Shown here: positions 1 to 64,000 of the stretch, one piece after another
Numbering within the stretch: position 1 is the stretch's first letter
How the letters are laid out: every line of letters begins with the position of its first letter
Assembly (NCBI GenBank): GCA_017409475.1
Contig: JAFQSP010000003.1
Coordinates: 310,001 to 374,000 of the forward strand
Direction: 5' to 3'
DNA length: 64,000 nt
From: Clostridia bacterium
GTDB taxonomy: Bacteria; Bacillota; Clostridia; Oscillospirales; Acutalibacteraceae
Translations under genes and position numbers: made by a program
Notes under the pieces: model-generated
Database searches by the model: none
What the model was told of the DNA's origin: nothing
What the model saw: the letters and a program-made list of their open reading frames with translations, nothing else

Positions 1-289
1 TAATCTTTCCGTCGTTTGCAGGAGTAATACCAATATCAGAAGCTAAAATTGCTTTTTCAATATCCTTTAATGTAGAAGCATCCCAGGGCTGAATTTGAAG
101 CATTCTTGCCTCTGGTACAGATACTGCTGCCATCTGGATAATAGGAGTAGGCGTACCATAATAATCAACAGTAACTCTATCAAGGATTGCAGGATTTGCT
201 CTTCCTGCTCGAATTGAACCATACTCTTTTTCGAGTGCGGCTACTGATTTATTCATTTTTTCTTCTGCTGTTTTAAAAAGTTCGTTCAT
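1..289 (-). CDS. frr: Ribosome recycling factor, N-terminal part (cut by window edge)
   Basis: Ribosome recycling factor works with EF-G to split the post-termination ribosome. The 96 residues visible begin MNELFKTAEEKMNKSVAAL and include the conserved SIRAGRANPAILDRV segment and the IQPWDAS stretch of the family. The C-terminal half lies beyond the left edge. The ATG follows a GGAG ribosome binding site and sits 16 bases after the pyrH stop codon, so the two are very likely cotranscribed. The pyrH-frr pairing is widespread in bacteria. Confidence 0.95.
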   Translation of the reverse strand, partial: MNELFKTAEEKMNKSVAALEKEYGSIRAGRANPAILDRVTVDYYGTPTPIIQMAAVSVPEARMLQIQPWDASTLKDIEKAILASDIGITPANDGKI

Positions 290-305
290 GACAATTCTCC
301 TTTTA

Positions 306-1010
306 TTATTTAACTATTGTACCAATTGTTTCGCCGCATATTGCACGAACAATATTTTTCGGGTCATTGAGATTGAATACGAGAATGGGGATATTATTAT
401 CCATACAGAGAGATGCTGCTGTACTGTCCATTACATGAAGTCCCTGGCTGAGAACGTCAATGTATTTAAGTTCATCATACTTTTTGCTTTCGGGATGTGT
501 TTTCGGGTCGCAGTCATATACACCGTCAACATTAGTTGCCTTAAAGATAATATCGGCATCAATTTCGGCTGCACGTAATGAAGCAGCTGTATCGGTTGAG
601 AAAAACGGATTTCCTGTTCCGCAGCCGAAAACAACTACACGTCCCTTTTCCAAATGACGAACAGCCTTGTTTCTGATATACGGTTCGGCTACCTGCTGCA
701 TAGAAATGGCTGTTTGAACTCGTACGTCAACACCAAGCTGTTCAAGCGCGTCGCCAAGTGCCAGCGCATTAATAACAGTGGCTAACATTCCCATATGGTC
801 AGCACGCGTTCTATCCATTTTTCCGCTTGTTCTTCCGCGCCAGAAGTTACCGCCGCCAACGACAACAGCTACTTCCGCACCTAGTGAAACGCATTCCTTA
901 ACGCTCTCGCAAATTTTAAGTACAGTGTCAAAATCGAGTCCAAAATGCTGTTCTCCGGCCATAGCCTCGCCGCTAACCTTAATAAGTACTCTCTTGTATT
1001 TAAGTTGCAT
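306..1010 (-). CDS. pyrH: UMP kinase (uridylate kinase)
   Basis: PyrH phosphorylates UMP to UDP in pyrimidine nucleotide synthesis and belongs to the amino acid kinase family, not the NMP kinase family. The 234-residue length is normal. Visible landmarks are the N-terminal [10 protein letters not shown] nucleotide-binding segment, GGGNFWRGR, the [15 protein letters not shown] helix and the [15 protein letters not shown] segment near residues 155-170. The gene has its own promoter upstream, after the tsf terminator, and leads into frr. Confidence 0.97.
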
Positions 1011-1037
1011 AATACCACTCCTATATTATATATTCAT

Positions 1038-1066
1038 ATTCTACTATATTTATCAGATATTGTAAA
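1038..1066 (-). promoter_or_regulatory. Sigma-A promoter of pyrH-frr
   Basis: Reading the minus strand, TTTACA (1066-1061) and TAGAAT (1043-1038) are separated by exactly 17 bases. The pair lies between the tsf terminator and the pyrH start, which fits an independent promoter for pyrH-frr. Confidence 0.7.
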
Positions 1067-1083
1067 GCAAATAAATCAATTTT

Positions 1084-1119
1084 ATAAAAAAATCACCCGA
1101 CTTTTTTTAAGTCGGGTGA
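1084..1119 (-). terminator. Rho-independent terminator after tsf
   Basis: An 11-bp perfect stem (arms 1093-1103 and 1109-1119) with a 5-base loop is followed on the minus strand by a run of T. It begins 12 bases after the tsf stop codon and ends the rpsB-tsf unit. Confidence 0.92.
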
Positions 1120-1130
1120 AAAATTATAAT

Positions 1131-2045
1131 TTATTTTACCATACTTGCAACTTCGTCAGCGAAATTGTCGTTTCTTTTTTCGAGACCTTCGCCCTTTTCG
1201 AGACGGGCAAACTTAACAAGCTTGATTTCTCCGCCAAGCTTCTTAGCTTCAGCATCAATATATGCGCCAACCTTGAAATCGCCATTCTTAACGAATTCCT
1301 GCTCAACAAGACAAACTTCTGAGAAGAACTTGCCAAGCTTACCTTCAACGATTTTAGCAAGAACCTGTTCGGGCTTGTTAGCCATTTTAGGATCTTCCTT
1401 CATCTGGGAAATCATGATGCTCTTTTCATGCTCGATAGCATCAGCAGGAACAGAATCACGATCGAGGTATGTGGGGTTAACGGCTGCAATCTGCATTGCT
1501 ACATCCTTAGCGAGAGTCTTGAACTCTTCGGTAGCTGCGATTTCGGGAGTTGTTTCGAAGTTAACGAGAACGCCGATTTTACCGCCGCCGTGAACGTATG
1601 AACCAACAACACCTTCGTAACGCTCAAAGCGTCTGATTTTTATATTTTCGCGAACTGCGAGGAAGAGGTCCTGAACAGCCTCGTTAACTGTCTTGCCATC
1701 GAGGGTGCAGTTTCCGAGAGCTTCTACGTCAGCAGGATTCTGCTCAGCAACAACCTGAGCAACCTTCTTTGTAAGGTCTTTGAAGAGATCGCCACCGGCA
1801 ACGAAGTCGGTTTCTGCATTAATTTCGACAGCTGCAGCTACGCCGTCAGCTTCATAAACGAGAACAGCACCTTCTGCTGCAATACGAGTTGATTTCTTTG
1901 CCTGCTGAGCAAGTCCCTTTTCTCTAAGGAAGTCAACAGCCTTGTCCATATCACCGTTGCATTCGGTGAGAGCCTTTTTACAATCCATCATTCCACATCC
2001 GGTTTTTTCACGGAGTGCCTGTACGTCTTTAGCTGTAAATGCCAT
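1131..2045 (-). CDS. tsf: Elongation factor Ts
   Basis: EF-Ts is the guanine nucleotide exchange factor for EF-Tu. The start was set at 2045, giving MAFTAKDVQALREKTGCGMM and 304 residues, because a GGAGGA site precedes it; an in-frame ATG further upstream lies in the intergenic hairpin and gives no family-like sequence. The UBA-like N-terminal domain holds the hallmark TGCGMMDCKKAL, followed by AEINAETDFVA (here EINAETDFVAGG) and two dimerisation-type domains. It lies downstream of rpsB, separated by a hairpin that may act as a partial terminator. Confidence 0.96.
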   Translation of the reverse strand: MAFTAKDVQALREKTGCGMMDCKKALTECNGDMDKAVDFLREKGLAQQAKKSTRIAAEGAVLVYEADGVAAAVEINAETDFVAGGDLFKDLTKKVAQVVAEQNPADVEALGNCTLDGKTVNEAVQDLFLAVRENIKIRRFERYEGVVGSYVHGGGKIGVLVNFETTPEIAATEEFKTLAKDVAMQIAAVNPTYLDRDSVPADAIEHEKSIMISQMKEDPKMANKPEQVLAKIVEGKLGKFFSEVCLVEQEFVKNGDFKVGAYIDAEAKKLGGEIKLVKFARLEKGEGLEKRNDNFADEVASMVK

Positions 2046-2078
2046 TTTATTTTCCTCCAATATAATAAGTTTAAAAAA

Positions 2079-2112
2079 AGAAATCAGCGCTCGCCCGCTC
2101 CGGGCGAGCACT
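2079..2112 (-). terminator. Hairpin with T-run between rpsB and tsf (probable attenuator)
   Basis: Minus-strand arms 2112-2102 and 2096-2086 form an 11-bp GC-rich stem (one G-T wobble) with a 5-base loop, followed by a T-rich run at about 2083-2072. It stands between rpsB and tsf, which are normally cotranscribed, so it probably reduces rather than stops transcription into tsf. Confidence 0.7.
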
Positions 2113-2130
2113 GTTAATTTAAAAATTTAA

Positions 2131-2874
2131 TTATTCAGCGTCAGCTGCTTCTTCTGCTTCTTCGGTTTCAACAATAGCAGCAGAGCCCTGTTCGCCCTGA
2201 CGTCCTTCGATAACAGCTGAAGCCATAGCAGAAGCGATAAGCTTAACTGCACGGATAGCATCATCGTTACCGGGAATTACGTAGTCGATTTCGTCAGGAT
2301 CACAGTTGGTATCAACGATAGCAACGATCGGAATACCAAGCTTTTTAGCTTCAGCAACAGCGATTCTTTCTTTTCTCGGGTCAACGATAAAGAGAGCGCC
2401 GGGAAGCTCCTTCATATCCTGGATACCGCCAAGGAATTTTTCAAGCTTTTCGATTTCGAGCTTGAGCTTGATAACTTCCTTCTTGGGAAGAAGTTCGAAT
2501 GTGCCGTCTTCTTCCATTTTGCGAAGCTGGTTAAGTCTTCTGATTCTGAGCTTGATTGTGGTGAAGTTGGTCATCATACCGCCAAGCCAACGAGCATTAA
2601 CGAAGGGCATTTCGCAACGGATAGCCTCTTCCTTAACAGAATCCTGAGCCTGCTTCTTTGTTCCTACGAACAAAATTGACTTTCCTTCCATGGAAAGATC
2701 GCGTACGAAATTGTACGCAGTTTCAAGATACTTAACGGTCTTCTGCAAATCGATGATGTAGATACCGTTACGTTCAGCGAAAATGTACTCAGCCATTTTC
2801 GGGTTCCAGCGTCTTGTCTGATGGCCGAAATGTACGCCTGCTTCAAGAAGCTGTTTCATAGAGATTACTGACAT
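2131..2874 (-). CDS. rpsB: 30S ribosomal protein S2
   Basis: S2 binds the 30S subunit at the head-body junction. The 247 residues begin [19 protein letters not shown], with the classic [15 protein letters not shown] signature, then [26 protein letters not shown] and [10 protein letters not shown]. The C-terminal tail is acidic and alanine-rich. A GGAGGA ribosome binding site lies just before the ATG. The gene has a strong promoter and a structured leader of about 100 bases, suggesting regulated synthesis. Confidence 0.98.
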
Positions 2875-2887
2875 TTTTAATATCCTC

Positions 2888-2980
2888 CTTTGGTTTTTAC
2901 GCCTCCGCCAAAATCAACTTTACCGACTACCTAAAAGGCACCTTTCAGTAAATCATTTGACGTGTGTATTTTGGCACCGA
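2888..2980 (-). ncRNA. Structured 5' leader of rpsB (candidate cis-regulatory RNA)
   Basis: The transcript from the mapped promoter would carry about 100 untranslated bases. Within it, 2975-2968 and 2914-2907 are exact 8-base complements, GCCAAAAT with ATTTTGGC, enclosing a second hairpin whose outer arms are TTTACTG and CGGTAAA and whose inner arms are AAAGG and CCTTT. The last element is close to the rpsB ribosome binding site. Autoregulatory leaders are known for many ribosomal protein operons, including S2; assignment to any named family is not possible by eye. Confidence 0.5.
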
Positions 2981-2983
2981 ATT

Positions 2984-3012
2984 ATTTTATCACAGGTTAC
3001 CAAAAAAATCAA
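2984..3012 (-). promoter_or_regulatory. Sigma-A promoter of rpsB-tsf
   Basis: On the minus strand TTGATT (3012-3007) and TAAAAT (2989-2984) are spaced by 17 bases. The promoter sits between the ylmC stop and the rpsB leader. Confidence 0.75.
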
Positions 3013-3031
3013 GCAATTTTTATGTAATTTT

Positions 3032-3319
3032 CTATTTTCCGAAAATTCGGTTCATTACTCGCTTTTTAGGCGGCATAAAACCGCCCTGACACCTTACTAA
3101 AATTGTATCTTCACCTATAATTTCAATTTCATGCCAAGGAATTATACAATCATCGCATCTTCCTAAAAGTCCAAAGCATTTTAGACGCCCGAAAACAACT
3201 ATCGCAATAACCTTTGCCGTTACGGTGTCAACCTCAACATCGCCGACGCAGCCTAAGATTGCTCCATTGTGAAGACACACGACCTCTTTATTCCGTAAAT
3301 CCTGAATTCGACAATTCAT
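3032..3319 (-). CDS. ylmC: YlmC/YmxH family PRC-barrel sporulation-associated protein
   Basis: This 95-residue protein matches the YlmC/YmxH family, small single PRC-barrel proteins found in spore-forming Firmicutes. Visible family traits are the start MNCRIQDLRNKEVVCLHNGA, the GDVEVDTVTAKV segment, FGLLGRCDDCIIPWHEIEIIGEDTILV and a basic tail. Its exact biochemical role is not established. It follows rpoD. Its ribosome binding site (GGGAG) lies in the 3' arm of a hairpin in the rpoD-ylmC spacer, so translation may be conditional. Confidence 0.85.
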   Translation of the reverse strand: MNCRIQDLRNKEVVCLHNGAILGCVGDVEVDTVTAKVIAIVVFGRLKCFGLLGRCDDCIIPWHEIEIIGEDTILVRCQGGFMPPKKRVMNRIFGK

Positions 3320-3323
3320 ACAA

Positions 3324-3360
3324 TCACTCCCTTACATTTTTCTAATATGCAAGGGAGTGA
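3324..3360 (-). promoter_or_regulatory. Hairpin that encloses the ylmC ribosome binding site
   Basis: Ten-base perfect complements at 3360-3351 and 3333-3324 form a stem with a 17-base AT-rich loop in the spacer between rpoD and ylmC. The downstream arm, AAGGGAGTGA on the minus strand, is the ribosome binding site of ylmC seven bases before its ATG. There is no T-run, so it does not look like a terminator; it may sequester the site or mark an RNA processing point. Confidence 0.6.
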
Positions 3361-3372
3361 CTAATAATTCAT

Positions 3373-4434
3373 TTATTTATCTCTAAACTTACTGCTGCGA
3401 ACAGGATGACGAAGCTTTCTGAGCGCCTTTGCCTCAATCTGTCTGATACGCTCACGGGTAACGTTAAACTGAAGTCCAACCTGTTCAAGTGTGTGGCAAC
3501 GACCGTCTTCGAGTCCGAAACGAAGTCTTATTACAGCCTCTTCACGTGGTGTAAGCGTTTTAAGAACACTGTCAATATCCTCGTTAGTAATTGTTTTAAG
3601 AGCGGCTTCATCGGGTGCAAGAGCATCCTCATCCCTTATAAAGTCCATAAGTCGACTATCTTCCTCAGGGCCGATGGGAGTTTCCATCGAAACGGTCTCC
3701 TGTGCAACTCGCATAATCTCGCGTACACGTTCAATCGGTAAATCCATAGCCTCGGCAATCTGTTCCTCGGTTGGTTCACGGCCGTTTTCGTGTAAAAGTT
3801 GGCTCTGTGCCTTCTTAAGTCTGTTTATCGTCTCAACCATGTGAACGGGAATACGAATTGTTCTTGCCTGGTCAGCAATTGCACGAGTAATTGCCTGTCT
3901 AATCCACCATGTTGCATAGGTTGAGAACTTAAATCCCTTTGTATAATCGAATTTTTCAACAGCCTTAATCAAGCCGACATTTCCCTCTTGAATAAGGTCA
4001 AGGAAATACATACCTCGTCCAACATATCTCTTTGCGATACTAACAACAAGTCGAAGGTTAGCTTCGGCAAGGCGTTTTTTAGCCTTTTCGTCGCCTTCGA
4101 TGATTTTCTTTGCAAGTTCGATTTCATCATCTGACGAAAGAAGCTGAACGCGACCAATTTCTTTTAAGTAAAGCTTTACCGGGTCATCAAGAGAAACCGA
4201 ATCAGCCGATGCAAGATTTTCTAACGATTCGTCAATATCCTCGTTTTCAACCTCGTTATCAAGTTCTTCAAGGTCCTCTGCTGTCGGTTCATCACCCATA
4301 ACGTCAATATCTGCTACAGGAGGAAACTCCTCAATTTCATCATTTGTAGCAATACTTGCGCTAATACTGTTGATGTCGTAATTCTCGGTTGAATCGGAAT
4401 TGTTATCATATCCCATTTCTGAATGCTTGTTCAT
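3373..4434 (-). CDS. rpoD: Primary sigma factor RpoD (SigA)
   Basis: This is the vegetative sigma factor. Its 353 residues begin with a very acidic region (about 1-80), followed by region 1.2 ([13 protein letters not shown], 84-96), region 2 with the core-binding and -10 helices ([15 protein letters not shown] to [14 protein letters not shown], 127-185), region 3 (196-270) and region 4 with the -35 helix-turn-helix ([19 protein letters not shown], 316-334). It overlaps the dnaG stop by four bases (ATGA), so it is translationally coupled to the primase, as in the classic dnaG-rpoD macromolecular synthesis operon. Confidence 0.97.
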
Positions 4435-6200
4435 TTTTTACTCCCTCTTTTTAAATCAGATATTTTTTTAATCGTTTCTGCCCAATTTTCCTCATTATCG
4501 TCATCGGTTGCATCTTTTAATTGCTTATCGTTCAAAATAACTTTAATGCAATCGTCTATTTGTTCGCAACCGGTATCCAATGTAGCCTTTTTATTTAACA
4601 TTTCGACTATTTTACCCATTTCATCGGGTGCAAATTCGGACGAAAATAAGGATATATCGGGAATCTTTTGATTTACTAATAAGCCAATTAAGAATTTAAA
4701 AACTCGCGAATTAAATTTTGTAATAAAATCCGACGGTTTTATACGTTCATTTATATATTCATAAAGCGACGGGTCACTCATTAAAAGCGAAATGATAGTT
4801 TCCTCCGCTATTGCTGAACGCGTATTATGTTTTCGCTCCGGGTTAACTCGGTCATTTGACGATGAGCGTTTTATTTCTTTTTCGATACGTTGCTTTTTTT
4901 CATATGAAACACGCGACTTAAATATCATATTAATTTGACGTGTCAACACATCCTTGGACACACCAAATTCATCAGCTATACGCCCGGTATAAAGGTCACG
5001 TGCAATGCTGTCATCGGTATTTGCTAAAATTTGAGCCGCTTGTTTTAAGGCTGATAGCTTACCATCGTCGGTCGATAAATCGAATTTCGATTTTGCAGAC
5101 ATAAGCTTATACTCAATATCGTTATTTGCGCCCTCTATCAGCATTTTAAATTTTTCATTACCGAATTTTTTTATAAATTCGTCAGGGTCCTTTGCATCGG
5201 TAATTCGTAAAACTCGAATTTTTATTCCTGTCGATTTAAGAATTTCGATGGTTTTATTTGTCGCCTTTTGTCCGGCTTCGTCGGCATCAAGCGTTACAAT
5301 AATTTCGTCGGTATATCGGGACAAAAGTCTCGCCTGTTCCTGAGTAAAAGCCGTTCCGCAAGCTGCTACTGCGTTATCAAACCCAGCCTGATGGAGCGCA
5401 ATAACATCCATATATCCTTCGGCAAGAATGATCCCCTTGCTTTTTGAATTTTTAGCATAATTCAGTGCGTACAGAACCGTACTTTTTTTATAAACAGGGG
5501 TATCTGAGCTGTTAATATATTTTGCAATGGTCTTATCTTCGCTTAATCGACGTCCGCCAAAGGCAATAACGTTACCTCTCAAATCGATTATCGGGAACAT
5601 TACTCGGTCACGAAATCTGTCAAAATATCCTTTCCCGCTTTTTCTCTTAGAAATCAAATCAGCGGAAAAAATCAAATCGTCGGAATAGCCGAGCCCTCGC
5701 AAATGCTTATACAGCGAATCCCACGAATCAGGTGCATAGCCGAGTCCGAAATGCTTAATCGTAGAACCCGAAAGCTCACGTGATTTAAAATAAGCGAGAC
5801 CTTTTTTTCCACCCTCAGTTTTCAGCTGTTCGTGAAAGAATCGTGCAGCCGCTCGGTTAATTTCATAGACCTTCATTCTGAGCTTTTGCATGCTGTCGTC
5901 ATAGCCCGTTTCGGGCATTCTCATACCCGACCTATCGGCAAGAAACTTTACCGCATCGATGTAATCAAGATTTTCAATTCCGCGAATAAAGGTAATCGGG
6001 TCACCGCCTGCACCACAACCGAAACAGTAGTATGAATTGCTTGACGGATAAACAGTAAATGATGGCGATTTTTCGTTATGAAAGGGGCAAAGTCCAACAA
6101 GGTTACTGCCCCTACGTTTGAGATTAACATAGGATGATATAACAGATTCAATATCGTTACGTTGTCTTAATTCTTCAATAAATTCTTCAGGTATTCTCAT
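4431..6200 (-). CDS. dnaG: DNA primase
   Basis: DnaG makes RNA primers for replication. The 589-residue protein has the N-terminal CHC2 zinc finger (C38, H41, C59, C62), a catalytic core with the TOPRIM motifs [12 protein letters not shown] and [11 protein letters not shown] (about residues 255-310), and a C-terminal region that would contact the DnaB helicase. The start has a GGGGTGA site. It lies between dgt and rpoD; the overlap with rpoD suggests coupled expression. Confidence 0.97.
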
Positions 6201-6222
6201 TCTATGTCACCCCGATTCATAA

Positions 6223-7230
6223 TTATTTTTGCCAGGATTTTGGAATATAAATTTCGCTGAACAGAAGTACCGCATACCTATCGGTCATTCCCGCAATATA
6301 GTCAAGGGTTGCTCTTTCAACCCCTTCGCTTTCTCTTATGTAGTCAAATTCGTGAGGAAGCTTATTGCTATTGGTTGAGTAATAATGATACATTCGCTTT
6401 ATCATATCATCAACCTTAGTTTCCTCGCCTTTGGCTATTGGGTTGCGATAAACATTTTCGTATAAAAATTCAAGCAGCTTGTCTGCAGCTGAATTTATTT
6501 CACCATTCATGGAAATATTGTCAACACCGTTGTTTATACACGAATTAACCATTGTATTAATTCTTTCGGATTTTGACCTTCCGAGTATATCTCGAATTTC
6601 AGACGGAATATCATTTTCGGATAAAATACCCGCCCTAATAGCATCTTCAATATCATGATTGATATAAGCAATTCTGTCGGACAGACGAACAATTCGGCCT
6701 TCGAGGGTGAATGCTTCTTCGCCGCAGGTATGTCTCAAAATGCCGTTTTTAACTTCCTTTGTTAAGTTGAGTCCCTTTCCGTTTTTTTCGAGCTTTTCTA
6801 CCACTCGAACGCTTTGCTCATAATGCTTAAACCCGATTTCCGAACAATCGTCGAGTGCCCTTTCGCCGGCATGCCCAAACGGAGTATGACCTAAATCGTG
6901 AGCAAGCGCAATTGCCTCGGTTAAATCTTCATTAAGCGCAAAAGCTCGTGCAATTGTCCTTGCGATTTGAGAAACTTCGAGAGTATGTGTAAGGCGTGTA
7001 CGATAATGGTCAAGCTCAGGTGAAAGAAAAACTTGAGTTTTATGTTTAAGACGTCTAAATGCTTTTGAATGAATTACCCTGTCCCTGTCGCGTTGAAAGC
7101 AGGTTCGAATATTACAATCTTTTTCCTTAATATCGCGGCCTAATGAGCTATCGCTAAAACATGCATTTTCGCATAGAATCAGTCGTTCATTATGCTCGGT
7201 TCTTTCTCTGACAGTTGAAAATTTATTCAT
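6223..7230 (-). CDS. dgt: Deoxyguanosinetriphosphate triphosphohydrolase-like protein
   Basis: This HD-domain enzyme resembles dGTPases, which release tripolyphosphate from dGTP. Metal ligands are visible in RLTHTLEVSQIA and LAHDLGHTPFGHAGE, with a further D near SDRIAYINHD. The gene could begin at a GTG (7239), ATG (7233) or ATG (7230); 7230 is chosen because it gives the best distance from the only likely ribosome binding site, but 7233 is nearly as good. It lies upstream of dnaG, a common arrangement in Clostridia. Confidence 0.9.
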   Translation of the reverse strand: MNKFSTVRERTEHNERLILCENACFSDSSLGRDIKEKDCNIRTCFQRDRDRVIHSKAFRRLKHKTQVFLSPELDHYRTRLTHTLEVSQIARTIARAFALNEDLTEAIALAHDLGHTPFGHAGERALDDCSEIGFKHYEQSVRVVEKLEKNGKGLNLTKEVKNGILRHTCGEEAFTLEGRIVRLSDRIAYINHDIEDAIRAGILSENDIPSEIRDILGRSKSERINTMVNSCINNGVDNISMNGEINSAADKLLEFLYENVYRNPIAKGEETKVDDMIKRMYHYYSTNSNKLPHEFDYIRESEGVERATLDYIAGMTDRYAVLLFSEIYIPKSWQK

Positions 7231-7293
7231 CATATTCACCGCCTACAAATACTTCTTAATTATATTATTCGACAAAAATTAAAAATCTACTTT

Positions 7294-7923
7294 TTAAAAA
7301 GCTAAATATTTTTGATTATTTTTTATTAATTCAATTTTTCCGTTGCAAAGCTCAATGAAATCCTTCTCAAAGCTATCGATATTATCACTTTTTACGCAAA
7401 AATGAAGCTTAACATTATCTTCAAATTCACTTTCTATTTCTTTGCAACCATTGTTATTCAAAAACGCTTGCAAGGTACCGTAAAAGCTGTAATCGCAGAC
7501 AATTTCGCATTCGGTAACGGGAGTCATAGTAATTATCTCCGCCTCGTCAACAGCAAGCGATGCGCTATGAGAATATGCGTGAACCAAGCCGCCGGTACCA
7601 AGCAATATTCCGCCAAAATAACGGGTTACTACGACAAGTACATCGACAAGCCCTTTTTTATCAATTACGTCAAGAACAGGCATGCCTGCCGTTCCCTGTG
7701 GCTCGCCATCATCAGAAAAGCGCTTAATATTTCCTTCACGAAGAATATACGCATATACGTTATGCTTTGCATCCCAATATTTACTTTTCATTTCGGAAAT
7801 AATTACTTCTGCCTCTTCCCTTGTTGTTACCGGAAAAGCGGCACCTATAAATCGTGAACGCTTTTCGGTAAATTCAGTTTTTGAAATATTCCGTACAGTA
7901 ATATATTCCTTTATAGCTGCCAC
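7294..7923 (-). CDS. yigZ: YigZ/IMPACT family protein
   Basis: This 209-residue protein belongs to the YigZ (IMPACT, UPF0029) family, whose role in bacteria is poorly known. Family traits are KTEFTEKRSRFIGAAFPV near the N-terminus, DAKHNVYAYIL, the SDDGEPQGTAGMPVLDVI signature and VVTRYFGGILLGTGGLVHAY. The C-terminal region forms the usual ferredoxin-like domain. The start is a GTG with a poorly spaced ribosome binding site, so the first codons are uncertain. It follows the rpmE terminator. Confidence 0.9.
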   Translation of the reverse strand: MAAIKEYITVRNISKTEFTEKRSRFIGAAFPVTTREEAEVIISEMKSKYWDAKHNVYAYILREGNIKRFSDDGEPQGTAGMPVLDVIDKKGLVDVLVVVTRYFGGILLGTGGLVHAYSHSASLAVDEAEIITMTPVTECEIVCDYSFYGTLQAFLNNNGCKEIESEFEDNVKLHFCVKSDNIDSFEKDFIELCNGKIELIKNNQKYLAF

Positions 7924-7937
7924 CTTCTTTTCTAATT

Positions 7938-7974
7938 AAAAAAATAGTTCCGCAACCCTTTTGGTTGCGGAACT
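7938..7974 (-). terminator. Rho-independent terminator after rpmE
   Basis: A 12-bp perfect stem (7946-7957 with 7963-7974) and 5-base loop are followed on the minus strand by seven T. It lies 26 bases past the rpmE stop codon. Confidence 0.95.
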
Positions 7975-7999
7975 GTCAACAACAAATAGATTAGCAAAA

Positions 8000-8206
8000 T
8001 TATTTATCCTGCAAATTGAAACGCTTTTTAAATCTGTCAACGCGTCCGCCGGTATCAACTAACTTCTGCTTGCCGGTGTAGAAAGGATGGCAGTTTGAGC
8101 AAATATCCAAACGAATGTTTTCCTTTGTTGAACGGGTTTCAAACTCAGCGCCGCAAGCACATCTAACAGTTGTCTTTTCGTACTTAGGCTGGATTTCTAC
8201 TTTCAT
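8000..8206 (-). CDS. rpmE: 50S ribosomal protein L31, zinc-binding type
   Basis: L31 is a small late-assembling protein of the 50S subunit. This copy is the zinc-ribbon form, with CAC (C16, C18) and CSNC (C36, C39) when counted from the second methionine, chosen here because family members start MKxxIxP. The protein is 68 residues, and the [11 protein letters not shown] segment is conserved. It is a single-gene unit with its own near-consensus promoter and terminator. Having all four cysteines, it is the form usually favoured under zinc sufficiency. Confidence 0.96.
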
Positions 8207-8248
8207 CAATTGTCACCTCTTTCACATACTTGTCTCATTAACGAAACA

Positions 8249-8277
8249 ATAATAACACAACATTTTCCCATTTGCAA
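8249..8277 (-). promoter_or_regulatory. Sigma-A promoter of rpmE
   Basis: TTGCAA (8277-8272) and TATTAT (8254-8249) on the minus strand are spaced by 17 bases, about 45 bases before the rpmE start. Confidence 0.75.
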
Positions 8278-8316
8278 GTGTTTTTTTATTATTTTGATAA
8301 AATAGCTTAATTTTCA

Positions 8317-11300
8317 TTAATTTATGCTCAAATTGAGGCTAATTAACCTATTTAAATTGAAAGAATAGATAAAACAATCGCTTACAGGATAGCCATAAGT
8401 ATTATTCATAGCCATAGCATATAGCTTTAATTGAGTATAATACTTATCTGTAAATTCGGATTCATCATTTATTCTATCTGTTTTGTAATCGATAATAATC
8501 AGCTTTTTATCCTTAATAAGAACACAGTCGGCTACACCTTGAACAGTTACGCGCTCGTCACTTCTTATAGTACTATCAATTTCACTTGCAGGCATTTCAT
8601 AGATAAACCGTGATTCACGCATGACCTTATCAGCGGAATTTATAAGGCTGAAAATTTCGCCATCAAAGAAGGCTTTTATCTTATCTCGATCAATGCAATC
8701 AGCCTCCTTTTCAGTAAAAAGCCCGATTGACACAAGACGCGAAATTTCATTCTCGATATCGGCTCTTGCTCTTTCAAAATCACATTTTTCCATAAAGCGA
8801 TGCATAAATGTGCCTTTTTCAGATGATGAAAAACCACCAACGTTAAGGAATGAAGGACGCCTCGTACAATAATAATCCTTTACATTGACATTTTCTGAAA
8901 GACCTGAAGCCGAATATTTCGAATTCAAATCAACAATATCGCTATACGGATATTTAAATGAAATTCGCTCATTAATGACATCATAATCGAGAGTTATCTT
9001 TTCAGCTTGGATAAGGTTATCAGACTCTCCTATTTCAATATCATTGGAATTAATGATATTGACAATGTACTCTGTATCAAGCGCTTTTCCGATAATTAAG
9101 TTGTTATCAAAATTATCATGCAAGCTAACATTTGAAAACACAATATCCGAAACCCAGTCCAAATACGATTTTTTATGATTCAACGGCATATTACTTTTAA
9201 TCGTTTGCAACGCCAAAATATCGGACATTATATTTTTCTTGACACCTACGAGAACAAGACGATTTTGTGCTCTTGTCATTGCAACGTACAAAAGACGAGC
9301 TTCCTCGGCGATTACATCATTCTTTAAATGCAATTTAACCGATTCTCTCGCAATAGTCGTTTGCTTTGTTCGCTTTCGTTCATCATAAACAGAAAGTCCG
9401 ATTCCCGCATCTTGATGAATAACAAGTCTATTACTGCCATCTTTGAATTCAAAAGCCTTTGAGCAGTTTATTACAAAACAAACCGGTGCTTGTAATCCTT
9501 TTGAATGGTGAATGGTCATAATTCTGACGGCGTCCTTACTTCCGACAGTGTATTTGCGTTTGTATTCGCCGTTATTATCAGACATGGCATCAATATAATG
9601 CAAAAAGCCCGTTAATCCACCCAAGTTGTTTCGCTCATAATTTTTTGCAATTTCAATAAAATGAAGCAAATTCGCCTTTTTGGTTTCGCCATGCTCGGTA
9701 GCTAATACAGTACAGGTCAAAAGGCAATCGTTATAAATTTTTGAAATCAGCTGTGAAACTGACATTGTTGATGCCCAACGTCTATATATCGAAAGTTTAT
9801 TAAGCATAAAATCAATTCGATTCGAAGAATCACGCTTTTTACCAAGCGCCGAATACAGAGGTATGTCGGGAATCTCTTTTCTTATATTCAGTAATTCATC
9901 AGGTGAAATTGAAAACAGCGGTGACAATGCAACCGACAGCATTGAAATATCCTTGATAGGATTATTAATCACCTTTAATAAATTCCAGATAATATAAATT
10001 TCATTCAGCTTAAAATAATCGCTTTCAACTTCGGTTGAAATGGGAATACCTGCCTTGTGAAACACCTCAATATATCTATCAAAATGCTCCTTACCTGAAC
10101 GCGCCAAAATAAGAAAATCACTGTATTCCAGTGGCCGAAGCTTACCCTTATCGGATATCAATTCTTTACCGACCGAGCCCTTGATATATGACGCAATATA
10201 TTCGGCCTGAAGAATATCATCGTTTTTATCGCTGTCAGCAGGGTCAATAATATCAATGCTCACCGAATCGGTATCGCCCTCGGCAAATTCTCCAAGCGGT
10301 TTTAGCCTATCTTCATCAAGATAGTCCATTCCACCAAGCTCCTTGCACATTAATTTTTCGAAAATAAAATTAACAAAGTTGCAAACCTTTTTACTGCTTC
10401 TGAAATTACCTTTCATTATTATTTTCGACTTTGAGCCGTCCTCGGAATATAACGGATATGTATCCTTTTTATGCAAAAAGTTTTTTGGATTTGCCTTTCT
10501 GAAATTATAAATACACTGTTTAACGTCACCAACGGTAAACAGATTTTCTCCGTTATTAGATATCGCGTCAAAAATAGCGTTTTGAAGGTCATTTGTATCC
10601 TGATATTCGTCAACGAAAACGTCACAATATCTGCTTGAAATATTTTTTGCAAGCTCGGTTTGTTTCTTTTCGCCGTTTTCGTTATCAACAAGAAGTTGAA
10701 GAGCAAAATGCTCAATATCTGAAAAATCAAATACACTGTTTTCTTTTTTTATTTCAATATATAAATCAGAGTATTTTTTTGTAATTTCAATTAGCTTTTC
10801 AATCATCACAGCCGACTTTTTAATCAAAGAAATGCTACGCTCTTTTTCAGCACAAAGCATAGTAAGTATATCTTTTACCATCTCTTTATACTGCGCGTTT
10901 TTCTCTTTTAATACCTCTTTGATTACAATGTCTAGTGACTTGCCGGCTGAAAAATTCGGCACCTTGAAATTATCACAAAGTTCAATTACTTTATCCCATT
11001 CATCATTTTGGAGCTTGCCTTTAACCTCACTAAATAATGTTTGAAATAAATAAAAATTATCAAGTCCTTTTCCGATTTCTTCAACCGAATAATAGGACAT
11101 TATTATTGAGTCGATTTCGGTCAATGAATAGGTTGCAAGATTTATACACTCGTTAACAACATCTTTTTTCCACTCAGACGATTTGAAATCAAAATCATTA
11201 TACATTTTAACAGTCGAATCGAGCCATTCATTATAAAAAGGTAATGTACGAGTAAATGAATAAATAAACTTAACTATCTTCTTTAACTCGAATAAATCGC

Positions 11301-11784
11301 CCTTGTCGCCAATAAATGAAATAAGACTAAAGAAGTTGGTATCATCATTTTGATAGTATTCGTCGATAACTGAATTTAGTGCTAGCTCACTTAAATCGAG
11401 CAACTGGTTATCAGTTGAAAGTGTATAATCAGGCTTTATCCCAAGTTGCTGAAAATTCTCTTTTACAAGATTGTTGCAAAATGAGTCGATGGTACAAATT
11501 GAAGCTGATTCGAGAAGTATTTTTTGTTTTGCAGCCCTGAAATTATTTTTATCATTATCAATAACCGTTTGCAAAGCATCACTAATTCGCTTACTCATTT
11601 CGGTTGCGGCGGCATTTGTGAAGGTTACGATAAGAAGTTCGTTAATATTAACGGGATTATCATTTAATATTCTGTGTATAACTCTCTCGGTTAATACAGC
11701 GGTTTTTCCCGAACCGGCTGCCGCAGAAACGAGTATGTTACCTCTTGCCTTTACAGCTAATGACTGTTCATGAGTCAGCTTCAT
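8317..11784 (-). CDS. addA: AddA helicase-nuclease subunit
   Basis: AddA is the UvrD-type helicase and nuclease subunit of AddAB, the double-strand break resection enzyme that replaces RecBCD in most Firmicutes. The 1155-residue length fits. Visible are Walker A AAAGSGKT (21-28), the Walker B box VDEYQDTND, helicase motifs such as IMTIHHSKGLQAPV and LLYVAMTRAQNRL, and the C-terminal RecB-like nuclease motif with ADCVLIKDKKLIIIDYKTD. The start has a GAGGTGAGGG site and overlaps the addB stop by 17 bases, so the two are coupled. Confidence 0.97.
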   Translation of the reverse strand: MKLTHEQSLAVKARGNILVSAAAGSGKTAVLTERVIHRILNDNPVNINELLIVTFTNAAATEMSKRISDALQTVIDNDKNNFRAAKQKILLESASICTIDSFCNNLVKENFQQLGIKPDYTLSTDNQLLDLSELALNSVIDEYYQNDDTNFFSLISFIGDKGDLFELKKIVKFIYSFTRTLPFYNEWLDSTVKMYNDFDFKSSEWKKDVVNECINLATYSLTEIDSIIMSYYSVEEIGKGLDNFYLFQTLFSEVKGKLQNDEWDKVIELCDNFKVPNFSAGKSLDIVIKEVLKEKNAQYKEMVKDILTMLCAEKERSISLIKKSAVMIEKLIEITKKYSDLYIEIKKENSVFDFSDIEHFALQLLVDNENGEKKQTELAKNISSRYCDVFVDEYQDTNDLQNAIFDAISNNGENLFTVGDVKQCIYNFRKANPKNFLHKKDTYPLYSEDGSKSKIIMKGNFRSSKKVCNFVNFIFEKLMCKELGGMDYLDEDRLKPLGEFAEGDTDSVSIDIIDPADSDKNDDILQAEYIASYIKGSVGKELISDKGKLRPLEYSDFLILARSGKEHFDRYIEVFHKAGIPISTEVESDYFKLNEIYIIWNLLKVINNPIKDISMLSVALSPLFSISPDELLNIRKEIPDIPLYSALGKKRDSSNRIDFMLNKLSIYRRWASTMSVSQLISKIYNDCLLTCTVLATEHGETKKANLLHFIEIAKNYERNNLGGLTGFLHYIDAMSDNNGEYKRKYTVGSKDAVRIMTIHHSKGLQAPVCFVINCSKAFEFKDGSNRLVIHQDAGIGLSVYDERKRTKQTTIARESVKLHLKNDVIAEEARLLYVAMTRAQNRLVLVGVKKNIMSDILALQTIKSNMPLNHKKSYLDWVSDIVFSNVSLHDNFDNNLIIGKALDTEYIVNIINSNDIEIGESDNLIQAEKITLDYDVINERISFKYPYSDIVDLNSKYSASGLSENVNVKDYYCTRRPSFLNVGGFSSSEKGTFMHRFMEKCDFERARADIENEISRLVSIGLFTEKEADCIDRDKIKAFFDGEIFSLINSADKVMRESRFIYEMPASEIDSTIRSDERVTVQGVADCVLIKDKKLIIIDYKTDRINDESEFTDKYYTQLKLYAMAMNNTYGYPVSDCFIYSFNLNRLISLNLSIN

Positions 11785-14700
11785 TTTCCCTCACCTCATT
11801 TCGTATAATTTCCATTGCATTCTTATGTTTTTTACCTATTACTAAATTTGTGTCAGCGCTGAGACATACTTCCCTATAATCACAATATTTACACGCAACG
11901 GTAGCATCGCTGTAAAGCGGTTTTCGCGAAATATCTCCCTGCTTCATTCGGGTAGCAATCGATTGAACAACTGAAATAATTTTTTTCTTTATGTCTTCAA
12001 AATCTTCGCTGCTGTATAACGAGCCCGACTTATAATCTCCATCCTTTTTATAAGTGTACGGAACATATTTTTGCTCGGCATCGCGTTCCATGGCCTCGGG
12101 AATTCGGTCCTCAATATTTATGAGCCCGTTCATAGCAAAGCTCAGCTTATCTTCACCATCATTCGAATCAACAAAATCGTTATATTTAACCGGCATATAA
12201 AGAACACCGGCAGGCTTTAAATCATCATTAGATTTTGATTCAATATACGAGAAAAGGTAAAGGAGCATTTGCATATTAAGGCCATAAAGAATATCAGAAA
12301 GCGAGAATGTTTTTTTACCCGTTTTATAGTCAATTACTCTAATATACGCCTTACCGTCTTTTTCAAAAATATCAACTCGGTCGATGGTGCCGATAACCAT
12401 GACATTTCCATCGTTGACGGGAATTTTAAGAGGCTTTATTTCATCATCCTTACCGATTTTTTCCTCAAACGAAATCGGCGCAAATTTACTTTGAGCAAGT
12501 TCGCTTCCAATATTTTTGATAACGTCAACAAGCAGTTTTTTTATTCTTTCAATGGTGAATAAGAATCGCTTTTCGTCGGTATCAAACCCGGCAAAATAAA
12601 TTGAAATATATTCATTAACATAAAAATCAATTTCTGCGATTATTTCATTCTCCTTAAGTTCTGATACTCCTGAACCGTATTTTTTGAGAATGTTTTCGAG
12701 CACATGATGGGCAAGTGAACCACGGTGACTGCTTGAAATTTCAGCCTTATTGATTTTTTTCGCCTTCATATCATAAGTACAGAAATATTGGAACGGACAT
12801 TTGCTAAATGTTTCAATTCTCGACGGAGAAAGATACAAATCACCCGATTTATACTTGCTTGCGGTATTCTGTGAAATATTCTCGGATATTCCATTAAGTA
12901 TTCTTTCGAACATAGCCTTAAAATTACCGATATTATTAACATTCAATTTATCAAAGTCAATTTCAAGATTATCATAATTTTCGGCAATATACTCAATCAA
13001 AGAATCGCTCGATTCAAATTTATCCATTCTTGATTCAAACTCGTTATGAACAGTTAAATTAAGACGAGTTGCAATAGTGTTTACAAAGTCAGAAGGCGCC
13101 ACCTCGTTATGAGATGAATCAAAACTATGATAGGTAATATATACCCTTTCACTTGCGGAGCAAACCGAGCTATAAATTACATATCGTTCTTTTATTGCAT
13201 CCGACTCGATTCTATCATTTATCTCGACTCCGCTATTAATTAAAAGAGCTCGGTCAGTGATTGATAATATACCGTTATTTGACGGCGGTTTTGGCATTTC
13301 GCGATAATTTGCGCCGAGAATGAATACAATCTTAGGCTCGCATGGTCTTATTCGATAAGCATCGCCAATCATAACCTCGTCAAGACGTGACGGTATAGTA
13401 CCGATTGATTCACATTTAAGCAGTAACTCGTATGTATCAATCAGTTCATCGGATTTTATATATTTAGACGAAACGGTAACAATTTTATCGAGAAGGTCGA
13501 TAACCAAATCCCAACTCTTAAACTGTAAATCAGCAAGAAATTTATTCCCATCTGCTTCAAGCTTTTCGGCATACTGCTTTATCTTATCGGGAATATTAGA
13601 TTTTATTAAAAAATTATATATAGAACTACAAATATTTTTTGTATCCTCTCCCTCAATTGCTTGGTTAATCGGATAAAGAAAATCTACAGTATTTTTTCTT
13701 AACAAATTAATTTTTTGAAGCATTTCTTCATTCATTACGGAATCAGTACCATCAGGATTAGATGTCCATTCATTATACCAATCCTTTGGCTTGATATTCC
13801 AAATGTATACATAATTTTCAAGCTCAGAAACGTCTTCAATATCCATAAATGATAAAGGCGATTTCAGTAAAGAAAAGATTACATCCTGCGAAAAACCGAA
13901 TGCCACAGCCTTTAATAAATTATCAACATAAGCGGCAAGCATAAGGTCGATATTATCGGCTCTTTTATCAAGATAGCACGGAATATTATACCTGTTAAAC
14001 GCCGATTCAAAAAGTCGACGATAGGATTCAATATCACGAACGATAACGGTAATATCACGATATCTATACCCGTTCAAACGTACCAATTTTTTTATATTTC
14101 TTGCTGTATAATCAACCTCGTCATACATGGTTGATGCCTTACAAATTGTAACAGTATCATTCGCGGAATCAAATTCGCAGCTTTCATCTCTTAAAATATG
14201 TTCAACTGCTCTTATTGCATCATTTTTGAATCTCGGATAATCATAAAAAATTTCGGGCGGTGCGGTTTTTACACCAAACTTATCAGCAATTTGCTTGATT
14301 TTATGAATTTCTTTTTTTACATTAGAGAAAAATCCTGTACCCTTTTTATCATCGGTCATAGAATCGGTACAAAATGAAAAATAAACGTCGTCGGAATCTT
14401 TAATTATATGCTCAATAATCTTATACTGCTGTGCTGTAAAGCCGTCAAATGCGTCAATATAAACGGTTTTTCCTTTAAAAAATCGGTTACCAAACAGCGC
14501 ATTATTAAGCCTATCAAGGTCATCGTCTGAATCAAGATATTTTTCGGCAAGTATTGATGAGTAGGCTGAGTAAATAAAAGCAACATCATTAATTTTGTTA
14601 AAAAAATTCTTATTATCGCTGCTTTTAATGGAATTTTTTAATAATGTCGAGTCAATGCCGCTTTGCTTTAATTCGGTTATGATTTCGAGCAAGCACAGAA

Positions 14701-15049
14701 TAAATTCAGCCGATGGTTTTGTCTTATTATAAACCGTCAATTCATCTTTTATTGAAGCAAGAGCCTTTTTCATAGCAACTGCTTTTATTCCTGTGTCAGC
14801 TCTTTTTCCAATAAATTCGTTAACATTGCTACCGATATATTCAATTAGTTTTGTAAAACTGAGTACCTCCGCCTTATCAGCGGCAGTAGCTCCAAGCGCA
14901 CGTAAAAGCGCCTTTTCAGATTCGAATGTATATTGCTCAGGGGTAAGCAGAATCATTCCGCTTTTGCCCTCCTTAACCTCATTAGCTATTCGATTTCTGA
15001 CAGTTGATGTTTTTCCCGTTCCTGCTGTACCAAGTATAAAATGTAGCAT
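11768..15049 (-). CDS. addB: AddB helicase-nuclease subunit
   Basis: AddB is the partner of AddA; its inactive helicase domain recognises Chi and its nuclease domain cuts the other strand. The 1093-residue protein begins MLHFILGTAGTGKTSTVRNR with a Walker A. The nuclease domain is braced by an iron-sulfur cluster, whose four cysteines are visible: the first in FSKCPFQYFC and three in CKYCDYREVC near the C-terminus. The nuclease motif IRVIDYKTGKK is present. An AGGAG site precedes the ATG. Confidence 0.95.
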   Translation of the reverse strand: MLHFILGTAGTGKTSTVRNRIANEVKEGKSGMILLTPEQYTFESEKALLRALGATAADKAEVLSFTKLIEYIGSNVNEFIGKRADTGIKAVAMKKALASIKDELTVYNKTKPSAEFILCLLEIITELKQSGIDSTLLKNSIKSSDNKNFFNKINDVAFIYSAYSSILAEKYLDSDDDLDRLNNALFGNRFFKGKTVYIDAFDGFTAQQYKIIEHIIKDSDDVYFSFCTDSMTDDKKGTGFFSNVKKEIHKIKQIADKFGVKTAPPEIFYDYPRFKNDAIRAVEHILRDESCEFDSANDTVTICKASTMYDEVDYTARNIKKLVRLNGYRYRDITVIVRDIESYRRLFESAFNRYNIPCYLDKRADNIDLMLAAYVDNLLKAVAFGFSQDVIFSLLKSPLSFMDIEDVSELENYVYIWNIKPKDWYNEWTSNPDGTDSVMNEEMLQKINLLRKNTVDFLYPINQAIEGEDTKNICSSIYNFLIKSNIPDKIKQYAEKLEADGNKFLADLQFKSWDLVIDLLDKIVTVSSKYIKSDELIDTYELLLKCESIGTIPSRLDEVMIGDAYRIRPCEPKIVFILGANYREMPKPPSNNGILSITDRALLINSGVEINDRIESDAIKERYVIYSSVCSASERVYITYHSFDSSHNEVAPSDFVNTIATRLNLTVHNEFESRMDKFESSDSLIEYIAENYDNLEIDFDKLNVNNIGNFKAMFERILNGISENISQNTASKYKSGDLYLSPSRIETFSKCPFQYFCTYDMKAKKINKAEISSSHRGSLAHHVLENILKKYGSGVSELKENEIIAEIDFYVNEYISIYFAGFDTDEKRFLFTIERIKKLLVDVIKNIGSELAQSKFAPISFEEKIGKDDEIKPLKIPVNDGNVMVIGTIDRVDIFEKDGKAYIRVIDYKTGKKTFSLSDILYGLNMQMLLYLFSYIESKSNDDLKPAGVLYMPVKYNDFVDSNDGEDKLSFAMNGLINIEDRIPEAMERDAEQKYVPYTYKKDGDYKSGSLYSSEDFEDIKKKIISVVQSIATRMKQGDISRKPLYSDATVACKYCDYREVCLSADTNLVIGKKHKNAMEIIRNEVRENEADS

Positions 15050-15070
15050 TTTAATACTCCTTTATTTAAA

Positions 15071-15104
15071 ATTATCCGCCCAAATATTACAAAGGGCGGA
15101 TAAT
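15071..15104 (-). terminator. Terminator upstream of addB
   Basis: An 11-bp perfect stem (15071-15081 with 15094-15104) with a 12-base loop ends in TTTT on the minus strand, nine bases after the stop of the upstream hypothetical gene. It separates that gene from addB. Confidence 0.8.
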
Positions 15105-15113
15105 TTTCATTAA

Positions 15114-15785
15114 TTAAATAAGATATATACCGGATTCTAATAACACAACTTCATACGCACCACATTTGACATACTGATAGACAGGTTCGTCAAACTGTGC
15201 ATATTTTTCCACAACATATGAATTGGTATCAACCGATTCAATGCATTTTCCGGCGGAATTGCATACAATAAGATTTTTCCCTTCGCTCCATAATCCACGC
15301 GGCTTTGAAAAAGCGTTATCCTTCTGGCTACCGATTCTAAGCTCTTCACGCATTGTTAAAGCGTTATATCTGAGAATTGTATCACCATCAGGAAAAGATA
15401 CCCAAATCGAATTATCAATACATGCAACGCTGGCAGGACCGCTGTTACGGTATTTAAGCGCACCTTCCCAAACGATGTCACCCTTTTCGCTAAATACGGC
15501 AGCATCGCCATTCGGATAAACAGCAATCATACGACCGTCGGAAAGCTTAGCGCACTTATAATTTATAAAATCGGGGAAAATCTTTGAATAATATAAAAAG
15601 TCACTGCCAAACTTTGTTTCGAGATATGTTGAACGGCGAATCTGCGAAACGGAATCGTCAGAAAAATTATACATCTTATATGATACAATATACTTATCGT
15701 CAACCTGCTTTTCAGCGGCAACAAAGACAATATTTTGACCGCATGGCAATATCGCCATAGCGCTTTTATCATATATCTTTTTCAT
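15114..15785 (-). CDS. Uncharacterised protein, predicted beta-propeller-like
   Basis: I do not recognise a named family in this 223-residue protein. It has no signal peptide or membrane segment. Repeating strand-turn units such as AKLSDGRMIAVYPNGDAAVFS, DNSIWVSFPDGDTILRYN and GLWSEGKNLIVCNSAGKCIES resemble the blades of beta-propeller proteins (NHL or WD-like), roughly four of which are visible. It lies 19 bases after dapL and is followed by a terminator, so it is probably the last gene of the dapF-dapL unit. Any link to lysine or cell wall synthesis is inferred from position only. Confidence 0.6.
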   Translation of the reverse strand: MKKIYDKSAMAILPCGQNIVFVAAEKQVDDKYIVSYKMYNFSDDSVSQIRRSTYLETKFGSDFLYYSKIFPDFINYKCAKLSDGRMIAVYPNGDAAVFSEKGDIVWEGALKYRNSGPASVACIDNSIWVSFPDGDTILRYNALTMREELRIGSQKDNAFSKPRGLWSEGKNLIVCNSAGKCIESVDTNSYVVEKYAQFDEPVYQYVKCGAYEVVLLESGIYLI

Positions 15786-15804
15786 TAGATAACTCCCAAA
15801 AAAA

Positions 15805-16989
15805 TTATAATATCATCTTTTTAATGCGTTCCATGGCCTCAACAGTATTTTCGTAATTTCCAAATGCGGTTAAGCGGAAAAACTTTGAACCGTTTTTGCC
15901 AAAGCCTGCACCCGGAGTTCCGGCAACATTAGCTTCTTCAAGCAGTTTATCAAAGAAATCCCACGAATCCATATCATTCGGGCACTTAAACCAAATATAA
16001 GGTGAATTTTTACCGCCTGTGTACCAAATACCCATTTCATCAAATGCATCAGCCATAACCTTTGCATTTCTCTTGTAATAATCAATCGATTCCTGAACCT
16101 GCTTTCTTCCCTCTTCGGTAAAGATTGCAGCAGCACCTGACTGGATAATATATGCAACTCCGTTAAACTTTGTTGTTTGACGGCGAAGCCAGAGCTTATT
16201 TATCATTGTATTATCAAAAACAAGCGACTTCGGAACAACGGTATATCCGCAACGAGTACCTGTGAAACCTGCTGTTTTCGAAAGTGAGCAAATCTCAATT
16301 GCGCAGGTTTTTGCTCCCTCAATTTGATAAATGCTGCGCGGAAGCTCAGGGTCACTGATAAACGCTTCATAAGCTGCATCAAATAAAATCACTGCGCCCT
16401 TTTTATTAGCAAAATCGACCCACTGCTTAAGCTGGTCTTTATTATAAACAGCACCGGTGGGATTATTAGGTGAGCAAATATAGATTATATCGGCGCCATA
16501 TTTTTCGTCAGGGAGGGGTAAAAATCCGTTATCTTCATTAGCATCGGCGAAGATAATCTTTCTTCCTGCCATAATATTTGTATCAACGTAAACAGGATAA
16601 ACAGGGTCAGGAACCATAACGGTATTATCAACCGAAAAAATATCGAGAATATTTGCAATATCACTTTTTGCACCATCGCTGACAAAAATTTCGTCAGCTT
16701 CGAGTTCAACACCGAAGGATGCATAATACTCCTTTAATGAGTTACGAACAAAATCATATCCCTGTTCAGGTCCATAACCCTTGAATGTAGCCGAATCAGC
16801 CATTTCATCAACAGCCTTGTGCATATTTTCAATAACCGCCTTACAAAGAGGACGCGTAACATCTCCTATACCCATGCGAATAATTTTCTTATCCGGATTC
16901 TTTTGTGAATATTCAGCAATCTTTCTTCCTACAGTTGAGAAAAGATAGCTTTCTTCAAGATTTTTGTAATTTTCGTTAATTTTAAGCAT
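15805..16989 (-). CDS. dapL: LL-diaminopimelate aminotransferase
   Basis: DapL converts tetrahydrodipicolinate directly to LL-diaminopimelate using glutamate, bypassing the acetylase and succinylase steps of lysine synthesis. The 394-residue protein starts MLKINENYKNLEESYLF, with the family segment RMGIGDVTRPL, then GYGPEQGYDFVRNSLKEYY, CSPNNPTGAVY and the PLP lysine in CSLSKTAGFTGTRCGY. An upstream in-frame start inside dapF was rejected because AAGGAG lies ten bases before this ATG. It overlaps the dapF stop by eight bases. Confidence 0.96.
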   Translation of the reverse strand: MLKINENYKNLEESYLFSTVGRKIAEYSQKNPDKKIIRMGIGDVTRPLCKAVIENMHKAVDEMADSATFKGYGPEQGYDFVRNSLKEYYASFGVELEADEIFVSDGAKSDIANILDIFSVDNTVMVPDPVYPVYVDTNIMAGRKIIFADANEDNGFLPLPDEKYGADIIYICSPNNPTGAVYNKDQLKQWVDFANKKGAVILFDAAYEAFISDPELPRSIYQIEGAKTCAIEICSLSKTAGFTGTRCGYTVVPKSLVFDNTMINKLWLRRQTTKFNGVAYIIQSGAAAIFTEEGRKQVQESIDYYKRNAKVMADAFDEMGIWYTGGKNSPYIWFKCPNDMDSWDFFDKLLEEANVAGTPGAGFGKNGSKFFRLTAFGNYENTVEAMERIKKMIL

Positions 16990-17836
16990 ATATATCAAAC
17001 TCCTTATTTGTTTCGCCTTCAAAGACAAAGGTGGCAGGGCCGCTCATAAATACGGTTCCGTCATCCTTATAATTTATAACCAAATCACCGCCGCGTAGCT
17101 TTATTGTAACGTCGGTATTATAATCGCAAATTCCTTTTAATACAGCAGCAACGCATACTGCACTTGCACCGGTTCCGCAAGCCCACGTCTCGCCGCTACC
17201 TCTCTCCCAAACGCGCATTTTTAAAACGTTTTTATCAATAATTTCGACAAATTCGGTATTAACACGTTCGGGGAAAATAGGATCGTTTTCATACTTAGGT
17301 CCAATTTTTTCAAGGTCTAAATCGTCAATATTTTCGGTAAAAATAACACAGTGCGGATTACCCATAGAAACACAGGTGATTTCATGCCTATTACCGCCAA
17401 CAATAACCTCCCTACCGACAACCTTTTCGCCATCGAGTAGAACAGGAATTTCGGTGGGGTTTAATATAGCCTTTCCCATATCGACCTTTACGGATTTAAC
17501 AGCCCCATCTTCAACATCAAGCTCAAGCTTTTTAATGCCGCCAAGTGTTTCGAGTGTAAATTCAGTTTTATCGGTTAATCCTTTTTCGTAAACATATTTC
17601 CCAATGCAACGGGTTGCGTTACCGCACATTTTTCCTTCGCTTCCGTCAGCATTAAACATTCTCATTCTGAAATCAGCAACATTCGAACGCATAATCATAA
17701 CGATTCCGTCGCCACCAACGCCAAAATGGCGGTCGCTTAGCGCTATCGAAAGTCCGTTGGGGTCGCTAATATCGGTGTCAAGGCAATTAAAATAAATATA
17801 ATCATTACCTATTCCATGCATTTTTGTAAACTTCAT
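16982..17836 (-). CDS. dapF: Diaminopimelate epimerase
   Basis: DapF interconverts LL- and meso-diaminopimelate, the precursor of lysine and of peptidoglycan cross-links. The 284 residues begin MKFTKMHGIGNDYIYF. The two catalytic cysteines are visible in MCGNATRCIGKYV and in WACGTGASAVC, with the substrate segment RMRMFNADGSEGKMCGN and the RGSGETWACGTG loop. The start at 17836 is preceded by GGAG at nine bases. It is first in the dapF-dapL unit behind a clear promoter. Confidence 0.97.
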   Translation of the reverse strand: MKFTKMHGIGNDYIYFNCLDTDISDPNGLSIALSDRHFGVGGDGIVMIMRSNVADFRMRMFNADGSEGKMCGNATRCIGKYVYEKGLTDKTEFTLETLGGIKKLELDVEDGAVKSVKVDMGKAILNPTEIPVLLDGEKVVGREVIVGGNRHEITCVSMGNPHCVIFTENIDDLDLEKIGPKYENDPIFPERVNTEFVEIIDKNVLKMRVWERGSGETWACGTGASAVCVAAVLKGICDYNTDVTIKLRGGDLVINYKDDGTVFMSGPATFVFEGETNKEFDIYA

Positions 17837-17866
17837 AATTATTTGCTCCAAATCAATATTTATATA

Positions 17867-17895
17867 ATTATAATATATATTTAGAACAATATCAA
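17867..17895 (-). promoter_or_regulatory. Sigma-A promoter of dapF-dapL
   Basis: TTGATA (17895-17890) and TATAAT (17872-17867) on the minus strand are spaced by 17 bases, 31 bases before the dapF start. Confidence 0.8.
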
Positions 17896-17902
17896 TACGA
17901 TA

Positions 17903-17936
17903 AAAATAAAAAATCGCAGTTTTTACACTGCGATTT
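17903..17936 (-). terminator. Terminator after the cohesin/dockerin gene
   Basis: A 10-bp stem (17911-17920 with 17927-17936), 6-base loop and T-rich tail on the minus strand lie directly after the stop codon of the upstream secreted protein. A T-run is also present on the plus side. Confidence 0.9.
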
Positions 17937-17946
17937 TTTTATTAAA

Positions 17947-20064
17947 TTAGAACAAAAGTGAGTATCCGAGAATATGCTGCTGAAGCTTAAGAAGATCGAG
18001 AGCATTAACATTTCCGTCACCGTCAACATCTGCACCCTCAAGCATTTCACTCTGACCAACAATCATGTACTGGATTAAAAGAAGGTCGGTTGAATCAAGA
18101 ACACCGTCAAGGTTAACGTCAGAAACAAGATTAGCAACTCTATCAGCCGCTTTAACAGCAGTTTCGAGTTTATTAACCAATTCGTCACTTACGAGATCGT
18201 ATCTTACAAGAGCATCATAGTCAGCCTTAAGTTCATTTACAGTTTCAATGTCTTTATAAGTAATCTTTTCAGGGAGGTTATTGATTCTTTCGATAACATC
18301 AGCTGCTGCATCGTTGTCTTCATTTCCATGCGGAGTTTCGCCAACGGTAAAACGTGCAAGTTCAACTGTGATGTGACCGTTTGTACTATCCTCGATTGTT
18401 CCTTTGAAAATCCATTCACCAGCAGCGGTAATCTGATATGCCGATTCAGACGAACCAGTTGATTTTCCAAATCCTACCTGAACACTTCTATTAATTCCGG
18501 CAGATTCATTCACATAGTATGCATTATAAATCTTACCTGAATATGTTTTTCCACTATTTGTATCGGTGTAGTAGAATGTATAGTTGCTCCACCACGCATT
18601 ATTTTTGAGGCTATCTGATACATGAATATCAGTACTGCTGAAATTCACATAGTTTGTTGATGAAGCTGAGGTATCACCGGGAACATATGTAATAGTCTGG
18701 GGTACATAAATTGCATCAAGTGCAGATTCACAAGCTAAGAGCTTTTTATAATTTTCAACATACTCTTTGTAATTGTCGTTAAGCATTGTGTATTTATCAC
18801 GTGCAAACGAAATAGCATCAGCATCGGTGAGAGCTACATCGCCGGGCTCGGGTAATTCAGCAATAATTGTGATTACTTCATATGCTTTAGCGCGACCAAC
18901 ACTACCGTATTTGAGTGTCAAATATGCCTCATATACGGCGGTATATTTTTCACCTTCGGTGATAAATAATTGAGCTGTTGCAGAAAGCGATTCATACTGA
19001 TTATGAACGTCTAAAACAGTAGCTTCATCATCTAAAGCGATTTCATCAGCGTTAGGTAAAGCCTTAACAGCTTCGTCAAATGCCTTTGCGGCATTAATAT
19101 CATCCTGTGTTGGAGTGGGATAAACTGTGATTGACATCAACGAATAACGAATGTCATTATTATAGCAATAAAGTTCCCAAACACCGGGCTTATCAATTGT
19201 AATGGCGCCGCCACCTGCTCCAACATAAAGCTGGATATTTCCATATGAATTATATGAACCTGTACCGCCCTTTAATGTGAAATATGCAGTCCATGGGTCA
19301 TATTTTGTTCCGTCTAAATAAATAGATACATAAGCGGTATTGAAAACAACTCTGTCTCCTGCATAGAAGGGGCCATTGCTATCGGGAGCATACCAATATC
19401 CATTGGTTCCATTAGCATCGACCATAGTTACTGTAATAGTCTGAGGCTGGTAAACGTATGCATTACCCTCGCCTATCTGAACAGTAACGCTGTCGCCAAT
19501 TCCGTTAACAGAAGCATCGGTAATAAGTGCACCTTCACCGCCAGCTACAACGTCAAGATCAAGCACAGCAAGTGAAGTTGCCGAAGTATCTAAGCCCTGA
19601 CTTACTGAAAATGAAGCATCGGCATCAATCTTATTAGCATTAAAGGTAACGGTAAACAATACGCCATTGTTTTCAGCAAGCTGATCGGCAGCAACATAAT
19701 TGGTGTTGTCTCCGGTTAAAACAAAAGTCAAATTACCATCAACAGAATTTAATGCAACATTATTTTTAACTGAATTAATAACAGTAACTTTATCTAAATC
19801 AGGGGTAACAACATTCTCGTCAAAACTGATATTGATAACAGCGGCAGCAAGAACCTTATTACCTGAAATATAGTCATCATAATTTTTTAACGATACAGAA
19901 ACATCAACAGATCCTGTATTGTCAATTTTTTGACTATTTATTGACAATGAAATGGTCACATCGTCCAATGCTTCATAAGCATTTGCAATAACACAAACCG
20001 AGAACAAGGTAAGTACCATACAAATGGAAACAGCAAAAGACAAAATTCGTTTAAGAGTTGACAT
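17947..20064 (-). CDS. Secreted protein with cohesin-like domain, helical repeats and C-terminal dockerin
   Basis: The 705-residue product starts with a signal peptide (likely cleaved after ANA at 29). Residues about 35-185 look like a cohesin-type beta-sandwich (SVDVSVSLKNYD, AAVINISFDENVV, GVLFTVTFNA). Then come two related beta domains, each opening with PQTIT (near 208 and 475), and three helical repeats of about 60 residues (near 325, 390 and 590). The C-terminus (647-705) is a type I dockerin with two calcium-binding loops, DVNLDGVLDSTD and DVDGDGNVNALD. No catalytic domain is visible. It may be an adaptor that docks to one partner and receives another; the cohesin call is less certain than the dockerin. 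Confidence 0.8.
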   Translation of the reverse strand: MSTLKRILSFAVSICMVLTLFSVCVIANAYEALDDVTISLSINSQKIDNTGSVDVSVSLKNYDDYISGNKVLAAAVINISFDENVVTPDLDKVTVINSVKNNVALNSVDGNLTFVLTGDNTNYVAADQLAENNGVLFTVTFNANKIDADASFSVSQGLDTSATSLAVLDLDVVAGGEGALITDASVNGIGDSVTVQIGEGNAYVYQPQTITVTMVDANGTNGYWYAPDSNGPFYAGDRVVFNTAYVSIYLDGTKYDPWTAYFTLKGGTGSYNSYGNIQLYVGAGGGAITIDKPGVWELYCYNNDIRYSLMSITVYPTPTQDDINAAKAFDEAVKALPNADEIALDDEATVLDVHNQYESLSATAQLFITEGEKYTAVYEAYLTLKYGSVGRAKAYEVITIIAELPEPGDVALTDADAISFARDKYTMLNDNYKEYVENYKKLLACESALDAIYVPQTITYVPGDTSASSTNYVNFSSTDIHVSDSLKNNAWWSNYTFYYTDTNSGKTYSGKIYNAYYVNESAGINRSVQVGFGKSTGSSESAYQITAAGEWIFKGTIEDSTNGHITVELARFTVGETPHGNEDNDAAADVIERINNLPEKITYKDIETVNELKADYDALVRYDLVSDELVNKLETAVKAADRVANLVSDVNLDGVLDSTDLLLIQYMIVGQSEMLEGADVDGDGNVNALDLLKLQQHILGYSLLF

Positions 20065-20112
20065 AGTGTTTCATCCATCCTTTAAATTGCATATTTGCAC
20101 TTTTACCTATAA

Positions 20113-20141
20113 ATTTTACGATAAATCTCAATGAATTTCAA
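20113..20141 (-). promoter_or_regulatory. Sigma-A promoter of the cohesin/dockerin gene
   Basis: TTGAAA (20141-20136) and TAAAAT (20118-20113) on the minus strand are spaced by 17 bases, giving a leader of about 40 bases. Confidence 0.75.
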
Positions 20142-20241
20142 TACATTTTTTCAAATTTATTGCATTAGTTGAATTTATTAGCAAAGTTTAATAATAAAAT
20201 ATAATAATTTCTGTTAAATGTGTCGAATCAAAATTTTTGTA

Positions 20242-20270
20242 TTGACAAAATTAATAATTTAGCATATACT
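20242..20270 (+). promoter_or_regulatory. Consensus sigma-A promoter of tRNA-Cys
   Basis: TTGACA (20242-20247) and TATACT (20265-20270) are spaced by 17 bases, 17 bases before the mature 5' end of the tRNA. The perfect -35 box fits a stable RNA gene. Confidence 0.92.
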
Positions 20271-20287
20271 GTATTAGTCGTTGATAC

Positions 20288-20362
<75 letters not shown>

Positions 20363-20363
20363 G

Positions 20364-20396
20364 AAAAACTCCTTGAGATTTCTCAAGGAGTTTTTT
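20364..20396 (+). terminator. Rho-independent terminator of tRNA-Cys
   Basis: An 11-bp or longer perfect inverted repeat (ACTCCTTGAGA and its complement) is followed by six T, directly after the encoded CCA. Confidence 0.95.
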
Positions 20397-20397
20397 C

Positions 20398-20570
20398 AGT
20401 TATATTCGCCTTCGGCGAGTGATATTGCTTCGCAGTGATATTTGAACTTCGTTCAAGTGATATTCGCTTCGCGAGTTTTGGTGACGAATATAATATCACT
20501 TTTGCGTAAGCAAAAATATCACTATGCCGTAAGGCATAATATCACTCTGTGCGAAGCACAGAATATCACT
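20398..20570. repeat. Inverted array of mini-palindromes with 9-bp spacers
   Basis: Seven different perfect mini-palindromes stand in a row. Four left ones (20407-20417, 20427-20433, 20443-20455, 20465-20473) have TTC loops and follow AGTGATATT at 20418, 20434 and 20456 (a one-mismatch copy at 20398). Three right ones (20501-20514, 20524-20537, 20547-20561) have GTAA or GAA loops and are bounded by AATATCACT, the exact reverse complement, at 20492, 20515, 20538 and 20562. Spacers are constant while stems differ in sequence and length. The four left and four right spacers can pair in order to give a ladder with opposed hairpin arms. No open reading frame is present. Confidence 0.9.
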
Positions 20571-20572
20571 AA

Positions 20573-20649
20573 TGAGTAAATTTTTATAATAAACTCCACG
20601 AACTGTTGAGTTGCGACGGATTGAATATTCTTTTTACTCAAATATGAGT
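20573..20649. repeat. Inverted repeats between the palindrome array and the XRE gene
   Basis: TGAGTAAA (20573-20580) recurs as TTTACTCA (20633-20640), enclosing a segment with its own small hairpin (around AACTGTTGAGTT, 20600-20611). ACTCA-AATA-TGAGT (20636-20649) forms a palindrome just upstream of the -35 box of the XRE gene, so it is a candidate operator for that repressor. This is inferred from position and symmetry only. Confidence 0.45.
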
Positions 20650-20652
20650 GTG

Positions 20653-20681
20653 TTGTTATATATTTGCATTTATGTTATAAT
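20653..20681 (+). promoter_or_regulatory. Sigma-A promoter of the XRE regulator gene
   Basis: TTGTTA (20653-20658) and TATAAT (20676-20681) are spaced by 17 bases, about 30 bases before the start codon. Confidence 0.75.
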
Positions 20682-20710
20682 ATCTACAGAAAAAGCAAGG
20701 AGGTATTATA

Positions 20711-21088
20711 ATGAATGAATTAAAAGTTGGTACAAGAATTGCCGAATTAAGAAACATAAATAACACAACTCAACTTGAACTTGCAGAAAAGTTAGGCGTC
20801 ACTGACCGTGCGGTAAGCAAATGGGAAACTGGTGGTGGCTATCCTGATATAGCGTTGCTTCCGCAAATTGCAGATATTTTTAATGTTAGTGTTGATTATT
20901 TGTTATGTGGCAAAAAGAGTATAAAACAAGAAATATACATTGATTATGCTAACAATAAATACAACGATTTTGTCAACAATCATTACTTATCTGCTGGTTG
21001 GAAAATTGTTGTTATGAAACTTTCAGGTGATGGCGAAGGTGCGTGTATGTGTGCCGTTTTATTGGAAAAAGAAATATTTGAAGATTAA
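20711..21088 (+). CDS. XRE-family helix-turn-helix transcriptional regulator
   Basis: The 125-residue protein has an N-terminal XRE/Cro-type helix-turn-helix (about 5-65) with TQLELAEKLGVTDRAVSKWETG and the following YPDIALLPQIADIFNVSVDYLL. Its C-terminal part (70-125), including YNDFVNNHYLSAGWKIVVMKL and GEGACMCAVLLEKE, looks like a small alpha-beta sensing or dimerisation domain that I cannot name. A strong AAGGAGG site precedes the ATG. It lies between two repeat-rich stretches downstream of tRNA-Cys. Its targets are unknown; autoregulation through the palindrome at 20636-20649 is possible. Confidence 0.88.
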   Translation: MNELKVGTRIAELRNINNTTQLELAEKLGVTDRAVSKWETGGGYPDIALLPQIADIFNVSVDYLLCGKKSIKQEIYIDYANNKYNDFVNNHYLSAGWKIVVMKLSGDGEGACMCAVLLEKEIFED

Positions 21089-21138
21089 ATCAAGAAATTT
21101 CTCGGTTTTTGCCCAGTTCTTTTTCGGACACGAATGAC

Positions 21139-21247
21139 AAAGCCCCAAGGACGATAAGTTCTTGGGGCTTACTTCTTATCTATTACCTCTTCACTCTTAC
21201 CTCAAAAAGTCCTTGGGGCTTTGGGAAGTAACAAGTAATAGGTAAGA
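21139..21247. repeat. Nested inverted repeats before the four-helix-bundle gene
   Basis: AAAGCCCCAAGGAC (21139-21152) is an exact 14-base reverse complement of 21209-21222, and part of it also pairs with CTTGGGGCTT at 21161-21170, so two alternative hairpins compete. Inside, TCTTATCTATTAC (21174-21186) pairs with 21235-21247 with one mismatch. The stretch is rich in short TTACC/GGTAA motifs. It fills the 240-base gap between the XRE gene and the next gene. Confidence 0.75.
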
Positions 21248-21263
21248 GTTAATATGTTTTTTT

Positions 21264-21280
21264 GCAAGGCTGTGCCTTGC
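21264..21280 (+). repeat. Small perfect hairpin upstream of the four-helix-bundle gene
   Basis: GCAAGGC-TGT-GCCTTGC is a 7-bp perfect stem with a 3-base loop, followed by a T-rich stretch (21281-21291). Its compact shape recalls the mini-palindromes at 20398-20570. It could be a weak terminator for the XRE gene. Confidence 0.5.
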
Positions 21281-21328
21281 TTTCTTTATTTTAAAGTGAT
21301 ACAGTTTTATCAGAAGGGCGGTAGTGTT

Positions 21329-21679
21329 ATGGTGGATAGTCCGTTGATTACTAAATCCAAAGAATTTGCTTTGCAGATAATTAAGGTTTGTAATTTTGTA
21401 AAACAAACTAAAAAGGAAACTGTTCTTACAAATCAGCTTATCCGTTCAGGAACATCAATTGGCGCAAATATCCGTGAAGCCTTTTACGGACACGGAACTG
21501 CTGATTTTATTGCAAAACTTCAGATTGCTCTGAAAGAGTGCAGTGAAAGTGAATATTGGTTAGAACTTTTAATTGAAAGCGGTTATTACGATAACAAAGA
21601 TATTCTTGATAAGTGTATTGAAGTAAAGAAATTGCTTATATCATCAGTAAATACTGCAAAAAGCAAGAAAAATAAATAA
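21329..21679 (+). CDS. Four-helix-bundle protein (S23/bAvd-like)
   Basis: This 116-residue protein matches the four-helix-bundle family that includes proteins encoded in 23S rRNA intervening sequences and is related to the Avd accessory protein of diversity-generating retroelements. Family traits are KEFALQIIKVCNFVKQTK, the LTNQLIRSGTSIGANIREA signature and FIAKLQIALKECSESEYWLELL. The family forms pentameric barrels that bind nucleic acid in studied Avd proteins. The start at 21329 follows GAAGGGCGG; an in-frame ATG 75 bases upstream lies in the repeat region and lacks a site. No reverse transcriptase or rRNA gene is in the window, so it stands as an orphan. Confidence 0.88.
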   Translation: MVDSPLITKSKEFALQIIKVCNFVKQTKKETVLTNQLIRSGTSIGANIREAFYGHGTADFIAKLQIALKECSESEYWLELLIESGYYDNKDILDKCIEVKKLLISSVNTAKSKKNK

Positions 21680-21690
21680 GGAAAATAATT

Positions 21691-22095
21691 ATGGGTTTAT
21701 TCGATTTATTCAAGAAAAAGAAGGTTAAATTAACAGAAGACCAGCTTAAAAGAAATAAGATGTGGGCTTTGTGGACTGAAGGAGAAGTTGAGTCACCTTA
21801 TGCAGAATTGATGACCTATCAAGGTGAAATCAATAACGGTGGTCATAGTCAATATTTTTGCAATATTAAAAACAATGATGATTTAAGTAAAGAAATGTCT
21901 ATATTGGAAAATATCTTATCTGATAAACTTATTGATAATTTGCATAAAGCATACAAAGCATATCTAATTTTAGAAGAAAACGAGTATGATGAAAAGGCTG
22001 AAGAGATAATAGAACAATGTGATGATACTTTTTATGAAAATGAAGAAGAAATCAATAATAAATTACAAAAGTATGCTGATAAAATTCAATTATAA
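21691..22095 (+). CDS. DUF4375-like (DMP19-type) acidic protein
   Basis: The 134-residue protein starts with a short basic stretch (LFKKKKVKL), then a domain whose MTYQGEINNGGHSQYFCN segment matches the NGGxxQYF signature of the DUF4375/DMP19 family. The last 50 residues are strongly acidic (LILEENEYDEKAEEIIEQC and onwards). The Neisseria protein DMP19 is a DNA mimic that binds a helix-turn-helix repressor; whether this protein acts that way is unknown. It begins 11 bases after the four-helix-bundle gene, likely in one transcript, and is followed by a terminator. Confidence 0.7.
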   Translation: MGLFDLFKKKKVKLTEDQLKRNKMWALWTEGEVESPYAELMTYQGEINNGGHSQYFCNIKNNDDLSKEMSILENILSDKLIDNLHKAYKAYLILEENEYDEKAEEIIEQCDDTFYENEEEINNKLQKYADKIQL

Positions 22096-22129
22096 TTTTT
22101 GACAAAAACAAGTTGTAAACACAAATTTA

Positions 22130-22162
22130 AAATCCGTTCTTTAACGAGAACGGATTTTTTAT
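22130..22162 (+). terminator. Terminator after the DUF4375-like gene
   Basis: An 11-bp perfect stem (22130-22140 with 22147-22157), 6-base loop and T-run close the accessory gene cluster before feoA. Confidence 0.92.
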
Positions 22163-22217
22163 TTATTCACCTTTTAACCATATTTATACAATTGCATAGA
22201 ATAGATAATAGCAAATT

Positions 22218-22223
22218 TATAAT
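22218..22223 (+). promoter_or_regulatory. Probable -10 box for feoAB
   Basis: A perfect TATAAT lies 18 bases before the feoA start. The nearest -35-like hexamer, TTGCAT (22192-22197), is 20 bases away, too far for a normal promoter, so activation or an alternative -35 is possible. No convincing Fur or DtxR box is seen. Confidence 0.45.
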
Positions 22224-22241
22224 ATTAAAAGGTGTATTTGC

Positions 22242-22481
22242 ATGAATCTTTCGGATATAAGGATTGGAGAAAAAGGTAAAATAAAATCTATAAAAATCAG
22301 CGGAAATATGCGTCGAAGACTGCTCGATATCGGTATAACCGACGGAACCGAAATCGAATGTGTATTTAAAAGCCCTTTTGGCGAACCTACAGCCTTTTTA
22401 ATAAAAGGAGCTGTAATTGCTTTAAGAAACGAACAATGTGATAAAATTACAATAAAATTAAGCAGCGAAAGGGTGAGCTAA
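22242..22481 (+). CDS. feoA: Ferrous iron transport protein A
   Basis: FeoA is a small SH3-like cytoplasmic protein that supports the FeoB iron transporter. The 79 residues contain IGEKGKIKSIKISGNMRRRLLDIGITDGTEIECVF-type core motifs (GNMRRRLLDIGI; AFLIKGAVIALRNE). AAAAGGTG precedes the ATG by seven bases. The stop codon is directly followed by the feoB start. Confidence 0.95.
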   Translation: MNLSDIRIGEKGKIKSIKISGNMRRRLLDIGITDGTEIECVFKSPFGEPTAFLIKGAVIALRNEQCDKITIKLSSERVS

Positions 22482-24623
22482 TTGGGGCTTACAAATAATT
22501 CAACAGGTCACAATTTAATAGATTCAAATCTTAAAATAGTAAAGAAAAGCGAAAATGAAATTATAGTTGCGCTTGCCGGAAATCCCAACGTAGGTAAAAG
22601 CACAATTTTTAACGCCCTTACCGGAATGAAACAGCACACAGGAAATTGGCCGGGTAAAACTGTTTCAAACGCGCAGGGACGTTTTTATACGGATAAAAAC
22701 TCATACCTGCTTGTTGATATACCGGGGACATATTCACTCATGGCGCACTCAACCGAAGAGGAAATCGCGAGAAACTATATATGCTTCGGCGAACCGGATG
22801 TTGTAGTTGTAGTATGTGATGCAACCTGTTTAGAAAGAAATCTTAATATTGTTATTCAAACCTGTGAGATAACAAACAATGTTATATTATGCATAAATTT
22901 AATTGATGAAGCTAAAAAAAAGCATATAAAAATTGATACGAAAAAAGTCGAAAAAGAATTAGGGATTCCGGTAATCACCACCGCTGCTAATAATAAATCA
23001 ACTATAAAAAGCTTGACAGATATTCTTGATAATTTTGATAAGCTTCAAGAAACAAAACCATTGATTCCTAGATATATCAATGAAATTGAAGAAGCTATTA
23101 AAATTATTGAAACAGAATTAAAAAAACACGATTTAAAATCGGTTAATCCGCGATGGTTAAGCTTACGGTTACTTGACAACGATGGGTCACTTATAAACGA
23201 AATTAAGGCGCATTTAGGAGACGATTTTTTTAATAATAAAGAAATTATACAAGCTATCCAAAAGGCAAAAAAATACCTTGTTGAATGCAATATAAACTCT
23301 GATAAATTAAATGATTTGATTGTAGATAGTATAACAAAGCTATCACAAAAAATTTGTGAAAATTCGATTGAATACTGCGATGGACAATACAGTTTAAGAG
23401 ACAGAAAAATAGACAAATTGCTTACAAGCAAGGTAACGGGCTACCCAATAATGATAATCATGCTTTTGTTTATATTCTGGCTTACAATTATCGGTGCTAA
23501 TTATCCCTCTTCCCTACTTTCAAACGGTTTTTTATATATACAAAATTATTTAAGCAAAATGCTATTATATATTAATCCGCCGATTTGGTTACATGACCTT
23601 TTAATATTAGGCGTTTTTAAAACGGTTGCATGGGTAGTTTCGGTAATGTTGCCGCCGATGGCAATATTTTTTCCGCTTTTTACCCTTTTAGAAGATTTGG
23701 GTGTATTACCGCGAATTGCTTTTAATCTCGACAAGCCATTTAAATACTGCAATGCTTGTGGTAAGCAAGCACTGACAATGTGTATGGGATTCGGTTGTAA
23801 CGCAGCAGGGGTTGTGGGATGTAGAATAATTGATTCACCACGTGAACGCTTGCTTGCAATTTTAACCAACAACTTTGTTCCTTGTAATGGCAGATTCCCC
23901 ACGATAATCACCTTGATTTCAATTCTTATAATCGGAATATCAAGCGGTATTTATTCGTCAATTATATCAGCTGTTATTTTGACATTAGTAATAACGCTTG
24001 GTATAGGTGTAACATTTTTAGCTACAAAGGCGCTTTCTATTACATTACTAAAGGGCACACCTTCATCATACACCCTCGAATTACCACCATACAGAAGACC
24101 GCAAATATCAAAGGTAATAACACGCTCAATATTCGACCGTGCCTTATTTGTACTCGGCAGAGCTGTTTCAGTAGCCGCACCGGCCGGACTTATAATTTGG
24201 CTTATGGCTAATGTTAAAATTTACGATATAAGCATGCTGAATTATTGCTCAGATTTTTTAGACCCATTTGCAAAATTACTTGGGCTTGACGGAGTAATTC
24301 TTATTGCATTCATACTCGGGTTCCCTGCCAATGAAATTGTAATACCTATTATAATAATGGCATATTTATCACAAGGCTCACTTACCGAATTCAGTAGCAT
24401 ATGCGAACTAAGTAACCTATTTATTTCAAATGGTTGGAGCTGGATAACTGTTATATGCACAATAGTATTTTCATTATTTCACTGGCCCTGCTCCACAACT
24501 CTACTTACAATAAAAAAGGAAACAGCCAGTCTTAAATGGACATTAATTGCAGCTGTTCTGCCGACAATAATAGGAATGATTTTTTGCTTTATTATTAATT
24601 TAGTTGCAAATTTAGTTATATAA
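22482..24623 (+). CDS. feoB: Ferrous iron transport protein B
   Basis: FeoB is the membrane transporter for Fe2+ in anaerobes. The 713-residue protein has an N-terminal G domain with G1 GNPNVGKS (33-40), G3 DIPGTYSL and G4 NLID, a helical GDI domain (about 200-290), and a membrane domain with two Gate repeats, including TMCMGFGCNAAGVVGCRII and FILGFPANEIVIPII. The start is a TTG directly abutting the feoA stop, with GAAAGGGTGAG ahead of it. A signature acidic N-terminal ferredoxin or extra FeoA domain is absent. A bidirectional terminator follows at once. Confidence 0.97.
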   Translation: MGLTNNSTGHNLIDSNLKIVKKSENEIIVALAGNPNVGKSTIFNALTGMKQHTGNWPGKTVSNAQGRFYTDKNSYLLVDIPGTYSLMAHSTEEEIARNYICFGEPDVVVVVCDATCLERNLNIVIQTCEITNNVILCINLIDEAKKKHIKIDTKKVEKELGIPVITTAANNKSTIKSLTDILDNFDKLQETKPLIPRYINEIEEAIKIIETELKKHDLKSVNPRWLSLRLLDNDGSLINEIKAHLGDDFFNNKEIIQAIQKAKKYLVECNINSDKLNDLIVDSITKLSQKICENSIEYCDGQYSLRDRKIDKLLTSKVTGYPIMIIMLLFIFWLTIIGANYPSSLLSNGFLYIQNYLSKMLLYINPPIWLHDLLILGVFKTVAWVVSVMLPPMAIFFPLFTLLEDLGVLPRIAFNLDKPFKYCNACGKQALTMCMGFGCNAAGVVGCRIIDSPRERLLAILTNNFVPCNGRFPTIITLISILIIGISSGIYSSIISAVILTLVITLGIGVTFLATKALSITLLKGTPSSYTLELPPYRRPQISKVITRSIFDRALFVLGRAVSVAAPAGLIIWLMANVKIYDISMLNYCSDFLDPFAKLLGLDGVILIAFILGFPANEIVIPIIIMAYLSQGSLTEFSSICELSNLFISNGWSWITVICTIVFSLFHWPCSTTLLTIKKETASLKWTLIAAVLPTIIGMIFCFIINLVANLVI

Positions 24624-24658
24624 AAAAGGTTCGCAGTGTAATTCACTGCGAACCTTTT
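24624..24658. terminator. Bidirectional terminator between feoB and gpsA
   Basis: A 15-bp perfect stem (24624-24638 with 24644-24658) begins right after the feoB stop codon and ends four bases before the gpsA stop, between convergent genes. The A and T flanks of the stem let it serve both strands. Confidence 0.93.
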
Positions 24659-24662
24659 AGAA

Positions 24663-25664
24663 TTATAACCACATATCCTCAGATTCGTCACATTTAGGTC
24701 TTTCCATTAATCTATTAAGTGAGGTCGAAACCGAGGTTCCTTCATAAAGTATAGAATAACATTCCTCGGTAATTGGCATTTCTACACCGAATTTTTTGGC
24801 AAGTAAAACTGCTGTTTTGGTTGCGTGATAGCCTTCAACCGTCATTCCAACCTCTTTTAACGCAACATCAGGGCTAACACCGCTACCAACAAGTGCGCCA
24901 AAGCGTCTATTACGTGAATGCTTCGATGTGCAGGTAACGATAAGGTCGCCAAGTCCGGTAAGTCCGGCAAACGTGCTATAATGAGCGCCCATAGCAACAC
25001 CAAGTCGAGCCATTTCGGTAAGTCCACGCGTCATTAAAGCGGCTCTAACATTATCACCAAGACCGAGACCATCGCATATACCGGTAGCAAGTGCAATAAT
25101 ATTTTTTAATGCGCCTCCAAGCTCAACACCGATAATATCATCATTAATATATACTCTTAAAAAAGAGTTCATAAATAAATCCTGAATAAACATAGCGGCC
25201 TTTTTGTCATAGGAAGCGGCAACGAGAGAAGTTGCCATGCCTCTTGCCACCTCTTCAGCATGAGAAGGACCCGATAAAACGACAATTTTATTATCAGGGA
25301 TTTCTGATTTTATAACGTCAGCTAAGGTAAGCAAGGTTGCATCCTCAATACCCTTTGAAACGTTTACAATAATAGTATTATCTTTTATCAATTTTTTAAC
25401 TCGCTGTGCAGTTTGTCTTATTGCAAATGACGGAACAGCAAAAATTACAACGTCCGACTCGGCAACGCTATCAAGCGAATTTGTCAAATTAATTTTTTCG
25501 TCAATTTTTACACCCGGCAATAATCTCGTTTCACGGTTAGCCTTAAGAGTTTCAATTTCGTCTTCAAAAGCCGACCATACAGTTACATCATTACCGTTAT
25601 TTGTTAGCAAAAGCGAAAGAGCAATCCCCCATCCACCAGAGCCTAATATGGTTATTTTAGACAT
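24663..25664 (-). CDS. gpsA: Glycerol-3-phosphate dehydrogenase (NAD(P)+)
   Basis: GpsA reduces dihydroxyacetone phosphate to sn-glycerol-3-phosphate for phospholipid synthesis. The 333-residue protein begins MSKITILGSGGWGIALS with the dinucleotide-binding loop, and shows VNVSKGIE, LSGPSHAEEVARGM, the catalytic-lysine region GALKNIIALATGICDGL and the GLTGLGDLIVTCTS-KHSRNR segment. The ATG at 25664 was chosen over a GTG nine bases upstream because GAGGTG would otherwise have no spacing. It lies 11 bases after plsY, and the two enzymes act in the same pathway. Confidence 0.97.
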   Translation of the reverse strand: MSKITILGSGGWGIALSLLLTNNGNDVTVWSAFEDEIETLKANRETRLLPGVKIDEKINLTNSLDSVAESDVVIFAVPSFAIRQTAQRVKKLIKDNTIIVNVSKGIEDATLLTLADVIKSEIPDNKIVVLSGPSHAEEVARGMATSLVAASYDKKAAMFIQDLFMNSFLRVYINDDIIGVELGGALKNIIALATGICDGLGLGDNVRAALMTRGLTEMARLGVAMGAHYSTFAGLTGLGDLIVTCTSKHSRNRRFGALVGSGVSPDVALKEVGMTVEGYHATKTAVLLAKKFGVEMPITEECYSILYEGTSVSTSLNRLMERPKCDESEDMWL

Positions 25665-25675
25665 GTTTTTCACCT

Positions 25676-26350
25676 CTATTTTCGTGAACTGAGCTGCTTT
25701 TCTTCCCCGTTATGAAGCCTTATAATATTCTGCTTGTGTTTTAATATTACCACCGTAGAAAGTACAGCCGACAAAACGATTATATAAATAAATTCGCTTG
25801 TAGAAATATCACTGTTCATATTAATCAGCAAATTAAATACCGTAAATTCAAACGCGCCCACAATTGAGCCGATTGAAATAATTTTTGTTATTAAGAATAT
25901 AATAAGGAATGTTACAAAAACGCATGTTGCAACAACCCAGTTAATACAATAAAGAACTGCAATTGATGTTGAAACGCCTTTCCCGCCACGGAAACCGAAA
26001 AACACAGGATATGCGTGACCGATTATACAGAAAAATCCGCAAATATATATTCCATAAGTTGTAGAAACATACGGCGCAATAAAATCGGGCGCATTTTCAA
26101 AAACAATAGGAAATAATAAATATTTTCCTATAATCGGAGCAGCAAACCCCTTTAAAAAATCGCCAACAAATGTTATTATACCCGGCAAAAGTCCAACCGA
26201 TCGAATAACATTAGTCATTCCTGCGTTTCCGCTTCCCATTTTACGAACATCTTCACGGGCAAAAATCTTTGACACGATGACAGCAAAATTTATGCTACCG
26301 AGAAGATAACTGATTATTATTGATAAAAATAGTGCTAAAAGCCAGTTCAT
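25676..26350 (-). CDS. plsY: Glycerol-3-phosphate acyltransferase PlsY
   Basis: PlsY is the integral membrane enzyme that moves an acyl group from acyl phosphate to glycerol-3-phosphate. The 224 residues show several membrane segments and the three family motifs SINFAVIVSKIF, RKMGSGNAGMTNVIRS and HAYPVFFGFRGGKGVSTS. It starts inside the der stop (TAATG overlap) and is followed by gpsA, so product and substrate supply genes are coupled. Its acyl phosphate donor is made by PlsX, encoded elsewhere in this window. Confidence 0.97.
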   Translation of the reverse strand: MNWLLALFLSIIISYLLGSINFAVIVSKIFAREDVRKMGSGNAGMTNVIRSVGLLPGIITFVGDFLKGFAAPIIGKYLLFPIVFENAPDFIAPYVSTTYGIYICGFFCIIGHAYPVFFGFRGGKGVSTSIAVLYCINWVVATCVFVTFLIIFLITKIISIGSIVGAFEFTVFNLLINMNSDISTSEFIYIIVLSAVLSTVVILKHKQNIIRLHNGEEKQLSSRK

Positions 26351-27672
26351 TATTTTCCCTCTCCACGTTCTCTAATAACAAAACGGACCGGCGTTCCCTC
26401 TAACCCAAATACTGAACGAATTTGATTTTCGATATATCGCTGATACGAGTAATGGAACAAGTCCTCACGGTTACAGAAGCATACAAACGTTGGCGGTCTT
26501 GTCGATGCTTGAGTAATGTAATAAATTCTAAGACGTTTACCCTTATCAGTTGGCGGCTGGACACGTGCAGTCGCATCGGCAAGAAGGTCGTTTAACTTAC
26601 CTGTTGAAATTCTCATGCTGTTCTGCTCATTAACGTATTTAATGAGTTCAAAAAGGCGGTCAATACGCTGACCTGTTTTTGCCGATATGAATATAATAGG
26701 CGCATAGGACATAAAAGAAAAATCGGTCATAAGCTTTTTACGATATGAATCCATTGTTTGACCGTTCTTTTCAATAGCGTCCCATTTATTTACGGCAATA
26801 ATACAGCCCTTTCCGGCTTCAAGCGCTAAGCCCGCAACCTTTGAATCCTGCTCGGTGAATCCTTCTATTGCATCAATCATTATAACACAAACGTCGGCTC
26901 TTTCGACCGCCATTTGAGCGCGTAGTACGCTGAAACGTTCAATATCGTCGATTACCTTGCTTTTTCTCCTGAGGCCTGCTGTATCAATAAAATTAAACTT
27001 ACCGTATTTATTATCAACGACGGTATCAATCGCATCGCGAGTTGTTCCCGCGATATTAGATACAATTGAACGAACTTCGCCCGAAACAGCGTTTGTGAGC
27101 GATGATTTGCCAACATTCGGCTTTCCGATTATGGCTACGTTAATTCTATCCGACTCCTCTTCATCGTCAAAATCAGGCAAATTTTCGTAAATAGCATCGA
27201 GAAGGTCACCAGTCCCGTGGCCGTGAACAGACGAAACTGCAATCGGGTCGCCGAGACCAAGATTATAGAATTCATAGAATTCAGGCGAAACCTCACCAAC
27301 ACCGTCGCATTTATTTACGCATAAAACAACGGGTTTTCCACTTTTTTGTAAAAGTGAGGCAACCTCTCTATCAGTAGCTACAACACCGCTCTTTAAATCG
27401 GTAACGAGAACGATAACCTGCGCCGATTCAATGGCAAGATTAGCTTGACTACGAATATGAGATAATATAATATCATCTGTTTTTGTTTCGATACCACCTG
27501 TATCGACAAGCATAATTGACTTTCCACGCCATTCACAGTATCCGTAAATTCGGTCGCGAGTTACACCCGGCTCGTCATTTACGATAGACAGGCGCTGGCC
27601 AATCAACTTATTAAAAAGTGTAGATTTTCCCACATTAGGGCGCCCTACAATAGCAACAACCGGTTTTGCCAT
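26350..27672 (-). CDS. der: Ribosome biogenesis GTPase Der (EngA)
   Basis: Der is a double-GTPase needed for 50S assembly. The 440-residue protein has two G domains, the first with GRPNVGKSTLFNKL and VDTGGIE, the second with GKPNVGKSSLTNAVSG, FIDTAGLRRKSKV and NKWD, and a C-terminal KH-like domain. It is placed between the DUF512 gene and plsY; this order is conserved in many Clostridia. Confidence 0.98.
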   Translation of the reverse strand: MAKPVVAIVGRPNVGKSTLFNKLIGQRLSIVNDEPGVTRDRIYGYCEWRGKSIMLVDTGGIETKTDDIILSHIRSQANLAIESAQVIVLVTDLKSGVVATDREVASLLQKSGKPVVLCVNKCDGVGEVSPEFYEFYNLGLGDPIAVSSVHGHGTGDLLDAIYENLPDFDDEEESDRINVAIIGKPNVGKSSLTNAVSGEVRSIVSNIAGTTRDAIDTVVDNKYGKFNFIDTAGLRRKSKVIDDIERFSVLRAQMAVERADVCVIMIDAIEGFTEQDSKVAGLALEAGKGCIIAVNKWDAIEKNGQTMDSYRKKLMTDFSFMSYAPIIFISAKTGQRIDRLFELIKYVNEQNSMRISTGKLNDLLADATARVQPPTDKGKRLRIYYITQASTRPPTFVCFCNREDLFHYSYQRYIENQIRSVFGLEGTPVRFVIRERGEGK

Positions 27673-28983
27673 TTAATTCTCTCCATCTAAAATGGCGGAT
27701 AAAAGCTCGTATCCGTCATTTTGAATAATTTTAACCTTAACATTAAGTGCAGCTTCAATATCTTCTACACTTGTATCATCGAGCATTATATCCCCTTGCG
27801 CTCTGAACATACATGACGGCAAAAGGAGATTTTCGCCCAATTCTTTATCCTTTAACTGTGAAATCAAATCCTTTCCGGTAACGAGTCCTGCAACAGTAAT
27901 CGACTCGCCGAAAAAGTTATTTTTAATTTCATACACGTTACATTCTAAATTATGCCATTTTTTCTTTGCAATGTCAACAAGTTCGCAAATAAGCGGATAT
28001 GCCGCAGTACCCGTCGCAATCGACGATTTATTAAAAATCTTGCACTCATTATCGTTGCTTTCACACGCGTCGAAAAATTCACTTTTCAACAAGGAGCACA
28101 TACCTACCCCATTATCGAGCTGAGCAAAATCCTCATAATAGCTCTCATTAGGAAGCGGTAATTTTGCTTTCAAATAAAATTCATCAGCAGCAAATACAAT
28201 TCGTGTTCCGTATTTTTCATAACATATATCGGCGTATTTCTCGATAATTTTAATGGTTTCACGAGCGGTATTTTCATTATACGGAGTTAAGCTCGCGAGT
28301 CCGTCGCGATATTTTGTAACGCCGATAGGAACTGCCGCGATACTCTGAACAGCGGGATAAAGCGAAATCAAATCATCAAGCGTTCTTTTTAATTCGTCGC
28401 CGTCATTTATCCCAGGGCAAAGAACAAGCTGACAATTAAGCTTTGTCCCCGCTTCTGCCAAGCGGTACAATACCTTTAAAGCATCACCCGCAAACCGATT
28501 ATTCATCATCTTGCATCTAAGTTCAGGGTTTGTCGTATGAACAGAAATATTTATCGGGCTAATGTGCATTTTAATAATTCTGTCAATTTCGTGCTCGGTA
28601 ATATTCGTAAGGGTGATATAATTACCGAACAAAAATGAAAGACGCGAATCGTCATCTTTAAAATAAAGACTTTCACGAAGCCCCTTTGGAAGCTGGTCAA
28701 TAAAGCAAAAAATACAGTTATTTCTGCATCTTTTTTGCTCATCCATAAGGTAGGACGAAAACTCTAAGCCGAGGTCATCAAACGGTTCTTTTTTAACATT
28801 AAAGGTCAACGTTTCATTGTTTCGATCGACAACTATTTTGAGTTTATTCTCAGCAGCATAAAACTGATAATCAAATACGTCAACTATCTCGTTATCGTTT
28901 ATCGATACAAGGTTATCACCTGATTTTATACCGATTTTATGGCAAATTGAGCCCTTTACAACCGATATTATTTTAACAGCCAT
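27673..28983 (-). CDS. DUF512 family PDZ/radical-SAM-like protein
   Basis: This 436-residue protein matches the DUF512 family, which typically precedes der. It starts with a PDZ-like domain (about 1-60, GSICHKIGIKSGDNLVSIND), followed by CRNNCIFCFIDQLPKG, a C-x3-C-x2-C motif of radical SAM type, then a TIM-barrel-like region (YITLTNITEHEIDRI) and the C-terminal DUF512 domain (TGTAAYPLICELVDIAK, GLVTGKDLISQL). The reaction is unknown. It ends next to der, with one base or less between them. Confidence 0.88.
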   Translation of the reverse strand: MAVKIISVVKGSICHKIGIKSGDNLVSINDNEIVDVFDYQFYAAENKLKIVVDRNNETLTFNVKKEPFDDLGLEFSSYLMDEQKRCRNNCIFCFIDQLPKGLRESLYFKDDDSRLSFLFGNYITLTNITEHEIDRIIKMHISPINISVHTTNPELRCKMMNNRFAGDALKVLYRLAEAGTKLNCQLVLCPGINDGDELKRTLDDLISLYPAVQSIAAVPIGVTKYRDGLASLTPYNENTARETIKIIEKYADICYEKYGTRIVFAADEFYLKAKLPLPNESYYEDFAQLDNGVGMCSLLKSEFFDACESNDNECKIFNKSSIATGTAAYPLICELVDIAKKKWHNLECNVYEIKNNFFGESITVAGLVTGKDLISQLKDKELGENLLLPSCMFRAQGDIMLDDTSVEDIEAALNVKVKIIQNDGYELLSAILDGEN

Positions 28984-29009
28984 GTTTTCCTACCTCCCAT
29001 CATAAAGTA

Positions 29010-29045
29010 ATAAATGCTCTCACAAATATAAGTGAGAGCATTTAT
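29010..29045 (-). terminator. Hairpin between rpmF and the DUF512 gene
   Basis: A 14-bp perfect stem (29010-29023 with 29032-29045) with an 8-base loop lies 15 bases after the rpmF stop. The T-run on the minus strand is short and broken, so it is probably a partial terminator or RNA-stabilising hairpin. Confidence 0.65.
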
Positions 29046-29060
29046 CAAACATACTATTAC

Positions 29061-29243
29061 TTATGCCTCTTTTACAACTACCTGTCTGCCATTATAATAG
29101 CCACAGTTCTGGCAAAGTCTGTGCGGACGCTTATACTCATTGCACTGCGGGCATCTTACGAGTGCGGGAGCCTCCATCTTCCAAACGCTTGAACGTCTCT
29201 TGTTACGTCTCTGTTTTGAGGTTTTTCTCTTCGGTACTGCCAT
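29061..29243 (-). CDS. rpmF: 50S ribosomal protein L32
   Basis: L32 is a small zinc-ribbon protein of the 50S subunit. The 60 residues begin MAVPKRKTSKQRRNKRRS, the family signature, and carry CPQC and CQNC zinc ligands. An in-frame start nine bases upstream is rejected because AGGAGG stands too close to it. It follows yceD, its usual neighbour. Confidence 0.97.
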   Translation of the reverse strand: MAVPKRKTSKQRRNKRRSSVWKMEAPALVRCPQCNEYKRPHRLCQNCGYYNGRQVVVKEA

Positions 29244-29289
29244 TATCAGCACCTCCTTTGATATAGTACATTTATTTTTTTATTTTTTG

Positions 29290-29787
29290 TTAATCTAACA
29301 ACTGTTTTAGCGCTGCTAAACGAGGGTCAATATTATCCTCCTTACAGTCGCAATAGGCATAATTGAGATTCTTTCCGCAACCGGCACAAAGCCCTTTGCA
29401 ATCATCATTGCAGAGATGCTTCATCGGTACGTTTAAAATCAAGTCAGCCAAAACAACCTCGTCGATGTCAATCTTTTTCTCGGATACAATGATAAAACCG
29501 TCTTTTTCATCATCGTTATCAAGCTTTTGAACTAGTGTGTAGTTGATGTCAAAATCAATCATTTCCGAGCAAATTTCACCGCATCTGTCACAAGGAGCTG
29601 TATAATTGCATCGTACATTTCCATTCAGCGTGACAAGACCTGCGTGATTAGAAATTTCTCCTTTTAAAACAACCTTTTCGTTAAAAGGACAAATCCCGTA
29701 ATACTCGACATCATCGAAATTAAAGTCGAGGTCCAACTCGATAATCGAGCCATCTGCAACAAAAATATTACCAAGTTCGATAATCAT
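29290..29787 (-). CDS. yceD: YceD/DUF177 family protein
   Basis: YceD-family proteins are linked to 23S rRNA accumulation and are nearly always encoded next to rpmF, as here. The 165-residue protein shows CDRCGEIC in the middle and CNDDCKGLCAGCGKN plus CDCKEDNIDPRLAALKQLL at the C-terminus, the latter being the family hallmark. The cysteines suggest metal binding. The gene has a near-consensus promoter. Confidence 0.93.
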   Translation of the reverse strand: MIIELGNIFVADGSIIELDLDFNFDDVEYYGICPFNEKVVLKGEISNHAGLVTLNGNVRCNYTAPCDRCGEICSEMIDFDINYTLVQKLDNDDEKDGFIIVSEKKIDIDEVVLADLILNVPMKHLCNDDCKGLCAGCGKNLNYAYCDCKEDNIDPRLAALKQLLD

Positions 29788-29815
29788 AAGTTCACCTCAA
29801 AATATAACAGATAAT

Positions 29816-29844
29816 ATTATATTATCCATAATCGCATTTGTCAA
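29816..29844 (-). promoter_or_regulatory. Consensus sigma-A promoter of yceD-rpmF-der-plsY-gpsA
   Basis: TTGACA (29844-29839) and TATAAT (29821-29816), both perfect, are spaced by 17 bases, 29 bases before the yceD start. It is one of the strongest promoters in the window. Confidence 0.93.
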
Positions 29845-29875
29845 GCGTTATAATCAATAAATTTCGACAAAATTT

Positions 29876-29911
29876 CAGGCTCTGCGGCTTAAATTTCAGC
29901 TGCAAAGCCTG
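29876..29911 (-). terminator. Terminator after the P-loop gene
   Basis: Fourteen-base arms (29876-29889 and 29898-29911) pair with one mismatch and one wobble around an 8-base loop. The T-run is short (TTTT), but the place, between the P-loop gene stop and the yceD promoter, supports a terminator. Confidence 0.65.
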
Positions 29912-29940
29912 TAATCTTTAATATTTAGTTTTTTGTTAAA

Positions 29941-30357
29941 TTAAATCTTTGCTGCGTAGTCAAAAATTCTTGCCGGAAGTTCAGATTCGTCACAAGAAAT
30001 TGTGAATACGAATTCAACCTTAACCTTTTTGCAAAGATCGTTCAATTTTTCCATGAAATCAGCAAGCTCTTCGTAATCACGGCTACCTATTCTAAGTGTA
30101 GCGTCAACAAAAATTTCGGTAAGGTCATAGTTTCCGGCACACATACCGCTGATAAATCCGTAGAGAGTATCAAATCCGGAAACATTGTACTCGTCAGCGT
30201 CAACAAGACGAGCCTTATGAGTTAAATCGTAAGTAAGCTTTAAACCTTTCTCAATGCAAACAACGTTACCCTTTGATGCATCAACTGCTTTGTTTACGAG
30301 GTCAACGAGTCGCTTTGTCTTGCCTGAACCTTTGTTTCCGATAATCAATGAAATCAT
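29941..30357 (-). CDS. Small P-loop NTPase-like protein of unknown function
   Basis: The 138-residue protein begins MISLIIGNKGSGKTKRLVDL, with a clear Walker A (GNKGSGKT, about 7-14). Later segments, YDLTEIFVDATLRIG (possible Walker B strand) and VEFVFTISCDESELPARIF, give it the layout of a compact RecA-like or thymidine-kinase-like fold. I do not recognise a named family. The ATG at 30357 was chosen over an overlapping GTG because AAGGAG lies eight bases before it. It follows pgi by 46 bases and may share its transcript. Confidence 0.7.
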   Translation of the reverse strand: MISLIIGNKGSGKTKRLVDLVNKAVDASKGNVVCIEKGLKLTYDLTHKARLVDADEYNVSGFDTLYGFISGMCAGNYDLTEIFVDATLRIGSRDYEELADFMEKLNDLCKKVKVEFVFTISCDESELPARIFDYAAKI

Positions 30358-30403
30358 GATAGTCACTCCTTATATAATCCGCATAAGCGGTTGTTGATAA
30401 ATT

Positions 30404-31744
30404 TTATTTTGAAAGACGTGCCTCAAGAGCAGCCTTTTCATTTTCGTAGCCCGGCTTACCGAGTAAAGCGAACATATTTTTCTTATAGCTTTCAACACCG
30501 GGCTGGTTAAAGGGATTTACTCCAAGCATATAGCCCGAAATTGCACAAGACTTTTCGAAAAAGTAAATCAAGTATCCGAGATCATATTCGTCAGCCTTGT
30601 CCATTTCGATAACAAAGTTCGGAACACCGCCATCGGTATGAGCAAGAACAGTACCCTCGAATGCCTTTTCATTAACGAATGACATTGTTTTTCCTGCGAG
30701 GAAATTGAGTCCGTCGCCATCATTTTCGGCCTTTTCGATTACAACATCACTCTCCTGCTCACCGATTTTTACAACCGTTTCGAACATGATACGCGAGCCC
30801 TCTTGAATAAACTGGCCAAGCGAATGAAGGTCGGTCGAGAAGGTAACTGCACTTGGGAATATACCCTTATTATCCTTGCCTTCACTTTCGCCAAAGAGCT
30901 GCTTATACCATTCTGACATTAAAGTAAATCTCGGTTCGTAGCTAACGAGAAGCTCAATTGACTTACCCTTGTTATACATGATATTTCTGAGTGCTGCATA
31001 TTTGTAGCAATCGTTCTTTTCAAGGTCGCATACAGCATACGCTTCCCTTGCGTCAGCAGCACCCTTCATCAGCATATCGATATCAGCGCCCGAAACAGCA
31101 ATCGGCAAGATTCCAACCGGAGTTAATACCGAGAAGCGACCGCCAACATCATCGGGAATAACAAAGCATTCATATCCCTCTTCGTCAGCAAGCTGCTTTA
31201 ATGTGCCACGCGCTTTATCGGTGGTGCAATAAATGCGCTTGCGAGCCTCTTCAACGCCGTAATTTTCTTCTAACCATTTACGGAACACGCGGAATGCGAT
31301 AGCCGGTTCGGTTGTTGTTCCTGATTTTGAAATTACGTTAACAGAAACTCTCTTACCCTCGCAAATATTGAGCAGGTCGGAAAGCTGAGAGCCGCTAATG
31401 CTGTTTCCGGCAAAGAAAATGTCAGGTGTATCCTTCTTAATGCTGTTATAAAGCGGTGATCTTAAAAACTCGATAGCGGCACGAGCGCCGAGATATGAAC
31501 CACCGATACCGATTACGATAAGAATATCGCTATCGGAAATAATCTTTTTCGCTGCTTTTTTAACTCGTTCAAATTCGTCCTTATCATAATCTACCGGCAG
31601 ATCGAGCCAGCCTAAAAAATCGTTTCCGAGTCCGTTACGGTCGGTTAAAACTTCATGAGCGGCCTTTACGATAGGTTCGATGCCTTTAAACTCATCCTTT
31701 GACACAAAGGATGAAGCAAACTTTTCACTAAATCTAATGGACAT
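30404..31744 (-). CDS. pgi: Glucose-6-phosphate isomerase
   Basis: Pgi interconverts glucose-6-phosphate and fructose-6-phosphate in glycolysis. The 446 residues are typical of the short Firmicutes form. Visible are [18 protein letters not shown], the sugar-phosphate loop [16 protein letters not shown], the [11 protein letters not shown] segment and the catalytic region [10 protein letters not shown] and [10 protein letters not shown] near the C-terminus. It has its own promoter. Confidence 0.97.
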
Positions 31745-31779
31745 TGGTAATTTGCCTCCAAATATTTATTTCTGTATAT

Positions 31780-31808
31780 ATCATACTATATTTTTACATC
31801 TAATGCAA
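31780..31808 (-). promoter_or_regulatory. Sigma-A promoter of pgi
   Basis: TTGCAT (31808-31803) and TATGAT (31785-31780) on the minus strand are spaced by 17 bases, 35 bases before the pgi start. Confidence 0.75.
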
Positions 31809-31837
31809 TAAGAAATACTACATATCTTACAATTTTT

Positions 31838-33166
31838 TTATCTGTGACGGCGCATTTGTCGGCGTCTTCGATTGATGTTATTAATTTGAATGATGGATAT
31901 TATCCAATAAATAAGTAAAGTTGCTCCCAAAACAACAAAAATCAACTTGAACCAAATTGTATCGAATGAACCTGTAAACAGCATCCAAAGATATTGAAGG
32001 GTGCTCCTTTTTACCTCTTTAGAAGAGCAAAGCTCGATTTCACCAATTTTTTCATTAGCATAAAAAACATTGGCAACAGCTATTACTTGGCCCTTTTCAA
32101 TCGGTGCATCAACTTTTTTGCCGTCAATGAATTTTAAATCAACCTCAATAGAACTTTTGTCAGCCTCGTTCGGTAACAAAGCGGTCAAACTATCCTTTGC
32201 AAACAGTTGAATGTTACTGTCCTCCCATGAAAGTCCAACATCAATATCGCCAAGATATTCATTCTTATCAATTACCGTCTTGTAACTGAAATTATTAAAC
32301 GCCCATTCAAATAATTTTGCTGTATCGATAAATTCAATTCGTTTTTGTATTCCGTCAGAGTCAATATATTTAGGATCAGCCTTCATGACAATTGAAAGAT
32401 AACGCATTCCCTCTTTTTCAGCTGTTGAAACAATACAACGTCCCGCACTTTCGGTATATCCTGTTTTTCCACCGGTGCAATATTTATAATAATAATTAGT
32501 CGTCTTATTAATCAAAAAATTGGTGGTGGAAAGCGTTCTTTCGCCGTGAAGATTTGTCGGTGGCATGACATACCGAGAATAGCTGCAAATTGTCTTTATC
32601 TTTTCGACTCCAAATGCAGCAGTGGCAAGCTTATGTATATCCAATACTGTTGTGTAATGATTATCGTCGGGTAATCCGTGCGGATTCTGAAAATGAGTTG
32701 AGTTCATACCGAGTTTTGCCGCAGTTTCGTTCATCATTTCGACAAATCTATCAACAGTACCGCCAACATATTTAGCTAATACAAGAGCTGTATCATTACC
32801 TGAAGTTATGAGCAAATAATGAAGCAACTGATCGATAGTAAGAACCTCATCGCCTACAATATAACTCAATGACGAATCGGTACCAAGGAGCAAATCAAGT
32901 AAATCTCCGTCAATAGTAACAGTTTTATTCAAATCGTCAACATTTTCGCACACAACAAGCGCTGTCATTAGCTTTGTAACAGAAGCGGGATATAATCTTT
33001 GATCCGCATTTTTAGAATAAATGACCTCGCCTGTATCCATATTGGAAAGCATGCAATATTCAGCATTAACAGTAAAATTTGAAGGAGAAAAGGCCGAGCT
33101 CGATACTGAAAACAAAGAGCAAAAAACACCTAAAATTATTATAAAAGAAAGTATAGACTTTTTCAT
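31838..33166 (-). CDS. dacF: D-alanyl-D-alanine carboxypeptidase (DacF-like, penicillin-binding)
   Basis: This peptidoglycan-trimming enzyme has an N-terminal signal segment (1-25), the peptidase S11 catalytic domain with SxxK in PASVTKLMTAL (about 62-72), SGN in LITSGNDTALVLA and the KTG box in CTGGKTGYTESAG. A C-terminal beta domain is followed by a membrane segment and a very basic tail (about 405-442), where many homologues have an amphipathic helix. DacF-type enzymes act on cortex or vegetative wall; which applies here is not clear. It is read divergently from the phosphoesterase. Confidence 0.93.
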   Translation of the reverse strand: MKKSILSFIIILGVFCSLFSVSSSAFSPSNFTVNAEYCMLSNMDTGEVIYSKNADQRLYPASVTKLMTALVVCENVDDLNKTVTIDGDLLDLLLGTDSSLSYIVGDEVLTIDQLLHYLLITSGNDTALVLAKYVGGTVDRFVEMMNETAAKLGMNSTHFQNPHGLPDDNHYTTVLDIHKLATAAFGVEKIKTICSYSRYVMPPTNLHGERTLSTTNFLINKTTNYYYKYCTGGKTGYTESAGRCIVSTAEKEGMRYLSIVMKADPKYIDSDGIQKRIEFIDTAKLFEWAFNNFSYKTVIDKNEYLGDIDVGLSWEDSNIQLFAKDSLTALLPNEADKSSIEVDLKFIDGKKVDAPIEKGQVIAVANVFYANEKIGEIELCSSKEVKRSTLQYLWMLFTGSFDTIWFKLIFVVLGATLLIYWIISIIQINNINRRRRQMRRHR

Positions 33167-33227
33167 TGAAATATCCTCAAATATGTTGTATATTATTATT
33201 GTTAATATTTAAATTATATTATAACAA

Positions 33228-33233
33228 ATTTCT
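33228..33233 (-). promoter_or_regulatory. Extended -10 promoter box of dacF
   Basis: On the minus strand TG-T-TATAAT is an extended -10 element, about 60 bases before the dacF start. A -35 box is weak (CTTTAT, 17 bases upstream). Confidence 0.5.
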
Positions 33234-33291
33234 ACAAGAAATAAAGTGTTTTCAAATATTTTTTTGATTTTTTTATTGGGAGATGTTGGAT

Positions 33292-33978
33292 ATGGTCTAT
33301 ATTACCGGCGATATGCACGGAGACGAAAACAGATTGTATGACAAAAGTATCCGAAAATTAAAAGAAGGCGACACCCTTATAATTTGCGGCGACTTTGGTT
33401 TCATTTGGACCGGAAACGATAAAGAAAAAAAGATTCTTGAATATCTCGGAAGCCGCAAATTTAACGTTTGCTTCATTGACGGAACTCACGAAAACTACGA
33501 CCGGCTATATAAATACCGTGAAACATATTGGCGTGGCGGACGTGTTCATCGTATCCACGGCAATCTCTATCATATGTGCCGAGGTCAGATATTCAATATT
33601 GAAGGAATGCGTTTTTTTACCTTTGGCGGAGGAGAAAGCCCTGATAAAGAATTGAGAACCGAGCACAAAACCTGGTGGAGAGATGAGCTTCCCTCTCAGG
33701 AAGAAATGGACGAAGGTAAGGAATCGATTAACGAGGTTGGTGGCGAAGTTGACGTAATTATCAGCCACGAGCCACCCTCACTTGTAAAAAGCTCCATTCT
33801 ACTGCGGCTTGGTAAAACTGACAGAATCAATAAGCTCAACGCCTATCTCGACGAAATCAACCGTTCTTGCAAATTCAAACAATGGTATTTCGGCAGCATG
33901 CATGAGGATAGAATAATTACCCCTAATCATACCTGCGTTTTTAATGAACTGTGGCCAATTAAAAAAAGTGAATTATAA
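33292..33978 (+). CDS. Calcineurin-like metallophosphoesterase
   Basis: The 228-residue protein begins MVYITGDMHGDENRL, with the metallophosphoesterase motifs GDMHGD, ICGDFGFIW and the later GTHEN and ISHEPP segments that supply metal ligands. There is no signal peptide, so it acts in the cytoplasm; the substrate cannot be told. The ATG at 33292 is preferred to the one nine bases upstream, which directly abuts the GGGAG site. It is a lone plus-strand gene between dacF and a convergent minus-strand gene. Confidence 0.88.
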   Translation: MVYITGDMHGDENRLYDKSIRKLKEGDTLIICGDFGFIWTGNDKEKKILEYLGSRKFNVCFIDGTHENYDRLYKYRETYWRGGRVHRIHGNLYHMCRGQIFNIEGMRFFTFGGGESPDKELRTEHKTWWRDELPSQEEMDEGKESINEVGGEVDVIISHEPPSLVKSSILLRLGKTDRINKLNAYLDEINRSCKFKQWYFGSMHEDRIITPNHTCVFNELWPIKKSEL

Positions 33979-33984
33979 TTATAC

Positions 33985-34019
33985 AAAAATAGCGGAGTGA
34001 AATTCACTCCGCTATTTTT
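33985..34019. terminator. Bidirectional terminator between convergent genes
   Basis: A stem of about 15 bp (33985-33999 with 34005-34019) carries A and T runs at its two ends and lies between the phosphoesterase stop and the stop of the minus-strand membrane protein gene. Confidence 0.93.
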
Positions 34020-34024
34020 TCGCC

Positions 34025-35176
34025 TTAATACCAAAGGGTAAATTTATCGAATTTCCATTTTCCGCCTTGCTTTTTCATTGTAAATTTAATCTCTTCGTCA
34101 TCAACCATATCATCAGTGAGCTGGCTATAGTCATATTCCCACGAATCAAAATATTCCTCTTTAACATATTCAGCGTAAACAGTTAACTCGATTTTATCAT
34201 CCTTAACATCGGTTACCGCATATTCACTTTTTACATAATAAATATCTGAACCTCTGCCATGACAGCAAGCATACATCTTTCCGTCGGCCTCAATAAAATT
34301 GCCATATCCTAATAGTTTATCAACAAGGTCACTTGTAAAAATTTCATTAAGGCTTTTCTTTAACGCCTTGTAGCTTGAAAAGTCGATAAAATCGTATTCG
34401 CCACGTTGGTCACTTTCAATAAGATAATATGTCCAAGTATAACCGTCATTATCAGCGTCGTACGTTACATCATATTCGCAATAAGGCCCACCCAAACCAT
34501 CGAACATGCTATATGCTTTAACTGCATTTTTTAGATATTTTTCGTATACTTCTTCAGATGACAAATTATAAATTTCTTTATATTCGTCATAGTTACCTTT
34601 TATAATATTTCCGTCTTTTTCAGCCTGCTCGATGCTGTTTTGAATTTCGTTAACGATTGCATCACCGGTATCGGCACGATATTTATAGCACATCGCAATT
34701 TCGGTATTATATTCATTTGTCAGTGATCTGCATAGTAAATACTTGTATTTTAAATCAGGCCCATAATACCAAAAGACACCTTCGTTATTATCATAATACA
34801 AAACAATTTTATCGTTATCAATTGAAACAAAGCTTCCATTATCGACATAGGTATAATAATCGGTATTTTTAGTCACTAAATTGATTCGCTCACAGGTGCC
34901 GCTATCGGTAAATTTCCAGCTGTAAACATCGCCATCATCAGAATGATAATCAATCCAAAAATAATCATATTTAGCCTCTGTAACCGGACTGTTTGCCATC
35001 GATTTTGAGCCACCGAAAGAAAAACCGAAAGACGAATAATAAACTAAAACGCCAAATAGAATAACCAATACAATCAATATCGAGCCTAAAATTAGCCATT
35101 TGTATTTAGGCACCTGATATACTACCGTAGGCTGAGACAATTCTTCATTAAAATCATTATTATAATTTTCTCGCAT
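34025..35176 (-). CDS. Uncharacterised membrane-anchored protein
   Basis: The 383-residue protein has a cytoplasmic N-terminal stretch, one membrane segment (about 27-48, WLILGSILIVLVILFGVLVYY in part) and a long outside domain rich in tyrosine and aspartate. The C-terminal 120 residues (SDLVDKLLGYGNFIEADGKMY, CCHGRGSDIYYV, KWKFDKFTLWY) faintly resemble the IseA-type inhibitors of cell wall hydrolases; this is a weak guess. It begins 12 bases after the upstream Ig-domain gene and is likely cotranscribed. Confidence 0.65.
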   Translation of the reverse strand: MRENYNNDFNEELSQPTVVYQVPKYKWLILGSILIVLVILFGVLVYYSSFGFSFGGSKSMANSPVTEAKYDYFWIDYHSDDGDVYSWKFTDSGTCERINLVTKNTDYYTYVDNGSFVSIDNDKIVLYYDNNEGVFWYYGPDLKYKYLLCRSLTNEYNTEIAMCYKYRADTGDAIVNEIQNSIEQAEKDGNIIKGNYDEYKEIYNLSSEEVYEKYLKNAVKAYSMFDGLGGPYCEYDVTYDADNDGYTWTYYLIESDQRGEYDFIDFSSYKALKKSLNEIFTSDLVDKLLGYGNFIEADGKMYACCHGRGSDIYYVKSEYAVTDVKDDKIELTVYAEYVKEEYFDSWEYDYSQLTDDMVDDEEIKFTMKKQGGKWKFDKFTLWY

Positions 35177-35188
35177 TCAAATCATCTC

Positions 35189-37090
35189 CTATTCGTCAAT
35201 TTTAATAAGGCAGGAATCTTCTAATCCCAAATCGGATGTAACAGTTATAAGTACCATTCCGGCTTTTTTAGCTGTAATTTTACCTGTTCTTGAGTCAATT
35301 TCAGCAACTGACGTGTCATTACATTTGAATAAAACACCCGTATCGTTGGTATCAACGGTAACATTAAATTTATCGCCAACGTCAATATGCTTTATGCCCG
35401 AAATTTCAATATATTTTTGTGTCGAAAATCCTTCTAATACATATCCGTTATATGAAATTCTAACCTTTAACCATATTGGATTTTTCTTATCCCCTGTGTT
35501 ATAAGGCTCAACAACGGTAACTATTGAATTATGTACCTGTTTTACGTAGCTCTTTTTATTAGACGGGTTAATAAGAATTCGTTTATATTCGGTTGACGGT
35601 CCATTTCTGAAATTGAGCCATGATTTAACATCATTCAGTTTAACCACACCGGTCTTACTTGTATTACAGTTGCTTATACTCAAATACTTTGTTTGGTAAT
35701 CATAATCTATTGAATCATCAATATTTGTATTCAAATTATCCGACATAATATAATATCCGGTAAGATAGTACGGGTCGTAACAAACAAAGCTATCGGCTAA
35801 ATAATTATTTACGTTGACAAGAAAATCGTTTGATGCTTCTCCGCCTTCCGATAATTTAATATTTGCGCTATCGCTTTCTACAACGACCTTTTTATAATTT
35901 CGGTCAAAGCGTATCAACTCATAATTATAGTTTTGAGTATAGTCGGATTTCGAGATACCTTGATAATATCTGTAAATATGATACAAAGAGTCCTTATTTA
36001 AAACATAAACCGCTCCATCCTCACTACTATTAGAGTAAACCTTACGCAGTCGCGAATTAAACAGGGTTAATACCTCTACTATGTATTTATTTCCGTCGCT
36101 ATAGCAGCATATAACATCCTCGCCGGTAGAATCGCTAAAATCAGAAATTGCAAAATGTATATCAGTATAGCCTGAATCCTCTAAAAATTTCGAGTAACGG
36201 AAACACATCTTACGCAAAAAGCTTGTATCATAAGTAATTTTATCGGCAGCGTATGCCGACTCACCTACAACCTTACGATAGGCTAATGTGTTTCCATTTA
36301 AATTGTATAAAAAGCTAAGCATTCCGTTATCAAAAACAACATTGGTAACAGAATATGGGCTAATCTGAACAGGAATTGAATGAACAACAAGATTATCAGA
36401 GACATTGTCATAATCGGCAAATATGCAAATATTTGTTGACTTAAAGCAATTCGCCAATTCGCTCTCGGAACTTGCAATCAATTTATCCATGTAGTTGGTT
36501 ACAAAAATCAAATATTCATTCTGACCGTCATTATCAATATCGGAAAAAATTTTTCTCGGTTCTTCTGCGACGAAATTTGAAAGTTTGTTATAATAAGAAT
36601 TCATAAAATCGTCGGCTGAATCAATTTGTTCTAAAACACAGCTTGAATAAACGAAGGCTTTACCATCGGTACTTGCTGAATTATCAACGAATACACCTTT
36701 TTTATTTAAATCAACGGTAAAGCTCTGTTCTCCGCTATCGGTTGCAAATTTATATGAAATAAAATAGTTGCTCCCATTTTTATTTAAACCGCATTCATTT
36801 GAATCAAAATACTGTTCATCAACAATAGCCGAAACTATCGAAGCGTCAATAAGCTGACCTGCTTTGTTCTCTATACTTGATTTTGATTCAAAGAAAACTC
36901 CGCTAAATCCATTTGTAACAGTAAACGCAAACGCAGAAACTACCACAGCAAAAACAGAAGTAACTGCAATCATTACCCTAAAAACAGTCCTATTATTCGG
37001 ATTTTTACTTGCTTTAATAAATCCGATGACTATTCCAATTATAATACCGGTAAAAATAGCAATAATTAAATAACCTAACACCGAAAACAT
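35189..37090 (-). CDS. Membrane protein with SH3-like and Ig-like (BIG2) domains
   Basis: The 633-residue protein has two N-terminal membrane segments (about 5-27 and 38-60). The middle is a large outside domain of unknown family. Near 505-585 is a bacterial SH3-like domain (WLNFRNGPSTEYKRIL, IWLKVRISYNGYVLEGFST), and the last 70 residues form a bacterial Ig-like group 2 domain (ISGIKHIDVGDKF, VAEIDSRTGKITAKKAGMV). Both domain types are common in wall-associated proteins. It probably works at the cell surface with the downstream membrane protein. Confidence 0.75.
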   Translation of the reverse strand: MFSVLGYLIIAIFTGIIIGIVIGFIKASKNPNNRTVFRVMIAVTSVFAVVVSAFAFTVTNGFSGVFFESKSSIENKAGQLIDASIVSAIVDEQYFDSNECGLNKNGSNYFISYKFATDSGEQSFTVDLNKKGVFVDNSASTDGKAFVYSSCVLEQIDSADDFMNSYYNKLSNFVAEEPRKIFSDIDNDGQNEYLIFVTNYMDKLIASSESELANCFKSTNICIFADYDNVSDNLVVHSIPVQISPYSVTNVVFDNGMLSFLYNLNGNTLAYRKVVGESAYAADKITYDTSFLRKMCFRYSKFLEDSGYTDIHFAISDFSDSTGEDVICCYSDGNKYIVEVLTLFNSRLRKVYSNSSEDGAVYVLNKDSLYHIYRYYQGISKSDYTQNYNYELIRFDRNYKKVVVESDSANIKLSEGGEASNDFLVNVNNYLADSFVCYDPYYLTGYYIMSDNLNTNIDDSIDYDYQTKYLSISNCNTSKTGVVKLNDVKSWLNFRNGPSTEYKRILINPSNKKSYVKQVHNSIVTVVEPYNTGDKKNPIWLKVRISYNGYVLEGFSTQKYIEISGIKHIDVGDKFNVTVDTNDTGVLFKCNDTSVAEIDSRTGKITAKKAGMVLITVTSDLGLEDSCLIKIDE

Positions 37091-37160
37091 TTCAATTCCT
37101 CCTTAGATTACTCATAATTTGATAATATCATATATCCTCCTCTTATTCAACATATTTTGC

Positions 37161-37197
37161 AAAAAGACTCGGTCTCAATATGAAACCGAGTCTTTTT
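37161..37197 (-). terminator. Terminator at the end of spoIIR
   Basis: A 13-bp stem (37161-37173 with 37185-37197) with an 11-base loop starts at the spoIIR stop codon and ends in TTTTT on the minus strand. Confidence 0.9.
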
Positions 37198-37817
37198 CAG
37201 AATTTTGAAATAATTTTCTCATACCATTCAACAAGTTTAAATTTAACCTTATAATTATCGTAGCCTTTTATGACATTAACTTCGTCATCATCCAACTTAT
37301 CATCCAGTTCAATTGACGGCGAAAGACAAATTGACGGAAACATGACGCACCACCAATTTTTGCCCTTTCCCTCCCCAATTTTCACATTCAATGCCAAGTA
37401 TTCTCCGGCCGGCAAGGAATATCCATCATAGTGACGGGTATCAAAATCGGTATAGTCAAGATTCGCCTCAACCCGATAATTAAATCCGTTTATGTTAATT
37501 TCGTCCTCTGCGCATTGAATTATTTGAGGTAAAATTTTATCGGTCAGTTCAACCGCCTCTTCATAATCAGCAGCAGTTAAAAACACGTCACCTGTTTCGG
37601 CTAAAATTCTGTCACGTACTTTTAATTTAAGGGATTGGTCAATTTCGCTGTCGGAATTTGCAATTACGTGAAGTCGCAGAACGTCACTTCGTATTTTTTG
37701 ACAACTCACATTAAACCGTGACATAGAAACAAGACAGGTTAAAATTATAACGCACGAAATTACAACTGAAATTTTTGATAAGTACCTATGTTTAATAATA
37801 TTCAAAAAAGCATCCAT
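37197..37817 (-). CDS. spoIIR: Stage II sporulation protein R
   Basis: SpoIIR is secreted by the forespore and triggers the SpoIIGA protease that activates sigma-E in the mother cell. The 206-residue protein has a membrane or signal segment (about 15-32) and the conserved DVLRLHVIANSDSEIDQSLKLKVRD, the YDGYSLPAGEYLALNVKIGEG and GKNWWCVMFPSICL motifs. The first codons lie in the 3' arm of the ispE terminator and the apparent ribosome binding site touches the ATG, so the start could instead be a TTG 12 bases on. A forespore promoter would have to lie inside the end of ispE. Confidence 0.94.
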   Translation of the reverse strand: MDAFLNIIKHRYLSKISVVISCVIILTCLVSMSRFNVSCQKIRSDVLRLHVIANSDSEIDQSLKLKVRDRILAETGDVFLTAADYEEAVELTDKILPQIIQCAEDEININGFNYRVEANLDYTDFDTRHYDGYSLPAGEYLALNVKIGEGKGKNWWCVMFPSICLSPSIELDDKLDDDEVNVIKGYDNYKVKFKLVEWYEKIISKF

Positions 37818-37847
37818 CCTTTCATTGGAAAGTATTGGATGCTTTTT
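37805..37847 (-). terminator. Terminator of ispE overlapping the spoIIR start
   Basis: Twelve-base perfect arms (37805-37816 with 37836-37847) and an inner CTTTC/GAAAG stem form a hairpin followed by T on the minus strand, seven bases after the ispE stop. The distal arm is the first codons of spoIIR. Confidence 0.85.
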
Positions 37848-37853
37848 AATTTT

Positions 37854-38711
37854 TTATTCAATAATTTCAATACCCGATGAAACAGGTTGGCATAAATAAA
37901 TATCGTCATATTTATTTTTTAAGTTATTATAACAGTTTTCAGCCATTTGTTTATCATTAAATACACCGAAAAAGGTTGGTCCGCTTCCACTTAACGAAAC
38001 AGCATCAGCACCACAGTTTATTAAATCTATTTGAACCGCAACCGATGTTTCATCGGTCCAAAACTGCTTAAAATCATTGTGCATAAAACGGAATGCATCA
38101 GGTTTTCCAGTCTTCATTTCAGTAAGCAGTTCTTCCGCATTGGCCGAAATAATTTCATTAGATTCATCAATTAAAGAGTACATATAACCCGTTGATTTTT
38201 TAGTTCCTGCTTTTATTAAAACAAGGTTACTGTTACATATAACATCCTGCTTTTCTATTACATCGCCGAAGCCCTTTACCCTTGCTGTACCGCCTATCAA
38301 GCAAAACGGTACGTCGGCACCGATCTTTCCAGCCAAAGCGACGATCTCGGTTTCGGACAATTTATTGTACATGCGGTTTAATATATACAATACTGCCGCA
38401 GCGTCGGCGCTTCCACCGGCAAGTCCTGCGCTAATGGGAATATTTTTCTCAATACTAATTTTAATATTTTGCGTCGGCATATTTGCAGACTTAAAATACT
38501 CCAATGCCGCCCTTTCGGCAATATTATCATCAATAATATCACAATTACAAAAAGCTTTTACGCCTATAGTATCACCGTCTTCAACAGTAACCTTATCAGC
38601 AAGTGAAATAGACTGCATAATCATATCAAGATCATGCAGTCCGTCATCTCTTTTACCCACAACCTTTAAAAAAAGGTTGATTTTCGCATAAGCAAGCGCA
38701 GATAATTTCAT
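37854..38711 (-). CDS. ispE: 4-diphosphocytidyl-2-C-methyl-D-erythritol kinase
   Basis: IspE is the ATP-dependent kinase of the non-mevalonate isoprenoid pathway. The 285-residue protein opens with AYAKINLFLKVVGKRDDGLHDLDMIMQ, holds the GHMP kinase motif PISAGLAGGSADAAAVL, DVPFCLIGGTARVKG and the C-terminal SLSGSGPTFFGVF. It follows the aminotransferase by six bases and ends in the terminator that covers the spoIIR start. Confidence 0.97.
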   Translation of the reverse strand: MKLSALAYAKINLFLKVVGKRDDGLHDLDMIMQSISLADKVTVEDGDTIGVKAFCNCDIIDDNIAERAALEYFKSANMPTQNIKISIEKNIPISAGLAGGSADAAAVLYILNRMYNKLSETEIVALAGKIGADVPFCLIGGTARVKGFGDVIEKQDVICNSNLVLIKAGTKKSTGYMYSLIDESNEIISANAEELLTEMKTGKPDAFRFMHNDFKQFWTDETSVAVQIDLINCGADAVSLSGSGPTFFGVFNDKQMAENCYNNLKNKYDDIYLCQPVSSGIEIIE

Positions 38712-38717
38712 AAAATC

Positions 38718-39887
38718 TTATCCTTTTAGCTTATTTACAAATAATTCAATTCGTTTGAGCGCCTCTTCGATATGATCAATCGAATAGCAATATGAAACGC
38801 GGATATATCCCTCGCCACATTCGCCAAAAGCATCACCTGGTATAACTGCGACACGGTATTCACGAAGCAATCTTTCGCAAAATTCATTCGACGAAAGTCC
38901 CGTACTCTTTATACACGGGAATGCATAAAACGCACCCTTTGGCTCGAAGCAATGAAGTCCTATTTTATTAAATCCGTTCACCATATATCTTCTTCTGGCG
39001 TCGTACTGATTTCTCATTTTAATAATATCGTCATCGCCGTTTTGAAGTGCTTCGATAGCGGCAAATTGTGATGTAGTAGGTGCGCTCATAATAGCAAATT
39101 GATGAATTTTTACCATCTGCTTCATCACTTCGGGATTAGCACAAGCATAGCCCATTCGCCAACCGGTCATTGAGTGCGACTTTGAAAAGCCGCCGATAAG
39201 CACGGTTCTTTCCTTCATGCCGTCAATTTCGGCGATAGAAACGTGATTTGATCCGTAGGTTAGCTCACAGTAAATTTCGTCAGAAAGGATTAAAATATCG
39301 GTATCCTTTAACACCGCGGCGATTGCTTCAAGGTCGTCCCTGGCCATAATCGCACCGGTAGGATTACAGGGATAAGGCAAAATGAGCAGCTTAGTTTTAT
39401 CACTAATTGCCTCTTTAAGCTGGTTGGCGGTTAATCTGAAATCATTTTCCTCCACCGTATTAATAAACACAGGAACTCCGCCCGCAAGACGAACAATAGG
39501 CTCGTAGCAAACAAAGCTCGGTTGAGGAATTATAACCTCGTCACCGGGGTTAACAATCGCTCTTATGGCGCAGTCAATTCCTTCGCTACCGCCAACAGTA
39601 ATGAGAATATCGCTATCGGCATTGTAGCAAAGATTGTATTTGCGATTTAAATATTTTGACACCTCTTGACGAAGTGTAACAATACCTCTATTTGCGGTGT
39701 AACGGGTTTTTTTATCTTCAAGAGATTGAATCCCCGCCTGTCTGATATGCCAAGGTGTAGCAAAATCAGGCTCACCGACACCGAGAGATATAACATTTTC
39801 CATTTTTTCGGCTATATCGAAATACTTTCTAATGCCCGACGGCTTTGTATCCAATACAGCTCGATTAAGCAGCTTGTTAAAGTCCAT
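38718..39887 (-). CDS. PLP-dependent class I/II aminotransferase
   Basis: The 389-residue protein is a fold-type I aminotransferase, with SLGVGEPDFATPWHIR, YTANRGIVTLRQEVSKYL, the PYPCNPTGAIM loop, the SDEIYCELTYG motif and the PLP lysine in IGGFSKSHSMTGWRMGYA. The sequence resembles aromatic or aspartate-type enzymes, but the substrate cannot be set by eye. It overlaps the Lrp regulator stop by one base (TAATG), so it may be regulated by or with that amino-acid sensor. Confidence 0.92.
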   Translation of the reverse strand: MDFNKLLNRAVLDTKPSGIRKYFDIAEKMENVISLGVGEPDFATPWHIRQAGIQSLEDKKTRYTANRGIVTLRQEVSKYLNRKYNLCYNADSDILITVGGSEGIDCAIRAIVNPGDEVIIPQPSFVCYEPIVRLAGGVPVFINTVEENDFRLTANQLKEAISDKTKLLILPYPCNPTGAIMARDDLEAIAAVLKDTDILILSDEIYCELTYGSNHVSIAEIDGMKERTVLIGGFSKSHSMTGWRMGYACANPEVMKQMVKIHQFAIMSAPTTSQFAAIEALQNGDDDIIKMRNQYDARRRYMVNGFNKIGLHCFEPKGAFYAFPCIKSTGLSSNEFCERLLREYRVAVIPGDAFGECGEGYIRVSYCYSIDHIEEALKRIELFVNKLKG

Positions 39888-40369
39888 TAGAACGAAACGT
39901 TCTCCCTATCATCGAGTTTTGTATCCTGAATTTCGATACCGTTATCCTTGTATGTCCTGAGAATAAAATGAGTTGCGGTTGAAACGACACCTGCTATTGT
40001 AGCCAGACGCTTTGCAACAAACATCGCAATTTCCTGAAAGCTTCTACCCTTTACAATTACGCAAAGGTCATATCCACCCGACATAAGATATACCGACTCA
40101 ACATGTTCAAATCCCATCACACGCTCGGCAATATCCTCGAATCCGGCATTCGGCTGAGGTGTAACTTTAAGCTCAATTATTGCTGTAACATGTGTGTTAT
40201 CAACCTTATCCCAATTAATGAGCGCAGTATATCCTCGAATAATACCATCTTTGTGAAGCTCTGCCATTTCTGAAGCAACAGCTTCGGTGTCGCTGCCAAG
40301 CATTAAGGCAAGCTCCTCTACCGAATATCTCGCATTTTCTTCAAGTAAAGATAAAAGTCGATTTCTCAT
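39887..40369 (-). CDS. Lrp/AsnC family transcriptional regulator
   Basis: This 160-residue protein has an N-terminal helix-turn-helix (YSVEELALMLGSDTEAVASEMAEL) and a C-terminal RAM/AsnC effector-binding domain (AIIELKVTPQPNAGFEDIAERV, VESVYLMSGGYDLCVIVKG). The start MRNRLLSLLEENARY at 40369 is chosen over an overlapping GTG at 40381 because GGAG would have no spacing there. Lrp-type regulators sense amino acids; the coupled aminotransferase is a likely target. Confidence 0.9.
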   Translation of the reverse strand: MRNRLLSLLEENARYSVEELALMLGSDTEAVASEMAELHKDGIIRGYTALINWDKVDNTHVTAIIELKVTPQPNAGFEDIAERVMGFEHVESVYLMSGGYDLCVIVKGRSFQEIAMFVAKRLATIAGVVSTATHFILRTYKDNGIEIQDTKLDDRENVSF

Positions 40370-40385
40370 ATCTTTAATCACTCCA

Positions 40386-40739
40386 TCAACCTGCTCCGCT
40401 AATCCAAAGAACAGCTAAAATAAGCGCGGGGATATAAAGAATCGGGCTTATAATCTTAGTCCATCTCATCCAGCTTAGACGAATACCGAAATCTCCAAGT
40501 GTCTGACACGCCTGGCAATATTTAAGGAATATCATAACATAAAGGAAGATGCTGAAAACACTTGCGCCACCGGCCCAAGAAATATCGGCAACTGAAGAAA
40601 GGAAAAAGCAAGTGTAAACAAAAAGAATACAAAAAGCCTGCATTCCAATCATAACCAAAAGACCGTTACGCTGTCTTGTTGTTATCGTAACTTTTCTGTT
40701 CTTTTCGCCTTCATCGGCCTGCATAATTGATCTAGCCAA
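40386..40739 (-). CDS. Small membrane protein of unknown function
   Basis: The 117-residue protein has a short basic, charged N-terminus and three hydrophobic segments (about 27-48, 57-75 and 92-114), so it is an inner membrane protein with the N-terminus likely inside. I recognise no family. The start is a TTG at 40739, nine bases after GGAGG; an ATG 15 bases on is too far from this site. It leads the Lrp-aminotransferase-ispE transcript. Confidence 0.7.
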   Translation of the reverse strand: MARSIMQADEGEKNRKVTITTRQRNGLLVMIGMQAFCILFVYTCFFLSSVADISWAGGASVFSIFLYVMIFLKYCQACQTLGDFGIRLSWMRWTKIISPILYIPALILAVLWISGAG

Positions 40740-40771
40740 AATAAAACGCCTCCGTTTATATATTTTTAGAC

Positions 40772-40800
40772 ATTATAACACAGCTTTTATAATAAGTAAA
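40772..40800 (-). promoter_or_regulatory. Sigma-A promoter of the membrane protein-Lrp-ispE operon
   Basis: TTTACT (40800-40795) and TATAAT (40777-40772) on the minus strand are spaced by 17 bases. The -10 is extended (TGT before TATAAT). Confidence 0.75.
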
Positions 40801-40846
40801 ACATTTTTTTACATTGTTAACAAAAATATAATTTTTATAATATCCA

Positions 40847-40875
40847 TTTACTTTATGGTAATATCGTGTTATAAT
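40847..40875 (+). promoter_or_regulatory. Sigma-A promoter of the ACT protein-PFL operon
   Basis: TTTACT (40847-40852) and TATAAT (40870-40875) are spaced by 17 bases with an extended -10, a near copy of the divergent promoter at 40772-40800. Confidence 0.75.
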
Positions 40876-40905
40876 ATCTTGAATTTTATAAAAGAGGTAA
40901 TTATT

Positions 40906-41175
40906 ATGAGAGCTATTTTAACAGTTGTCGGTAAAGACACCGTAGGAATCATGGCAAAGATTGCATCTCTTTGCTCCACACATAATGTCAATATCGTTGA
41001 CATCAACCAAACGGTTATGCAGGACCTTTTCTGCATGATTATGCTTTGCGATATCGATAAGATTAAAACTGATTTCAACAGTTTTTCCGATGCTGCAGCC
41101 GAACTCGGCGAAAAAGACAATCTTTCAATTCACGTTATGCATGAGGATATTTTTAACTCAATGCATAAGATATAA
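40906..41175 (+). CDS. ACT domain protein (UPF0237)
   Basis: This 89-residue protein is a single ACT domain of the UPF0237 family. It starts MRAILTVVGKDTVGIMAKIA and continues with NVNIVDINQTVMQDLFCMIML, the family signature. The start at 40906 follows GAGG; an upstream in-frame ATG (40855) lies before the promoter -10 and is rejected. ACT domains bind amino acids. It is followed 13 bases later by a UPF0210 gene, its usual partner. Confidence 0.95.
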   Translation: MRAILTVVGKDTVGIMAKIASLCSTHNVNIVDINQTVMQDLFCMIMLCDIDKIKTDFNSFSDAAAELGEKDNLSIHVMHEDIFNSMHKI

Positions 41176-41188
41176 AAGGTGATAAAAA

Positions 41189-42550
41189 ATGCTTAATACA
41201 AAGGATATTCTTGAAACTATATCAATGATTCAGGACGAAAATCTTGATATTCGTACGGTTACAATGGGTATTTCCCTGCTCGACTGTATTGATAGCGACA
41301 TTAATGCCGCTTGTAACAAGGTTTATGATAAAATCGTCCGTTACGCGCATAATCTCGTTCCCGTTTGTAACCAAATCGAAAAGGAATACGGTATTCCGAT
41401 TATAAATAAAAGAATTTCGGTTACACCCATCGCAATGCTTGCTTCCGCTTGCCAAACCAGCAATATAGTCAAGTTTGCTCATACGCTTGAAAAGGCAGCC
41501 ATGACGGTCGGTGTCAACTTTATCGGCGGCTACAGCGCATTGGTACAAAAGGGCTTTTCTAATGGCGACTATGCCTTAATCGAGAGCATACCCGAAGCGC
41601 TTGCTACGACCGACCACGTTTGCTCATCGGTTAACATCGGCTCAACAAAGGCCGGTATCAATATGGATGCCGTAAAGATGATGGGTAAAGCAATTAAAAA
41701 AGCGGCAGAACTTACTGCTGACCGCGACTGTATCGGTGCGGCTAAATTAGTTGTATTCTGTAACGCTCCCGAGGATAATCCATTTATGGCGGGTGCTTTC
41801 CACGGAGTTGGTGAAGCCGACTGTGTAATCAACGTCGGCGTTTCAGGACCCGGTGTAGTCAGAGCCGCGCTTTCAAAACTTGATAAAAGCGCAAATATCA
41901 CCGAAGTTGCCGACCTCATTAAGCGTACTGCATTTAAGATTACCCGCATGGGTCAACTTGTTGCAAAAGAGGCATCGTCACGCCTTTGCGTTCCGTTTGG
42001 AATCGTTGACCTTTCACTTGCACCCACGCCTGCAATCGGCGACTCGGTTGCTCACATTCTCGAGGAAATGGGTCTCGAACAATGCGGTTGCTGCGGTACA
42101 ACTGCCGCACTGGCGCTTCTCAACGATGCTGTTAAAAAGGGCGGCGTTATGGCATCGTCACACGTTGGCGGACTTTCGGGCGCATTCATCCCCGTAACCG
42201 AAGATGCCGGTATGATTGATGCGGCAAGAAGCGGTTGCCTCATTCTCGAAAAGCTTGAAGCGATGACCGCCGTTTGCTCGGTTGGCCTTGATATGATTAA
42301 TATTCCCGGAGATACTTCTCCCGAAGTTATCTCGGCTATAATTGCTGATGAAGCCGCAATCGGTATGGTAAACAGCAAAACTACTGCCGTACGTCTTATT
42401 CCCGCAATCGGTAAAAAAATTGGCGATGAGCTTTCATTCGGCGGATTGCTTGGCGGCGGTCCGGTTATGAGAGTAAATACCGGCTCACCTGAAATATTCA
42501 TTAATCGCGGTGGACGTCTCCCCGCACCTCTCCAAAGTCTGAAAAACTAA
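41189..42550 (+). CDS. PFL family protein (UPF0210, DUF711)
   Basis: The 453-residue protein matches the UPF0210/DUF711 family, related in fold to pyruvate formate-lyase-like proteins but with unknown reaction. Visible segments are [75 protein letters not shown] and the C-terminal [23 protein letters not shown]. It is cotranscribed with the ACT protein and ends at a terminator. Confidence 0.95.
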
Positions 42551-42562
42551 ACAGATTATACA

Positions 42563-42602
42563 TAAAAAATCATCGTTGCTTAATTACAACGGTGATTTTT
42601 TT
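42563..42602 (+). terminator. Terminator after the PFL family gene
   Basis: Arms 42563-42578 and 42587-42602, with one G-T wobble, form a stem with an 8-base loop and T-run, 12 bases after the stop codon. Confidence 0.88.
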
Positions 42603-42640
42603 ATGATTATTTTAAATCCTGACTATAGTAAAAAATTTTT

Positions 42641-42671
42641 AAGGCTTCCTGCCGTTTTGACAGGAAGCCTT
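42641..42671 (-). terminator. Terminator after the SGNH secreted protein gene
   Basis: An 11-bp perfect stem (42641-42651 with 42661-42671) with a 9-base loop is followed on the minus strand by an A-then-T-rich run. It lies 27 bases past the stop at 42699. Confidence 0.8.
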
Positions 42672-42698
42672 AGTTTTACGAAAAGACTTTATGTTAGA

Positions 42699-45600
42699 TT
42701 AAAAATCATCTTTTCCTTCTTCGATACCTACGTCGATATCAGGAGCGTTATCAGCAACCGTTTTACCCGAATATACATCAGAGTAAATGATTACGTATTC
42801 GCCGTTTTTATCAAGGTAGGTAAGGTAAGCGCGAACGTAAGCAGTTATAGCTGTACCTTCTCTTGAAGAAAGGGTGAGTCTAAACTGACCATCCTTGGTA
42901 TTCCATAATGCAGCCTTCTGCTTGATACCACCGGCAAGAGTTTCGAGTGTCATATTGTCAGCGAGCTCGCTGTTAGCAGTGTAAAGAACACCAGATTCAA
43001 CATAAGTAAACTCAGCAGGAGTGGTACGCTGGGTAAGGAAGGTTACCTTCTTTCCGTCATTAATAACAGCAACGTCGGTTACTGCAATAATCGGCTTAGC
43101 TTCGGCAGCTTCGCTTACGATAACTGCGTTTATGGCTACGTCGGTGCCAACAAAGAATACATAGGTTTCTTCGTAGCTGATTACTGCGCCATTTTCGTCA
43201 GCCCATCCGCCAAAGAAGTCGCCGTCAGAGAGTATTGTTTCGTCAAACACGGCGGTAACCTTAGCATTGTAGCTGTATTTACCTGAAATAGCATCGTCAT
43301 TAACAGAACCAATTACAGAAACGTTATAGAAGTTTTCGCCAACATATGCATCAATTCGAATAACCATATCTGTATCGGCAATAATCTTGTCACCTGCCAA
43401 TTTGGTTGTACCGTTTACGAGCCAGCCGGCTACTGTATAACCGTATTTTGTCGGATACTCAGGAAGAGTAATCTCGCTTCCGGCAGCAACTGTTACGCTT
43501 GAAATAATCATACCGTCACGGTTTACGAAAGAAACTGTAACGTCGCCCGAAGCAGCTTCGCTTGTGAATACAGCTTCTACGTTAGCGGTAGCTTCAAGAC
43601 AGATTACATACTCAGGTTTATATGAGGTGATCTTATCATTAACTCTCCAATAAGCGAAGGTGTAACCCTCGTTTGCGGTAGCTTTAAGTGTATAAGTTTC
43701 ACCCGCATTATATGTCTTTGTGCTGTCGAATTCAGCGCCGTCAACGGTAACGGTACCGTTTGTAGCGTTTACTGTAAAGTCGGATTCAAGTGCAAACTCA
43801 AACTTAGCAGTAATGTCATTGTCAGCCTTGAGCACGTAATAATAGGTGGTTTTTGTGCTGAGGAGGTTGTCATTTTCGTCGAACCAACCGATAAACTTGT
43901 AGTATTTAGAGCCAACAGCCTTTAGTGTGAGGAAAGAACCTACGATATAGGTATCAGCCTCATCATAGTCAACACTACCGCCGCCTATTGCATTAACGTT
44001 GAGTGAGTCGATTTCTACTGTTGGAACAAATACTGCTTTAAGAGTGATTTTTGACGGAATCTTGAAGGTGTAAACATCATTGAAGGATACAACTTCGTTA
44101 TTCTCGTCAACCCAGCCGGCGAAGGTGTAGCCATCTTCTGCAACAGCTGTAAGTGTGTGCTCTAAACCGACCTCATAGAGAGTGCCGTCAACGAAAGCTT
44201 CGCCGTCCATGAGGATGGATCCGCCTTCGGTAGAGGAGATTGAGTAATCAGAATAGTGAATCTTGTCAAATACAGCTATAATGTCTTCACCACCAACGAA
44301 AGCAACGTAGTATTCGGTTTCTTTTGAAAGAATATTGCCTTCGCTATCCTGCCAGCTGTTGAAACGGTAGTTAATTTCGTCGTCAATAACTGCCTGAAGG
44401 AGAGCTTCGTCGCCTACATGACGAGTAGCAGTAAGGTCATAAGACATTCCGTAGGAATAGATTGTACCGCCCTCTGTAGTCTTAACGCTGCTTTCAATAG
44501 CAGGGTTATCAGAAGTAATCTGTGCATCGGTCATTACAACGGTACCTATGCCTGCACCTGCTGCAGAGAATCTGATTCTGTTAACGGGAGTAACCATTTC
44601 ATCGCCCGAAGCTGCCATTAAATCAGCAGCAGTGTATGAGAATATTTCAACTACATCTGCGCCTGAAACGTCTGCACCTTCGGTGCTACTATGATTAGAC
44701 TGGGTTGCTGACTGCTGTGAAACAGTAACGTTGCCCTTGTTGAAAGAAATGCTGTATTTAATTTTTTCGCCCATATTGCCATTTGGGCTGGTGTTTGTTC
44801 CCTCAACGTACTTATAGTTTCCTACAAGCGCATTTTTATAGAACAGACCGTAAACAAACGACAACGAACCGTTTGTACCGGTTACACGCCAAGCACGAAG
44901 CTGGAGATCACCAAATGAGTAAATCGCATGTTTTTTGAACTGGTAATCTGTGAGTGTAGCGTCATAAGCGCCAATGTTATAGTTACCCTTGTATGCAACG
45001 CTGAAGGAAGCATCAAACTTGTAACCGAGGTTCAAATAATTGATAGTAGCGAGAGCGTTATCTGAAATGCTGCCTGTTGTGTAGCTTGATGTAGCATTTT
45101 TACCGGCTACGGTAAAGAAATCGGGAGTAATTGCTGTAACCTGTCCGTTGTTGAGCTCTCTTACTGCAACGTCGGTGTTTGTCTTTTTGTAAGAGTTGTA
45201 TGCAATATCTCTCGGCTCTGTGGTTAAGTCTAAGTTTTTGATAGTTGCATAAACGTTGTCAGCGAGGATTTCGAAACCTGCATCGTTGGGATGGAGTGCG
45301 TCATCAGATATGTTTCTGTAGTACATATCCGAATCCGGATCTTCGTTATACTGCGAGAAGATTGAGCGGTTGTCAACAAATGCGATAACCTTATCATTCT
45401 GTTCAGCAATCTTCTTCTGAGCTTGGAAAACTTCTTCCTGGCGGTTCCAGTCAGCCTTGATGCCTGCCCAGGTTTCGAGGGCAGATGAGTAAATAACCTT
45501 TAAGTTATCGTTTGTGCCCCAGTAGGGGTTGTCGACAAAGGAGTTAATCAAGCTGTTTGCTTCAGCAATAAATTTCGGTTCAGCTGAATTAACAGAAAGC

Positions 45601-46847
45601 TCGTATGAACGTTTGGTTCCGCCGCCATCGGTAAATGTGCAGGTGGGGATACCATCGGTTACTGTAATAGTGTAAAGAACGGTTGTTCCATCCTCATCAT
45701 AGATAATGGTGTCTAAGGGGTTGCCGTCTTCATCAAAATTAAGGCTTACGTTACGCCAAGCGTTAGAGGTGCTGTTATGCGCCGGACCGTAGTAATAGCA
45801 TCTGTCCCAGTATGATGACTGACCGTCATTTGAGCCAAGTGCAAAAATAACATAGTCGGGATTAAAAAGCTGAGCGGTATAGTAAATTACCTGACCGTTA
45901 TAAGGCTTATATGTGCCAGCCATAGCCGTACAAGCAGATGCACCGCAGTTGTAGACATCATAGTTTGGACCAAGCATTTTCTGTAAAAGGGCAACGTATG
46001 CAGTCTTGCGGTAGTTAGAAGCGCCTACACCCTGTGTGATAGAGTCACCAACAACGGCAATTCTTGTTACAAACTGGTCGGAATTCAAAACCTTATTTGC
46101 ATTATCAATTGAAGCAAAGTAGAACTGGTTTTCTCTATTCGGGCTGGATTCGAAGCCGCCATTGTAGTATGGGTGAAGTCCCATATAAGCGTTTGATGAG
46201 CTAACTGCATTATAATCGATAAAGTTACCATTTTTAATGGCGATTCCATCGAATTCAGCAGCGTTTGCATCCTTGGTATGTCCCGAATCCAAAAAGAAAT
46301 CGAGTTTAGCATCGTTAATCTTGATTTCGATTTCGGTTGAGCCATCCATATCTACAAAGTTAATGCCAAGTTTGCACCAAGTGTTATAGAAGAAATCGTT
46401 TACTTGTACTTTTGCCTGGGCAAGCCAAATACCGCTTGCTGCACCGTTTGCTCTACGGATATAAAGGTTGTGGTATGTACCTGTTCCACCGTAACGGGGA
46501 GCCTGCATACCGATAATATATCCCTCGGTATTTTTTTCATTTGAACGAAGAACGATTTCGAAACCGCCCGCAGCCTTGAACATTACTTCAAAGCCGTCGT
46601 TTTCGTAACTGTCAACGAGTCTTGTCTTTTTGACGGTGTATTTAGTAGAGCCGTCAGCAAGCTTGAAAACAGATGTGTCTTCTGTATCCGAGTTCCAGTA
46701 TGAGGGCTCATAGAAAAATAAAGGTACATTACCTGAGTCGTATTCGGCAGCAGCGCTTGCAGCTACTGTGCCGAGCATTGAAAACATGGTAATCAGCATG
46801 CAAACAGAAAGAGCAGTGCTGATAATTCTTTTAATCAAATTTTTCAT
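42699..46847 (-). CDS. Large secreted SGNH/GDSL hydrolase with InlB-type repeats
   Basis: The 1382-residue product has a signal peptide (1-33), an N-terminal beta-rich domain (about 35-255, concanavalin-like appearance), and an SGNH hydrolase domain (260-535) with catalytic serine in VVGDSITQG (S269), block III GSND (338-341) and the DxxH pair DALH (D516, H519). Another beta domain follows, then about four repeats of the divergent InlB B-repeat type (YTFAGWVDENNEVVSF-like), and a C-terminal module of about 270 residues shared with the next gene. No LPXTG, dockerin or S-layer motif is seen. It may deacetylate polysaccharide; the substrate is inferred only from the class. Confidence 0.85.
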   Translation of the reverse strand: MKNLIKRIISTALSVCMLITMFSMLGTVAASAAAEYDSGNVPLFFYEPSYWNSDTEDTSVFKLADGSTKYTVKKTRLVDSYENDGFEVMFKAAGGFEIVLRSNEKNTEGYIIGMQAPRYGGTGTYHNLYIRRANGAASGIWLAQAKVQVNDFFYNTWCKLGINFVDMDGSTEIEIKINDAKLDFFLDSGHTKDANAAEFDGIAIKNGNFIDYNAVSSSNAYMGLHPYYNGGFESSPNRENQFYFASIDNANKVLNSDQFVTRIAVVGDSITQGVGASNYRKTAYVALLQKMLGPNYDVYNCGASACTAMAGTYKPYNGQVIYYTAQLFNPDYVIFALGSNDGQSSYWDRCYYYGPAHNSTSNAWRNVSLNFDEDGNPLDTIIYDEDGTTVLYTITVTDGIPTCTFTDGGGTKRSYELSVNSAEPKFIAEANSLINSFVDNPYWGTNDNLKVIYSSALETWAGIKADWNRQEEVFQAQKKIAEQNDKVIAFVDNRSIFSQYNEDPDSDMYYRNISDDALHPNDAGFEILADNVYATIKNLDLTTEPRDIAYNSYKKTNTDVAVRELNNGQVTAITPDFFTVAGKNATSSYTTGSISDNALATINYLNLGYKFDASFSVAYKGNYNIGAYDATLTDYQFKKHAIYSFGDLQLRAWRVTGTNGSLSFVYGLFYKNALVGNYKYVEGTNTSPNGNMGEKIKYSISFNKGNVTVSQQSATQSNHSSTEGADVSGADVVEIFSYTAADLMAASGDEMVTPVNRIRFSAAGAGIGTVVMTDAQITSDNPAIESSVKTTEGGTIYSYGMSYDLTATRHVGDEALLQAVIDDEINYRFNSWQDSEGNILSKETEYYVAFVGGEDIIAVFDKIHYSDYSISSTEGGSILMDGEAFVDGTLYEVGLEHTLTAVAEDGYTFAGWVDENNEVVSFNDVYTFKIPSKITLKAVFVPTVEIDSLNVNAIGGGSVDYDEADTYIVGSFLTLKAVGSKYYKFIGWFDENDNLLSTKTTYYYVLKADNDITAKFEFALESDFTVNATNGTVTVDGAEFDSTKTYNAGETYTLKATANEGYTFAYWRVNDKITSYKPEYVICLEATANVEAVFTSEAASGDVTVSFVNRDGMIISSVTVAAGSEITLPEYPTKYGYTVAGWLVNGTTKLAGDKIIADTDMVIRIDAYVGENFYNVSVIGSVNDDAISGKYSYNAKVTAVFDETILSDGDFFGGWADENGAVISYEETYVFFVGTDVAINAVIVSEAAEAKPIIAVTDVAVINDGKKVTFLTQRTTPAEFTYVESGVLYTANSELADNMTLETLAGGIKQKAALWNTKDGQFRLTLSSREGTAITAYVRAYLTYLDKNGEYVIIYSDVYSGKTVADNAPDIDVGIEEGKDDF

Positions 46848-46867
46848 TTTACTACTTTCCTTTCTGA

Positions 46868-49800
46868 TTACTGATTGATTGTCAGTGCGTAGGTTGACGA
46901 GTAAATTGTGTTCATGTTACCGTCAGCATCAACGTATGTGAGGTAAGCTGCAAGAGAAATATTGAGAGTAGCACCGGTAGTTGAACCGATTGTCTGTCTA
47001 TACTGACCGCAACCTGCCATAGAAGCAACTGCTCTCGAACGGATAGATGTTCCGTCAACTGCGTCAAGTGTAAGTTCATCAAAATCGTCAGAAGCGGTGT
47101 AAACAACGCCGGCAGTAACGAATGAGTATCCTTCGGGGAGATAACGCTCGGTGAGGAAGGAAGCCTGAGCGCCGCCATTGATAAGAGAAGCATCGGTAAC
47201 CGAGATAGCGGGAACATCAGTGACAATTTCTTCAGTGATTATAGCGTAAAGCTCAACGTCAGCGCCAACATAGAATGAGTAGCTTTCGTTATAGCTTACG
47301 ATAGTGCCATCTTCGTTGCACCATCCGCCGAAATGTTCGCCATCTTCAAGAATGCTTGCATCAAATGTGAACTTAACAATATCGTTGTAGCTGTATTTTC
47401 CGTCTACCTTTTCAACCGAACCGATAATTTCGACCTTGTAAGTAGCGGAGCTCTTCGAATAATCAGCATAGATAATCATATCAGCATCAGCGGTAATTGT
47501 ACCGGTTGTAAGGATTTCGCCGTTTACAACCCAGCCGTTTACTGTGTAACCGAAGTTAGCAGCAGCGTCAAGCTCAGGAAGAGCAACTTCTGTACCATTT
47601 GTAACGGTAACTGCGGCTACAACCTTACCGGAACGATTCTGGAATGAGATTGTAACATTTTCGCCATCATTTGCGGTATCCTTTGTGAATACTGCGGTTA
47701 CTGTAGTTGCCTTGTCGCCAAGAATAACGGTAATAGCCGAGTCATATGACTTAATAGCACCGGTTGCATCAGCCCAGTAAGCGAAGGTGTAGCCTGCTTC
47801 TGCAACAGCTTTAAGGTCGAGAACGGTACCAACTGCGAGACGGTTTGTAGTTCTGTAATCGTTTACAAAATCAGCACCGTTTTCCAAAATCTTACCGCCT
47901 ACTGTAGCGCCGATGTCATACTTCGCCTTGTAAAAATTGAAGTCATTGATTTTAGATACAAGTTTGTCAGAACCAAATTCCTTTACAATCGAAACAAAGT
48001 ATTTACCAAGTTCGAGTGCTGCCTTATCATCGGTATCAACGCTATCGATATAGGTCTGGAAATCAGCTACTGTTGAGTATGGGATACTCTGCTGGAGTAC
48101 GATACCGGTAAATGTGTTTACAATCTGAGGAGTTGAAGAAACCCAGTTGAGGTAAACAACAATGTTTGCTGCTGAAAGGTCAACATTTGATACGTCAACC
48201 GACTTTGCCGGTGATTCGCCCCAAAGAACGATCTGATCATTAAACTTAACTGTCAACAAGCCCTTGCTATCAACAGCAATCTTAATATCAGCGCCCATTG
48301 CATCACTTGTGAATGCATCGGCAACAGCTTCGCTGGATGTAGCAAGTGTTGTGTTTGTAGCGGTATCAATAACCTTAAGATATACCGGACTTGAAGTACC
48401 CGATGTACTAATATAAATCTGAAGATTGCCTACCTGAATGTAGGGAGCATACTGCATATTGTGACCACGGCTACGGAAATCAAAGTGACCGCTTAATTCA
48501 AAGCCGGTTGAGAGATTGTAAGCGTTGTTTGTGGTAGCGTATGCGTTCATACGAGTGGTGAGGCAGAGGTTTCCATCTTTAATGTAAGAGCAATCGTTTG
48601 AGTCGGTTATTGTCCATTCATCTGCAAGATAGTCCTTGATAAGAACCTTTTTCAATGTAGTAAGCTCGTAATCGAGTATATCGTCAGGATTGCTTGAGAA
48701 TAAAGCATGGTATGAAGTATTATCCTCAAATTTAATGAGGAATTCCTTATCATTGGATACGAATTCGCCTTCTGCATTCTTCCAGAAGAGGAATACATAG
48801 CCTTCTTCTGCTTCTACAGTGAGAAGGGCCTGAGTGCCTACTTCATATTCGGCTGAAGCGTCGATGTCAGCTCCGTCGATTAGTACCTTACCGCCTTCGG
48901 TTGAGGTAATTGACCAATTTGAATAAATCTTTGCAACGTAGGTTGCACGGATGTATATCTCAGCCGAAACAGTGAATGTGTATGTGGGTTCTGTAGTAAT
49001 AATGTTGCCGTCAGCGTCAACAAAACCGGCGAAGTTGTAACGAGCGTTTGGAACAGCGGTTACAGTATGGGTTGAACCTGCAATTGCTTCTGCATCAGCG
49101 TCATAAGCTGCATCGTCAATGAGAATTGTTCCGTTTTCGTCGGTAAGAACGTTAAGTGCCTTCCAAGTGGTAGTCTCAGCGTTAGTAATATAACTGTAAT
49201 AAGGCTCGACAGCTGCTTTAAGTCCTTCTGAGCCGTTTTCCATTACTACATTATAGAGAGCCTTTGCGTTTTTAATAGTAGCAAGAGAGGAGCTACTTGT
49301 AAGGCTTGCTAAAAAGTCGGTAAATGCCGATACAGTTGTGTAAGGGAATGTGGTGTAGAACTTATAGTTGTTAAAATATGCATTACCGCCACCCGGGTCG
49401 CCGACCCAACCGTGGAAGAAGATAACGTTTGCGTTATCAAAGCTGCAAGCTGATACGTCAACCGTATATGTATCCTCTGCGCCGAAGGCGATCTTTTCGC
49501 CATCCATGGTAACGGTAAGGAGACCGTTACCGTCAACGGTAAATACATATTCCTTACTAAGCGCGCCACCTGCGCTGAAGTTATCAGCGATGGTGTTGTA
49601 TGAAGTAGCGAGGACAGTATCACCGTTTAATACTTGTAATGTAACAGGGCCGTAAGCATCAGTAGGAACTAACTGTAATTTGAGTGATCCTACTTTAATA
49701 TATGAAGCAGAAAAACTGAATTTTGCACCTGTAAAATCGAAGTTACCCGAAAGGGTAAATCCGTTGCTTACGTCATATTTTTCAATACTTGTAGCGGTGT

Positions 49801-50974
49801 TGTGACCACGACGCTGAGAAATAAGCTGACCATTATTGTCTATGCTAATGGTTCCGTTATCTCCTACAAGTGTCCATTGATCATTAACAAAGCCATCCAT
49901 TAAAACGTTATTAATTTGGGCAATTTCGTTATTGAGAATGGTCTCCACATCGTCGGAAAATACTGCAACGAGTGTTACTGTCTCGCCAAATACTATCTCG
50001 TATGTAGCTTTTTCGGAAACAACGTTTCCGTCGCCATCCTGCCAACCAACAAAGCCGTAGCCGTCTTCAGCTGTAACAGTGAGTGTAGCTGTTGAACCGA
50101 TTTCGTACTGAGCTGAGCTGTCAGCAGCTTCGCCGTTAATGAATACTGAACCGCCTTCGGTTGCTGTGATTGACCAGTCGGAATAGGCAATAATTCTATC
50201 TGTGAAGTTTGTTTGTGTTTTGTTATCACAAGCATAACATTTGTAAATATCATATCCCTGTGTGGTGTATGTAGGAGCTACTGTTTCAACGAATACGGTG
50301 TACTCATGTTCATGATTCGGTACAACGCTGTATGTACCATCGGGCTGGGTAGCGTATTGATAGTCTGTAGCGGGAGTAACCTTGTTTTCGTTAAAGTTAC
50401 CGCCGTAGAGATTAACTTTATAATCAGGATTGAAAAGTGAATGAATATACGCAGAATCTTTTGGGCAAATAAATGTACCGCCATAGATATCCATATTAGC
50501 AGCAAATGCATAACCACCGTTAGTGGAGTTATCCTTGTCAATTGTCCAAGTGCCGCCGTAAATAATGATTTTTTTACTGCTATCTCTTGACCAAACAATG
50601 GTTGGTTCATAGTGATTTTCAGCGTTATCAAAATCAGAGATACACTTACCGGTACCTACACTGTCAATAACGGTGAGATTACCGCTTTTGAGTGTAATTA
50701 AGTCACCGCCACCATTTGAGTTGGTAAGCGTATGACCGTTAAGGTCAAGCGTGATATCTTTTCTAACACCAAAGTATGTATCGACGTCTCCGATAAGAAC
50801 AATGGTGTCACCGGCATTAGCCGCGTCATGAGCAGCATCGAGGGTTGCGTATTCGGTGTCGCCGATTTTTGCAACATTTCCTGCTGCGCTGGCCGAAAAT
50901 GCGCATGCGAACATACTAAGCATTATGCAAAGAGTAAGTACTGCACAAATTGACCTTTTGATGAGTCTTTTCAT
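46868..50974 (-). CDS. Very large secreted modular repeat protein
   Basis: The 1368-residue product starts at MKRLIKRSICAVLTLC with a signal peptide ending near SASA (about 30). Residues 35-195 look like a short beta-helix (DGEYATLDAAHDAANAGDTIVL-like, LDLNGHTLTN), then a CxxC-type linker, and divergent InlB B-repeats (YGFVGWQDGDGNVVS). Two copies of a 210-residue beta-rich domain follow (from about 345 and 770). The C-terminal 270 residues closely match the end of the adjacent 1382-residue protein. No catalytic residues or sorting signal are visible. The ribosome binding site is 13 bases from the ATG, rather long. It likely acts in carbohydrate binding or adhesion. Confidence 0.8.
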   Translation of the reverse strand: MKRLIKRSICAVLTLCIMLSMFACAFSASAAGNVAKIGDTEYATLDAAHDAANAGDTIVLIGDVDTYFGVRKDITLDLNGHTLTNSNGGGDLITLKSGNLTVIDSVGTGKCISDFDNAENHYEPTIVWSRDSSKKIIIYGGTWTIDKDNSTNGGYAFAANMDIYGGTFICPKDSAYIHSLFNPDYKVNLYGGNFNENKVTPATDYQYATQPDGTYSVVPNHEHEYTVFVETVAPTYTTQGYDIYKCYACDNKTQTNFTDRIIAYSDWSITATEGGSVFINGEAADSSAQYEIGSTATLTVTAEDGYGFVGWQDGDGNVVSEKATYEIVFGETVTLVAVFSDDVETILNNEIAQINNVLMDGFVNDQWTLVGDNGTISIDNNGQLISQRRGHNTATSIEKYDVSNGFTLSGNFDFTGAKFSFSASYIKVGSLKLQLVPTDAYGPVTLQVLNGDTVLATSYNTIADNFSAGGALSKEYVFTVDGNGLLTVTMDGEKIAFGAEDTYTVDVSACSFDNANVIFFHGWVGDPGGGNAYFNNYKFYTTFPYTTVSAFTDFLASLTSSSSLATIKNAKALYNVVMENGSEGLKAAVEPYYSYITNAETTTWKALNVLTDENGTILIDDAAYDADAEAIAGSTHTVTAVPNARYNFAGFVDADGNIITTEPTYTFTVSAEIYIRATYVAKIYSNWSITSTEGGKVLIDGADIDASAEYEVGTQALLTVEAEEGYVFLFWKNAEGEFVSNDKEFLIKFEDNTSYHALFSSNPDDILDYELTTLKKVLIKDYLADEWTITDSNDCSYIKDGNLCLTTRMNAYATTNNAYNLSTGFELSGHFDFRSRGHNMQYAPYIQVGNLQIYISTSGTSSPVYLKVIDTATNTTLATSSEAVADAFTSDAMGADIKIAVDSKGLLTVKFNDQIVLWGESPAKSVDVSNVDLSAANIVVYLNWVSSTPQIVNTFTGIVLQQSIPYSTVADFQTYIDSVDTDDKAALELGKYFVSIVKEFGSDKLVSKINDFNFYKAKYDIGATVGGKILENGADFVNDYRTTNRLAVGTVLDLKAVAEAGYTFAYWADATGAIKSYDSAITVILGDKATTVTAVFTKDTANDGENVTISFQNRSGKVVAAVTVTNGTEVALPELDAAANFGYTVNGWVVNGEILTTGTITADADMIIYADYSKSSATYKVEIIGSVEKVDGKYSYNDIVKFTFDASILEDGEHFGGWCNEDGTIVSYNESYSFYVGADVELYAIITEEIVTDVPAISVTDASLINGGAQASFLTERYLPEGYSFVTAGVVYTASDDFDELTLDAVDGTSIRSRAVASMAGCGQYRQTIGSTTGATLNISLAAYLTYVDADGNMNTIYSSTYALTINQ

Positions 50975-51031
50975 TTTCTCAATCAATTCCTTTCTGCTTT
51001 TATTTAAAAGATTATAAACAAACCCTTGCAA

Positions 51032-51464
51032 AATATTAAAACGTTTTCGTATCAGTTAATGGTATTATGATACTTTGATAGTTATAGTTTGCATAAGTTT
51101 TTATACAATCTTGGCTGAATTGAGGACAAATTCAGCAATATAATTTTACACATTTACTGAATTTATATCTATTTATAAAACTGCTAAAGTGTTAAAAGTT
51201 TTTTATATAAGATTAACAAAACAATTTTTTTAAAACAAAATTACACAATATAAACACAAAAATATTATATTATGATATGCGTTTTCAATTATATTAACCT
51301 CTTGGAGAATGAAAAAATTAAAATCACTAATTTTATATAGAATGCAAAAATATGACAAGCTAATTTAAAACATGGCTAATTCTTTTAGGATAATAAACCT
51401 AGTGGATAATTAAATAGTAATAATTTGTATGATTTTTAGTAAGTAGGATTATATAATCATGTAT
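51032..51464 (-). promoter_or_regulatory. Long AT-rich non-coding region upstream of the giant repeat protein
   Basis: No gene is seen in these roughly 430 bases. On the minus strand TTGTTT with TAATCT 17 bases on (about 51235-51205) is a possible promoter, giving a leader of over 200 bases. Inside it GCTGAATT (51114-51121) pairs with AATTCAGC (51129-51136) around GAGGACA, forming a hairpin or palindromic operator. The exact promoter is uncertain. Confidence 0.35.
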
Positions 51465-51513
51465 GTAAAAAAGGCATTGCAAAGCGAGAATCTTTCTCGC
51501 TTTGCAATGCCTT
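51465..51513 (-). terminator. Strong terminator after leuS
   Basis: A 19-bp perfect stem (51471-51489 with 51495-51513), 5-base loop and six T on the minus strand lie about 105 bases past the leuS stop and close the long smc-leuS gene run. Confidence 0.95.
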
Positions 51514-51617
51514 AGTCAAAATTAATGTCATACCTTCATACTCGTATAGTAATATATTTAAGATATGTGTACTATGTTTGTTACAAAACTTATAGATGGT
51601 TTATGAGTCTAATCTTC

Positions 51618-54026
51618 TTATTTAACAACAATGTTAACAAGCTTGCCCTTAACGTAAAGTTCCTTAATAACAGTCTTACCACTGATTTCGGCGGCAACCT
51701 TTTCGTTATTCTTCGCCTTTTCGATAACCGCTTCCTGAGCGTCATCGATACCAACGCTCATTCTTGCTCTAATTTTTCCATTAACTTGAACAACTATTTC
51801 AACCTCGTTATCAACGCATTTTGCGGCATCAAACTTTGGCCATGACTGGTCATTGATTGTACCTCCGAATGCGAACATTTCCCACATTTCCTCGGCAAGA
51901 TGCGGAGCAAAGGGGCTTACGAGGAGAAGAATAGTTTTCAGCTCATCGCATGTTACCTTTCCGCCCTTTTCGGCAATAACGTTGATTAAAGCCATAAGCG
52001 CCGCAATAGCAGTGTTGAACTTCATTTCGTCAATGTCTTCGGTAACCTTTTTGATAGTGCGGTTCATTTCGCCTACCATAAAGTCGCGGTAGCCGTCGCC
52101 GTCAATCACGTTTTCACCAAGTCCCCAAATACGTTCGAGGAAGCGCTTGCATCCTTTAATCGATGCCGAGCTCCACGGTGCCGCTTTCTCAAAATCGCCA
52201 ATGAACATTTCATAAAGGCGCATTGTATCGGCGCCGTATTCGTTAACGATATCATCGGGATTTACTACGTTTCCGCGAGATTTTGACATCTTTTCGCCGT
52301 TTTCTCCAAGAATCATGCCGTGGCTGGTTCTCTTTCCATACGGTTCGCAGGTAGGAACAACGCCAATATCATAAAGGAATTTATGCCAGAAGCGGCTGTA
52401 AAGCAGATGGAGAGTTGTATGCTCCATACCACCGTTATACCAGGTAACCGGCATCCAATATTCGAGAGCTTCCTTTGAAGCAAGACACTCGGTATTATGC
52501 GGGTCGCAGTAACGAAGGAAGTACCACGATGAACCAGCCCACTGAGGCATTGTATCAAGCTCACGTTTTGCGGGCTTACCACACTTTGGACAAGTAGTAT
52601 TGTACCATTCGGGGATGTTTGCGAGAGGCGATTCGCCGCTATCGGTCGGCTCATAAGACTCAACATTCGGCAAACGAATAGGAAGGTCAGCCTCATCAAC
52701 GGGAACGTAACCGCAGCAGTCACAATGAACAATCGGAATGGGTTCGCCCCAGTATCTCTGACGAGAGAACACCCAGTCACGAAGCTTGTAATTAACCTTT
52801 TGAGCACCTACACCATTTTCGGTAAGCCATTCAACAATGCTTACCTTTGCTTCTTCGACGCTCTTTCCATCGAGGAAGCCCGAATTGACCATAATTCCGG
52901 TTGCGCAATCGGTGAATGCCTCTTTTTCGACCTCGCCACCCTTTACAACTTCAATAATCGGGAGGTCAAACTTTTTAGCAAATTCCCAGTCGCGAGTATC
53001 GTGAGCAGGTACAGCCATAATAGCGCCGGTACCATAAGAAATAAGCACGTAATCCGAAATAAAAATCGGAATTTCGGTATTATTAACGGGATTAATTGCC
53101 TTTACACCTTCGAGCTTAACACCTGTTTTTTCCTTAACAAGCTCGGTACGTTCAAAGTCAGATTTTTTAGACGCTTCAACCTGATATTCTCTGACAGCGT
53201 CGATATTCGAAAGCTTGTCAGCCCACTTTTCGATAAGCGGATGTTCAGGAGAAATTACCATATATGTAGCGCCAAAAAGTGTATCGGGACGTGTTGTATA
53301 AATCATCAAATCGTCACCGAGCGTTGTTTCAAACTTCACCTCAGCACCGGTTGAGCGTCCAATCCAATTACGCTGCTGGGTCTTTACCCTTTCGATATAA
53401 TCGACGGTATCAAGGTCATTAAGCAAACGCTCGGCATATGCAGTAATTTTGAGCATCCACTGGCTCTTTGTCTTGTGAACAACTTCGCTTCCACATCTTT
53501 CACAAACACCGTTTACAACCTCTTCGTTAGCTAAAACGCATTTGCACGAGGTACACCAGTTAACAGCCATCTCCTTTTTATAAGCGAGGCCTTTTTTAAA
53601 CATTTGAAGGAATATCCACTGAGTCCATTTAAAATATTCTGGGTCGGTTGTATTAATCTCGCGCGACCAGTCAAAAGAAAAGCCGAGCGATTTAAGCTGT
53701 CTTTTGAAATTTGCTACGTTATTCTTTGTAACAATTTCAGGGTGAACATGATTCTTTATTGCAAAATTTTCGGTCGGGAGACCAAATGCATCCCAGCCAA
53801 TCGGATAAAGTACATTGTATCCTTCAAGTCGCTTTTTACGGCAAATAATATCAAGCGCAGTGTATGAACGAGGATGACCTACGTGAAGTCCCTGAGCTGA
53901 CGGATACGGAAACTCTACCAAGCCGAAAAAGCTGGGCTTATCACTGTCATTCTTCGCATGGAAAACGCCGCTTTCATCCCATTTATCCTGCCATTTCTTT
54001 TCAACGCTGCTAAAATCGTATTTCAT
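51618..54026 (-). CDS. leuS: Leucyl-tRNA synthetase
   Basis: LeuS charges tRNA-Leu. The 802-residue protein has the HIGH-type motif in [17 protein letters not shown] (about 41-57), zinc cysteines in [13 protein letters not shown] and the second [11 protein letters not shown], a CP1 editing domain ([16 protein letters not shown]), and KMSKS in [12 protein letters not shown]. The C-terminal anticodon region includes [13 protein letters not shown]. It ends the operon containing rsfS, yqeK and nadD. Confidence 0.98.
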
Positions 54027-54029
54027 CTT

Positions 54030-54392
54030 TTATTCCCCCTGCTGAGCTATAAATTCGCTGATGTCTATAATTTTTCCGTCCTGCCACTGTTTATCGAGGG
54101 AATAAAACTCTCTCGCATCTGCGGTGAAAACATGAACAATAACGGTATCGTAATCAAGTAAAATCCATCCGGTTGCCTTTCCTTCAATATGATGGGGTTC
54201 AAGTCCGGCCTGCGAAAGCTTGAACTCAACCTCCTCAGCAAGAGAACGTACGTGGGTTGATGACGTACCGTTAGCTATAATAAAATATTCGGTTAAAATG
54301 GTGAGATCACCAACCTCAATAGCCTGAATATCAGCTGCTTTTTTTGAATCGAGCGCCTCAACGGCAATCTTTAAAATTTCATTCGTTTTCAT
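54030..54392 (-). CDS. rsfS: Ribosomal silencing factor RsfS
   Basis: RsfS binds L14 on the 50S subunit and blocks subunit joining when nutrients are scarce. The 120 residues show the DUF143 traits VEALDSKKAADIQAIEVGDL, TEYFIIANGTSSTHVRSLA and WILLDYDTVIVHVF. It lies between yqeK and leuS with gaps of nine and three bases. Confidence 0.95.
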   Translation of the reverse strand: MKTNEILKIAVEALDSKKAADIQAIEVGDLTILTEYFIIANGTSSTHVRSLAEEVEFKLSQAGLEPHHIEGKATGWILLDYDTVIVHVFTADAREFYSLDKQWQDGKIIDISEFIAQQGE

Positions 54393-54401
54393 TTCTATTC
54401 C

Positions 54402-54962
54402 TCACATATTCTTAAACACTTGGTTATAAGCCGCAATTGTATCAGGGTGAATCGCTTTTTCTTGATTAACAAGGTCTGCCACTGAAAACTTAAGTGCTTC
54501 TTTCATCGCAACGGTTAAATCCTTGCGAACCGCAATCCGCATTTCTTCAACGCCGTTATAGTCTCTATCCTGCGACGTAAAATCGGCGAGATAAATTATC
54601 TTTTCGAGCAGGGTCATATCGGCCTTTGCGGTTGTATGATATCTAACTGCCGATATTATTTCTTCATCATCAATTTTAAGCTCGCGTCTTATATACTCAC
54701 TGCCTAAAATTGCATGCCATAGCTTTGGCGCCTGTTTTTCAACATCGGTCAACATTATATCAAACTCTTTAAACATTTTCAACATTTCTTCCTTAGAAAT
54801 GTCTTTCATTATATCGTGCAGGATACCGGCAACATAAGCTTTTTCGGTATCGCAACCGTATTTTTCAGCCAGTTTCATCGCTTCCTCGGCAACGCAAAGG
54901 GAGTGAAAAAATCTCTTTGCGGTAAGCTTAGACTTTATTATTTCCTTATAATCAACATTCAT
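54402..54962 (-). CDS. yqeK: YqeK family HD-domain phosphohydrolase
   Basis: YqeK hydrolyses diadenosine tetraphosphate symmetrically in studied Firmicutes. The 186-residue protein has the HD motifs RFFHSLCVAEEAMKLA and AGILHDIMKDISKE, and the conserved LWHAILGSEYIRRE, ISAVRYHTTAKADMTLLEK and LADFTSQDRDY. It follows nadD by 11 bases, the standard order. Confidence 0.94.
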   Translation of the reverse strand: MNVDYKEIIKSKLTAKRFFHSLCVAEEAMKLAEKYGCDTEKAYVAGILHDIMKDISKEEMLKMFKEFDIMLTDVEKQAPKLWHAILGSEYIRRELKIDDEEIISAVRYHTTAKADMTLLEKIIYLADFTSQDRDYNGVEEMRIAVRKDLTVAMKEALKFSVADLVNQEKAIHPDTIAAYNQVFKNM

Positions 54963-54973
54963 TTTTTATCATT

Positions 54974-55570
54974 TCACCTGAATAAATTATTATTCTCAAT
55001 ATATTCGCGAACCTTATCGGGAACAAAGCCCGAAATATTCTCATTATCAATTATCATCCTGCGAATTTCTGTTGACGAAACATCAGTAACCGCTTCATCA
55101 ATCACAATACATTTCCCGCCATCGTTTTCGACGATTTTTGCATATTCTTTAAGCTCATCTGCTCCTTCTTTTCGAGGTAATGCACAGAAAGCCGTCAATT
55201 TAATCAACTCGTCATATTTATACCATGTTTTTAACGTCAAAAACATATCTGCACCGCATAGCATAAAAAATTCGGCGTCGGGATATATTTTATGCAATTT
55301 CGAAAAGGTAATTAAGCTATAACTCTTTCCCTCTGCCTCGATTTCGATATCAGAAACCTCGGTGTTTGCAAATCCGTCAAATGCAAGCTTACACATATTG
55401 AACCTATCACCCGACGAAAGAAAATCAGAGCTAATCGATTTATGAGGTGGCAAAAATGTTGGAATTACAACGGTTAGGTCGGGAGAAATAACCTCTTGCG
55501 CCATTTTTACCATTTCTACATGGCCATTATGAACGGGATTAAAGGTTCCGCCAAAAACAAGTATTCTCAT
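54974..55570 (-). CDS. nadD: Nicotinate-nucleotide adenylyltransferase
   Basis: NadD adenylates nicotinate mononucleotide in NAD synthesis. The 198 residues begin MRILVFGGTFNPVHNGHVEM with the nucleotidyltransferase HxGH signature (HNGH), then FLPPHKS, LCGADMFLTLKTW and the ISSTEIR-type motif VSSTEIRRMI. It overlaps the yhbY stop by four bases. Confidence 0.96.
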   Translation of the reverse strand: MRILVFGGTFNPVHNGHVEMVKMAQEVISPDLTVVIPTFLPPHKSISSDFLSSGDRFNMCKLAFDGFANTEVSDIEIEAEGKSYSLITFSKLHKIYPDAEFFMLCGADMFLTLKTWYKYDELIKLTAFCALPRKEGADELKEYAKIVENDGGKCIVIDEAVTDVSSTEIRRMIIDNENISGFVPDKVREYIENNNLFR

Positions 55571-55860
55571 TTTACAAGCACAATTTCCTTATGTTCTTTA
55601 CTTTCGCGGTAAAGTATAAATTTTGAGCCGATAACCTGAACAACATCAGCCTTTACCTTAACGGCAATTTCATCAGCAACCGCTCGTGACGTTGTCTGAG
55701 CGTTTTCAAGAACAGTTATTTTAATAAGCTCTCTCGCTTCGAGAGCGTCATCAACCTGTTTAATAAGAGCGTCGCCAACGCCGCCCTTTCCAACCTGAAA
55801 AATCGCCTGCATTCCGTTGGCAAGTCCACGCAACTGCGCTCTCTGTTTACTTGTAAGCAT
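55567..55860 (-). CDS. yhbY: YhbY/CRS1 family RNA-binding protein
   Basis: YhbY-family proteins bind pre-50S ribosomal particles. The 97 residues match throughout: LTSKQRAQLRGLANGMQAIFQVGKGGV, then DDALEARELIKITVLEN and the C-terminal VVQVIGSKFILYRES. The GKGGV loop is the CRM-domain GxxG signature. It lies between rdgB and nadD. Confidence 0.95.
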   Translation of the reverse strand: MLTSKQRAQLRGLANGMQAIFQVGKGGVGDALIKQVDDALEARELIKITVLENAQTTSRAVADEIAVKVKADVVQVIGSKFILYRESKEHKEIVLVK

Positions 55861-55869
55861 ATCTAAACC

Positions 55870-56457
55870 TCACTTTAATACTTCTTTAAGTTTTTTACAT
55901 AAGAGGCGCATCGCCTCTCCCCTATGGCTACATTCATCCTTTTGCCCGGCCGTCATTTCGGCAAAGCTTAAATCACCAACGATAAATAGTGGGTCATATC
56001 CAAAGCCGCCGTTTCCATGAGCTTCTCTTGCTATTTTGCCCTCGCATTTTCCATTTACAAAGAAATAATCATCATCTGAAAAATAGCAGCAAACCGAACA
56101 AACAAAACGAGCTGTACGTTTATTGTCATCAACATCGTTAAGCTTTGAAAGCAGCTTAATGTTATTCGCCTCGTCTGTACCCTCGTCGGAATATCTTGCC
56201 GAATAAACACCCGGCTCACCATCAAGAGCATCAACGCAAAGTCCCGAATCATCAGCGATAGCCGGAAGACCCGACTGAATAGCCGCACTTCTTGCCTTTA
56301 ACAATGCGTTGTCTTCAAAGGTTGCGCCGTTTTCCTCGACCTCGTCGAACGGAAAATCAAAATCGGATTCACATTTAACAGAAATGCCTAGCGGCATCAA
56401 AATTCTCTGCATTTCCTTTAATTTATTAGGGTTCTTTGTAGCTAAAATAAAATCCAT
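55870..56457 (-). CDS. rdgB: Non-canonical purine NTP pyrophosphatase (XTP/dITPase)
   Basis: RdgB removes deaminated purine nucleotides such as dITP and XTP. The 195 residues begin MDFILATKNPNKLKEMQRIL and contain EENGATFEDNALLKARSAA, AIADDSGLCVDALDGEPGVYSARY and HGNGGFGYDPLFIV, all family hallmarks. It lies two bases after ftsY. Confidence 0.97.
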   Translation of the reverse strand: MDFILATKNPNKLKEMQRILMPLGISVKCESDFDFPFDEVEENGATFEDNALLKARSAAIQSGLPAIADDSGLCVDALDGEPGVYSARYSDEGTDEANNIKLLSKLNDVDDNKRTARFVCSVCCYFSDDDYFFVNGKCEGKIAREAHGNGGFGYDPLFIVGDLSFAEMTAGQKDECSHRGEAMRLLCKKLKEVLK

Positions 56458-56459
56458 AA

Positions 56460-57374
56460 TTACACTTCCGTATTAAACAAAGCATTTGCAAAATCATCGG
56501 GATTAAACGGCTGTAAATCATCAATTTGCTCGCCCACACCGATAAATTTAACAGGAATATTGAGCTCATCCTGAATTGTTACAACAACGCCGCCTCTTGC
56601 TGTTCCGTCAAGCTTTGTCAGAACGATACCGCTAATCTCGGTAACGTTACTGAATTCCTTAGCCTGATTTACAGCGTTTTGACCGGTGGTTGCGTCAAGA
56701 ACAAGCAGCGCTTCCATATCTGCATCGGGTAATTCACGGCGAACTATACGGAAGATCTTTGCCAGCTCGTCCATAAGATTTTTCTTGTTATGGAGGCGAC
56801 CTGCTGTATCACAAATTATTACGTCACAGCCCCTTGCCTTTGCGGTAAAAATTGTATCAAAAACAACTGATGCAGGGTCGCTTCCTTCAGCGTTACTAAT
56901 CATTGGCACACCGGCTCTTTCGGCCCAAACACCAAGCTGGTCAATTGCAGCCGCACGGAATGTATCAGCGGCTCCGAGAACAACCTTTTTCCCTTGATTT
57001 TTGAGCTGAAGCGCCATCTTTCCGATGGTTGTAGTTTTTCCTGCGCCGTTTACTCCGATAACAATGATTACCGATGGCTTTGTACCAAGCTTAAGCTCAA
57101 CGTCACCCGAAACAGTTTCGGATACTATATCCTTGATAATTCCTTTAATCAGCTGTGGGTCGGTGATACCGTCTTTTTTTACCCTCACACGAAGCTCGTC
57201 ACAAATTTTTTGAGCTGTTGATACACCAATATCAGACATAATAAGGATTTCTTCAAGCTCTTCAAACAGTTCTTCATCAATTTTTGTAAAACTGTTGATA
57301 ACCGAGCCCAAAGCACCCATGAACGAATCGCGTGTCTTTTTAAGTCCGTCACTGATTTTCTTAAAAAATCCCAT
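56460..57374 (-). CDS. ftsY: Signal recognition particle receptor FtsY
   Basis: FtsY is the membrane-associated GTPase that receives SRP-ribosome complexes. The 304-residue form lacks the long acidic A domain of some homologues. The G domain has G1 GVNGAGKT (107-114), the AADTFRAAAIDQL insertion box, DTAGRLHNK, TKLDGTARGG and GVGEQIDDLQPF. It begins eight bases after smc. Confidence 0.97.
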   Translation of the reverse strand: MGFFKKISDGLKKTRDSFMGALGSVINSFTKIDEELFEELEEILIMSDIGVSTAQKICDELRVRVKKDGITDPQLIKGIIKDIVSETVSGDVELKLGTKPSVIIVIGVNGAGKTTTIGKMALQLKNQGKKVVLGAADTFRAAAIDQLGVWAERAGVPMISNAEGSDPASVVFDTIFTAKARGCDVIICDTAGRLHNKKNLMDELAKIFRIVRRELPDADMEALLVLDATTGQNAVNQAKEFSNVTEISGIVLTKLDGTARGGVVVTIQDELNIPVKFIGVGEQIDDLQPFNPDDFANALFNTEV

Positions 57375-57382
57375 TGTTACTC

Positions 57383-60300
57383 CTAATTTTCTAAACTCAT
57401 TTGATGCTCAATCTCGGATACATTGAGTTCGAGCAATTTTGAAATTCCCTTTTCCTGCATGGTAACGCCATAGAGCATATCAGCCTCTTCCATAGAACCG
57501 CGTCTATGGGTAACGACGATATACTGAGTAGCGTCACTCATTCGTCTCAAATACTCGGCGAAACGTACTACGTTGACATCGTCAAGAGCTGCGTCAACCT
57601 CGTCGAGAATACAGAATGGTGGCGGATTAACCTTCATTATTGCGAAATAAATCGAAATAGCGATAAGCGCCTTTTCTCCACCCGAAAGCTGTTCTATAAT
57701 TGAAATATTCTTTCCTGGCGGCTGAACGATAATTTCAATACCTGATTCAAGAACGTTATCAGGGTCACTTAACTTCAACTCGGCTGTACCGCCGCCAAAA
57801 AGCTCGGCAAATACAATTGAAAAATGCTTGTTAATTTCGTTAAAGCGGTTAACAAAAAGCGTTTGCATCTTTCCTGTAAGCTGATTAATAAGCTTATTAA
57901 GCTCGGTTCTTGAATTTTCGACGTCGGCAAGCTGTTCGGTAAGGAATTCATAACGTTCCTTTACCTCTTTATACTCCTCAATTGCCGAAACGTTTACGCT
58001 GCCAAGTGCCTTAATCTGATTCTTAAGTTCAGAAAGGCGCTTATTAGCCGACGAAATATCTTCGATAACAATACCGCGTGATTCGGCTTCGGTTCTTGTA
58101 AGACCGTATTCGTCATAAAGCTTACGAATAGTATCATCGTAATCACGAACCATAGCCGATTTTCTTTCTTCAAGACGAGCAAGCTCACCGCTCAGTTTCT
58201 CTCTATCAGAAAGGCTGTCTCTCTCGCTTTGACGAAGATTGTTAATCTCTTTTTCAGCCTCGTCACGTTCGTTATTATACTGTTCGATTGATAAAAGTGC
58301 CTGCTTTGAGCGCTCACGTAAAACGGCCGTTTGGTCGATAAGGTCGGAAATAATAACCTCGATATTAGCATTTTGCTTAGCAATATTATCGATTTCAACC
58401 TGCATTTCGTCAGCACGTTTTGATTGACCGCTCATGCGCATTTCAATTTCTGAAACCGACGCTTTGAGCATCTCAACTTCCTTTTTGAGCGTAAAGGAGT
58501 TGGCCGAAATTTCGGCTGCTTTTGCGCTTAAAGCCTCTCGCTGCTGAGAGGTAGCATCTCGGCCACCGGTAAGCGTATTAAGCTCGGCGGTAAGAACAGA
58601 GATTCTATTATCATTTTCGCTAATTTCTATATTAGACGATTTTTCGATATTCGAAAGTTCTTCTATTCTGATGCACAACAATTCCTTTTCTGCGCTAAGC
58701 TTATTTATATCGCTTAAATGAGCTTCTTTTTGCTCAGAAACGCGACGAATTTCGCTTAGAACCCTGATTTTATCCTCGTTTGCAGTTGTAAGTTCTCCCC
58801 TTGCCGAAAGCAGCTCGGCATCAAGCGAAGCGATTGCCTCTCTTACCGATTTGAGACCTGCGTTTTCACTCTCGATTTGAGCAAGAATTTTATCAGCCGC
58901 ATCACGAAGCTTAGCAATTTCGCCGCTACGGCTCATAATCCCTGCATTCTTAGACAATGAGCCGCCCGTCATCGAACCGCCCGAATTAACAATTTGTCCA
59001 TCAAGAGTAACAATTTTAAAATTATAGCCATACTTTCGGGCAATAGCAATCGCGCTGTCGATATCCTCGGCTACTACAATTTCCCCCAAAAGCGACGATG
59101 CTATGACATCATACTGTTTATCACATGAAATAAGCTTATTTGCAAGACCGATATAACCCGGACATTCGTCAACTCCGCCATGCTTAAAATGACGGGGTCT
59201 TACCGATGTTAAGGGCAAGAATGTAGCTCGTCCACTCTTTGTTGCTTTAAGATAATTTATGGCTGTTTTTGCATCATTTTCGGTTGAAACTACGATATTC
59301 TGAATCGAATTTCCGAGTGCAGCTTCGATAGCAACCGAATATTTATTATCAACCTTGAACAGCTTATAAACCGTACCGTGAATACCTCTAAGCTCGTTTC
59401 GGTCGGCACAGGCCATAACAGTTTTTACCGAGTAAGCAAAGCCTTCCATATTCTTTTCAAGGTCCTCAATCATTTGAGCCTTGTTTCTTTTTTCGGCTTC
59501 TTCTATGGTAAGACGGTCAATATTAGCCTTTATTGAATCAAACTTTTCTCTTCGCTTTGAGACAAGCATTTCGCAACCGTTAATTGAATTGTTGCATTCA
59601 CTAACAGTTTCATCACAATGCTTTAAGTCGGTATCAAGCACCGATAATTCCTTATCAAGCTCGGTAATAAACTCTTGCTTTTCCTTTATAAAAGCATCAA
59701 TATCAGAAACACGTGACACCATGCCCTCTGATGATGTTTTTGCCGTTGTGAGTTTGATTTTTAGTTCGCCGTTTTTAGCGGTAAGTACATTAAGCTCATG
59801 ATTAAGGCCGTCAATTTTCTGTGAAAAGCTATCGCTCTCGCTGACAAGTCCGAGTAACTGGCTTTGAACCTCGTTAAACTGAACATTAACCTTATCAATT
59901 TCGTTGTTTTTTTCGGCTATTTGAGCTCGTTTATTTTCAAGTTCGGCAACAAATGCGCTGTCGCCTGACTTTATCGACTCAATATCCTTTGAAATACGCA
60001 AAATCGTTTCGTTATTGTGCTCAATTGTGTTGCGCTTAACGGCGATATCACCTTCGATTCTTGCCGCCTGTTCCTCCGCCTCAGACGAAGAACGATGAGC
60101 CTCATCAATGTTTACTATTAGTTGCTGAGAACGCTCGGCAAGCTGCTGAAGCTTTTTATCAGTTTCGGCAGTTTTGTCATAAATATCATCATACTGGGCA
60201 CGTGCAAGGGTAATTTTATTTTCATGTTCGCGTAAAACGTCCTTATAACGAGCCAGCGAATGAAGCCAAACGCCGATTTGCAGTTCTTCCTGTTCCTTTG

Positions 60301-60958
60301 AAAATTCGAGAAATTTTTCGGCCTTTTTACTCTGTTCCTCAAGCGGTCCTACTCGACCCTCTAATTCTAAAAGAATATCCTTTAAGCGAAGATAATTTTC
60401 ATCAGCTGCTGCAAGCTTTCTTTCGGCCTCGATTTTACGGTAGCGATAACGCGAAATTCCTGCCGCTTCCTCAAAAATATCGCGTCGTTCAGATGAACTC
60501 TTTGTGCCGATAATATCGTCAATTTTACCCTGAGCAATCATTGAATAGCCATCTCGACCAAGTCCGGTATCCATAAATAATTCATGAATATCACGAAGGC
60601 GAACTCCGGCATTATTAATTCTGTATTCACTTTCACCCGAACGGTAATAACGACGGGTTATAAGTACCTCATCGGTGTCGCATTCAAGCTGTCGCTTTGT
60701 ATTATCAATTACAAGGGTAACCTCGGCAAAGCCAAGCGGCTTTCTTGCGGCAGTACCGCCGAAAATAACGTCCTCCATTTTAAGTCCGCGTAAGGTTTTA
60801 TTCGATTGCTCACCAAGTACCCAGCGTACAGCGTCGGAAATATTACTCTTTCCGCTTCCGTTAGGACCTACAACCGCAGTTATTCCCTTTCCGAAATTGA
60901 GAACTGTTTTATCCGCAAAGGATTTAAAGCCCTGAATTTCGATTGATTTCAGTCTCAT
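57383..60958 (-). CDS. smc: Chromosome partition protein SMC
   Basis: SMC is the core of condensin, which compacts and separates chromosomes. The 1191-residue protein begins MRLKSIEIQGFKSFADKTVL. Walker A is GPNGSGKSNISDAVRW near the N-terminus, long coiled coils flank a hinge (about 500-680, including GGSMTGGS), and the ABC signature LSGGEKALIAIS and Walker B ILDEVDAALDDVNV are at the C-terminus. The ATG at 60958 is preferred over a GTG nine bases upstream because GGAG lies eight bases from it. It follows the radical SAM gene. Confidence 0.97.
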   Translation of the reverse strand: MRLKSIEIQGFKSFADKTVLNFGKGITAVVGPNGSGKSNISDAVRWVLGEQSNKTLRGLKMEDVIFGGTAARKPLGFAEVTLVIDNTKRQLECDTDEVLITRRYYRSGESEYRINNAGVRLRDIHELFMDTGLGRDGYSMIAQGKIDDIIGTKSSSERRDIFEEAAGISRYRYRKIEAERKLAAADENYLRLKDILLELEGRVGPLEEQSKKAEKFLEFSKEQEELQIGVWLHSLARYKDVLREHENKITLARAQYDDIYDKTAETDKKLQQLAERSQQLIVNIDEAHRSSSEAEEQAARIEGDIAVKRNTIEHNNETILRISKDIESIKSGDSAFVAELENKRAQIAEKNNEIDKVNVQFNEVQSQLLGLVSESDSFSQKIDGLNHELNVLTAKNGELKIKLTTAKTSSEGMVSRVSDIDAFIKEKQEFITELDKELSVLDTDLKHCDETVSECNNSINGCEMLVSKRREKFDSIKANIDRLTIEEAEKRNKAQMIEDLEKNMEGFAYSVKTVMACADRNELRGIHGTVYKLFKVDNKYSVAIEAALGNSIQNIVVSTENDAKTAINYLKATKSGRATFLPLTSVRPRHFKHGGVDECPGYIGLANKLISCDKQYDVIASSLLGEIVVAEDIDSAIAIARKYGYNFKIVTLDGQIVNSGGSMTGGSLSKNAGIMSRSGEIAKLRDAADKILAQIESENAGLKSVREAIASLDAELLSARGELTTANEDKIRVLSEIRRVSEQKEAHLSDINKLSAEKELLCIRIEELSNIEKSSNIEISENDNRISVLTAELNTLTGGRDATSQQREALSAKAAEISANSFTLKKEVEMLKASVSEIEMRMSGQSKRADEMQVEIDNIAKQNANIEVIISDLIDQTAVLRERSKQALLSIEQYNNERDEAEKEINNLRQSERDSLSDREKLSGELARLEERKSAMVRDYDDTIRKLYDEYGLTRTEAESRGIVIEDISSANKRLSELKNQIKALGSVNVSAIEEYKEVKERYEFLTEQLADVENSRTELNKLINQLTGKMQTLFVNRFNEINKHFSIVFAELFGGGTAELKLSDPDNVLESGIEIIVQPPGKNISIIEQLSGGEKALIAISIYFAIMKVNPPPFCILDEVDAALDDVNVVRFAEYLRRMSDATQYIVVTHRRGSMEEADMLYGVTMQEKGISKLLELNVSEIEHQMSLEN

Positions 60959-60963
60959 GCTAT

Positions 60964-61950
60964 TCACTCCCTCTCTATTTTAACGCTTCTCGGGTAAATA
61001 TCTTTATCCTCTTTAATTTTAACCTTATATCCAAGTGTTTCGAAATAAATTATATTTGACCTCTTTTGGCCAATTGCTTTCGAAACTTCTCCACGAGCCA
61101 CCGACACAGTATAGTTTCCTTTTTCGTCCAGTTTCGGTAGAATAATATTTTTATAAATTTCGTTTTCGCATAGTTCACTAAAAGCCGGGTGCCACGGACC
61201 TGCGACATATTCATTTGCGTCAATAGTATGTAGACCGAGACGAATTATATCAATCCCAGCATTTTCAAAAATGGGTATTAACCTCGTACACAATTTAACC
61301 GCCTCATTAACCGTTTGAGGTGCATATTCGCCATTATTAAATTTATCAGCAAGAAATGTATCGTTAAGGACAATTGTAGGATAAATTCTCACCGTTTTGG
61401 GCTCAAGTTTTACGAATTCATTGGCGGTAAAAACGGCACCTTCATCATCGTCGCCGTAAAGCCCCGTCATCATTTGAAGTCCAAGCTCAAATCCGTATTC
61501 CTTAATAAGCTTTGACGAGTTATAAACGTCAGATGCGCTGTGTCCCCTATTATTCAGGAAAAGGACTTCATCACGCATGCTTTGCGCTCCAAGTTCAATC
61601 GATGTAACGTCAAATTCCTTTAAAATATCGAGAATTTCATTATCAATAAAATCAGGTCGCGTAGAAATTCTAATTCCCGAAACATTTCCGTTATCAATAT
61701 GCCTCTTTGCTGCTGATAAAAGTTCGGTCATATATTCGCGGTCAATTGCAGTAAAGCTACCGCCAAAAAATGCAATCTCAGCTTCCTTTGCGTTGTATTT
61801 TTTTGATTTTAGTGCTTCAAAAACCGCTTTATCAACATCATCCGATTTAGGCGAATAATGCTGCTTTGTAATCGAAAACTGATTACAAAAGCTACATTTA
61901 CACGGGCAACCAATATGCGGCACAAAAATTGATATATTCGAATGTGACAT
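60964..61950 (-). CDS. Elp3-like radical SAM protein
   Basis: The 328-residue protein has the radical SAM cluster CPCKCSFC (C15, C19, C22), followed by AFFGGSFTAIDREYM and ISTRPDFIDNEILDIL, as in the Elp3/HemN-like families, and IELGAQSMRDEVLFLNNRGH. No acetyltransferase domain is visible, so it is shorter than true Elp3. It lies between rnc and smc, a placing common in Clostridia; its substrate is unknown, though tRNA modification is the usual suggestion for Elp3-like proteins. Confidence 0.88.
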   Translation of the reverse strand: MSHSNISIFVPHIGCPCKCSFCNQFSITKQHYSPKSDDVDKAVFEALKSKKYNAKEAEIAFFGGSFTAIDREYMTELLSAAKRHIDNGNVSGIRISTRPDFIDNEILDILKEFDVTSIELGAQSMRDEVLFLNNRGHSASDVYNSSKLIKEYGFELGLQMMTGLYGDDDEGAVFTANEFVKLEPKTVRIYPTIVLNDTFLADKFNNGEYAPQTVNEAVKLCTRLIPIFENAGIDIIRLGLHTIDANEYVAGPWHPAFSELCENEIYKNIILPKLDEKGNYTVSVARGEVSKAIGQKRSNIIYFETLGYKVKIKEDKDIYPRSVKIERE

Positions 61951-61951
61951 T

Positions 61952-62626
61952 TTATTCGCCCATAAGCTCTAATGCTTCTTTTGCCGCAAGCTGTTCAGCC
62001 TCTTTTTTTGAACGACCTACACCATGACCAATCGGGTTAGAATTTAGCATAACATCAACGGTAAATGACTTATTATGGTCGGGCCCCGACTCATCAATGA
62101 GAACATATTCAACCCTTTCCTCAGGGTTCTTTTGAATAACCTCTTGAAGAGTGGTTTTATAATCAATAAATACACCTTTATTATGGTTTTTAAGCTCGCG
62201 TTCAACAAATCTTAAAATAAATTTTGACGCGGGTTCGATTCCGCCATCAAGATAAATTGCGGCAATTAACGCCTCGAAGGCATCGCAAAGAATCGACGGT
62301 CTTTTCCTTCCGCCGTTAAGCTGTTCGCCACGTCCGAGTAAAAGCGATTCACCAAGTCCAATTTCTTCCGCAAAACCTGAAAGCGCCTTTTCGCATACAA
62401 GTGAGGCTCTGATTCGTGTTAAATCTCCTTCGGGTAAATGAGAATAATGGTTAAAAATATGCTCCGAAACAACTATTGACAACACCGCATCGCCAAGAAA
62501 TTCAAGACGCTCGTTTGAGCCGCCTTTAAGCTTATTCTCGTTAGCATATGATGAATGAGAAAGCGCACGTTCAAGCAATTTTATATTTTTGAAAGAATAT
62601 TCAATTTTTTCTTCCAGTTTATTCAT
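61952..62626 (-). CDS. rnc: Ribonuclease III
   Basis: RNase III cuts double-stranded RNA, including rRNA precursors. The 224 residues have the signature NERLEFLGDAVLSIVV with catalytic acidic residues and a C-terminal double-stranded RNA-binding domain (ending AKEALELMGE). The start MNKLEEKIEYSFKN at 62626 overlaps the plsX stop by eight bases, so translation is probably coupled. An in-frame ATG 30 bases upstream, inside plsX, is less likely. Confidence 0.97.
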   Translation of the reverse strand: MNKLEEKIEYSFKNIKLLERALSHSSYANENKLKGGSNERLEFLGDAVLSIVVSEHIFNHYSHLPEGDLTRIRASLVCEKALSGFAEEIGLGESLLLGRGEQLNGGRKRPSILCDAFEALIAAIYLDGGIEPASKFILRFVERELKNHNKGVFIDYKTTLQEVIQKNPEERVEYVLIDESGPDHNKSFTVDVMLNSNPIGHGVGRSKKEAEQLAAKEALELMGE

Positions 62627-63629
62627 TATCGGTGTTTTTCTCCTTTTTAACAGCATCTGCTATCTTTGAAATTGAACCGCCTTCTGCATAAGCAGCCGCC
62701 TGGACAAGAGCGTTTTTGAACGCCTTTGCCTTTGAATTTCCGTGAGCCTTAATAACAGGCTTTGAAATTCCCATAAGCGGTGCACCGCCAACCTCTGTAT
62801 AATCAAGCTTTTTCTTAAATTCTTTTAATGAACTTTTGAGAACTAATGCGGCAAGCTTTGTCTTTAAATTCTTATAAAGTGCGCCCTTTAAATTCTTCAT
62901 CATGAACATGGCTACACCTTCGATTGATTTAAGTGCAACATTTCCCGAAAATCCATCGCATACAACAACGTCAGCCGCACCGAAAAGAAGGTCTCTTGCC
63001 TCCACGTTACCGATAAAATTAATCGGTAAATTCTTTAATACATCAAAGGCTGCTTTTTGAAGGTCGCCACCCTTTGTATCCTCTGTTCCTACGTTAAGCA
63101 GAGCAACCCTCGGATTTTCGATATTCAAAAAGCTCTTCATATATTCGGAGCCCATAAGACCGAATTGACCGAGCACCTCGGGACGACATTCAACGTTCGC
63201 TCCAACGTCAAGCATCATGAAATTCCCGCCATTATCATTAGGCAAAATAGTTGCAAGTGCCGCACGTTTTACGCCCTTAATTCTCTTTACCAAAAAGGTC
63301 GAACCGATTACAGCAGCTCCCGTACTTCCTGCCGTAACAAAGGCATCACCCTCGCCCGAAGCAAGAAGCAACATTCCTTTTGCCATTGAGCTGTCCTTTT
63401 TTTCCTTTAAAATGCAATCGGGGTGTTCCTCCATAGAAATAGTATCAGGAGCGTGAACAATCTCCATATTTTGAAGAGAAACATTGTTATCCTTAGCACA
63501 GTCACGAATTTTATCCTCGTCGCCGACAAGAACAATTTCGTATTCATATTCTTTTACGGCTAATTCGCAGCCCTTTATAATTTCAAGAGGTGCGTTATCT
63601 CCGCCGAATGCATCAACAATAAGTTTCAT
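62619..63629 (-). CDS. plsX: Phosphate acyltransferase PlsX
   Basis: PlsX makes acyl phosphate, the donor for PlsY. Counted from MKLIVDAFGGDNAP (ATG at 63629), the protein is 336 residues. Family motifs are VDAFGGDNAPLEI, VTAGSTGAAVIGS, MLDVGANVECRP and VCDGFSGNVALKSIEG. A second ATG six bases upstream is too close to the GGAG site, so 63629 is preferred. It is followed by rnc; acpP and fab genes common after plsX elsewhere are absent here. Confidence 0.96.
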   Translation of the reverse strand: MKLIVDAFGGDNAPLEIIKGCELAVKEYEYEIVLVGDEDKIRDCAKDNNVSLQNMEIVHAPDTISMEEHPDCILKEKKDSSMAKGMLLLASGEGDAFVTAGSTGAAVIGSTFLVKRIKGVKRAALATILPNDNGGNFMMLDVGANVECRPEVLGQFGLMGSEYMKSFLNIENPRVALLNVGTEDTKGGDLQKAAFDVLKNLPINFIGNVEARDLLFGAADVVVCDGFSGNVALKSIEGVAMFMMKNLKGALYKNLKTKLAALVLKSSLKEFKKKLDYTEVGGAPLMGISKPVIKAHGNSKAKAFKNALVQAAAYAEGGSISKIADAVKKEKNTDNE

Positions 63630-63644
63630 TTTCATGTTCTCCTG

Positions 63645-64000
63645 TTACTTTATCATTAAGTTATTATACCACAAAAGTGAGCGATTAGAAAGGGCTGAAT
63701 ATCTTTCTTTTTTATCACGAATATGCGGTTCAATAGAAGGCAATACACCAAAATTAGCTCCCATCGGCTGAAAGTCCTTTACGCTTTCGTCGGTAATATA
63801 ACCATTAAGAGCGCCAAGCATTGTATAATTCGGTAATGATAGCGGTTGCTCCCCTTTTAAACGAAGATATACATTTATTCCCGCTAAAATACCCGAAGAC
63901 GCCGATTCCATATATCCTTCTACACCGGTGATTTGACCGGCAAAATATATGTTTGGATATTTTTTTAATGACTGGTCTTTATTAAGCAGTTTTGGCGAAT
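63645..64000 (-). CDS. trmFO: tRNA uracil-5-methyltransferase TrmFO, C-terminal part (cut by window edge)
   Basis: TrmFO forms 5-methyluridine at tRNA position 54 using methylene-tetrahydrofolate and FADH2. About 118 residues are visible, with YPNIYFAGQITGVEGYMES, the FAD-binding region, then ASSGILAGINVYLRLKGE and DFQPMGANFGVLPSIEP. The N-terminus lies beyond the right edge; the open frame continues past the internal ATG at 63911. It is followed by plsX after 15 bases. Confidence 0.95.
   Translation of the reverse strand, partial: SPKLLNKDQSLKKYPNIYFAGQITGVEGYMESASSGILAGINVYLRLKGEQPLSLPNYTMLGALNGYITDESVKDFQPMGANFGVLPSIEPHIRDKKERYSALSNRSLLWYNNLMIK

What the first reader, a model, noticed from the sequence alone, without database searches (positions are those of the whole stretch)
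20398..20570. Ladder of seven mini-palindromes joined by an inverted 9-bp spacer
Seven different perfect palindromes (7-15 bases, 3-4 base loops) sit between constant spacers. Spacers on the left read AGTGATATT, those on the right read its exact reverse complement, four on each side. In a single strand, spacers would pair in order to give four 9-bp helices separated by junctions that each carry two opposed mini-hairpins, like stacked four-way junctions. Left hairpins have TTC loops closed by C-G; right ones have GTAA (GNRA-type) or GAA loops; GCGAAGC and its complement GCTTCGC are known unusually stable mini-hairpins. Stems vary while spacers do not, so the array may grow by unit duplication. 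It fits no repeat family I can name with certainty and stands right after a tRNA gene.
Basis: partly seen in the sequence, partly recalled or inferred. Interest (0 to 1): 0.78.

Follow-up and report, generated by a model that had tools for sequence, protein, structure and literature searches.

The report
Hairpin array heading tRNA-linked gene cassettes
A string of tiny hairpins behind a bacterial tRNA gene, one half of which was already catalogued as an RNA of unknown function, looks like the front end of a small mobile gene cassette that slips in between tRNA genes and their stop signals.

Summary
The array is real (20398-20570): seven palindromes, three AGTGATATT plus one AGTTATATT spacer on the left, four exact inverse spacers on the right. 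Its left half passes Rfam's threshold for Gut-1 (RF01706), an 'sRNA' of unknown function; its right half matches on the other strand below threshold. So Rfam holds half of an inverted element. Gut-1 matches occur in 73 of 148 genomes searched. Of 122 matches examined, 98 show the inverted right half (mechanical finder) and 52 lie 24-45 nt behind a tRNA (15 types) or tmRNA gene, usually after a hairpin terminator. At one tRNA-Met locus three species of one genus carry three different inserts between the tRNA end and the same downstream terminator. PF05635 genes (23S rRNA-intervening-sequence protein, related to Avd of diversity-generating retroelements) co-occur with Gut-1 across genomes (odds ratio 20) and can follow such arrays directly (12 of 39 by a strict test; more by eye). 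Best reading: terminator, hairpin array and often a promoter form the 5' module of mobile gene cassettes at tRNA/tmRNA 3' ends, PF05635 being a frequent gene and possible mobility partner. The mechanism is inferred. The regular 'ladder' fold is stable but not the predicted minimum.

The parts
20288..20362 (+). tRNA-Cys(GCA), insertion target
   Evidence: ARAGORN; Rfam tRNA
20364..20395 (+). H0: Rho-independent-terminator-like hairpin, probably part of the mobile module
   Evidence: 15-bp arms; its 28-nt core occurs 4 times in 148 genomes, each time followed by a Gut-1-type element (followers read by eye)
20398..20406 (+). first left spacer AGTTATATT; with H1 it forms arm A
   Evidence: 20400-20408 is complementary to 20485-20493 (I9)
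20407..20417 (+). hairpin H1 CGCCTTCGGCG
20418..20473 (+). left array: AGTGATATT at 20418, 20434, 20456 with hairpins H2 (20427-20433), H3 (20443-20455), H4 (20465-20473)
20397..20468 (+). Rfam Gut-1 RF01706 match, 53.9 bits (cut-off 50)
20485..20493 (+). A' CGAATATAA in the centre, complementary to arm A
   Evidence: I9; covariation over 89 elements
20492..20570 (+). right array: AATATCACT at 20492, 20515, 20538, 20562 with hairpins H5 (20501-20514), H6 (20524-20537), H7 (20547-20561)
20511..20588 (-). second, sub-threshold Gut-1 match on the opposite strand (39.9 bits)
20711..21088 (+). helix-turn-helix (HTH_3) gene directly downstream, presumed cargo
21139..21249 (+). second element of another type: hairpin AAAGCCCCAAGGAC.., TC-rich repeats, centre GTCCTTGGGGCTTT complementary to the hairpin arm, partly inverse repeats
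   Evidence: by eye; BLAST similarity of 21138 onward to the L192 and L202 elements
21329..21679 (+). PF05635 23S rRNA-intervening-sequence protein (IVP) gene
   Evidence: 1.8e-24; PDB 2rld 2.3e-26
21691..22095 (+). DMP19-like gene, presumed cargo behind the IVP gene
22130..22159 (+). terminator-like hairpin, presumed original end of the tRNA-Cys unit, ahead of an ORF that looks like feoA
   Evidence: by eye; similar gene order in G001, L334, by eye

Best explanation
The array is the 5' module of a small mobile gene cassette that inserts between the 3' end of a tRNA or tmRNA gene and that gene's original terminator. The module brings a replacement terminator (H0), a hairpin array of fixed design (left array, centre A', inverted right array) and often a promoter, and is followed by an accessory gene. 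The form that is seen shared as a block encodes a PF05635 (IVP, Avd-related) four-helix-bundle protein right after the array; copies without it would be non-autonomous, as REPINs are to RAYTs. Shown here: architecture, covariation, placement, different inserts at one orthologous locus, association with PF05635. Inferred: that the array, exposed as single-stranded DNA or RNA, is bound by the PF05635 protein and marks the element for transfer; which enzyme cuts and joins is unknown.
For: Placement: 53 of 122 elements have a same-strand tRNA or tmRNA ending within 160 nt upstream; 52 of these RNA genes (15 tRNA types, 9 tmRNA) end 24-45 nt upstream; 1 element has an opposite-strand one. In a differently chosen, named set: 25 of 56 sites in Clostridia-like records, 0 of 14 in records of other phyla (I sorted the records by title). 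A hairpin of stem score 9 or more lies directly upstream in 99 of 121 (no shuffle control). Locus: at tRNA-Met, G003 (Gut-1 plus ORF), G000 (TC-type element, PF05635 gene, cytidine deaminase gene) and G001 (another insert) share the left flank up to 1-4 nt past CCA and the right flank from about the same terminator. Block: L180 and L197, from genomes of different families, are 91% identical from H0 to the PF05635 stop only; related array+PF05635 blocks (69-87% identical) follow tRNA-Leu, -Ala, -Arg and -Cys. Partner: genome co-occurrence 59 both, 14 Gut-1 only, 13 PF05635 only, 62 neither, p = 4e-15; comparison families Y1_Tnp OR 1.04 and RVT_1 OR 0.97. Strict array test upstream of PF05635 genes: 12 of 39, versus 1 of 780 shuffles and 1 of 300 other windows. 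PF05635 ORF within 1 kb downstream in 9 of 63 named Clostridia-like sites, 0 of 13 others. Covariation: arm A pairs with the centre by 9 bp or more in 62 of 89 elements versus 2.9% of 6028 combinations of different arms. Promoter-like site after the array in 23 of 84 versus 8.5 expected; TGnTATAAT in 12 of 84 versus 34 of 2849 other windows.
Against: Only 17 of 122 Gut-1 entries have a PF05635 ORF inside the stretch read, 10 of them downstream, though stretches differ in length. Twenty-seven of 39 PF05635 loci fail the strict array test; 14 of 73 Gut-1-positive genomes have no PF05635 match. Co-occurrence is not corrected for phylogeny or assembly quality. No target duplication or right end was established for elements without PF05635. 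No empty site was found. No enzymatic activity of PF05635 proteins is known to me. Sixty-nine of 122 entries have no tRNA/tmRNA found within 160 nt upstream on the same strand. The next gene points the other way in 24 of 81 cases. Right-array stems are less perfect than left ones (169 of 248 segments without mismatch against 202 of 220). The same 28-nt terminator is joined to four different arrays, so modules may be shuffled instead of moving together.
Confidence: 0.6

Rival explanations
1. Gut-1 is, as Rfam has it, an independently expressed structured small RNA.
For: Left-half stems are well kept (202 of 220 segments without a mismatch, 150 distinct stems); G-T pairs outnumber A-C mismatches on the + strand slightly (72 to 47 over both halves); original classification in PMC2864571 (passages).
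Against: In the tRNA-linked copies the array starts directly at the T-run of a terminator-like hairpin, which leaves little room for its own promoter; the right half matches the same model on the opposite strand; promoter-like sites are enriched downstream.
Confidence: 0.12
2. It is a cis-acting RNA element: tRNA 3' trailer or 5' leader that controls the gene behind it, possibly through binding of the PF05635 protein.
For: In L070 and L199 the start codon follows the array within about 30 nt, so the array would be in that mRNA (by eye); arm A can pair with its hairpin partner or with the centre, which resembles a switch.
Against: Where a promoter-like site follows the array (for example L049-L051, L180, L184; by eye) the array would be outside the mRNA; elements precede many unrelated genes and, in 24 of 81 cases, the next gene is on the other strand.
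Confidence: 0.13
3. Cassettes are moved by a tyrosine recombinase of the host or of another element acting at tRNA 3' ends; the hairpin array is a folded attachment site, as attC is in integrons.
For: tRNA and tmRNA 3' ends are classical integrase targets (recalled); a second small insert family at the same place leaves a duplicated tRNA 3' end; several cargo genes are GNATs (those scanned were picked by eye).
Against: 15 tRNA types plus tmRNA lie directly upstream, unlike a one-site integrase; only two of the elements tested had a near copy of the pre-hairpin sequence downstream (L095, L111, not followed up). Integrase genes were not searched for, so this rival is little tested.
Confidence: 0.25
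4. BIME-like repeats: passive bidirectional terminators or DNA-topology sites between genes, spread long ago, with no link to the cassettes.
For: Some copies lie between convergent genes (L045, L047); inverted palindromic units like BIMEs.
Against: Strong orientation bias to tRNA genes, adjoining PF05635 genes, block shared between families.
Confidence: 0.1

Closest known systems
Gut-1 RNA, Rfam RF01706
   Same: The left half meets the family's gathering score (53.9 against 50 bits) over all 77 model positions.
   Different: Rfam models only the left half, as an sRNA; here it is half of an inverted element with terminator-like hairpin, centre A', right array and cassette context.
REP/BIME and REPINs mobilised by RAYT (Y1_Tnp) proteins (recalled)
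   Same: Hairpins with a constant flank in inverted arrangement, intergenic, many copies, presumed dependence on a protein encoded by some copies.
   Different: Y1_Tnp shows no association; the candidate protein is PF05635; arrays have up to seven hairpins and prefer tRNA 3' ends.
23S rRNA intervening sequences with S23/IVP genes (e.g. PMC4990558, abstract read)
   Same: PF05635-type gene in a small, structured, horizontally acquired insert linked to a structured-RNA gene.
   Different: Insert sits behind tRNA/tmRNA genes, not inside rRNA, and has its own array, terminator-like hairpin and often a promoter-like site.
Integron cassettes with attC sites (recalled)
   Same: Small accessory genes with a folded site, different inserts at one locus.
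   Different: No integrase known or searched for; many tRNA targets; array lies 5' of the gene and often brings a promoter-like site.

Membership tests
Rfam Gut-1 (RF01706) | score at or above the gathering threshold | tested here: met
   53.9 against 50 bits, (left half, + strand; the right half is below it)
Rfam Gut-1 (RF01706) | expressed as a noncoding RNA | not testable with these tools
   no transcript data
REPIN/RAYT system | Y1_Tnp (RAYT) gene associated with the repeats | tested here: not met
   28/45/28/47, OR 1.04, (genome level only)
REPIN/RAYT system | inverted hairpins with constant flanks | tested here: met
   98 of 122 entries by a mechanical finder with some false calls both ways
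23S rRNA intervening sequence | location inside a 23S rRNA helix | tested here: not met
   the window copy and many others lie behind tRNA/tmRNA genes; no rRNA match in the seven own-genome loci scanned
23S rRNA intervening sequence | PF05635 gene in the insert | tested here: inconclusive
   17 of 122 entries nearby; 12 of 39 PF05635 genes have a strict array upstream
Diversity-generating retroelement | reverse transcriptase together with the Avd-like protein | tested here: inconclusive
   RVT_1 not associated with Gut-1 at genome level (OR 0.97); neighbourhoods of PF05635 genes not scanned for it
Integron cassette | integron integrase and attC | not tested
   no integrase search was made

The most novel reading that the evidence does not exclude
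A class of mobile elements without a recognisable transposase, in which an Avd/IVP-type four-helix-bundle protein and a hairpin array together place gene cassettes between tRNA or tmRNA genes and their terminators; the same protein family in rRNA intervening sequences and in retroelements would then reflect one ancestral role in handling folded nucleic acid for insertion.
Probability: 0.35. Interest if true: 0.88.

Novelty: new variant of a known kind. Interest (0 to 1): 0.72.

Why it matters
It gives an orphan Rfam 'RNA' an anatomy, a preferred site and a candidate protein partner, and gives PF05635 proteins outside rRNA a testable role. It also marks tRNA and tmRNA 3' ends of gut Clostridia as places where small accessory genes differ between species. 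My nine paper searches (open PubMed Central text only, and of the long answers I saw only the 12-20 papers listed) showed no account of this.

Tried and rejected
Chance local repeat: rejected. Free unit duplication: 61 of 98 elements are 170-183 nt long by the finder; L046 is longer with extra right units. Y1 transposase and reverse transcriptase as partners: no genome-level association. Duplicated tRNA end as target duplication: copies within about 260 nt were all upstream and belong to another insert family (L056, L058, L065, L083, L131, L134); other hits (L095, L111 downstream; L126, L129, L157 far upstream) were not followed up. Target-adapted A' guide, considered for the TC-type elements, set aside because similar H0 hairpins occur in different genomes and places (L193/L194, L192/L202; by eye). 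A first test for arrays upstream of PF05635 genes with 6-mers also gave 12 of 39; both strict tests miss arrays with altered spacers that are plain by eye or BLAST (L176, L179, L180, L185, L187, L197). Strand preference from wobble pairs: weak. The left/right spacer comparison is partly circular, because the grouping word was chosen with both halves in view. Not analysed: loci L287-L324 and the viral loci L325-L331.

Full report
What is there. The array at 20398-20570 is as described, with one spacer different (AGTTATATT at 20398) and a terminator-like hairpin (20364-20395) between it and tRNA-Cys. It folds far better than dinucleotide shuffles as RNA and as DNA. The literal four-step ladder is stable (-52.2 kcal/mol as RNA) but 13.6 kcal/mol above the predicted minimum.

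It belongs to a named family. cmscan puts 20397-20468 in Rfam Gut-1 above the gathering score, and 20511-20588 on the other strand below it. Gut-1 was reported as a probable noncoding RNA seen only in human gut samples, with no function given in the passages I read (PMC2864571). The double match shows that Rfam's model is one half of an inverted element.

Distribution. Gut-1 matches at E 0.001 or better occur in 73 of 148 genomes (own genome included), 59 above the cut-off; of 14 control genomes E. coli also rings, below the cut-off. The laxer run rang below the cut-off in 4 of 14 controls. The window's genome has eight elements.

Anatomy. I oriented 122 entries: 8 from the own genome, 30 loci returned by the search, and 84 from the top-ranked list; the sample leans to high scores and repeats some genomes and contigs (whose output was cut, so I read only part by eye). 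A mechanical finder sees an inverted right array of two or more copies in 98; it has false calls both ways (odd words such as CTTCGC; L149 missed). In 89 of suitable length, arm A pairs with the centre by 9 bp or more in 62, against 2.9% of 6028 combinations with different arms. TGAAAT-type and TGATAT-type spacers match their own right halves (partly circular). Eleven entries that I could read show a left array only (L067, L074, L127, L139, L140, L143, L150, L150b, L154, L156, L161; by eye). A hairpin lies directly upstream in 99 of 121 (L046 and L051 were missed for position reasons). The 28-nt core of the window's hairpin occurs four times in 148 genomes, each time with a Gut-1-type element right behind it, but with four different arrays, so the hairpin seems to belong to the module while modules appear to be recombined.

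Placement. Fifty-three of 122 follow a same-strand tRNA or tmRNA within 160 nt; 52 of those RNA genes (15 tRNA types, 9 tmRNA) end 24-45 nt upstream. One entry is behind an opposite-strand tRNA; none has an opposite-strand RNA gene within 400 nt downstream. A set selected by DNA pattern, which may share species with the first, gives 25 of 56 Clostridia-like sites, and 0 of 14 elsewhere; the inverted half is seen in 56 of 65 and 0 of 14.

One locus, three inserts. The tRNA-Met loci of G000, G001 and G003 (one genus) share flanks on both sides but contain three different inserts between CCA and about the same terminator; two of five genomes of the genus gave no match to the query. The window's tRNA-Cys locus looks similar by eye: Gut-1 plus HTH gene plus a second element with PF05635 and DMP19 genes here, TC-rich repeat elements with other genes in G001 and G003.

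Partner gene. PF05635 occurs in 72 of 148 genomes; 59 genomes have both, 14 only Gut-1, 13 only PF05635, 62 neither. I read 39 PF05635 loci, chosen by me from the ranked list so as to include genomes without Gut-1 matches. A strict test finds hairpin arrays upstream in 12, against 1 of 780 shuffles and 1 of 300 other windows; further loci show arrays by eye or BLAST. Many of the others are preceded by other short repeats, some (L192, L193, L202) with a similar logic of hairpin, repeats, complementary centre and inverse repeats (by eye). Blocks shared between different tRNA sites include the array and the PF05635 gene. Behind PF05635 the next ORF varies and in several loci starts within or near the stop codon: cytidine deaminase in L202 and GNAT in L199, DMP19 in the window. 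The protein matches PDB 2rld; a 2023 paper notes that PF05635 resembles Avd, and its reference for the related 2gsc describes five four-helix bundles (PMC10053308, passages).

How it may work. The left and right arrays give the same hairpin motif on opposite strands, and arm A can pair with its hairpin partner or with the centre, so the element has at least two exclusive folds. I infer that one of them, in single-stranded DNA or in RNA, is recognised by the PF05635 protein, and that host or foreign enzymes do the cutting. Nothing here tests that step. Against it: most arrays have no such gene in the stretch read, and I know of no catalytic activity of the family.

Verdict. The local feature is a member of Gut-1; what Gut-1 is deserves revision. 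The cassette reading is well supported, the PF05635 partnership moderately, the mechanism only suggested.

Noticed in passing
L056, L065, L083, L131, L134, L188 (also L058, L073, L138, L153), upstream of Gut-1: A second small insert of roughly 200 bp at tRNA/tmRNA 3' ends, with its own terminator-like hairpin and a second copy of about the last 16 nt of the RNA gene (found by search in L056, L065, L083, L131, L134). By eye, L056, L065, L134 and L188 also hold a reverse complement of the T-arm, and L065 and L188 the hairpin AACAGTCCGGTGGACTGTT.
   Followed up: partly
L163-L165, L168, L169, L172, L173, L175, L178: PF05635 genes without Gut-1 arrays are preceded by short tandem repeats such as GTCAGTAAGTCAGTGAGTCAGTGG or AATTCATAATTCATAATGCATAATGC (by eye).
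   Followed up: no
L062/L084 (G066:C43): Three tandem Gut-1 elements about 290 bp apart behind one tRNA-Leu, the third with a broken right half.
   Followed up: no
L046 (G000:C8:1-4000): A Gut-1 element behind an ORF that looks by eye like the C-terminal part of a large serine recombinase.
   Followed up: no
L325-L331 (IMG/VR contigs): Seven viral contigs match the Gut-1 spacer pattern, three of them twice; whether they are true elements was not checked.
   Followed up: no
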